Of a stretch of DNA of 27,672 nt, positions 1 through 27,672 are shown in pieces; positions within the stretch are counted from its first letter, which is position 1; every line of letters begins with the position of its first letter. The stretch is from the IMG/VR virus record IMGVR_UViG_3300002223_000020, positions 1 through 27,672 of that record; one strand, given 5' to 3'. This stretch comes from a virus. The notes beneath the pieces were generated by a model. That model did not search any database and had not been told where the DNA came from. It saw only the letters and a list, made by a program, of their open reading frames with translations. The position numbers were made by a program, and so were the translations under genes.

Positions 1-422
1 ATACTCCATTGGCTATTATGCCTATGGATATTAAAACTATGAAACAAAAGCGCGATACTATTTCAATGAATAATCAATTCATGGGTCAATGTCATGTAAT
101 TGGCTCACGAATGGTAATGATAGATAAGATTGGATTTCAGAAAACTCTTAAACCTAATGAGAAATTTCTTAGAGTTCCAATTACTTATTCATTATCACGA
201 TTAGAAGAATGGCGAACTGAAATCGTACCTTATTACGTTAATATGTTATTTGCTTATACTGAAGCAGGTAACTTTCCAATGAACTTTACTCATTGTGAAA
301 ATAAGTATGGGCTTTGTAGATTTAAAGAAGTAGACGAAACTGATAAATCTGTTAGGGAAGAAGTATTAAGAGTTTATTTTAAAGTTGGAAAAAAATGGGA
401 CATTTTGAATGGTGATGATTAA
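1..422 (+). CDS. PD-(D/E)XK nuclease, C-terminal part (RecB/Cas4-like), 5' truncated by window
   Basis: The frame is open to the left edge, so this is only the last ~140 residues of a longer protein; the TTG at 9 and the internal ATGs are not needed as starts. Visible features are a segment reading [14 protein letters not shown] followed by a Cys-rich tail ([11 protein letters not shown]). In phage RecB-family exonucleases the C-terminus has this arrangement: a helix with LEEW, then a C-x(n)-YG-x-C-x-F motif that can hold Fe-S or zinc. The catalytic D/E-x-K core would lie upstream of the window. The Sak4-like ATPase (1580) and SSB-like protein (2613) downstream fit a recombination or DNA-processing role. 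Family placement is from motif memory and is moderately sure. Confidence 0.6.
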
Positions 423-424
423 TT

Positions 425-610
425 ATGACTAAATTTATTGCAATGATAAGTATACTTGGATTAATGACATTACAAACCTTAGGTAACTTTTATTATACCT
501 ATGGAATTTGGCCTAAAGATTGGGGAAACTTTTTTCTTTTCTTTGTTACTGGAATACTGCTTTTTCTTGTTTTTGAAAAAGTAAGAAAAGAAATTGATGA
601 TGACCAATAA
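425..610 (+). CDS. Small membrane protein with two predicted TM segments
   Basis: A 61-residue protein with two hydrophobic stretches, about residues 4-20 and 34-50, separated by an aromatic loop (FYYTYGIWPKDW). The C-terminal tail is charged (KVRKEIDDD). It starts two bases after the previous stop and overlaps the next gene. Two-TM miniproteins in phages can be holins, superinfection-exclusion proteins or unknowns. The endolysin lies in the other gene block, so a holin role is not supported by context. No family was recognised. Confidence 0.6.
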   Translation: MTKFIAMISILGLMTLQTLGNFYYTYGIWPKDWGNFFLFFVTGILLFLVFEKVRKEIDDDQ

Positions 611-851
611 CTACGATGGATTACGTAAAATATTTAATCAAGAAATTGGTGATGAAAAGAATAATTTATCAGCTGAAACTGTATTAATGATGGATTACAT
701 TACCTCAAGTGAAGAAAACTTTAATGCATTTCATTTGATTTGCGCGTTCTTATTGAGTAATTATGCAAATGAATTCTTAACTTCAATGGGAATTCCGTCA
801 ATGAAATTAGATTTAAATGAAAGTAAGTTACCAAAGAATAAGATTAATTAG
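597..851 (+). CDS. Hypothetical protein
   Basis: About 84 residues, acidic at the N-terminus with a hydrophobic middle (FHLICAFLLSNYANEFL). It overlaps the end of the preceding gene by 14 bases; possible starts are ATG at 597 or 600, with a TTG at 594 less likely. No clear Shine-Dalgarno sequence is visible, which suggests translational coupling to the upstream gene. No family was recognised. Confidence 0.6.
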   Translation: MMTNNYDGLRKIFNQEIGDEKNNLSAETVLMMDYITSSEENFNAFHLICAFLLSNYANEFLTSMGIPSMKLDLNESKLPKNKIN

Positions 852-854
852 GTT

Positions 855-1115
855 ATGAAGCACATCCATAAGTACGTTAGAGTTAAATTATCTTCAAATT
901 CCACTAAGCAATTTTTTAAGTGCGCGCTACCTGGATGTGTGCATAAAGTAGAAAAGCCATTTGCCGTAGGTAGATTCTCTGTTTGTAATCGTTGTGGTGA
1001 AACATTTATATTAGATGCGCGCGCTCTTGATTTGTCTAAACCTCATTGTGATAGATGTACTAATAGTGCTAAGAAGGAATTGATTAATAATTTAGTGGAG
1101 AAGATGGGATTATAA
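855..1115 (+). CDS. Small zinc-binding protein
   Basis: An 86-residue protein with paired cysteines: C23 and C28 with H30 nearby, C44/C47 in a CNRCG knuckle, and C65/C68 in KPHCDRC. The layout C-x4-C ... C-x2-C-G ... H-C-x2-C fits one or two structural zinc sites. I recall small phage proteins of this layout (CNRCG-x-F-x-LD ... KPHCxxC) of unknown function. The stop overlaps the next start (TAATG), so the two genes are probably translationally coupled. Nucleic-acid binding is an inference only. Confidence 0.7.
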   Translation: MKHIHKYVRVKLSSNSTKQFFKCALPGCVHKVEKPFAVGRFSVCNRCGETFILDARALDLSKPHCDRCTNSAKKELINNLVEKMGL

Positions 1116-1321
1116 TGATTACTACGTATAGAATAGAATTATGGAATCCTACATTAAATAGATATGAAAGCTATTGGAGTCATCATAGCCTAGAAATTGC
1201 TGAAAGACAAATGAAAAAGTCTTATAATGCTAGACATACTAGAAGATTAATTAAGACTACTGAAGAAGTTTTATATAAAGAAAAAGGTAGAAAATTAGAA
1301 TTTATAAAGAGAAAAACATGA
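1115..1321 (+). CDS. Small basic hypothetical protein
   Basis: A 68-residue, lysine- and arginine-rich protein (RIELWNPTLNRYESYW near the start, then KSYNARHTRRL). It is coupled by overlap to the zinc protein before it and to a 28-codon membrane peptide after it (ATGA). No family was recognised. Confidence 0.6.
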   Translation: MITTYRIELWNPTLNRYESYWSHHSLEIAERQMKKSYNARHTRRLIKTTEEVLYKEKGRKLEFIKRKT

Positions 1322-1404
1322 TTATCATTCCAATAGTATTTATGATTGTTTTTATATCAGTTATTTCAATTGGTTCTCATTGGGTAATGGCAGGTAAATC
1401 ATGA
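1318..1404 (+). CDS. 28-residue membrane peptide
   Basis: A short frame, ATG at 1318 to TGA at 1404, encoding an almost entirely hydrophobic peptide (MIIIPIVFMIVFISVISIG, then a short polar end). It overlaps its neighbours at both ends with ATGA junctions, the coupling pattern used throughout this operon. That argues for a real single-TM miniprotein. Function is unknown. Confidence 0.45.
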   Translation: MIIIPIVFMIVFISVISIGSHWVMAGKS

Positions 1405-1577
1405 CAGTAAAAGAACTAATAGATAAATTAAATAAATATCCACCTGAAACTCCTATAAATGTCGAAATTGAAGGTGGATGGTATGATATATTACCATCTA
1501 TATTTATAGATAAAGATGATAATGATGATTCTAATCAAGAATTTGTTGTATTAACAACTGATTATTCTGACGAGTAA
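1401..1577 (+). CDS. Small acidic phage protein
   Basis: A 58-residue frame from ATG 1401 to TAA 1577. It begins MTVKELIDKLNKYPPETPI and continues with a beta-rich part (VNVEIEGGWYDI is similar in style) and an acidic end. The opening, T-V-K-E-L-I-x-K-L-x-K-x-P-P-x-T, is a pattern I recall in many small phage and bacterial proteins of unknown function. It overlaps the 28-residue peptide by ATGA and ends two bases before the ATPase start. Confidence 0.65.
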   Translation: MTVKELIDKLNKYPPETPINVEIEGGWYDILPSIFIDKDDNDDSNQEFVVLTTDYSDE

Positions 1578-1579
1578 AT

Positions 1580-2395
1580 ATGCCAACCTTAGAAGTTCTA
1601 AATTATGATGCTCTTTATACTTTAATGAAGGGCGACCCAGGTACATGGAAATCTTCTACAGCAGTAACTTATCCATTACCTCAATATTGGTTCTCATTCG
1701 ATAGAAAAATGCGCGCTCTTGCATTACCGGCTAAAAAGCATGGAATTGATCTATCTAAAATTACTTATGATGATTATAATTCATGGACAATGCATCGCCC
1801 AAATAATCAACCATCAGCATTAGCAGTATTAGAAAAGATGGTTACATCATGTAATTATCGAACTGTTATATTTGATAGCGTTACTACTATTGCTGATGCG
1901 ATGTTACGTCAAGTATTAGATTCTAAAGTAGGACAAAAACGTAAATCAGGTGAATCGGCAGGTAAAATTATTGGCGGAATTGATGTTAGTGAAGTAGAAG
2001 ATTTTAATGCTGAAGGTGCTGGATTAAATGAATTGATGGCTTTAAGTAAAGATTTAAATCAATTGCGCGAAGTTAATGTAATTTTAATTGCTCACGTAGT
2101 TAGAGTTGAACAGAAAGATTTATCTGGAAATATTACTATTACTCGTACTCTTGTTACTGCTGGACGTAAACCTGCTGCTAAGATTCCTGCTGTATGTGAT
2201 GAAACATATCAGTTTGGATTAAAGCCAGCATTAGTAATTGGTGCAGAAACTAATGTGCAGGTATCTACAGTTAATACATCAGAAGATTATGCGCGAACTG
2301 TATTACCGCTTGATAAGATAATGCCGCTTGGACCAGATATTAACTTCTATAAAACGTATATTCAACCAGCGATAGAAAAGATGAAGGTTAAGTAA
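1580..2395 (+). CDS. RecA-like NTP-binding protein (Sak4-type recombinase/ATPase)
   Basis: A 271-residue P-loop ATPase. The Walker A motif is GDPGTWKSS at residues 18-26. The Walker B strand is TVIFDS with D99. A later strand, ILIAHVV with H172, sits where RecA-fold proteins carry motif 3. Proteins of this size and pattern in phages are Sak4-like single-strand annealing or recombination ATPases, often annotated as AAA or nucleotide-binding proteins. It would load on or remodel ssDNA during recombination-dependent replication. The context supports this: a RecB-like nuclease upstream and an SSB-like protein two genes downstream. A Trp at position 23 in the P-loop is atypical but should leave the K24/S25 phosphate grip intact. 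Confidence 0.75.
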   Translation: MPTLEVLNYDALYTLMKGDPGTWKSSTAVTYPLPQYWFSFDRKMRALALPAKKHGIDLSKITYDDYNSWTMHRPNNQPSALAVLEKMVTSCNYRTVIFDSVTTIADAMLRQVLDSKVGQKRKSGESAGKIIGGIDVSEVEDFNAEGAGLNELMALSKDLNQLREVNVILIAHVVRVEQKDLSGNITITRTLVTAGRKPAAKIPAVCDETYQFGLKPALVIGAETNVQVSTVNTSEDYARTVLPLDKIMPLGPDINFYKTYIQPAIEKMKVK

Positions 2396-2396
2396 A

Positions 2397-2588
2397 ATGG
2401 GTAATGGTCATTTTAAACAACCAGTAAGAAATTTGCCAGCAGGATTTGAACAATTTCAATTACCTAAAAAGCAATCAATTCGTGAACAACTCTTACGTCA
2501 AATTGAAATTGGAGAACGCGCAAAGGAGGCATTAGAATTATTAGATACTAACCCAATCATTCAAAATTTCTTAAACAAAATCGAATAA
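2397..2588 (+). CDS. Small hypothetical protein
   Basis: A 63-residue protein between the Sak4-like ATPase and the SSB-like protein, starting one base after the ATPase stop. It has a proline- and glutamine-containing start and a predicted long helix (REQLLRQIEIGERAKEALELL). It could be an accessory to either neighbour. No family was recognised. Confidence 0.6.
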   Translation: MGNGHFKQPVRNLPAGFEQFQLPKKQSIREQLLRQIEIGERAKEALELLDTNPIIQNFLNKIE

Positions 2589-2612
2589 CCAATCAAACAA
2601 GGATAAATCAAA

Positions 2613-3008
2613 ATGCACCTTACACTTACAAATCGTGATTTTCTCGTTGGTAAAGTAGTTGACCCTGCTTTCTATCTTGTCAATATTGATGATGTAGAAG
2701 AAGGTTTGTCTAAGGCAGGTGATAGTACTAATTGGGATTTAAAGGCTACTATCATTGCTAATAAGGATACTGGTGATGCAGCATTTGCAGGTGTACCAGT
2801 TCCAAGATGGAGTTTTAATTCCAAAGCACCGGGATTTATTATTCCATTGTATATCTCACTCGGACAGGAATTAAAGCCTGGTGATACTGTTGATCCTAAA
2901 CAGCTTAAAGGTCAAAAGGCTGTTGTTTTTATTGGTAATGATGATTATGAGGATAGGAAAGTAAACTCGCTTGGTAAGGTTCCTAAGTATCGTCCGGTTA
3001 ATGGTTAA
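2613..3008 (+). CDS. SSB-like phage DNA-binding protein (DUF669-like)
   Basis: A 131-residue, beta-rich protein. Its order of elements matches the DUF669-type phage proteins proposed to bind ssDNA: an opening VDPAFYLVNIDDV, then GDSTNWDLKATII, then a GVPV segment, then LGQELKPGD, then GQKAVVFIGNDDYEDRKVN and a short tail. It is preceded by AAGGATAAATCAAA (an AAGGA ribosome site). It follows the Sak4-like ATPase closely, the usual pairing of annealing ATPase with SSB. The assignment comes from pattern memory, not from an alignment. Confidence 0.55.
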   Translation: MHLTLTNRDFLVGKVVDPAFYLVNIDDVEEGLSKAGDSTNWDLKATIIANKDTGDAAFAGVPVPRWSFNSKAPGFIIPLYISLGQELKPGDTVDPKQLKGQKAVVFIGNDDYEDRKVNSLGKVPKYRPVNG

Positions 3009-3359
3009 TTAGTAAATTCTATTAAGTGCTGAAGATGCCGAACAGTACTTAATTAGAAATGGATTCCTATGAATACGCTCGGAATAAATAGGAGTGAAAT
3101 TGGTTGTTCTTGTTAGTCCTCGAACATTAAATGATAGTAAGAGGTACTATCAGCCAAATATAACTCGCCAAATCCATCGAGCACTTTTATCATTTGTTGG
3201 TAGAGGACGAATATGCGTTAGTGCAGTTTCAATACTAGTTAGGCTGCATTAATTCATGACTAAGCACTATCAACAATAGGGTGCGCGTTTTTGAGTTGTC
3301 TCATAGAGAACTAACAATATAAGGCGCGCACCCCCTCGTTTTGATTAATAAGGAATTTT
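3009..3359 (+). ncRNA. Candidate structured RNA / long untranslated region, no recognised gene
   Basis: This is the only gap over 300 bases in the window. It holds a series of inverted repeats: 3021-3030 with 3044-3053 (10 pairs, one G-U); 3063-3070 with 3088-3095 (8 pairs, one G-U); 3132-3139 with 3145-3152 (8 perfect pairs, loop AGAGG); 3164-3167 with 3178-3181; 3181-3185 with 3220-3224, competing with 3221-3226/3244-3249; and a GC-rich 9-pair stem 3279-3287/3325-3333. TTAGTC (3113-3118) is complementary to GACTAA (3258-3263), which could close a multi-branch core. CCTC (3118-3121) could pair with the AGAGG loop. It could be a small RNA or a long 5' leader of the gene at 3360. It does not match any RNA family I can name. 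Confidence 0.4.
3279..3333 (+). promoter_or_regulatory. GC-rich stem-loop upstream of 3360 gene
   Basis: GGGTGCGCG (3279-3287) pairs perfectly with CGCGCACCC (3325-3333). The 37-base loop contains a small inner TCTC-ATA-GAGA hairpin. The sequence after the stem is CCTCGTTTT, a weak U tract, so it may terminate or attenuate transcription before the gene at 3360. Its core words TGCGCGTTTTT and GCGCGC-A-CCCCCT recur at 25690-25717. Confidence 0.4.
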
Positions 3360-3722
3360 ATGTTTCATGTACCTAAATTTGGCAGAATTATAGAAGGAGA
3401 ACTAGCTTCAGATGATTCTTATGGAAATAATGGAGCGTTTATACTTAATTCACCAATAACTGGATGGAAATTAGTGTGTATAGTTTCTGATGCAGGAAAT
3501 TGGGAACATGTATCAGTTCATGCTAGAAGATTTGATATTGAAAGTAGAACTCCAACTTGGGATGAAATGAATAGATTAAAAAATGTATTTTGGGATGAGA
3601 AAGATGTAGTTATTCAATATCATCCTAAGAAATTAAATTATATTAATAGACATCCTAATGTTTTACATATGTGGAGACCAATTGGTATTGTAATTCCCGA
3701 ACCACCTGTTATTTTTGTTTAA
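3360..3722 (+). CDS. DUF7694-like phage protein
   Basis: A 120-residue protein with the recurring phage pattern NWEHVSVHARR ... TPTWDEMNRLKNVFWDEKD ... VIQYHPKKLNYINRHPNVLHMWRP. I recognise this pattern (W-E-H-V-S-V, P-T-W-x-E-M, F-W-D-x-E, Q-Y-H-P, H-x-W-R-P) from a widespread uncharacterised phage family, DUF7694. It has an AAGGA ribosome site (AATAAGGAATTTT) and follows the structured intergenic region, so it may be controlled by it. Function is unknown. Confidence 0.65.
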   Translation: MFHVPKFGRIIEGELASDDSYGNNGAFILNSPITGWKLVCIVSDAGNWEHVSVHARRFDIESRTPTWDEMNRLKNVFWDEKDVVIQYHPKKLNYINRHPNVLHMWRPIGIVIPEPPVIFV

Positions 3723-3730
3723 TTAATTAA

Positions 3731-3964
3731 ATGAAACCATTACATTCATACGTCCAAGCTAAAACATGGCAACGTAAAGTTATACTAATTGCTATGTATC
3801 ATAGTTATCATAAGATAGATAAACCTTTATGGAAATTATCTGATACAAGTAAATACTTTAATGTTTCAATTGGATTAGTGAGTGAAAACTTAAATCTTTT
3901 TAAGAACTATGATAAGGTTAAGAATTGTTTAACTAGAAAAGATGCATTGGAGTTGATTAAGTAA
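3731..3964 (+). CDS. Helix-turn-helix protein
   Basis: A 77-residue basic protein. Residues ~33-57 (PLWKLSDTSKYFNVSIGLVS region) read as a helix-turn-helix: helix, a turn near FNVS, then a recognition helix (IGLVSENLNL). The flanks are Lys-rich. It is probably a small DNA-binding regulator of this early operon. The stop overlaps the next ATG (TAATG). Confidence 0.5.
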   Translation: MKPLHSYVQAKTWQRKVILIAMYHSYHKIDKPLWKLSDTSKYFNVSIGLVSENLNLFKNYDKVKNCLTRKDALELIK

Positions 3965-4179
3965 TGAGTTGGGATTATATTTTAATTGATGAAGATACAA
4001 TATTATGTCAACAAATTGAAAATAGATTTGTTGAATATATATTATCAATAACACCTAATGAGATGAAACAAGAAGTTGAATCAAACTTGAGAATGAAAAT
4101 TCAAGATATTCTTTTTGATGAATTTGAACAATTTGTTGGTCGTAGAGCTAAAAGATTAAAAACTAATGGAGTTGATTAA
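3964..4179 (+). CDS. Small acidic hypothetical protein
   Basis: A 71-residue protein, mostly predicted helical, with an acidic start (DYILIDEDTILCQQIENRF) and a basic end (GRRAKRLK). It is coupled to the HTH gene by a one-base overlap and sits just before a cold-shock gene. No family was recognised. Confidence 0.55.
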   Translation: MSWDYILIDEDTILCQQIENRFVEYILSITPNEMKQEVESNLRMKIQDILFDEFEQFVGRRAKRLKTNGVD

Positions 4180-4182
4180 GTA

Positions 4183-4446
4183 ATGAAAGAAGCAGAAGTA
4201 AAAGAACTTAATATTATGGATGAAATTACTAATCGTCTAACTGGAACAATTATTCATATTAATCCTAAAGGATTTGGATTTATTAATTCTAAGGAGAAAC
4301 CATTTACTAGAATCTTCTTTCATTGGCAAGCACTAAATCATAAGATTGAATTTGAGAAATTAGTTATAGGAACTAAAGTTAGTTTTGAATTGAAAAAGAA
4401 CGAAGATGGTGGTTGGCGTGGAATTAGGATTGAATTGGTGAATTAA
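4183..4446 (+). CDS. Cold-shock-domain protein
   Basis: An 87-residue protein with a complete cold-shock (OB) domain at about residues 18-86. The RNP1-like motif is KGFGFI, the RNP2-like motif is RIFFHW, followed by GTKVSFELKKNEDGGWRGIRI. CspA-family proteins bind single-stranded nucleic acid and melt RNA structure. An N-terminal extension of ~17 charged residues precedes the domain. A second, divergent cold-shock protein lies at 9626. In this phage it could act as an RNA chaperone or antiterminator. Confidence 0.8.
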   Translation: MKEAEVKELNIMDEITNRLTGTIIHINPKGFGFINSKEKPFTRIFFHWQALNHKIEFEKLVIGTKVSFELKKNEDGGWRGIRIELVN

Positions 4447-4448
4447 AT

Positions 4449-4613
4449 ATGATAATGAAAGATACACATCCTTGGAGCAACTTTTTACATGCGCGAAAGT
4501 TAGCTATTGAATGGTTAATTAAGAACGGAAATTCTTTTGAACAAATTGCAAATAGTTTATCAATGGATGTAATTCAGGTTCAACTAATTCATATGACAGA
4601 TGTTGAAATATGA
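4449..4613 (+). CDS. 54-residue helix-turn-helix protein
   Basis: A short frame from ATG 4449 to TGA 4613. Residues ~19-46 (LAIEWLIKNGNSFEQIAN followed by SLSMDVIQVQLI) form a clear helix-turn-helix: a first helix, the NG turn, then S-F-E-Q-I-A and a second helix. This resembles sigma-70 region 4 or Trp-repressor-type HTHs. It starts just after the cold-shock stop and ends in an ATGA overlap with the next gene, so it belongs to the coupled operon. Confidence 0.6.
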   Translation: MIMKDTHPWSNFLHARKLAIEWLIKNGNSFEQIANSLSMDVIQVQLIHMTDVEI

Positions 4614-4795
4614 CCCAAAAACCACAAGTAATTGAACATTGGATTACTACCATTAATGATGAAGGTATTAATCTAACTAAATGGGAATTTGATTTTGTAG
4701 AATCTATTTCTGACCAGTTTGAAGCTAAGTATTGGATTAGTGATAAACAAGAAGAAATCTTAGAAAGAATTTATGCAGAGAAAACACCAACCTAA
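4610..4795 (+). CDS. Small conserved phage protein
   Basis: A 61-residue protein. Its second half, KWEFDFVESISDQFEAKYW followed by ISDKQEEILERIY, has a pattern I recall in small proteins of many environmental phages (K-W-E-x-D-F-x-E-S-I ... S-x-K-Q-x-E-I-L-x-R-I-Y). Function is unknown. It overlaps the HTH miniprotein by ATGA and lies immediately before the first HNH endonuclease. Confidence 0.65.
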   Translation: MTQKPQVIEHWITTINDEGINLTKWEFDFVESISDQFEAKYWISDKQEEILERIYAEKTPT

Positions 4796-4798
4796 CTT

Positions 4799-5230
4799 AT
4801 GAATAAAGCTATAACGTCTGAAAATGTAGAACAAAGACTTTTATCTAAACGAAAAATAGATAAAAGTACTGGTTGTTGGTTATATACTGGAGCCTTATCA
4901 AGAGGTTATGGAGCAATACAGTTTAATTATAAATCAGAAAAAGTTCACAGACTTTCTGCAATGTTATATTTGAAGTACGACCTAAATCATCCTTATCTTA
5001 TTGTTTTACATAAAAATATTTGTCCAAATAAACATTGTTTCAATCCGGAGCACATTTATATTGGTTCCCACGGAGAAAATGTAAGTGATTCAATTATTGC
5101 TGGAACACATAGATCGTTAGTAGAACAAAATAAAATAATGTGTTCGAAAGGCCATTTATATACTCAAGAAAATACTCATATAAGCAAAAAAGGAAAAAGG
5201 GTATGTAAAAAATGTGGCGGGTGGGCATAA
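4799..5230 (+). CDS. HNH homing endonuclease (first copy)
   Basis: A 143-residue protein of the HNH_3 type. Order of features: a GCWLYTG segment (~25-31), GYGAIQF, VHRLS with the first His, then a Cys/His-rich core HKNICPNKHCFNPEHIYIG, then GENVSDSI. The C-terminal module is CSKGHLYTQENT ... CKKC, a second zinc knuckle. Such free-standing enzymes cut DNA at intronless alleles to spread themselves. It ends directly against the polymerase ATG (TAAATG). A homologous copy with the same module order overlaps the polymerase 3' end. Confidence 0.85.
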   Translation: MNKAITSENVEQRLLSKRKIDKSTGCWLYTGALSRGYGAIQFNYKSEKVHRLSAMLYLKYDLNHPYLIVLHKNICPNKHCFNPEHIYIGSHGENVSDSIIAGTHRSLVEQNKIMCSKGHLYTQENTHISKKGKRVCKKCGGWA

Positions 5231-7741
5231 ATGCAAGTATATGTACCTGGCATTGGACCTAGAAATCCTAGAATTTGTTTTGTAGGAGAAAGTCCAAGCT
5301 ACGACGAAGAAGTTACTGGTAAACCATTTACTGGTCCAAGTGGTAAGTTCTTTAATATGCTCTTATCTGCTGTAGGTATTAATCGTGATGAATGTTGGGT
5401 TACTAATGCATGTAAATTCATGGTTCCATCTAATCCTAAAAAAGGTAAGAAAGTTTCATTTAAAGTTCGTGCTAATTCAGTAGGAATAGATTTAGATCAA
5501 CAGTTCAATGAATTACATACAGAAATTTCTCAACTTAAACCTAACGTAATTGTTCCTTTAGGTGGAACTGCTTTATATGCATTAACTGGAAAGAGCGGTA
5601 AAAAAGATAAAGAAGGTAATTATGTAGCTGGTGGTATTCAAGCATGGCGCGGTAGTATTATAAATGGAATGGGATTTAAGTGCGTACCTACTTATCATCC
5701 AGCACATATATTACATCAAGATGGTGATGTTAAAGGTTATTGGAATAAAGAAGTAATGCTATTTGATTTAAGACGTGCTAAGATTCAATCTGATTTCCCT
5801 GAAATACGTACACCAAAACGTAATATAATTATTATCAAATCTTCGTGGCAGTTAGAACAGTTATTAAATAAATATTCGTCATCCATTCATCCATCTATTG
5901 ACATTGAAGCTCATAAATGTATTCCAATAATGATGGGTACTGCTTTTAATAAAGATGAAGCATTTGTATTACCTATGTGGGAAAACTATTCATCAATGCC
6001 AAAGAATGAGATAGTTAGATGTTGGTTATTGTATTCCAACTTCTTATCTCAACATGATGTAATAGGACAAAACTTTGGTTATGATAGAGATAAAATAAAA
6101 CGATTTGGATTTACAGTGCGCGGTTTGCAAGATGATACAATGTATAAATCATTTGCAATAAATCCCGAACTACCTAAAGGACTTGCTTTTAATACTTCAA
6201 TATTTACTGAAGAACCTTATTATAAAGATGAAGGAATGTATGAAGGTTCTTTAGATGATTTAATGATAGGTTGTGGTAAGGATTGTTGTGTAACAAAAGA
6301 AATTAATGATGCAATGCAGTCTGATATAGATGAGTTACACTTAAATGATTATTATCGTAATTTCCTTCTTCCATTACATTCACTTTATGCTTTTAATGAA
6401 ACTGATACCGCAATAGAACAAGTTGGATTTCGTTGTAATGAAGATGTACGTCGCGAACTCATTACTAAATATATTGAACGCGATGAACAGCAACGTCATG
6501 AGTTATTTCATATTACTAAGGAATATATCAATACTGGTTCATGGCAACAGGTAGGTAAGTTACTTTATGAAACTTGGAAATTACCACTTCGTCAAGGAAC
6601 TGGTGAAGAAGTATTGATTAGCTTACTTAATAATGTAGTTAAGAATCCAGTTCATGCTCGTGGAATAGAACTAATATTAGAAAATCGTAGAGTTAAGAAA
6701 ACACTTGATTCTTATTTATATGCATTACCAGATTTTGATGGGCGAATGAGAACAAGTTTCTTTTTATGTTTAGAAACCGGCCGTTCTTCTACTACTCAAC
6801 AAGACCCACCAATAAGACCTAATGTTGAATATAAGAAAGTTAATGAGTCTGGTGTTAAAGTTAAACGTAAGCAATCGCGCGGTATGGCATTTCAGACTAT
6901 TACTAAACATGGTGATATTGGTCAAGATATAAGAAGGTTTTTAGTTCCTGATGAAGGTTGCATATTTGTTCAAGGCGATTTATCTCAAGCTGAAGCACGA
7001 GTTATATTTAAATTAGCTGGTGATTATGATGCCTTAGAGCTAATTGATAAAGTTGATTATCATGCATTAACCGCATCATGGTTTTTTGGTGGTGAATGGC
7101 AAGAACATTCAAAGAAGTTTAACAATGGTAAAGAAACGCCAATTAGGTTCTGTGGTAAAACTTTGCGACATGCATGCCATCTTGGAGCGTCAAAAAAACG
7201 CGCTTCCATTGAAGTTAATACTCAGGCTCGCAAGAATAAAATTGATTTCAGAATCTCTGAACTCGTGGCAGACCGCGCAATTAAAATCTTTCATAGGAAG
7301 CAACCGAAGATAAAAGAAGTATTCCATCTAGGTATTCAACAAGCATTACAAAAAGACGGGAGATTAATTGCTCCAATACCTTATGGAATAGATGCTGAAG
7401 TTGGTGGAATTAGAACTTTCTTTGAACGATGGGGAGATGAATTATTTAGACAAGCATATAGTTATATTCCTCAGCGTACTGTAAGTGAGCATTTAAAAGC
7501 TGCTGCAATGAGAATTAGAAGTCGCGCGCCTTGGATATTAATATTAGTTGAAGCTCATGATGCGCTATTGACAATGGTAAGAATTGAGAGGAAGTTAGAA
7601 GCTGGATTAATAATTAAAGAAGAACTTGAAAAACCAATTAATTTTGATAAGTGTACATTAGGTGAAGGTAACTTAATTATACCAGTTGAACTAGAATATG
7701 GACACAATTATCAAGAGCTTTCAAGATTTGAAATTAAATAG
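5231..7741 (+). CDS. UDG-like domain fused to family A DNA polymerase with 3'-5' exonuclease
   Basis: An 836-residue fusion, the likely replicative polymerase. Residues ~1-190 match family 4/5 uracil-DNA glycosylases: GESPSYDEE ... GKPFTGPSGKFF, WVTNACKF, LGGTALYALTG, and a HPAHIL motif near 156. The CxxC and C-x3-L cysteines of Fe-S UDGs are not visible. Exonuclease motifs: Exo I D224-I-E226; Exo II N281-F-G-Y-D285; Exo III D351 in GCGKDCC, with Gly347 where Tyr is usual. Polymerase motifs: A at D583 (GDLSQAEAR); B R639...K643...H647 (RFCGKTLRHACHLG); C at H776-D777-A778 (EAHDALL) instead of HDE. Both catalytic aspartates are present. Fusions of this type occur in environmental phages. HNH genes flank it on both sides. 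Confidence 0.9.
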   Translation: MQVYVPGIGPRNPRICFVGESPSYDEEVTGKPFTGPSGKFFNMLLSAVGINRDECWVTNACKFMVPSNPKKGKKVSFKVRANSVGIDLDQQFNELHTEISQLKPNVIVPLGGTALYALTGKSGKKDKEGNYVAGGIQAWRGSIINGMGFKCVPTYHPAHILHQDGDVKGYWNKEVMLFDLRRAKIQSDFPEIRTPKRNIIIIKSSWQLEQLLNKYSSSIHPSIDIEAHKCIPIMMGTAFNKDEAFVLPMWENYSSMPKNEIVRCWLLYSNFLSQHDVIGQNFGYDRDKIKRFGFTVRGLQDDTMYKSFAINPELPKGLAFNTSIFTEEPYYKDEGMYEGSLDDLMIGCGKDCCVTKEINDAMQSDIDELHLNDYYRNFLLPLHSLYAFNETDTAIEQVGFRCNEDVRRELITKYIERDEQQRHELFHITKEYINTGSWQQVGKLLYETWKLPLRQGTGEEVLISLLNNVVKNPVHARGIELILENRRVKKTLDSYLYALPDFDGRMRTSFFLCLETGRSSTTQQDPPIRPNVEYKKVNESGVKVKRKQSRGMAFQTITKHGDIGQDIRRFLVPDEGCIFVQGDLSQAEARVIFKLAGDYDALELIDKVDYHALTASWFFGGEWQEHSKKFNNGKETPIRFCGKTLRHACHLGASKKRASIEVNTQARKNKIDFRISELVADRAIKIFHRKQPKIKEVFHLGIQQALQKDGRLIAPIPYGIDAEVGGIRTFFERWGDELFRQAYSYIPQRTVSEHLKAAAMRIRSRAPWILILVEAHDALLTMVRIERKLEAGLIIKEELEKPINFDKCTLGEGNLIIPVELEYGHNYQELSRFEIK

Positions 7742-8228
7742 TAAGTTATGTTATCGTTTAATTTCAAAAACCAAAATTGATATAGAAACTGAATGTTGGT
7801 TATGGATTGGAGGTATAAGTGGTAAAAGCCAAACTAGTAATGGTGGTTATGGAATGGTATGGTATAATGGAGGAATGAGATATATCCATAGGTTATCAGC
7901 ACATTTATTTTTAGACTATAATTTTCTTAGTACATTACAAGTGAATCATAAATGTAATAATAAGAACTGTTGGAATCCAGGACATTTATATATTGGAACG
8001 CAAGCTGAAAATATAAATGATACAATAATAAATAAAAGATTAGAACCAGGAATTCATAATACAATTAAAACACATTGTCCCCAAGGTCATGAGTACAACG
8101 AAGAAAATACTTATACTCATCCAATAAAAGGCAGACAATGTAGAACCTGTAAAAATGAATCTCAACAGGAACGAAGAAAAGAAGAAACTGAAATGATTAA
8201 AAAATTTGGCGGAATTGGGGAAGTTTAA
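7698..8228 (+). CDS. HNH homing endonuclease (second copy, overlaps polymerase 3' end)
   Basis: About 176 residues. The order ECWLWIGG, GGYGMVWY, IHRLSAH, a CNNKNCWNPGHLYIG core, ENINDTI, and a C-terminal CPQGHEYNEENT ... CRTC knuckle parallels the first HNH protein almost module for module. The upstream ATG at 7698 lies inside the polymerase gene (44-base overlap) and has no clear ribosome site. A TTG at 7728 is an alternative start, and homology to the first copy begins only after ~18 residues. It probably arrived as a homing gene at the end of the polymerase gene. Confidence 0.8.
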   Translation: MDTIIKSFQDLKLNSKLCYRLISKTKIDIETECWLWIGGISGKSQTSNGGYGMVWYNGGMRYIHRLSAHLFLDYNFLSTLQVNHKCNNKNCWNPGHLYIGTQAENINDTIINKRLEPGIHNTIKTHCPQGHEYNEENTYTHPIKGRQCRTCKNESQQERRKEETEMIKKFGGIGEV

Positions 8229-8230
8229 TT

Positions 8231-8437
8231 ATGAATAAAAAGATAACTAATATTGAACCACCAGAAGGTTATACAGAAAAGCTAATAGATTGTGCTGGAA
8301 ATAAATACTTCATGTTGAATTCAGATGAGGTCCGATCATTAGTACGAGAATTCTCTCACTCATTTATAAATGTTAATGAAAATCCATTAGCATCAGAAGT
8401 AATGATGAGAATGATTAAGTTTGTTGAAGAAAAATGA
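8231..8437 (+). CDS. Small hypothetical protein
   Basis: A 68-residue protein starting two bases after the HNH stop and overlapping the next gene start by four bases (ATGA). The opening half looks beta-rich (EKLIDCAGNKYFMLNS), the second half helical (EVMMRMIKFVEEK). Overlap with the DUF3987-like gene suggests coupled expression with the replication ATPase. No family was recognised. Confidence 0.55.
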   Translation: MNKKITNIEPPEGYTEKLIDCAGNKYFMLNSDEVRSLVREFSHSFINVNENPLASEVMMRMIKFVEEK

Positions 8438-9621
8438 GCTTCATCGACTCCATCGTAGATCAACATAAAGAGTACGAATCACCAATTAGTTTTTGGTATT
8501 GGAGTGCATTAGCATCTGTATCTGCTGTTTTAAAAGACAACGTATTTATTGACCGTTATATATACAAGTTATATCCTAATATCTATGTTATGTTACATGC
8601 TGATTCTGGTATTAAAAAAGGCCCACCTATTTCAATGGCGCGAAAGTTAACTAAAAATCTAGCGCATTGTTATGTAGGTAGGTCATCTATTCAAGGTATA
8701 TTAAAAGATATGGGTTCTACTCAAACTATGCCTGGAGGTAAATTTCTAGATAAAACTAAAGCATTCATTTGCTCATCTGAACTTACTTCTTCAATCGTTG
8801 ATGATAAAGTAGCATTAACTATTCTTACTGATTTGTATGATAGAAACTATAATGAAGGTGATTGGAAATCGTTATTAAAAATGGAATTCTTTTCACTTGT
8901 ATCACCTACTATTACTATGTTAACTGGTACTAATGAAGCTCAAGGTGAAGAATTTTTCTTACGTAAAGATATACATGGTGGTTATTTTGCGCGAACGTTT
9001 ATTATACATGAAACGCATCGAAATAAGATTAACTCTCTCATGTATAAGCCAGATAAGTTACCTGATTATAATGAATTTAGAGAGTATTTAACTGTTCTTT
9101 CAAAATTACATGGTGAAGTAATTATTGAAGATGATGCTAAAGATTATTATGATAAGTGGTATCATGAATTTTCTGAAGCCGTAGATGCACATCAAATTAA
9201 AGATCCAACGGGAACATTAAATAGATTTGGTGATTCGGTTCTTAAGGTAGCTCTTGTTACTGCATTAGCTACTCGTCCTGAATTAGTTATAAAAGAAATC
9301 GACATCATTAATGCAATTGAAAATTGTGAAAAGTTAATTGGAAATGTGAGACGTACTACAATGGGACGTGGTAAAAATGCAATGGCTAATGAAATGGCAT
9401 TAGTCATGATTGAGTTATGTGAACGTACAGATCATAAAATATCACGTAAGCAGCTTAATAAGAAATATTGGGCTAATGCGTCTAGTGAAGAATGGGATAA
9501 GATAACTGATTCATTAGAAGCGTCAGGTGCAATAACTAAGATAATGATTGGTAATGAACTTACTTATGTAATGAGTGATGAAAAGGTTGAGGAAGTTAGA
9601 AAGCATTTGAAGGGGAAGTAA
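8434..9621 (+). CDS. DUF3987-like replication ATPase/helicase
   Basis: A 395-residue protein. It opens with helices (ESPISFWYWSALASVSAV), then a strand NIYVMLHADSG and a variant P-loop ADSGIKKGPPIS at residues 56-67, in place of the usual GxxxxGKS. It continues with KAFICSSELTS (~107-116, Walker B/sensor position), LTILTDLYD, and PTITMLTGTN. The C-terminus resembles a winged helix (ISRKQLNKKYW ... LEASGAITKI). This layout matches phage DUF3987-type proteins, which replace DnaB-like helicases in many phages. Position just after the polymerase supports a replication role. Helicase activity is inferred, not shown. Confidence 0.65.
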   Translation: MSFIDSIVDQHKEYESPISFWYWSALASVSAVLKDNVFIDRYIYKLYPNIYVMLHADSGIKKGPPISMARKLTKNLAHCYVGRSSIQGILKDMGSTQTMPGGKFLDKTKAFICSSELTSSIVDDKVALTILTDLYDRNYNEGDWKSLLKMEFFSLVSPTITMLTGTNEAQGEEFFLRKDIHGGYFARTFIIHETHRNKINSLMYKPDKLPDYNEFREYLTVLSKLHGEVIIEDDAKDYYDKWYHEFSEAVDAHQIKDPTGTLNRFGDSVLKVALVTALATRPELVIKEIDIINAIENCEKLIGNVRRTTMGRGKNAMANEMALVMIELCERTDHKISRKQLNKKYWANASSEEWDKITDSLEASGAITKIMIGNELTYVMSDEKVEEVRKHLKGK

Positions 9622-9625
9622 AATT

Positions 9626-9841
9626 ATGATTGGTCAAGTCATTCGTATTGCTGAAGGTAAACATTTTGGATTTATCAATTATAACAATAAGGATTATTTC
9701 TTTCATGTTGATGATTATTTAGGTAACTGGACTGAATTAAAACGCGATATGAAATTACTTAAAACTATTAGAGTTAATTTTGAAGAAGGCAATTCTGCTA
9801 AAGGCCCAAGAGCGCGCAATGTTAGTTTGGTTGAGGAATAA
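9626..9841 (+). CDS. Second cold-shock-domain protein
   Basis: A 71-residue protein that is essentially one OB-fold cold-shock domain: GQVIRI, HFGFI (RNP1-like), DYFFHVDDY (RNP2-like), then IRVNFEEGNSAKGPRARNV. The K-G-P-R-A-x-N-V ending is the classic cold-shock terminal strand. It probably binds single-stranded RNA or DNA. It is more minimal than the copy at 4183 and clearly diverged from it, so the phage carries two. Confidence 0.8.
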   Translation: MIGQVIRIAEGKHFGFINYNNKDYFFHVDDYLGNWTELKRDMKLLKTIRVNFEEGNSAKGPRARNVSLVEE

Positions 9842-9843
9842 AT

Positions 9844-10011
9844 ATGATAAAATCAATCAGAATAGAAACTATTGGTAGATATTATTGTGCTAGTTGTTTT
9901 GAATTATCTTTACCAGTAGTTCAAATTAGTAATGCTAACATTTGTATTAGTTGTCTTAAGCAATTAATCGTTTGGATTGAAGATCATAAGACGGAGATAA
10001 TTTCATTATGA
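9844..10011 (+). CDS. 55-residue zinc-ribbon protein
   Basis: A short frame from ATG 9844 to TGA 10011. Four cysteines in two knuckles, C15/C18 (CASC) and C34/C37 (CISC), spaced CX2C-X15-CX2C, form a plausible zinc ribbon. It ends in an ATGA overlap with the next gene. This fits the coupled-operon pattern and supports it being real. Partner and function are unknown. Confidence 0.6.
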   Translation: MIKSIRIETIGRYYCASCFELSLPVVQISNANICISCLKQLIVWIEDHKTEIISL

Positions 10012-10190
10012 ACTTAGGTAAATATAAATTAGTAGAATATTTGGGTGATGCAGTTTATATTGGACTAGATGATATTGATAGATTATGGATTTTTACCCAT
10101 AATGGAGTTAGTGCTACTAATGAAATTTGTTTAGAATCTGAAGTTGTAGATAATTTTATTATAGCAATGGGAAAATTTGGGTATAAATAA
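10008..10190 (+). CDS. Small hypothetical protein
   Basis: A 60-residue acidic protein with alternating beta-like segments (KLVEYLGDAVYIGLDDIDRLW, ending in GKFGYK). It overlaps the zinc-ribbon gene and is the last frame before the tRNA region. No family was recognised. Confidence 0.55.
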   Translation: MNLGKYKLVEYLGDAVYIGLDDIDRLWIFTHNGVSATNEICLESEVVDNFIIAMGKFGYK

Positions 10191-10203
10191 TTTCAATTTA
10201 AGC

Positions 10204-10280
10204 GCCCCAGTATTCCAATAGGCAGAGAAAAATGACTTAAAATCATTAAAGTGTCAGTTCGAATCTGACCTGGGGCACCA
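10204..10280 (+). tRNA. tRNA-Leu(UAA), short variable loop, CCA encoded
   Basis: Acceptor GCCCCAG (10204-10210) pairs with CTGGGGC (10270-10276), followed by A73 and an encoded CCA. D-arm stem TTC/GAA is weak (3 pairs). Anticodon stem AATGA/TCATT (10231-10235/10243-10247) has loop CTTAAAA, giving anticodon UAA, which reads UUA. The T arm is GTCAG-TTCGAAT-CTGAC (10253-10269). The variable region is only 5 bases, whereas bacterial Leu tRNAs normally have a long variable arm. UUA appears to be the commonest Leu codon in this window by eye, which would explain keeping the gene. Confidence 0.85.
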
Positions 10281-10353
10281 TTTAAATTTAAGGATAAAAT
10301 TCAATGAAAACAAATTCAACTGATGTAATTAAGATTATTGTGGATTGATTTAT

Positions 10354-10557
10354 ATGAACTGGATTAATTCGATGAATCATCTTGTTCCTAAAGAGGAACA
10401 AATAATAGTTTATTATACTGATTCATATTCTATAATCGAAAAGAAATTTAGTGTGATAGAGTATGCTCAGCCTTTTATAGATAATCTATTAAAAAATCCT
10501 GATTTTCATTTAGTTCAAATTGTAAAAAGAACTGAAACTAAAATAAAAGTGGATTGA
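10354..10557 (+). CDS. Small hypothetical protein between two tRNAs
   Basis: A 67-residue protein using ATG 10354; a TTG at 10345 would add three residues but is less likely. It reads as a mixed alpha/beta chain (QIIVYYTDSYSIIEKKF, then FHLVQIVKRTETKIKVD). The last codons and following bases repeat a word, GTGGATTGATT, that also occurs just upstream at 10341-10351. This suggests small duplications around the tRNA genes. No family was recognised. Confidence 0.5.
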   Translation: MNWINSMNHLVPKEEQIIVYYTDSYSIIEKKFSVIEYAQPFIDNLLKNPDFHLVQIVKRTETKIKVD

Positions 10558-10565
10558 TTATTAAT

Positions 10566-10639
10566 GGGCCAATAGCTCAAATGGTCAGAGCAAATGACTC
10601 ATAATCATTAGGTTATAGGTTCAAATCCTATTTGGCCCA
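10566..10639 (+). tRNA. tRNA with CAU anticodon (Met elongator or Ile2)
   Basis: Acceptor GGGCCAA (10566-10572) pairs with TTGGCCC (10632-10638), then A73; CCA is not encoded. D arm GCTC ... GAGC. Anticodon stem AATGA/TCATT with loop CTCATAA gives CAU. T arm is ATAGG-TTCAAAT-CCTAT. Position 1-72 is a normal G-C pair and the anticodon stem lacks three G-C pairs, so it is not an initiator. CAU could be Met or, if C34 becomes lysidine, Ile2 reading AUA; AUA is common in this AT-rich genome. The anticodon stem is identical to that of the upstream tRNA. Confidence 0.9.
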
Positions 10640-10650
10640 TATCAAATTTT

Positions 10651-10839
10651 ATGGCTAATTCTAATCCGATATTAAAACGTAGACAAGAACGTAACTATTA
10701 TTATTCACAACGTAGAAAAGGATTATGTACCCAATGTCTTAATCCTTCACCTAAATTTGTATTATGTTTTAAGCATAGAATGAAGGTTTCAATTAGGAGA
10801 AAATATGTCCGTAATTCAAGAATTTCTCAAAACGCTTGA
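10651..10839 (+). CDS. Small basic zinc-finger-like protein
   Basis: A 62-residue, very basic protein. A knuckle C26-x2-C29 (CTQC) followed by C39-x2-H42 (CFKH) could bind one zinc. Arg/Lys-rich flanks on both sides suggest nucleic-acid binding. Small phage proteins with this RRKGLCxxC ... CxxH layout are common and uncharacterised. The end overlaps the next gene by 35 bases in another frame; the next gene has its own AGGAG site inside this one. Confidence 0.6.
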   Translation: MANSNPILKRRQERNYYYSQRRKGLCTQCLNPSPKFVLCFKHRMKVSIRRKYVRNSRISQNA

Positions 10840-11254
10840 AGATATGAAATTAATTCATGAGAAGAAAAATGCTGATTATGCATCTAATGATAATCCATTT
10901 GAGAATTTTGAACGTAGTGGAAATTTAGCTGAATGGTTTAATGATCCGATTGATAAGAGTTTTGTAATTCTAATTGGAACTAAACTCGCGCGATTAGCTA
11001 CATTACTTAATAAAGATGAAGTACCGAATAATGAATCAATAGATGATAGCTTTTTAGATTTAGCTACATATGTAGTTTTATGGAAAAGTTATAGACAGAG
11101 AAATAAAACTAATCCAATTATAACACCTAGTAATATATTTAGTAATAGTGATAGAAATCAATCAATATGTAATCATTTATTTGTAAAATCTTATACATGG
11201 TCTATAACAAATAAACAATATATTTGTGATAGATGTGGAATTACTATTATCTAA
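10805..11254 (+). CDS. DUF1599-like nucleotide-metabolism protein with C-terminal zinc ribbon
   Basis: A 149-residue protein. The N-terminal ~95 residues have the pattern HEKKNADYASNDNPFENFERS ... W ... IGTKLARLATLL ... ESIDDSFLDLATYVVL. I associate this with DUF1599 / nucleotide-modification-associated all-alpha proteins, related to dUTPase/MazG-type hydrolases (acidic helix DSFLDLA). The tail adds C122-N-H124 ... C141-x2-C144, a zinc-ribbon-like module not usual in the family. A clear AGGAG site precedes ATG 10805. The gene is the last of the + block and ends tail to tail with the last late gene, overlapping by eight bases. A role in the dNTP pool or base modification is an inference. Confidence 0.6.
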   Translation: MSVIQEFLKTLEDMKLIHEKKNADYASNDNPFENFERSGNLAEWFNDPIDKSFVILIGTKLARLATLLNKDEVPNNESIDDSFLDLATYVVLWKSYRQRNKTNPIITPSNIFSNSDRNQSICNHLFVKSYTWSITNKQYICDRCGITII

Positions 11255-14198
11255 TCGGCCTAATTTGACCACTTGGTTGTTGTGCTTGTGTTGGTAATAA
11301 TTCTCTTTGCGCACCAGTACCTACACCACCAGGAATAGGTAACATACGTAATGATTCTCTACCTAACTGAGTAGGATTAGCAACATTACCAGCAATATCA
11401 CCTATACCACCAACGACTGGACCAGCAACAAATTCTGTCCATGCATTTTTATCTAATGCCAAATAAAGCATATCAGATGCTAATCCAAATGCCCAACTTT
11501 GAAGTGCGCGATCTATAGAACGATTTAACAACTCATTATCACTACCAGTAAATCTACCTACATAATCAGCGCGATGCTCATATTCCTGTTCAATAGCTTC
11601 ACCAATATCTCTATTACCAATAACACCTCTAGTAGTTCCGATAATAGAAGATTTAATTCCACCAGTTATACCACCAGCAATTTGACTAAATCCAATAAGT
11701 AACGCAGTAGTTTTAACAGGATTCTTTTTCATCGAATCTTTAATCATCTTGCTCTGAATTGCAGCTTGTTTTTTAAAGATTAAACTCATTTGTCCTAATG
11801 CAGTACCAAATCCTGAAACTGGTTCACTAGCAAAAAGTGGAATATTTAATGGTGCAGTTAATCCTTGACTAATTTCTGCATTTCTGCCAGCAGCCATACG
11901 AATTTGATCAGATGTTAATTCCCTTTGTTTAATAACAGTATTAACATCTTCAAGTATTAAGTTAAATAGTTCTTTCTTTGCTTGCCAATTGTTAGGGTTC
12001 TTCTTAAGTTCTCTAAAATAACTTTTAGCTAAACCTTCACCTATTCCTGCTGCTTGACCACGTACAATATTTTCTGCTAGTTGACCACCATAAACTTTCA
12101 TTGGATTAAGTTTGCGCGTTTGTTCAAACACACCATGACTTATATCAATTAATGCAGCAGATTGATCAGTTATAGCTCTATTCTTTCCAATAAAATTTCC
12201 TAATGATTTAATATATTGTCTAGCATTACCTCTTAACATATTAGGAAGCTGATTACCAATAATAGAACTAATACCATAATTCTGTAATCTTAACCATGAT
12301 ACTGCTGTACGCGCAACACGAACTGATTGATCTAATGATTTGGCTATTTTTTCATCTCTACCAATAACACGTTTCATTATACTATGAGATAATTCAGGAT
12401 TAGACGTTTGCTCAATTAAATCAGCAATACCAAATTCACCTTTACCAGCTAAATCTAACCTACCAAATTCTTTAGTACGTGCTACAGATTTAGCCATTGA
12501 TTCAAGATGAACTAATCCTGACTTAGCATCAGTCTCATATTCAAATAACTTACCAAGACGTGAATGTTGTTGTGGAAGAATTAGCTCACCATATTTACGA
12601 GCATTAGTAATTATACGTTCTGCTTCTTTACGCGTTAAACCTTCCTTTACCATCTGATCTATTTTAGTAGGTAATTGTTCTAATGTTTCTTGCTTTAATC
12701 TACGGGGCCAATAACCTTGTTCAATTTTCTTAAATGGAATTTTCTTACCGGATGCAGTTTCAATCATCATTCCAGATTGTTCTGCTGCGTTACCTGCTAA
12801 TTGTTCTGCGCGTTTCCATTCAGCAATAGCACTAGCAACACGATCATTTGGAATTGGTAATTCACCTTCTACATATCTACCAAAATTAGCACGTTCTGGA
12901 GTAGTAATTCTAAGAATTGCATTACGATAAGGTTCAGCCCAATCTTTTAAATTAAATCTTTCTTGTTGAGTAAAGCGCGCACCTTTTCTAAATAGTTCAA
13001 TTCCTGCATCACCCATTGCTTTTAATCTAGTTCCAGCAAATGATAATGGGCCTAACTTATCATTTTCTCTTGCATAATCATAAATTACTTTTTGAACTTC
13101 AGGATTTACTTTTAATCCCTCATTTATAACTTTAGGTGATAATCCAGTTTTGTCGACTATTTTCGAAGCATCTTGTTTTATTACGTTACCTAATGATTCT
13201 AATTTAGTTTCACCCGGAAATTGAGTTGAAAATGGCCTAGTTGGTTTTTCTAAAATTGCACCACCTTCTGGTTGTGCTAATTTAATATCAAATTCTTTTG
13301 GCTTTGGTAAAGTAATATTAGACTTATCAGGAGAAAATAAATCTTTTTTATATCTATTAGGTACTAACGCTTCAAAAGCTGGGTCTAATAATGCTGGATC
13401 TTTAGGAGCAAATATAGTTCTTTCAGCAGCTAATTCTGGTCCAATATCAACCAGTTGTCCTTTTTCTTCTGGTAATAAAGTTCCAGGTTTTCTAACTTTA
13501 GCTTGGTCAGTTAAATCAATTAAATGCTGATTTGTAACATCTGCAATACCAGCTTTTCCAGATATAAATCTAGCAGGTTGAGACGTTTCTCCTATTGCTG
13601 GTAATAATGCACGCGGTTGAGATGGCGCATTTAACATTCTAGTACCAGTAGGAATTGGAGTTTCAGCAGGTAAAACTTCTGGTATATTTAAAGTACCTTT
13701 TGATTTTAATGGAGTTCTACCTTTTAATAATTTGGGTCCAGCCAACATTGCAGCAGGTAAAGCAACATCACCTAATAATGCAGGGATATTACCAGCTTGC
13801 CAATCTTCAGATATTTGATCAGGATTAGCACCGATTAATGTACTACCTGCGCGAACTAATCTAGTAGGTAATGATTTATTAGTATCAGTTAATTCGTTAT
13901 ATGGTTGCTCAATCATTTCTCGGCCCATTTGAACTTGCGCGTTTGGACCAATTAATCCAGCAGCTAAAGTTCTACCAGCAAATTCACCTAATCCTTTAAC
14001 TTGAGGTATAAATCTAGATAAAAATCCTTGACTAGCTTGAGGTAATTCAGGTTTAGTTTCAATCGCAGGAATATCTAAATCTTCTAATGAAGCATACATT
14101 TCATCCAAATCAGTGTCAGTTGGTGGAGTTGGTTTATCCCATTTAAAGGTAACAACAGCACCAGTTTTAGGATGTTTTAATTTAACATCTTGAGCCAT
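11247..14198 (-). CDS. Very large virion protein, probable DNA-ejection/internal virion protein
   Basis: A 983-residue protein, the last and largest late gene. It opens with a short beta-like region (VKLKHPKTGAVVTFKW), then a proline-rich, low-complexity stretch (~100-330). Next come long helices including QGYWPRRLKQETLEQL, and an aromatic/hydrophobic stretch SWLRLQNYGISSIIGNQLPN. Near the C-terminus are Gly/Ala hydrophobic segments (TALLIGFSQIAGGITGG). Long alpha-helical proteins with Gly/Ala-rich membrane-active segments at this place in podovirus late operons are usually ejected with the DNA. It also resembles the polyvalent-protein style of phage proteins. No catalytic motif was found. 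A perfect AAAGGAGGT ribosome site precedes the ATG. Confidence 0.65.
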   Translation of the reverse strand: MAQDVKLKHPKTGAVVTFKWDKPTPPTDTDLDEMYASLEDLDIPAIETKPELPQASQGFLSRFIPQVKGLGEFAGRTLAAGLIGPNAQVQMGREMIEQPYNELTDTNKSLPTRLVRAGSTLIGANPDQISEDWQAGNIPALLGDVALPAAMLAGPKLLKGRTPLKSKGTLNIPEVLPAETPIPTGTRMLNAPSQPRALLPAIGETSQPARFISGKAGIADVTNQHLIDLTDQAKVRKPGTLLPEEKGQLVDIGPELAAERTIFAPKDPALLDPAFEALVPNRYKKDLFSPDKSNITLPKPKEFDIKLAQPEGGAILEKPTRPFSTQFPGETKLESLGNVIKQDASKIVDKTGLSPKVINEGLKVNPEVQKVIYDYARENDKLGPLSFAGTRLKAMGDAGIELFRKGARFTQQERFNLKDWAEPYRNAILRITTPERANFGRYVEGELPIPNDRVASAIAEWKRAEQLAGNAAEQSGMMIETASGKKIPFKKIEQGYWPRRLKQETLEQLPTKIDQMVKEGLTRKEAERIITNARKYGELILPQQHSRLGKLFEYETDAKSGLVHLESMAKSVARTKEFGRLDLAGKGEFGIADLIEQTSNPELSHSIMKRVIGRDEKIAKSLDQSVRVARTAVSWLRLQNYGISSIIGNQLPNMLRGNARQYIKSLGNFIGKNRAITDQSAALIDISHGVFEQTRKLNPMKVYGGQLAENIVRGQAAGIGEGLAKSYFRELKKNPNNWQAKKELFNLILEDVNTVIKQRELTSDQIRMAAGRNAEISQGLTAPLNIPLFASEPVSGFGTALGQMSLIFKKQAAIQSKMIKDSMKKNPVKTTALLIGFSQIAGGITGGIKSSIIGTTRGVIGNRDIGEAIEQEYEHRADYVGRFTGSDNELLNRSIDRALQSWAFGLASDMLYLALDKNAWTEFVAGPVVGGIGDIAGNVANPTQLGRESLRMLPIPGGVGTGAQRELLPTQAQQPSGQIRPIR

Positions 14199-15394
14199 TA
14201 TTTACCTCCTTTATAATTAGGATTTAGAACCATTACTCCATTTGCATCAGGTATGTATTTTTTATCGGTATTAACATTAGTTGTTCCACCAGTTCTAGAT
14301 GTAGTTCCATAAATAAAGTTATTAATTTTATCATAATCTGATTTAGTTGGTCCTGTTGCTGGTCCAACTCCCATAAAATTACCAGGTGGCGTAATAGAAA
14401 AATTATTACTAGTTTGAAGTTTTATATACTTCTTCCATTCGGGATGTGTATTAGCTGCTTCTTGAGCTTTATTAAACAAACGAACTTTTCTTGCTTGTTC
14501 TGTTTCACCTGCTGTTGTAGATGCTCTAGGTGGTCTAGGAGTAGCTATATTTTTTCTAGTTTCTTCTCCACGAGCACCAATTAGATCACGTTCAACTTCA
14601 CCACGTTGTTCTATTAACCCAGATTGAACATTACCAGATGCTTGAATCTTTTGTAAATCAGCATCAAGTCCATAAGTGATTTTTTCCATATCACTAAGTT
14701 CATTGGACATAACTTTAGTTTCAACAGTTTTAGATGGATCTTGTGGATTAATACCAACAATCATTCCATCTAAACGGGTCTTTAAAATATAGTCTTTATT
14801 TTCAGCTTTAAATCGCGCAAGAGCTAACTTTCTATTATTTAAATCTAACGTAGCTTTATCTTTTTCTTCTAATCTTGTTAAATCTCTATCTTTTTGCTGT
14901 TGTAAAACTAGATTTCTTCTTTCTGTTTCATCTAATCTTCTATCAGCCATCGCTTGACTAGATAAAGCAGTATTAGATTGACGTTCTAAATTAGCTGCAT
15001 TTTGTAAGAATGGTGCGCGCTGTCTCCAATCAGAAAGTTTTTGATTATAATTAAAGTTCAAATAATCATCAACTGTCTGCATTGGATTATTACTACCTAA
15101 TGCAGCTACAAACGCGCCAACTCTACGTAATTTACCAGGTTGTTCTCTTTGTGGAAATTCACCTATAAATCTATTAAATTCATCATTAGCTGGAGTAGAA
15201 AAAGTTGGCATGTCAGACATACTTCTATCTAACATAGGTTGATTATTAGATTGACCAACTGGAAATATATCATTCTCTACTTCATCTACACCTTCACGCG
15301 CAGGATTCCAATATGGACCACCAGGATTATTTTCAGGGTCAAATATTCTCTTGAGCCTTAATAATTGTTGTATGTCAGGAAAGTTAATTGGCAT
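14198..15394 (-). CDS. Coiled-coil virion protein, probable internal/ejection protein
   Basis: A 398-residue protein. After a disordered proline- and asparagine-rich first ~100 residues there is a long, highly charged helix (about 120-200), rich in Arg, Lys, Glu and Leu (RRLDETERRNLVLQQQKDR). This is followed by a disordered, Thr/Pro-rich end. It shares a one-base overlap with the 983-residue gene downstream and is packed against the Gly/Ala-rich gene upstream. The three adjacent genes are typical of a podovirus ejection-protein cassette, though assignment is by context. Confidence 0.55.
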   Translation of the reverse strand: MPINFPDIQQLLRLKRIFDPENNPGGPYWNPAREGVDEVENDIFPVGQSNNQPMLDRSMSDMPTFSTPANDEFNRFIGEFPQREQPGKLRRVGAFVAALGSNNPMQTVDDYLNFNYNQKLSDWRQRAPFLQNAANLERQSNTALSSQAMADRRLDETERRNLVLQQQKDRDLTRLEEKDKATLDLNNRKLALARFKAENKDYILKTRLDGMIVGINPQDPSKTVETKVMSNELSDMEKITYGLDADLQKIQASGNVQSGLIEQRGEVERDLIGARGEETRKNIATPRPPRASTTAGETEQARKVRLFNKAQEAANTHPEWKKYIKLQTSNNFSITPPGNFMGVGPATGPTKSDYDKINNFIYGTTSRTGGTTNVNTDKKYIPDANGVMVLNPNYKGGK

Positions 15395-15396
15395 TG

Positions 15397-16728
15397 TTAT
15401 AACCCAACAGTCTTTCTATCCTGCGGTGTAAATATTTGTGGTCCAGTACCAGGATTATTTATATTACTAATTAAGTCAGGACGTTGTAATAACTTAGCAA
15501 CTTTCTGGAACCAGTTAAAGTTATTAGTATAATCCTTTTTACCCATCCGCATACCTTCTATTCTTAATGCTTCACCTTCTGGACCCATAGATCCTAATTG
15601 GTTATATAAAGCATCAATATTGGGTAATCCTAATTGTTTAGCAAATTTCTCTCTACCTATTCTTGTATCATTTCTATTTCTTGCATAGGCATCAGCAGCT
15701 ATAATTATTGCAGCAGCTACACCTCCCATTATTCCGCCCATTGCTAATGATGCACCTGCACTTGTACCTAAACCTGCCATCATACCTGCACTAGTTCCTG
15801 TACCTGCTGCTGTACCTACACCAGTACCAATACTAGTACCTGCACCTGTAGCTGCTATATCTGCAATTGGAACACCAGCACTAAATCCTGCACCTATAGA
15901 TGTTGCACCTGCACCAGTTCCACTAATACCACCTAATGTTGTAGCACCCGGAACTAATGAACCTGCTGCACCAGTACCAGAAACTAAACCTGCACTTGCA
16001 CCTGCTCCTGCACCAGCAGCACCACCAAATTTACCAAATGCATTAGCAGCTTGCGCGCCTTGAGATGCATAACCAATACCACGTCCTACATTATTCATAA
16101 CTTGCTCACCAGTACTAGGCATGTTATAAATACCACGTCGTATTGCTTCTGCTTGTAATATTTGATCTCCTAATGTTCTAGTTAATCCTGGTGAAGTTCC
16201 ATATAAACTAGTCATACCAGATAAAGCATTTAAATCTTGGTTTGACATAGATTCACCAACACCAGTCATACCAGATAAGCCAGCAAGTTTATTTCTTGAA
16301 ATTAATTCTGCTATTGCTGCTTCAACATTAGTATTAGCATCAGCTACATTAGCACCTTGCTCGCGTGCCATTTTGGTCATAGCAGCTGTATAATTAGGAC
16401 TATAACCACCTTGTAATGTTCTTTGTCTATCTACATTACGTTGCGCGTTAGCATAGACCGCGCGAATTGGACTAATAGCGCGCGCTCTAATATTTTCTAC
16501 ATTTATACCACCATCGGCAGCAAATTTACCATAACCTTCGCCGGCAGAAGTTAAGTAATTACTACCAGACCTATCACCACCAAAATAGTTTTTATACGAA
16601 TTCATTATATCATCATAAGATGATAGATTTCGTGTTAGACTATCTTGATAATTAGATGTATCAAGTCCAAGTCTTTTATCTAAAGTAGCTTGGTCTTGAG
16701 TGGCGCGCTGTCTATCACCTTTTGCCAT
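15397..16728 (-). CDS. Gly/Ala-rich membrane-active virion protein, probable ejection protein
   Basis: A 443-residue protein. The N-terminal half is helical and Asn/Gln/Arg-rich (TLDKRLGLDTSNYQDSL; DVANTNVEA type helices). Residues ~215-345 are an extreme Gly/Ala/Ser/Thr-rich run of repeated GTGAG/GASAG units ending in a hydrophobic helix (GGIMGGVAAAIIIAADAY). A soluble basic domain follows. Gly/Ala-zipper segments of this kind insert in membranes, fitting a channel-forming ejection protein. At the DNA level the run shows as imperfect repeats of CCTGCACCTG/CCAGTACC. It follows the GNAT gene with only three bases between. Confidence 0.55.
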   Translation of the reverse strand: MAKGDRQRATQDQATLDKRLGLDTSNYQDSLTRNLSSYDDIMNSYKNYFGGDRSGSNYLTSAGEGYGKFAADGGINVENIRARAISPIRAVYANAQRNVDRQRTLQGGYSPNYTAAMTKMAREQGANVADANTNVEAAIAELISRNKLAGLSGMTGVGESMSNQDLNALSGMTSLYGTSPGLTRTLGDQILQAEAIRRGIYNMPSTGEQVMNNVGRGIGYASQGAQAANAFGKFGGAAGAGAGASAGLVSGTGAAGSLVPGATTLGGISGTGAGATSIGAGFSAGVPIADIAATGAGTSIGTGVGTAAGTGTSAGMMAGLGTSAGASLAMGGIMGGVAAAIIIAADAYARNRNDTRIGREKFAKQLGLPNIDALYNQLGSMGPEGEALRIEGMRMGKKDYTNNFNWFQKVAKLLQRPDLISNINNPGTGPQIFTPQDRKTVGL

Positions 16729-16731
16729 AAT

Positions 16732-17109
16732 TCAAATCTCCAAAATTAATGGAGTTCCTTTACAAATCTTAAATCCTTCACTCATAAGATGATTGCGCCA
16801 TTGATCATCTTGAATAAAGACATGAATTGAATCATGACCTGTTCGGCGCGCTATATAACCAAAAATGTTTAGAGCTTGCTTAAGAGCTTTTACGCGAGTA
16901 AATTCATTAACACTTAAATCGGTAACTAATATTGCTTCTGCTAGAGTTTTTATACCACCTATTGCAATTATCTTATCATGTTTTTCTACTACAAATGCAC
17001 GTTCGATTAGATCAGTAAAATTTTCAATAGGGAATTCATTTTCAAAAAATTCTTTATGAATTCGTTTCAATTCATCTAAATCACGTTCTTCAAATTCTCG
17101 AATTATCAT
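16732..17109 (-). CDS. GNAT-family acetyltransferase
   Basis: A 125-residue protein with a GNAT-like order: N-terminal IIREFEERDLDELKRIHKEFF (alpha1), a beta pair with VVEKHDKIIAIGGIKTL, then AEAILVTDLSVNEFTRVKALKQAL (the beta4 and acetyl-CoA-binding helix region), IHVFIQDDQWRNHL, and a final MSEGFKICKGTPLIL. The canonical R/Q-x2-G-x-G/A loop is degenerate (VNEFTRVKAL), so catalysis is uncertain. Small GNAT proteins embedded in phage late operons recur in environmental podoviruses, and their substrate is unknown. It overlaps the endolysin stop by four bases. Confidence 0.7.
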   Translation of the reverse strand: MIIREFEERDLDELKRIHKEFFENEFPIENFTDLIERAFVVEKHDKIIAIGGIKTLAEAILVTDLSVNEFTRVKALKQALNIFGYIARRTGHDSIHVFIQDDQWRNHLMSEGFKICKGTPLILEI

Positions 17110-17429
17110 TTTACGCCATTATGTTCAAAACTATAATGATTACCATCACCAAATCTACCACCCCATCTACAAATAGGTGATAACGATTCCCAATATAATC
17201 CTAATGGTTCATGTGATTTAGTAGATGATAAATAAACGCCGTCTTTAAACAAATTAAAATCAACAGCTAATCTTATTGTATGAACTGAATTCTTTTTACC
17301 TAACCTAGTTGCTTCTTCGATTGATCTATGAGCATCACCAAATGTTAATTCATATCCCAATTCTTCTGCTTTAACAATTAACAAGCAGATAAGTTTAACG
17401 AATTGAGATTGCTTTTGTCTTAGAGTCAT
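17106..17429 (-). CDS. M15-family peptidase endolysin
   Basis: A 107-residue protein using ATG 17429, one base after the upstream stop; a TTG at 17450 would overlap it. The motifs are GDAHRS (31-36), H50-T-I-R-L-A-V-D57, and DGNHYSF with H98. H50, D57 and H98 are the expected zinc ligands of peptidase M15 (L-Ala-D-Glu or D-Ala-D-Ala endopeptidase). RWGGRF (88-93) is also typical of phage members. It would cleave peptidoglycan cross-links or stem peptides at lysis or entry. There is no signal peptide, so release would need a holin, which is not identified here. It lies between the receptor-binding gene and the GNAT gene. Confidence 0.85.
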   Translation of the reverse strand: MTLRQKQSQFVKLICLLIVKAEELGYELTFGDAHRSIEEATRLGKKNSVHTIRLAVDFNLFKDGVYLSSTKSHEPLGLYWESLSPICRWGGRFGDGNHYSFEHNGVK

Positions 17430-17430
17430 T

Positions 17431-18102
17431 TTAATTATATTCTTCAACAATAATTAATCCAATAGTTCCTGCGCCGCCTGCTTGATCTGTTGCACTATTT
17501 ACTCTTTGTCCACCACCACCTCCTGCACCATAACCTTCTGCTGCTACACCATCAGCATTAAAACCATCACCACCACCATTACCTAATAATCCAGATGCAC
17601 CACAACTACCAATCCATTGTGTAGAACTTAATCTCCAACCTCTTGTTGCACCTTCAGTAAATAAATTTAAATCACCACCAGTTGCTTGTACACGTGCTGG
17701 TTTACCTGTAGCGTTCATAGTAGTACCAGCAGCCATACTTCCACCACCGGGACCGCCAGGGGCAGTTACAACAGAACCAGCTTCATCAAATAAAGTATTA
17801 CCACCAGTTGTACCACTATTATTTCCTGCTAATCCGCCTGCGCCACCTGCACCAATTGTATATGTAAATGTTGCGCCTGGAGTTGTAACATATATTTTTT
17901 CCGCATATCCACCACTATAACCACCACCACCTACACCTACATTTCCTACTGCGCTATCAGCACCACCGCCACCGCCACCACCGCCAACTAATCTAACTTT
18001 TAATCTAAAAATACCATTAGGTACCGTATATGTAGCAGCAGTTCCAGATGTTAATAATGAAATAGAAACAGGTCCGGATTTTCCCGGAATAGTTTTTACC
18101 AT
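17431..18102 (-). CDS. Glycine-rich receptor-binding / tail-tip protein
   Basis: A 223-residue protein. The first ~40 residues form a beta-rich attachment part (SISLLTSGTAATYTVPNG, FRLKVRLVGGG). Runs of Gly follow (eight Gly at ~40-47, then GGGGYSGGYAEK, GAGGAGGLAG, GGPGGGS, GAGGGGG). This is the glycine-rich sandwich pattern of phage tail-fibre tip adhesins, in which Gly-rich loops contact the host receptor. The end GTIGLIIVEEYN is a conserved-type closing strand. It starts with a one-base overlap (TAATG) with the preceding gene. Confidence 0.75.
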   Translation of the reverse strand: MVKTIPGKSGPVSISLLTSGTAATYTVPNGIFRLKVRLVGGGGGGGGADSAVGNVGVGGGGYSGGYAEKIYVTTPGATFTYTIGAGGAGGLAGNNSGTTGGNTLFDEAGSVVTAPGGPGGGSMAAGTTMNATGKPARVQATGGDLNLFTEGATRGWRLSSTQWIGSCGASGLLGNGGGDGFNADGVAAEGYGAGGGGGQRVNSATDQAGGAGTIGLIIVEEYN

Positions 18103-18431
18103 TATGCAATCTCCACACCAACAGCATTAAAGCTAACTGTTGCTAATGTAGCATAAACACTTATAACGTCCGTTGTTTCTAATCCAATACCTAATGTAAA
18201 TGTAATAACTTCATTAGCCCCAATTGCAACATCATAAGCAATATAATGTTCATTAGAAGCTGCTGCACCCGCAGGTCTTAATGCAATACGAAATGTAGTA
18301 GGTGTAGCACTTCTATTAGCAACTACAATACTACTAACAATTGCTTGAGTAGCAGCAGGAACAGTATATAAAGTAGTTAATGTTGCTGCTAATGGATTCG
18401 ATTGTCCAAGAACTTGATATGAATTAGCCAT
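18102..18431 (-). CDS. Small beta-rich virion protein
   Basis: A 109-residue protein. A pattern common to small phage tail or capsid accessory proteins is visible: TTLYTVPAATQAIVSSIVVANRS ... TFRIALRPAGA ... EHYIAYDVAIGANE ... FTLGIGLETTDVISVYA. It looks like an all-beta jelly-roll or sandwich. It lies between small tail genes and the Gly-rich adhesin, so a tail-fibre assembly or decoration role is likely. Confidence 0.65.
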   Translation of the reverse strand: MANSYQVLGQSNPLAATLTTLYTVPAATQAIVSSIVVANRSATPTTFRIALRPAGAAASNEHYIAYDVAIGANEVITFTLGIGLETTDVISVYATLATVSFNAVGVEIA

Positions 18432-18656
18432 TTACATTCCACCTAATAACATTCCACCTAAAAATAAATCACCTGCACCAGCACCAGAATTTATTTGTAC
18501 CCACGCGCTACCATTCCAAGCATAAGTATCTGGTACGTTATCAGTTTCATACCAAAGATATAAAACTTGACTACTTACTGCTGGATTTGGAGTATACGCA
18601 GCACGAGCAGCAGCAGTTCCATATTGAATTACTTGATTAATCGCAGTATCACTCAT
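18432..18656 (-). CDS. Small tail-region protein with LFLGGMLLGGM end
   Basis: A 74-residue protein. Residues ~30-55 (VLYLWYETDNVPDTYAWNG) read like a small domain with a W-x-x-I/V pair, as in phage head or tail fibre proteins. The C-terminus is a short hydrophobic end, DLFLGGMLLGGM, after a GAGAG linker. Related motifs occur twice in the adjacent gene. Confidence 0.55.
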   Translation of the reverse strand: MSDTAINQVIQYGTAAARAAYTPNPAVSSQVLYLWYETDNVPDTYAWNGSAWVQINSGAGAGDLFLGGMLLGGM

Positions 18657-18658
18657 AA

Positions 18659-19081
18659 CTAAACACTATATGGAATATAAATGAAATTACCGAATCCATC
18701 TGATAATGGCGTAGGTGGTTCAACTCCATCGCTCATAACTACGTAATCAACTGAAGCAATCGATTCATCATTATTTTTATTACCACCACCCATTAACATC
18801 ATTATTTGTGGAAATGGATCACTACTAGCCGACGAAGATGATGAGTTATTTCTATTAACTCCACCCATCAATAACATAGCAGCTGGAAATAAGTCACTTA
18901 ATGTAATATTACTTCCACTGCCACCACCAGAACCAGATAAACTTATTGCCCTACTAGCTTTTAACTCAGTTGCTTCTAAACTATTAATTAATCCTAATAC
19001 AGTTTGATACAGAGCATTATTTTCCTTCTGCATCTTACTATTAGCAAGCGATGATTTAAGGCGCGCAATTTGATTAGCCAT
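18659..19081 (-). CDS. Tail-region protein with two [D]xFPxxMxLMGG repeats
   Basis: A 140-residue protein. It has an N-terminal coiled-coil-like helix (RLKSSLANSKMQKENNALYQ) and Ser/Gly linkers. Two copies of a hydrophobic motif occupy about residues 63-110: DLFPAAMLLMGGVNRNN and DPFPQIMMLMGGGNKNN, separated by a poly-Ser linker. A third, degenerate copy ends the neighbouring gene. The C-terminal ~30 residues form a separate region. Short Met/Leu-rich motifs of this kind appear in some phage tail-region proteins, function unknown. Confidence 0.6.
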   Translation of the reverse strand: MANQIARLKSSLANSKMQKENNALYQTVLGLINSLEATELKASRAISLSGSGGGSGSNITLSDLFPAAMLLMGGVNRNNSSSSSASSDPFPQIMMLMGGGNKNNDESIASVDYVVMSDGVEPPTPLSDGFGNFIYIPYSV

Positions 19082-19362
19082 TACGTTGTTTCAGGATATT
19101 GAGTCCAAACTGGTTTAATCCAAACTGTGAAATTATTTATCTTAAACCATTCATCTATTGCTGTTGTTTCTAATCTTAATACCATTCGTTGTGCAATAAA
19201 ATTAGCTAACTTAGTTGGCTCACGTCTATTAGTTGAAGCTAAAACTAATGGTGTAAGAACACTAGTTTCTATATTATCTAAACCTTTAAATGTAACGCGC
19301 AAGTTTCCACTACCAACTACTCTTATTGTGTAACCTGCATAATGATTAAGCTCGTTAGCCAT
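19081..19362 (-). CDS. Small hypothetical virion protein
   Basis: A 93-residue protein with alternating beta-like segments (YTIRVVGSGNLRVTFKGL, RMVLRLETTAIDEWF, FTVWIKPVWTQYP). It is bordered by virion genes on both sides and shares a one-base overlap with the following gene. No family was recognised. A tail or fibre accessory role is likely from position. Confidence 0.55.
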   Translation of the reverse strand: MANELNHYAGYTIRVVGSGNLRVTFKGLDNIETSVLTPLVLASTNRREPTKLANFIAQRMVLRLETTAIDEWFKINNFTVWIKPVWTQYPETT

Positions 19363-19364
19363 AA

Positions 19365-20837
19365 CTAAATCTTTGGTAATTGCGCGAACTCAGCAAATGG
19401 ATTAGGTATCATAACATTTGATGACGCGCCATTTTCATCAACTATTTCATCATGACGCGCAACTGGTACACTAGTTCCTGTTAAAATATATAAACCAGAA
19501 CCAGGATTTCTTGTATCTTCTGCTAATGGAGTTACAAGTAATGGTCCTGACTTTTCTGCTCCAAATCCACTAGTAGGGGTTGCTGAAGCTGCACCAAGAT
19601 ATTTACCTATTAAGTAATTAGTATGTATTACTTCATCTAATTGCACGCCATCGCTTAGCCTAATTAGTCGATAATAACTCAAACCATAATCAGCTTCAGG
19701 CTTAAGTAAAATCCAAAATGTGGTTGAACTAAATGAGAATCCAATTCGTGGAACATTAAGTTCACTTCTCCATAAAGTTCCAAAATCATATTCATTAAGT
19801 AATGTTCCAGCAGTATTATATCTTCTAACTAAAACTTGTCTTGGAGTTCCAGCAGCACCTAATAAACAAATAAGAATTGTATCATCTTCGAGAACTAATA
19901 AATCATAACTATCAAAATTAGCATCAGTAGCAACTAAATCTGATAATGCTACATTAGTTAATAAATCCCATCGCTTAATTGCACTTGCGCCGCCTTGAGT
20001 ATAGTACATTATTGATTCGGTATCATCAACAGCTAATCTATTTATAACCGTAACGCCTGTTAATGTCCAATCAGTTAAACTTACTCCAGCATCAGTACGA
20101 CTATTAAGTTTATATGGATTACCACCAACTTTATGAGCTATGTATAGACGTTGAAGAACAGCACTTATACCTAAAATTAGTAATGTAGTACTAGTTTCAT
20201 AATCACGAATATCAGCTATTTCATTATAGAATAAATCATAGTATTTTAGAAATAAATATTGTTCATCACCATAAACGAAATTGCCATTATTAAAAATTAT
20301 TCCATATTCACCATGAGGTAATCCATCAGTACCTCTAGTTCCATCACCAACAATATTTCCAAGCTGGACAAACTTGGTTGTAGTATTATCAACTGTTGGT
20401 GATAATACTGTTAATGGAAATTCAAAATCATTATCTAATTCATTATTAACTAAAAATGAACCTGCTGCTGATGATGCTGCTGTTAATTCTTCTAAACTAA
20501 CATCAAGATTAGCAGGATTTGGATCACCACTATTAGCATAAAATAAGAAATAATATGTTTCACCACCAACAACTGGAAATGAATAAGGGCGGTTTATATC
20601 TGCTGCAACACCAGTTAAATCTAAATATAAAGTTACAGCATCATCTAAATAGACATCTGTATTAGCATTAAAATCAGTTCCAAATCCAAGCAAACTTAAA
20701 TTAGCATTAGCTGGTGGAGTATACTTATACCAAACCGGATATGTAACTCCAGTATCATGTATTTGCTGGGAATTAGCATAAGGCAGAGATGATATTACTA
20801 TTGCTGTCGCTGCCGATATATTAGTTGGAGCAGGCAT
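19365..20837 (-). CDS. Large beta-rich virion protein with N-terminal PPC-like and propeller-like regions
   Basis: A 490-residue protein. Residues ~10-118 resemble a PPC (pre-peptidase C-terminal) beta-sandwich: VWYKYTPPANANLSL ... GTDFNANTDVYL ... VVGGETYYFLFYANSG ... LDVSLEEL. The remainder has repeated strands typical of a beta-propeller (GEYGIIFNNGNFVYGDEQYL; IMYYTQGGASAIKRWD; DLLVLEDDTILICLL; YYRLIRLSDGVQL). PPC domains often bind surfaces or carbohydrate. It follows the nozzle-like gene with a one-base overlap, so it may be a peripheral tail protein. A specific role is inferred. Confidence 0.6.
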   Translation of the reverse strand: MPAPTNISAATAIVISSLPYANSQQIHDTGVTYPVWYKYTPPANANLSLLGFGTDFNANTDVYLDDAVTLYLDLTGVAADINRPYSFPVVGGETYYFLFYANSGDPNPANLDVSLEELTAASSAAGSFLVNNELDNDFEFPLTVLSPTVDNTTTKFVQLGNIVGDGTRGTDGLPHGEYGIIFNNGNFVYGDEQYLFLKYYDLFYNEIADIRDYETSTTLLILGISAVLQRLYIAHKVGGNPYKLNSRTDAGVSLTDWTLTGVTVINRLAVDDTESIMYYTQGGASAIKRWDLLTNVALSDLVATDANFDSYDLLVLEDDTILICLLGAAGTPRQVLVRRYNTAGTLLNEYDFGTLWRSELNVPRIGFSFSSTTFWILLKPEADYGLSYYRLIRLSDGVQLDEVIHTNYLIGKYLGAASATPTSGFGAEKSGPLLVTPLAEDTRNPGSGLYILTGTSVPVARHDEIVDENGASSNVMIPNPFAEFAQLPKI

Positions 20838-22363
20838 TAGGGCTGTTCCTCTAAACTTCCAATAGCAAGTGTATTAGTATTAATCAATGCAATAGTAGTA
20901 ATAAATAAATCAGATGTCCATGGCGCCCATTTAATATCTTTCGGATTCATTCCATCGCCATAATCAGCATATAATAATGTTCCATCAGGAAGTGTCATAT
21001 ACAATCTTTGACTTATTGAATCATTAAGAACTTGTATATCCTGAAATAAATCTCTATCAAGGTCTAACCAAAGTGATTGAATCTTCCAACTAAGTTCAGG
21101 ACGTATATAACCACCATTAAATAATATAACTCCTGAATAATCAGCCATGATAAGATAGTCTACGTTAGAACCACCAGAATCAAGTACTAATGCTAATCCA
21201 TGAATCGGACAACCTATACCATTATCTATATAAACTGGTTCCCAAGAAGAAGGAACATCATCATTATCAGTATAAGATATGGTTCGTGTATTCTTAAAGA
21301 AGTATAAATTATCTCGATATTCTTGCGCGTTCGTTAATGGATTACCATCAATTGGTGCAATAATTAATCCACTTACTGCATTAAACGCTTCTGGTTCACC
21401 CGGTTCTGAAACGCGCGCAAGTGAAATATTACCACTAGTATCTAATAATGGATCGCTATTAGCCTGACCAAATTCAGTCATTGAGATTAGACGACCATGA
21501 TATAAACTTAAATTAACTCCTGCTGGTATTTCTTCTAATAAATCTGAAAGATAACTAGCATCTTCTAATAAATCAGCGTCATAGAAATCAATATCAGCTA
21601 AAGTTGTAGTTGTATTATCATTTAATATAGCATTTGGTACAAAGAAAAATTGATAATTTTCTAAGTCACCAGTAAATGTTAATGGGTCAATAGTCTTAGT
21701 TGTAACAATATGGCGCTTGGTAACAAATGTTTGAGGACTAATTGGTATATTAGTTAAAGTACATTTATGTGCGCCGGTTGCTAAAAATGCTACATTACCT
21801 CCAAGTTTAGTTAAAAATCCTGTATCAGTTTCAAATACTACTGCAAATATATGATAACCTGCTTGTAATTTTGTGTTAATTGGGTCACCATTTGCTCCTG
21901 TCATTGCACCTGTAGGAGCTAATCCAGCAGCTTTTCTAGCAGCAGCACCATAACCTAAATAAACATAAAGAAATTCACCATTTAATCCCATTACTCCATC
22001 ATGTGGAGATATATATGCGCGACCTGCCCATGCTTGAAATGCAAAATCTGTCATTCCAGCAATAGTTAAAATAGGTGTACACGGTGTAGGACTACCAGTA
22101 TCGTATACATTTCCAGATGCATCTAATACTAATAATGACTGACGGTCAGGACGTAAATAAGTATACATCCTAACAACATTTTGTAAATTATCACAAGCAT
22201 CATCAATATCTAAAGCAGCAATTCCAGGTCTAGATTGAAATCCTGATTCAATAAATTCAATATTATTACAATCACTAAAATGATCTTCAGGCGTAGATTC
22301 TCTATCACCACGTTTCCAAAGACCATTAAATTCGGTTATTTCAATTGGTTCATGATCGCGCAT
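20837..22363 (-). CDS. Tail-nozzle / stabilization-like protein
   Basis: A 508-residue protein. It begins with the pattern ITEFNGLWKRGD ... DHFSDCNNIEFIESGFQSRPGI at residues ~9-47. F-N-G-L/G, a D-x-x-N-I-E-F segment and S-R-P-G-I are typical of podovirus tail-nozzle or head-tail stabilization proteins (T7 gp12-like or P22 gp10-like function). The rest consists of propeller-like beta repeats (AYISPHDGVMGLNG, LYFFKNTRTISYTDNDD, VILFNGGYIRPELSW). It is downstream of the adaptor and upstream of other tail genes, as expected for a short-tailed phage. Confidence 0.65.
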   Translation of the reverse strand: MRDHEPIEITEFNGLWKRGDRESTPEDHFSDCNNIEFIESGFQSRPGIAALDIDDACDNLQNVVRMYTYLRPDRQSLLVLDASGNVYDTGSPTPCTPILTIAGMTDFAFQAWAGRAYISPHDGVMGLNGEFLYVYLGYGAAARKAAGLAPTGAMTGANGDPINTKLQAGYHIFAVVFETDTGFLTKLGGNVAFLATGAHKCTLTNIPISPQTFVTKRHIVTTKTIDPLTFTGDLENYQFFFVPNAILNDNTTTTLADIDFYDADLLEDASYLSDLLEEIPAGVNLSLYHGRLISMTEFGQANSDPLLDTSGNISLARVSEPGEPEAFNAVSGLIIAPIDGNPLTNAQEYRDNLYFFKNTRTISYTDNDDVPSSWEPVYIDNGIGCPIHGLALVLDSGGSNVDYLIMADYSGVILFNGGYIRPELSWKIQSLWLDLDRDLFQDIQVLNDSISQRLYMTLPDGTLLYADYGDGMNPKDIKWAPWTSDLFITTIALINTNTLAIGSLEEQP

Positions 22364-22365
22364 CT

Positions 22366-22506
22366 TTATGCTTCGTCGATAACAATCATTATTTTTTGTA
22401 ACCCTTGTGCCTTATTAGTTGTGTAAATAAATTTAATCTTTTCCTGATACTTATCTAAATAATCTTGTACTTCTAATTGAGTTATAAGATAACATTTCAG
22501 TTTCAT
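22366..22506 (-). CDS. 46-residue hypothetical protein
   Basis: The ATG at 22506 is preceded by TAGGATTTAAT (AGGA ribosome site). The longer frame starting at 22551 would begin in a stem-loop and lacks such a site. The protein is Lys-rich (MKLKCYLITQLEV, then DKYQEKIKFIYTTN) and ends in IMIVIDEA. It ends three bases before the nozzle gene start. No family was recognised. Confidence 0.55.
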   Translation of the reverse strand: MKLKCYLITQLEVQDYLDKYQEKIKFIYTTNKAQGLQKIMIVIDEA

Positions 22507-22520
22507 ATTAAATCCTAAAG

Positions 22521-22596
22521 TGTTAATTCTTATTATGGAAAGAATTAACAAGAAACCATTTTCTCAGTGATTTATCTTGGGAGATGACACTAAGAA
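22521..22596 (-). promoter_or_regulatory. Two stem-loops between late genes
   Basis: An 11-pair perfect inverted repeat (22521-22531 with 22540-22550, 8-base loop) lies just upstream of the 46-residue gene. A second repeat, TTCTCAGTG (22561-22569) with CACTAAGAA (22588-22596), has one mismatch, holds a nested ATCT-TGGG-AGAT hairpin and overlaps the stop codon of the preceding gene. Neither is followed by a clean U run, so they may be processing or stability elements rather than terminators. Confidence 0.4.
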
Positions 22597-22802
22597 ATAG
22601 TTAACGTCCAAGTAGTACCAGACTTAGTAGCTGTTACGGTAGCTTCATCTGTAATATCTACCTGTCGCGCATATCCATCCTTAACAAATTCAATAATATT
22701 TGTATCGGGAAGGATTTTAAGCTCAGTTATTTCAGTAAATACCTGAGCAGATAGAGCTTCACCAGGACCAGCATTACCAGTAATTGTAAGTGAAAGTGCC
22801 AT
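22590..22802 (-). CDS. Small beta-rich virion protein
   Basis: A 70-residue protein with short strands (ALSLTITGNAG, VDITDEATVTATKSGTTW, LTIS). A near-perfect AAGGAGATAT ribosome site precedes the ATG, suggesting high expression. It lies between the beta-helix protein and the nozzle gene and is followed by two inverted repeats. It may be a small decoration or adhesin piece. No family was recognised. Confidence 0.6.
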   Translation of the reverse strand: MALSLTITGNAGPGEALSAQVFTEITELKILPDTNIIEFVKDGYARQVDITDEATVTATKSGTTWTLTIS

Positions 22803-22834
22803 TTGAATATCTCCTTTTAACTAAAATTTAATTA

Positions 22835-23683
22835 CTAAGGTCTTGCAGAACTCCAACCAGCTTCCGTACCGTTTGGACCCCACATTAAACCAGAACCAAT
22901 GGTAAGTTTTGCTGCATCACTAGTAGCAATCGCAAACTGATTACCAGCAATAATACCAGTATTACCATTATCAGAAAGTAGAATAAAATCTGTTGGTTCA
23001 GTTCCATCTTCTAACTGATCAAAGATATTATTCCACAACTGAAGGTTATTAACTACCTGTGATGCTGCTGCTTCACTTATACAAGCATCAGTATTATTAT
23101 GAAATCGTGATTTCTGAATAAATGCTTGAGTAACAAATCCAATTAGATTTGCTCTAAATTGTAACCCAACATTTGCCCAGGCAAATTCACAATCATCTAA
23201 TAATATATCACCTGCACCATACAATCGCGCACCAATAGCAGAACCTTCAAATTTACAGCCATAGGCTCTAAATCTATCAGGTGAAACTGCTGCGCTACCT
23301 ACAGATAATCCATAGTCACCACTACCACCATCAGCAACACCAACATTAATTAGTGTTACATCATCAGCAAGAATTTCTAAACCTTCATCCCCTGCTGTTG
23401 ATGGTTCAATAAAGGATTGACCGCGACTGTTATATCCAACAATTATTAATCCTGTTTTAGTTGCTGGAATGCTTAAATTTCCTTCCTCATGAGCACCAGG
23501 CCCCAGAAATAATGTATCATTATCAATCATTAAATCTAGTGCTTTTTCAATTGAGTCAACTAATGCTGTACCTAATGGAGCATTACCACCAACCCAATAA
23601 GTATTTTGTGACCAAGGTCTACCACCTAAAAGTAAACCTGATTCCTGAGCATATTTAACTTGTTCCCACAATGACATGTTCAT
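22835..23683 (-). CDS. Right-handed beta-helix virion protein (small tailspike-like)
   Basis: A 282-residue protein. The pattern WVGGNAPLGTALVDSIEKAL ... DNDTLFLGPGAHEEGNLSIP ... GLIIVGYNSRG is the classic entry of a pectate-lyase-like parallel beta-helix. Stacked rungs follow (LTLINVGVADGG-like, FRAYGCKFEGSAIGARLYG, LLDDCEFAWANVGLQF, FHNNTDACIS, LWNNIFDQL). No obvious Asp/Glu catalytic cluster can be named. Such folds are tailspikes or head/collar fibres binding or cutting surface glycans. Of two ATGs (23683, 23677), the first has the better spacing from TAAGGATGG. Confidence 0.7.
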   Translation of the reverse strand: MNMSLWEQVKYAQESGLLLGGRPWSQNTYWVGGNAPLGTALVDSIEKALDLMIDNDTLFLGPGAHEEGNLSIPATKTGLIIVGYNSRGQSFIEPSTAGDEGLEILADDVTLINVGVADGGSGDYGLSVGSAAVSPDRFRAYGCKFEGSAIGARLYGAGDILLDDCEFAWANVGLQFRANLIGFVTQAFIQKSRFHNNTDACISEAAASQVVNNLQLWNNIFDQLEDGTEPTDFILLSDNGNTGIIAGNQFAIATSDAAKLTIGSGLMWGPNGTEAGWSSARP

Positions 23684-23705
23684 ACTTAGCCATCCTTAAT
23701 GGACA

Positions 23706-23730
23706 ATTGATAATCGAACTAATTATCAAT
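23706..23730 (-). promoter_or_regulatory. Stem-loop between adaptor and beta-helix genes
   Basis: ATTGATAAT (23706-23714) pairs perfectly with ATTATCAAT (23722-23730) across a 7-base loop. It lies between the adaptor stop and the ribosome site of the beta-helix gene, with no U run after it. It could be a transcript-processing or attenuation site that separates expression of the two genes. Confidence 0.4.
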
Positions 23731-23740
23731 CAGCTTATTG

Positions 23741-24415
23741 TTAACGATACAAACGACTACGAAATTTAAATCCTGCACGAAACGGTCTACGTCTTATAAC
23801 AATTGCTTGTTTACCTTTAAGATTAATTGAAAGTAAAATGTCTAATCGTAATTTTGCATTTCCGTTCATCACCTCCGCTCTTGATTCATTTTCACCAATT
23901 TCTTGAGCACATAATCCGGCTGTTCTATATGCTAAAACAGAACGCGCACCATTAATATCAATTGTACTTGAAGCATTAATAAGATTAGGAACCCGACGCT
24001 TTATATATTCAACTCTTATTTGTTCATCAGAAGTACTACCAACAAATTGAATCTTCTGGTCATTAAATGCGTACCACTGTAAATAACTTGTTAACACATC
24101 AACAGGTGGTAAGAAATTTACCCTTTGCATTAATTGATATTCATTAGATGAACCTGAGATTCGTTCATAAACATTTTCGATTTCAATTAATCCTTCAGGT
24201 AAATCCAAACCACCTATTTCAGTTTCTCCGGCAGTTAAAGCTATATCAGTTTCAACTGCATTTGTTAATCCAATATTATGATTTTCTAGTTCTTGCTGTA
24301 ACTCGTCCGCAGCAATATTAAGATAAGGTAATTGAACTGTATCCGTAAATATGGCATTACCTACATCATTAAGATGTGCGCGAACGTCACCAAAAATATC
24401 GGATGCCTTTAGCAT
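23741..24415 (-). CDS. Head-tail adaptor protein
   Basis: A 224-residue protein with the pattern of podovirus head-tail connector adaptors. It has an N-terminal helix (DIFGDVRAHLND), TDTVQLPYLNIAADELQQEL, then strand DIALTAGETEIGGLDLPEGLIEIENVYER, a central beta part, a helix with AYRTAGLCAQEIGENES, and a basic end (RRRPFRAGFKFRSRLYR). L-P-x-x-L-I-E-x-x-x-V-x-E-R is typical. It sits two genes downstream of the capsid genes, as expected. It would dock on the portal, which is outside this window. Confidence 0.65.
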   Translation of the reverse strand: MLKASDIFGDVRAHLNDVGNAIFTDTVQLPYLNIAADELQQELENHNIGLTNAVETDIALTAGETEIGGLDLPEGLIEIENVYERISGSSNEYQLMQRVNFLPPVDVLTSYLQWYAFNDQKIQFVGSTSDEQIRVEYIKRRVPNLINASSTIDINGARSVLAYRTAGLCAQEIGENESRAEVMNGNAKLRLDILLSINLKGKQAIVIRRRPFRAGFKFRSRLYR

Positions 24416-25101
24416 TATTCAACCTTCTTTAATCCTAACTTAGCATATGCTTCAGGATCAACTATATGATTGCAATTTGCACAAATTGGATAATTCGGAT
24501 CGCGCAGTTTACCACAAAGTTTACAAGCAACTAATTCAACAGAACTAAATGCATTAATCCAAGGTTTATTTAATCCTAATACTGAAGCTGCAATCCTAAA
24601 ATCATCACTAATTGTTAATGGATTCCCGTTTGATTGTGCCCACAAACTATCAGCTAAACCTACTAAATTACGATACCACTGTCTTTGAAAAGTATCATAT
24701 CGTTTAAGTTCGGGTTGATGATCTTTTAAAATTTGAGCTTGAGTTTTCTCACCTAATACCCAGAAAAGTCCAGGCATACTACCATTACGATCAAATGCTA
24801 ATAATCCATTAACATAATCATTAACAACTGATTCAGCAACAATATTAGATGGAGTAACAATCTCAGCAATTTCTCTATCAGGATCAGTATCTAAAAACCA
24901 TGAACTTGGCCCAATAACTGCAATTCCAGGTTTTTCCATACTACCAGATGGAATAAAGAATATACCTGGTTCTAATGTAGGCTTGCGTGAGGTAAATCCT
25001 TTATGCATTAATGAAACAATAGTACATCTATCCAAAGGATTAGTTGCACTTCTAATTGCCGTTCTTGAAGCATTTGCAAACGATCCAATACCAATTGCCA
25101 T
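24415..25101 (-). CDS. Virion-region protein with C-terminal zinc ribbon
   Basis: A 228-residue protein. The body carries LMHKGFTSRKPTLEPGIFFIPSG, SWFLDTDPDREIAEIV and LADSLWAQSNGNPL. The C-terminus is a clean zinc ribbon, C193-x2-C196 ... C207-x2-C210 (CKLCGK ... CANCNHIVDPEAY). I recall similar phage proteins with this zinc tail in the capsid-to-adaptor interval, function unknown. AAGGAG precedes the ATG. It shares a one-base overlap with the adaptor gene downstream. Confidence 0.65.
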   Translation of the reverse strand: MAIGIGSFANASRTAIRSATNPLDRCTIVSLMHKGFTSRKPTLEPGIFFIPSGSMEKPGIAVIGPSSWFLDTDPDREIAEIVTPSNIVAESVVNDYVNGLLAFDRNGSMPGLFWVLGEKTQAQILKDHQPELKRYDTFQRQWYRNLVGLADSLWAQSNGNPLTISDDFRIAASVLGLNKPWINAFSSVELVACKLCGKLRDPNYPICANCNHIVDPEAYAKLGLKKVE

Positions 25102-25103
25102 GA

Positions 25104-25682
25104 TTAATTCTCCTTTATTTGGCTAGTACCTTTAGCCTCATAATTGTTTGGTACAACTTCACCACTACCTAACTTTAAATTATCCGTAACATCTGATTCA
25201 TTTCCAAATAAAAATTCTTGCATCTTTTCTACTTCTAACTTTCGAGCATGTAATAATTCTTCAGGTAACATCTTTTCTTCTGGTGATTTATATCTATCTC
25301 CATAATGAGATAATTTTACACGTTCAGTAAAAGTATTTATAATGAACTTACAAGCACCATAAAATGTGTCAAATTCATAATCATCACCTTTACCTATACG
25401 AAATACATGTAAGGGTTCATATGAATATCTATCAACTAGTTCAGTCTTAACAAAATCAGGTACAACCAAGAATCGTTCTAAAATATACTTGTTTTGATGC
25501 TGTTGTCTATATTTAGGAAGAAGCCTTACTTCTTCATATAGTAATTCAAATCCTTCTTCAGTATATTTAGTTGCGCGCTTTTCAAATTGATCTTCACTCC
25601 AAACAACACGATATGTTGGAAAAGTACCAATCGAATAACCAAAATCGCGAGCTAAATAAGAATTAAGTTTTTCAATAGTCAT
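25104..25682 (-). CDS. Hypothetical virion-region protein
   Basis: A 192-residue protein with charged and aromatic stretches (SIGTFPTYRVVWSEDQFE, ILERFLVVPDFVK, HVFRIGKGDDYEFDTFYG) and a polar, probably flexible tail. The ATG at 25682 lacks a ribosome site. It sits right after a GC-rich stem-loop (25690-25716), so it may be expressed at a low or regulated level. It lies between the decoration-like gene and the zinc-ribbon gene. No family was recognised. Confidence 0.55.
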   Translation of the reverse strand: MTIEKLNSYLARDFGYSIGTFPTYRVVWSEDQFEKRATKYTEEGFELLYEEVRLLPKYRQQHQNKYILERFLVVPDFVKTELVDRYSYEPLHVFRIGKGDDYEFDTFYGACKFIINTFTERVKLSHYGDRYKSPEEKMLPEELLHARKLEVEKMQEFLFGNESDVTDNLKLGSGEVVPNNYEAKGTSQIKEN

Positions 25683-25689
25683 AATAAAA

Positions 25690-25717
25690 TGCGCGTTTTT
25701 ATAGATGCGCGCCCCCT
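25690..25717 (-). terminator. GC-rich stem-loop after capsid genes (possible attenuator)
   Basis: On the - strand, GCGCG (25712-25708) and CGCGC (25695-25691) form a stem around a 12-base loop, followed by ATTTTATT, a weak U-rich tail. It lies just past the capsid and decoration genes and before a gene lacking a ribosome site, so it could reduce downstream expression. The words TGCGCGTTTTT and GCGCGC-CCCC (read on +) also occur at 3282-3292 and 3324-3335. Confidence 0.4.
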
Positions 25718-25725
25718 ATTTGTAA

Positions 25726-26037
25726 TTAAGCTACAGCTTCAGTCCAATACTTTCCATCAATCGGATTGTAATGTAAACTAAAGGACTTATTCTGTAATGG
25801 TGTATAAGCAGTCTTGATGTTACCAGAAGTTAGTAAAGCACCAGGACTACCATTAGTAAAGATTAACACTAATTCATGATAACCTAAAACAGGAGGCGTA
25901 ATAGTTGCAACCTGTACGGTACCAGTAACGAATGTTAATCTAGTTCTCGGAGCGATTGTAGTTGCTGATGCAATAGTTAAAGGTTCTAACTGCTGCTCAG
26001 ATTGTACACATGAAATATCATTCCAGTTGGCTGACAT
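25726..26037 (-). CDS. Probable capsid decoration protein
   Basis: A 103-residue, beta-rich protein immediately downstream of the capsid gene, with a strong AGAGGTGATG ribosome site. It reads as alternating strands (LEPLTIASATTIAPRTRLTF, GTVQVATITPP, ELVLIFTNGSPGALL) and ends in SFSLHYNPIDGKYWTEAVA. Small beta proteins next to the capsid gene are often head decorations or cement proteins. The K-Y-W ending also resembles phage fibre-attachment tails. The assignment is by context. Confidence 0.5.
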   Translation of the reverse strand: MSANWNDISCVQSEQQLEPLTIASATTIAPRTRLTFVTGTVQVATITPPVLGYHELVLIFTNGSPGALLTSGNIKTAYTPLQNKSFSLHYNPIDGKYWTEAVA

Positions 26038-26047
26038 ACATCACCTC

Positions 26048-27301
26048 TTAATTGTAACCAGCAGGAATTGATAAATCGTAGATATAAGACGTTGATGCTG
26101 GATTATCAACATATGTCTGCATACCCACAACCATGTAGAAAATATCAGCAGTCATTACACCACCAGATGGTCCGCGTAATTCGAAGATATTTCTTCCATC
26201 TGTAGTATAAAAACCGATAGGCAATATTTCTGCACGATGCCAAACAGAATCAACAACGAAGTCAATTCTTTCCTTACTCCAATTAAAATGCGGCATAACT
26301 GGAGCGCCGGCCATCTGCATATCATCACCAAAATACAGATTTAAACCTTCTTGTCTAGGCTGTTTCTGTATGATGGAAACATTAAAGCCCATCTGTTCAT
26401 ATTGCTGCTGCTGACACGGATGCATCCAAGCGCGCGCTTTAAAATTCTTATCAATACCAACACGATTACCAATGGTATTAATTGCGCGTCTTGGAAGCGG
26501 CCAAGATAAAGCAGAGCTATTACCATTAATACCATTAGAACGTATTTCTGGTGTGCTAACTCTGTTAAATCCTAACCACGTTCCAGTACTTGCATTAGAA
26601 TGATGATATGGCACACCATACAATGCAGGCATAGATGCAGGAGAAGTAATACCCTGAACAACTAATACGTCTGTAGCAGTTGCACCAGCAATATTAGCAT
26701 TAACTTTAATAATGCCATTTGCAACATCCCAGAACGTAATTTCAGCATTACCACGATTAGTTGCTAAAGTACTATCAAACACCTGAATCGTCTGACCAAA
26801 ACGTACTAAACGTGCTCCGAATTCTGCTGTAAGCGTATACTGATCTGTACCTACAACAGTTGCATCAACCGCACTAATTGTACCTACAACACCATTACCT
26901 GAACCCATCATCTGAGAATCAATCTGACGACGTAATTCAACTAATGCACCTGCTGTAAGTTTACGAACGGCATTAACTATAGCCTTTCTATCACTATCAG
27001 TTCCCCACTGAGCAAGTTTAGTATACTCAATGTTCTGACTCATGAACACAGGCTGTAATACTGCCTTTTCGTATGTAGGTCCACCACCACGTCCTAAATC
27101 AGAACCATTTGGTCCAAAATACTGGAATTTTCCACCTGGTCTAATATTTATAGGAGCGCGCAACTGTCGATAAGAAACCTTCTCAACATCTGCTTTCTTA
27201 ATGTTGGAAAAGAACTTATCGTCAGATTCATATGCTTCCGGTAACTTGGTTGTAACTTTCTCAAGTTCCGTAGCAATTACTGACGCATTATCAAATGACA
27301 T
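26048..27301 (-). CDS. Major capsid protein
   Basis: A 417-residue protein. The pattern FDNASVIATELEKVTTKLPEAYESDDKF, KVSYRQLRAPINIRPGGKFQY, GSDLGRGGGPTYEKAVLQPV, EYTKLAQWGTDSDRKAIVNAVRK and RRQIDSQMMGSGNGVVGTI closely resembles major capsid proteins of environmental podoviruses that I recall. An HK97-like fold is inferred from family knowledge. It has no obvious N-terminal scaffold or protease domain. It is flanked by small beta-rich genes and followed by the decoration-like gene. Confidence 0.8.
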   Translation of the reverse strand: MSFDNASVIATELEKVTTKLPEAYESDDKFFSNIKKADVEKVSYRQLRAPINIRPGGKFQYFGPNGSDLGRGGGPTYEKAVLQPVFMSQNIEYTKLAQWGTDSDRKAIVNAVRKLTAGALVELRRQIDSQMMGSGNGVVGTISAVDATVVGTDQYTLTAEFGARLVRFGQTIQVFDSTLATNRGNAEITFWDVANGIIKVNANIAGATATDVLVVQGITSPASMPALYGVPYHHSNASTGTWLGFNRVSTPEIRSNGINGNSSALSWPLPRRAINTIGNRVGIDKNFKARAWMHPCQQQQYEQMGFNVSIIQKQPRQEGLNLYFGDDMQMAGAPVMPHFNWSKERIDFVVDSVWHRAEILPIGFYTTDGRNIFELRGPSGGVMTADIFYMVVGMQTYVDNPASTSYIYDLSIPAGYN

Positions 27302-27304
27302 TAA

Positions 27305-27646
27305 CTAACTCCAAATTAATCGCACGCCAATCAATTGTAAAGTAACATTCAGTACAAAACTAGTTACTGCTGTTCCTAATCCAATTGATGTAGCGTCTGT
27401 TAAATGCAATGCAACTCCTGTATCACCATTAACACCTTTAAGTGTAATCAATTCAGTATTAGCACTTGGGGGTCTAATTGTAACACCAGTTGCACTTGAT
27501 GGAACTGATATAGCATTATTACCAGCAGCTAAAGTAACTATATCTATATCGCCCGGTGATGCGGCGTTATCTGCTTGATATTCTATAGCAGCATCATAGT
27601 CACCTGAAAGTTTTATAGTTACAATGCGTTCACTAGTAATAGCCAT
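27305..27646 (-). CDS. Small virion protein upstream of capsid gene
   Basis: A 113-residue, beta-rich protein three bases upstream of the capsid gene. It contains strands such as ERIVTIKLSGDYDAAIEYQ, DIDIVTLAAGNNAISVPS and ATSIGLGTAVTSFVLNVTLQLIGVRLIW. Small beta proteins next to phage capsid genes can be decorations, but no family was recognised. The ribosome site is weak (GAGAGATTGATAAA). The first ~25 bases of the window edge belong to intergenic or upstream-gene sequence. Confidence 0.55.
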   Translation of the reverse strand: MAITSERIVTIKLSGDYDAAIEYQADNAASPGDIDIVTLAAGNNAISVPSSATGVTIRPPSANTELITLKGVNGDTGVALHLTDATSIGLGTAVTSFVLNVTLQLIGVRLIWS

Positions 27647-27672
27647 TTTATCAATCTCTCATCATGAAATCT

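Follow-up and report, generated by a model that had tools for sequence, protein, structure and literature searches.

Genes around the intergenic region

The stretch of DNA analysed here, termed the window, is a virus record of 27,672 nucleotides (27.7 kb; IMG/VR record IMGVR_UViG_3300002223_000020), to which a 46.7-kb IMG/VR contig (L002/L003) is near-identical over the region of interest. That region is a gap at 3009-3359, which sits between two genes:

2613..3008, + strand: SSB-like OB-fold gene, upstream of the RNA elements described below (AlphaFold2 model and structure matches)
3360..3722, + strand: DUF7694 gene, the next real gene 3′ of the second RNA element (Pfam PF24746, E 3.3e-23)

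The AlphaFold2 model of the upstream product has a pLDDT of 94, and its top match in the PDB is the ssDNA-binding protein PrgE (8s4t, E 2e-4), followed by bacterial SSBs. PrgE is a plasmid ssDNA-binding protein. A relative of the window protein matches phrog_378 (single strand DNA binding protein), and the predicted SSB-like identity of the 2613-3008 product holds on the modelled fold.

Upstream of the SSB-like gene lies a gene for a Sak4-like ATPase, and downstream of the gap a UDG-PolA fusion (5231-7741), in which a uracil-DNA glycosylase domain occupies the N-terminus of a family A DNA polymerase. HNH-like genes flank this polymerase on both sides (4799-5230 and 7698-8228), and the same operon encodes tRNA-Leu(taa) at 10204-10280 and tRNA-Met(cat) at 10565-10640. 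By polymerase queries and SSB alignment we gathered more than 150 related loci, many with the same operon order. The region has no meaningful DNA similarity to known phages, and a search for the host via genome contigs gave two distant loci only, both without the two RNA elements. The carriers of both elements form a clade of uncultured tailed phages with a long rightward replication operon, where the elements sit mid-operon, about 8 kb from the divergent operon start in one genome (G001) and about 11 kb in another (G018).

Folding of the gap

The plus strand of the gap folds to -103.3 kcal/mol, whereas shuffled versions average -74.6 (z -5.4; 0/100 shuffles); the reverse strand folds more weakly (z -3.8). 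The signal is carried by 3014-3058 (z -5.2) and 3194-3340 (z -5.8). Nested folding does not single out the pseudoknotted middle of the gap (z -1.8), a result to be expected when a pseudoknot is treated in this way. All four helices named beforehand were found, at 3021-3031/3043-3053, 3065-3070/3088-3093, 3132-3139/3145-3152 and 3279-3291/3321-3333. The second of these, previously drawn at 3063-3095, is helix P2 of an element that we call PK1, and the last, drawn at 3279-3333, is the 13-bp helix B of an element that we call RNA2.

The gap had been described as gene-free. It holds a 52-aa ORF at 3094-3252, whose relative occurs solely in the near-identical phage contig; a protein-coding reading was therefore dropped, and on this evidence we take the gap to be non-coding. 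The idea of an undescribed phage RNA or leader stood in part: strong covariation, sense-strand bias and the lack of an Rfam match speak for it, whereas the gap comprises at least two independent elements rather than a single multibranch small RNA. One multibranch structure closed by long-range pairing of TTAGTC with GACTAA was rejected, since the two strands belong to different elements and comparative support is absent. In homologous regions, we found compensatory changes for P1 and P2 of PK1 and for the helices of RNA2. This comparative sequence analysis confirmed, as predicted structures, at least two separate conserved RNA elements, PK1 and RNA2.

PK1, a conserved pseudoknot element

PK1 occupies the middle of the gap, with the following parts:

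3057..3192, + strand: PK1 pseudoknot element, whole model match (R2 model, family alignment A4)
3060..3064, + strand: P1 5′ strand TGGAT, pairs with 3172-3176
3065..3070, + strand: P2 5′ strand TCCTAT, pairs with 3088-3093
3077..3081, + strand: pseudoknot 5′ strand GCTCG, within the conserved loop AATACGCTCGGAAT, pairs with 3178-3182
3088..3093, + strand: P2 3′ strand ATAGGA, pairs with 3065-3070
3094..3171, + strand: variable insert (P3 position), holding the hairpin 3132-3139/3145-3152
3172..3182, + strand: P1 3′ strand ATCCA, one base, and pseudoknot 3′ strand CGAGC

Thus P1 (TGGAT/ATCCA) encloses P2, a variable hairpin, from whose loop GCTCG pairs with CGAGC directly 3′ of P1. The element came to light through a shared 20-nt match, then through CCATCGAG and ACGCTCGG, and the family was defined by pattern scans and alignment A4. 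Its consensus runs from NUGGA(U) of P1 through P2 with the loop AAUACGCUCGGAAU, a variable insert and the P1 3′ strand to one base and CGAGC, usually followed by a U-rich stretch. The insert varies among relatives in both length and sequence. A pseudoknot had been proposed between CCTC and an AGAGG loop; these strands lie within the insert and lack comparative support, and the pseudoknot that has such support lies elsewhere, between GCTCG at 3077-3081 and CGAGC at 3178-3182.

All members in A4 keep P1 paired (100%), and two of its pairs carry double changes; in P2, double changes occur at 6/6 modelled pairs. Across the family, 93% of the pairs are standard, against 79.5% in shuffled and 30-46% in slid alignments (covariation, 0/500). 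The pseudoknot core CTCG/CGAG is invariant in 18/18 members, and the outer pair is G-C or G-U in 16/18. The sequence conservation of PK1 owes something to the search pattern by which the members were collected. With a helix almost invariant, covariation neither proves nor refutes the pairing, and the pseudoknot rests on conservation and geometry. A covariance model, R2, built from 18 other sequences with the window excluded, gives the window 63.5 bits (E 3.5e-12), the next best match scoring 12 bits. Scores of clear members lie at 56-77 bits, those of chance matches at about 24 or below. Matches of roughly 20-24 bits (L214, L224 and others) look like chance. One 19-bit match (L248) resembles, by eye, a divergent PK1 with an extra insert.

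We count about 20 distinct instances. Most lie 3′ of an SSB-like gene and 5′ of a small, very acidic ORF, an arrangement found even where the polymerase is 31% identical (L234). Elsewhere PK1 precedes a small membrane-like ORF (L134, L154) or the csp gene, just after RNA2 (L228). It is present once in 15/17 records and twice in those of L154 and L234, before different genes. For two loci with PK1 (L217, L237), an SSB-like or polymerase relative was not found in the sequence stretch examined. HNH endonuclease-like genes lie directly 5′ of PK1 in two phages (L065, 3018-3311; L217, 3149-3484). The 3′ pseudoknot strand is placed in the leader of the next gene, 5′ of its Shine-Dalgarno sequence (SD). 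PK1 and RNA2 are separable, each occurring without the other.

RNA2, two abutting helices

The second element follows PK1 and comprises:

3194-3345, + strand: RNA2, whole element
3194..3203, + strand: helix A 5′ strand TTGTTGGTAG, pairs with 3267-3276
3267..3278, + strand: helix A 3′ strand CTATCAACAA and linker TA, the linker being conserved in the family
3279..3333, + strand: helix B, 13 bp (3279-3291/3321-3333), with apical domain (R1 match)
3334..3345, + strand: tail CCTCGTTTTGAT, where the family has GCYUUUU

In relatives, helix A is joined by a 2-nt YA linker to helix B, which has 12-13 bp and a conserved internal loop and is followed by GCYUUUU. The last linker base is A in 64/65 elements, and the base before it is T or C, also in 64/65. 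Helix A covaries in 54 sequences, each of its 10 pairs being 85-100% paired. Over 48 sequences, window excluded, 95.7% of cells are paired, against 67.4% when shuffled and 42-48% when slid; double-change cells number 218 against 52, with changes on both sides in 15/16 modelled pairs. In a held-out test, 459/468 helix B cells were paired among 39 distinct sequences. G-U pairs far outnumber A.C mismatches in helix B (36:0 in the training set, 41:2 in the held-out set) and helix A (73:11), a count somewhat biased because the helix search scores G-U and not A.C, yet nearly every complete locus gave the helix. This asymmetry indicates that RNA2 acts as sense RNA.

We tallied 123 hits, representing 86 distinct sequences, with one locus per genome where the element is present; two hits near both ends of one contig (G026) are alike in score and so probably represent one repeated end. 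The R1 model, built without the window, finds its best window match at exactly 3271-3345 (15.5 bits, E 0.017). Scored for the joint architecture of helix A, two linker bases ending in A and helix B, the window reaches 52.5, against at most 35.0 in 300 shuffles (beating 300/300). Model match, position and architecture together identify a divergent RNA2 in the window, an assignment that is firm by position and architecture and modest by model score alone; the window tail is atypical against the family GCYUUUU. The second copy of ACTATCA, formerly taken to compete for the 3132 stem in a two-state switch, instead pairs with 3194-3203 to form helix A, and conserved competition with that stem was not seen.

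RNA2 lies mostly 18-40 nt 5′ of the next start codon in relatives; in the window, the DUF7694 gene starts 26 nt past helix B. It stays in place whether csp, DUF7694 or another gene comes next, and also where the acidic ORF is missing. A leader specific to the DUF7694 gene was not borne out, because the genes after the elements vary among relatives, PK1 standing mostly before the small acidic ORF and RNA2 mostly before a cold-shock-domain gene. RNA2 was not found in Mel-JY34, LS06, two spring phages or two MAG contigs, all of them distant but with this type of operon. In one of them, Desulfofustis phage LS06 (L206), a perfect 18-bp hairpin lies at 4320-4400 after a candidate SSB-like gene, without an RNA2 match. 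We also discarded a third helix between the tail and the 5′ flank of helix A, as its native pairing fell below permuted controls; hits from the first pattern scan in L036, L037 and L042 proved to be chance, with no R1 match.

Hairpins and alternative pseudoknots behind the SSB-like gene

Between the SSB-like stop codon and PK1 stands one further structure:

3017..3058, + strand: hairpin directly after the SSB-like stop, an extension of 3021-3031/3043-3053 (z -5.2)

Many relatives have a strong hairpin at the same site, some with another loop pseudoknot, and its sequence is not conserved; for the loop of the window hairpin, a supported pseudoknot partner was not found. Where relatives lack PK1, the site is often taken by a hairpin of 12-14 bp, the loop of which pairs with downstream bases immediately 5′ of the SD (GACCTA/TAGGTC, GGGCCAT/ATGGCCC, GACCTTA/TAAGGTC or GGCCTA/TAGGCC). 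In 23 such sequences the native loop-downstream pairing exceeds 1000/1000 permutations, a count that is no strict probability as the sequences are related. Pseudoknots of the GACCTA/TAGGTC type take the place of PK1 in ten loci (L009, L011, L012, L016, L051, L064, L072, L096, L113 and L118). This suggests that the presence of a pseudoknot ahead of the gene following the SSB-like gene, whichever form it takes, is itself under selection.

The acidic ORF and its possible remnant

Nearly all relatives examined have a small ORF of extreme acidity after the SSB-like gene, with csp commonly next. Between these two genes (L004-L033, L043-L121), it encodes roughly 45-90 aa with more than 27% D/E, and its product may mimic DNA or may serve as an acidic tail of SSB supplied in trans. 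In L004, a tRNA-Leu-like sequence, recognised by eye, lies at about 4100-4190 between the SSB-like gene and the acidic ORF. The ORF is absent from the window and from L022. At its place, the window has:

3213..3221, + strand: two-codon frame ATG CGT TAG, with GAGGA upstream

With its good SD, this frame looks like a deletion remnant or a minigene.

Relation to known systems and competing explanations

Neither the gap in the window nor the elements in relatives match Rfam 15, and descriptions of PK1 or RNA2 were not found in the open-access literature. We rate them as two new families among phage cis-acting structured RNAs, in an unusual arrangement. For PK1, the T4 gene 32 operator offers a parallel, being a pseudoknot in a phage early mRNA, 5′ of the ribosome binding site (PMC535899). 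In the window and the family, the putative pseudoknot of PK1 likewise precedes an SD in the neighbourhood of a gene for an ssDNA-binding protein. However, the site bound by T4 gp32 is in the leader of gene 32 itself, whereas PK1 sits 3′ of the SSB-like gene in the window and most relatives, before another small gene, and it differs in its closing helix (P1), internal hairpin and variable insert. The nearest described pseudoknot RNA close to ssDNA-binding protein genes is the STAXI motif (RF01728), with 2-3 tandem pseudoknots and frequent UUCG loops in Enterobacteriales (PMC2864571). PK1, by contrast, is usually single-copy and does not match RF01728, for which there was no hit in window 2950-3420 up to E 10, nor in L154, L134, L065 or L187 up to E 3. 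PK1 might also be a ligand-binding riboswitch, in which the invariant loop AAUAC-GCUCG-GAAU, flanking the pseudoknot, would form a small-molecule pocket through which translation of the following gene is gated. Its small, compact pseudoknot architecture, fixed loop letters on varying stems, and a 3′ pseudoknot strand in the leader before the ribosome site would suit such a role; the genes behind it (acidic ORF, small membrane protein, csp, unknowns) lack a metabolic theme, no Rfam riboswitch match was found, and PK1 is so far confined to phage contigs, which leaves this reading improbable. An equally improbable reading makes RNA2 an antiterminator that modifies RNA polymerase, its nascent stem-loops suppressing downstream pausing and termination as in HK022 put. 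The put RNAs are about 70 nt, lie downstream of early promoters and consist of two stem-loops meeting at a single unpaired nucleotide (PMC9378689), and the two adjacent stem-loops, fixed 2-nt linker and conserved junction of RNA2 resemble this design in putL and putR. Against it, RNA2 is mid-operon, some 8 kb (G001) to 11 kb (G018) in and not beside a promoter, though an internal promoter is possible; its linker has two nucleotides, its helix lengths differ, its long helix A domain varies greatly in size, and we saw no sequence resemblance.

Phage mRNAs also contain processing hairpins cut by RNase III, of the T7 type. Helix B is similarly stable, intergenic and mid-operon, with an internal loop; the paired helices, fixed YA linker and conserved tail set RNA2 apart from these hairpins, and cleavage is putative. 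The GC-rich hairpin with its short U run (GCYUUUU) recalls an intrinsic terminator, yet 0/54 elements pass the d'Aubenton Carafa score (our own implementation), a terminator scan of the window stretch finds none, and the conserved helix A and apical internal loop are atypical of terminators; we rejected this reading as highly implausible. The elements could instead be DNA structures, such as a replication origin or protein-binding hairpins in single-stranded DNA, as the adjoining SSB-like and replication genes and the single RNA2 locus per genome might suggest. The excess of G-U over A.C, expected only for sense-strand RNA, largely refutes this, and the plus strand folds better than its reverse; an RNA primer at an origin is what remains of a very improbable idea. 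That the gap yields a trans-acting small RNA, processed from the operon transcript, accords with a stable, structured 350 nt that has no conserved reading frame. It is nonetheless improbable, given that the elements lie directly in gene leaders and are separable, PK1 occurring without RNA2 and the reverse, and that no conserved unpaired seed was noticed.

Proposed roles in the replication operon

PK1 and RNA2 are selected structures, at conserved positions behind the SSB-like gene, and most likely both control the expression of neighbouring replication genes. The reading that we tentatively prefer, at a little under even confidence, is of two cis-acting leader elements: PK1 as a translational operator and RNA2 as a mid-operon boundary of processing or stability, with the acidic ORF lost from the window. 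A phage or host factor would bind PK1 and mask or open the ribosome site of the next gene, the first candidate being the SSB-like OB-fold protein from the adjoining upstream gene, on the pattern of T4, where gp32 binds a pseudoknot in its mRNA. That PK1 occurs before several unrelated small genes weakens the case for a gene-specific operator. RNA2, with its two abutting helices and conserved junction, would mark the boundary at which the mRNA is processed or protected, separating SSB output from that of downstream cold-shock or other genes. As RNA2 is kept when the next gene changes or the acidic ORF is absent, it more probably acts on the transcript at that point than on behalf of one gene; among such functions we considered processing, protection and polymerase modification. 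The window would then have lost the acidic ORF, with ATG-CGT-TAG left over, and kept both RNAs. Less probable, and in our view unlikely, is an undescribed PK1 regulon in which the phage's own SSB (or a ligand) would read the compact pseudoknot, so that the level of ssDNA during replication is coupled to translation of a DNA-mimic-like acidic protein, while RNA2 partitions the operon transcript.

These elements add two structured RNA families outside Rfam with strong comparative support (86 distinct RNA2 and about 20 PK1 sequences), both at a set position 3′ of the gene for the ssDNA-binding protein in a widespread clade of uncultured phages. Small D/E-rich ORFs next to phage SSB genes appear here as part of a conserved module with structured leaders. 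As cis-regulatory parts of a phage replication operon, PK1 and RNA2 are concrete and open to experiment, and through them a feedback loop linked to SSB may come to light in phages that are not related to T4.
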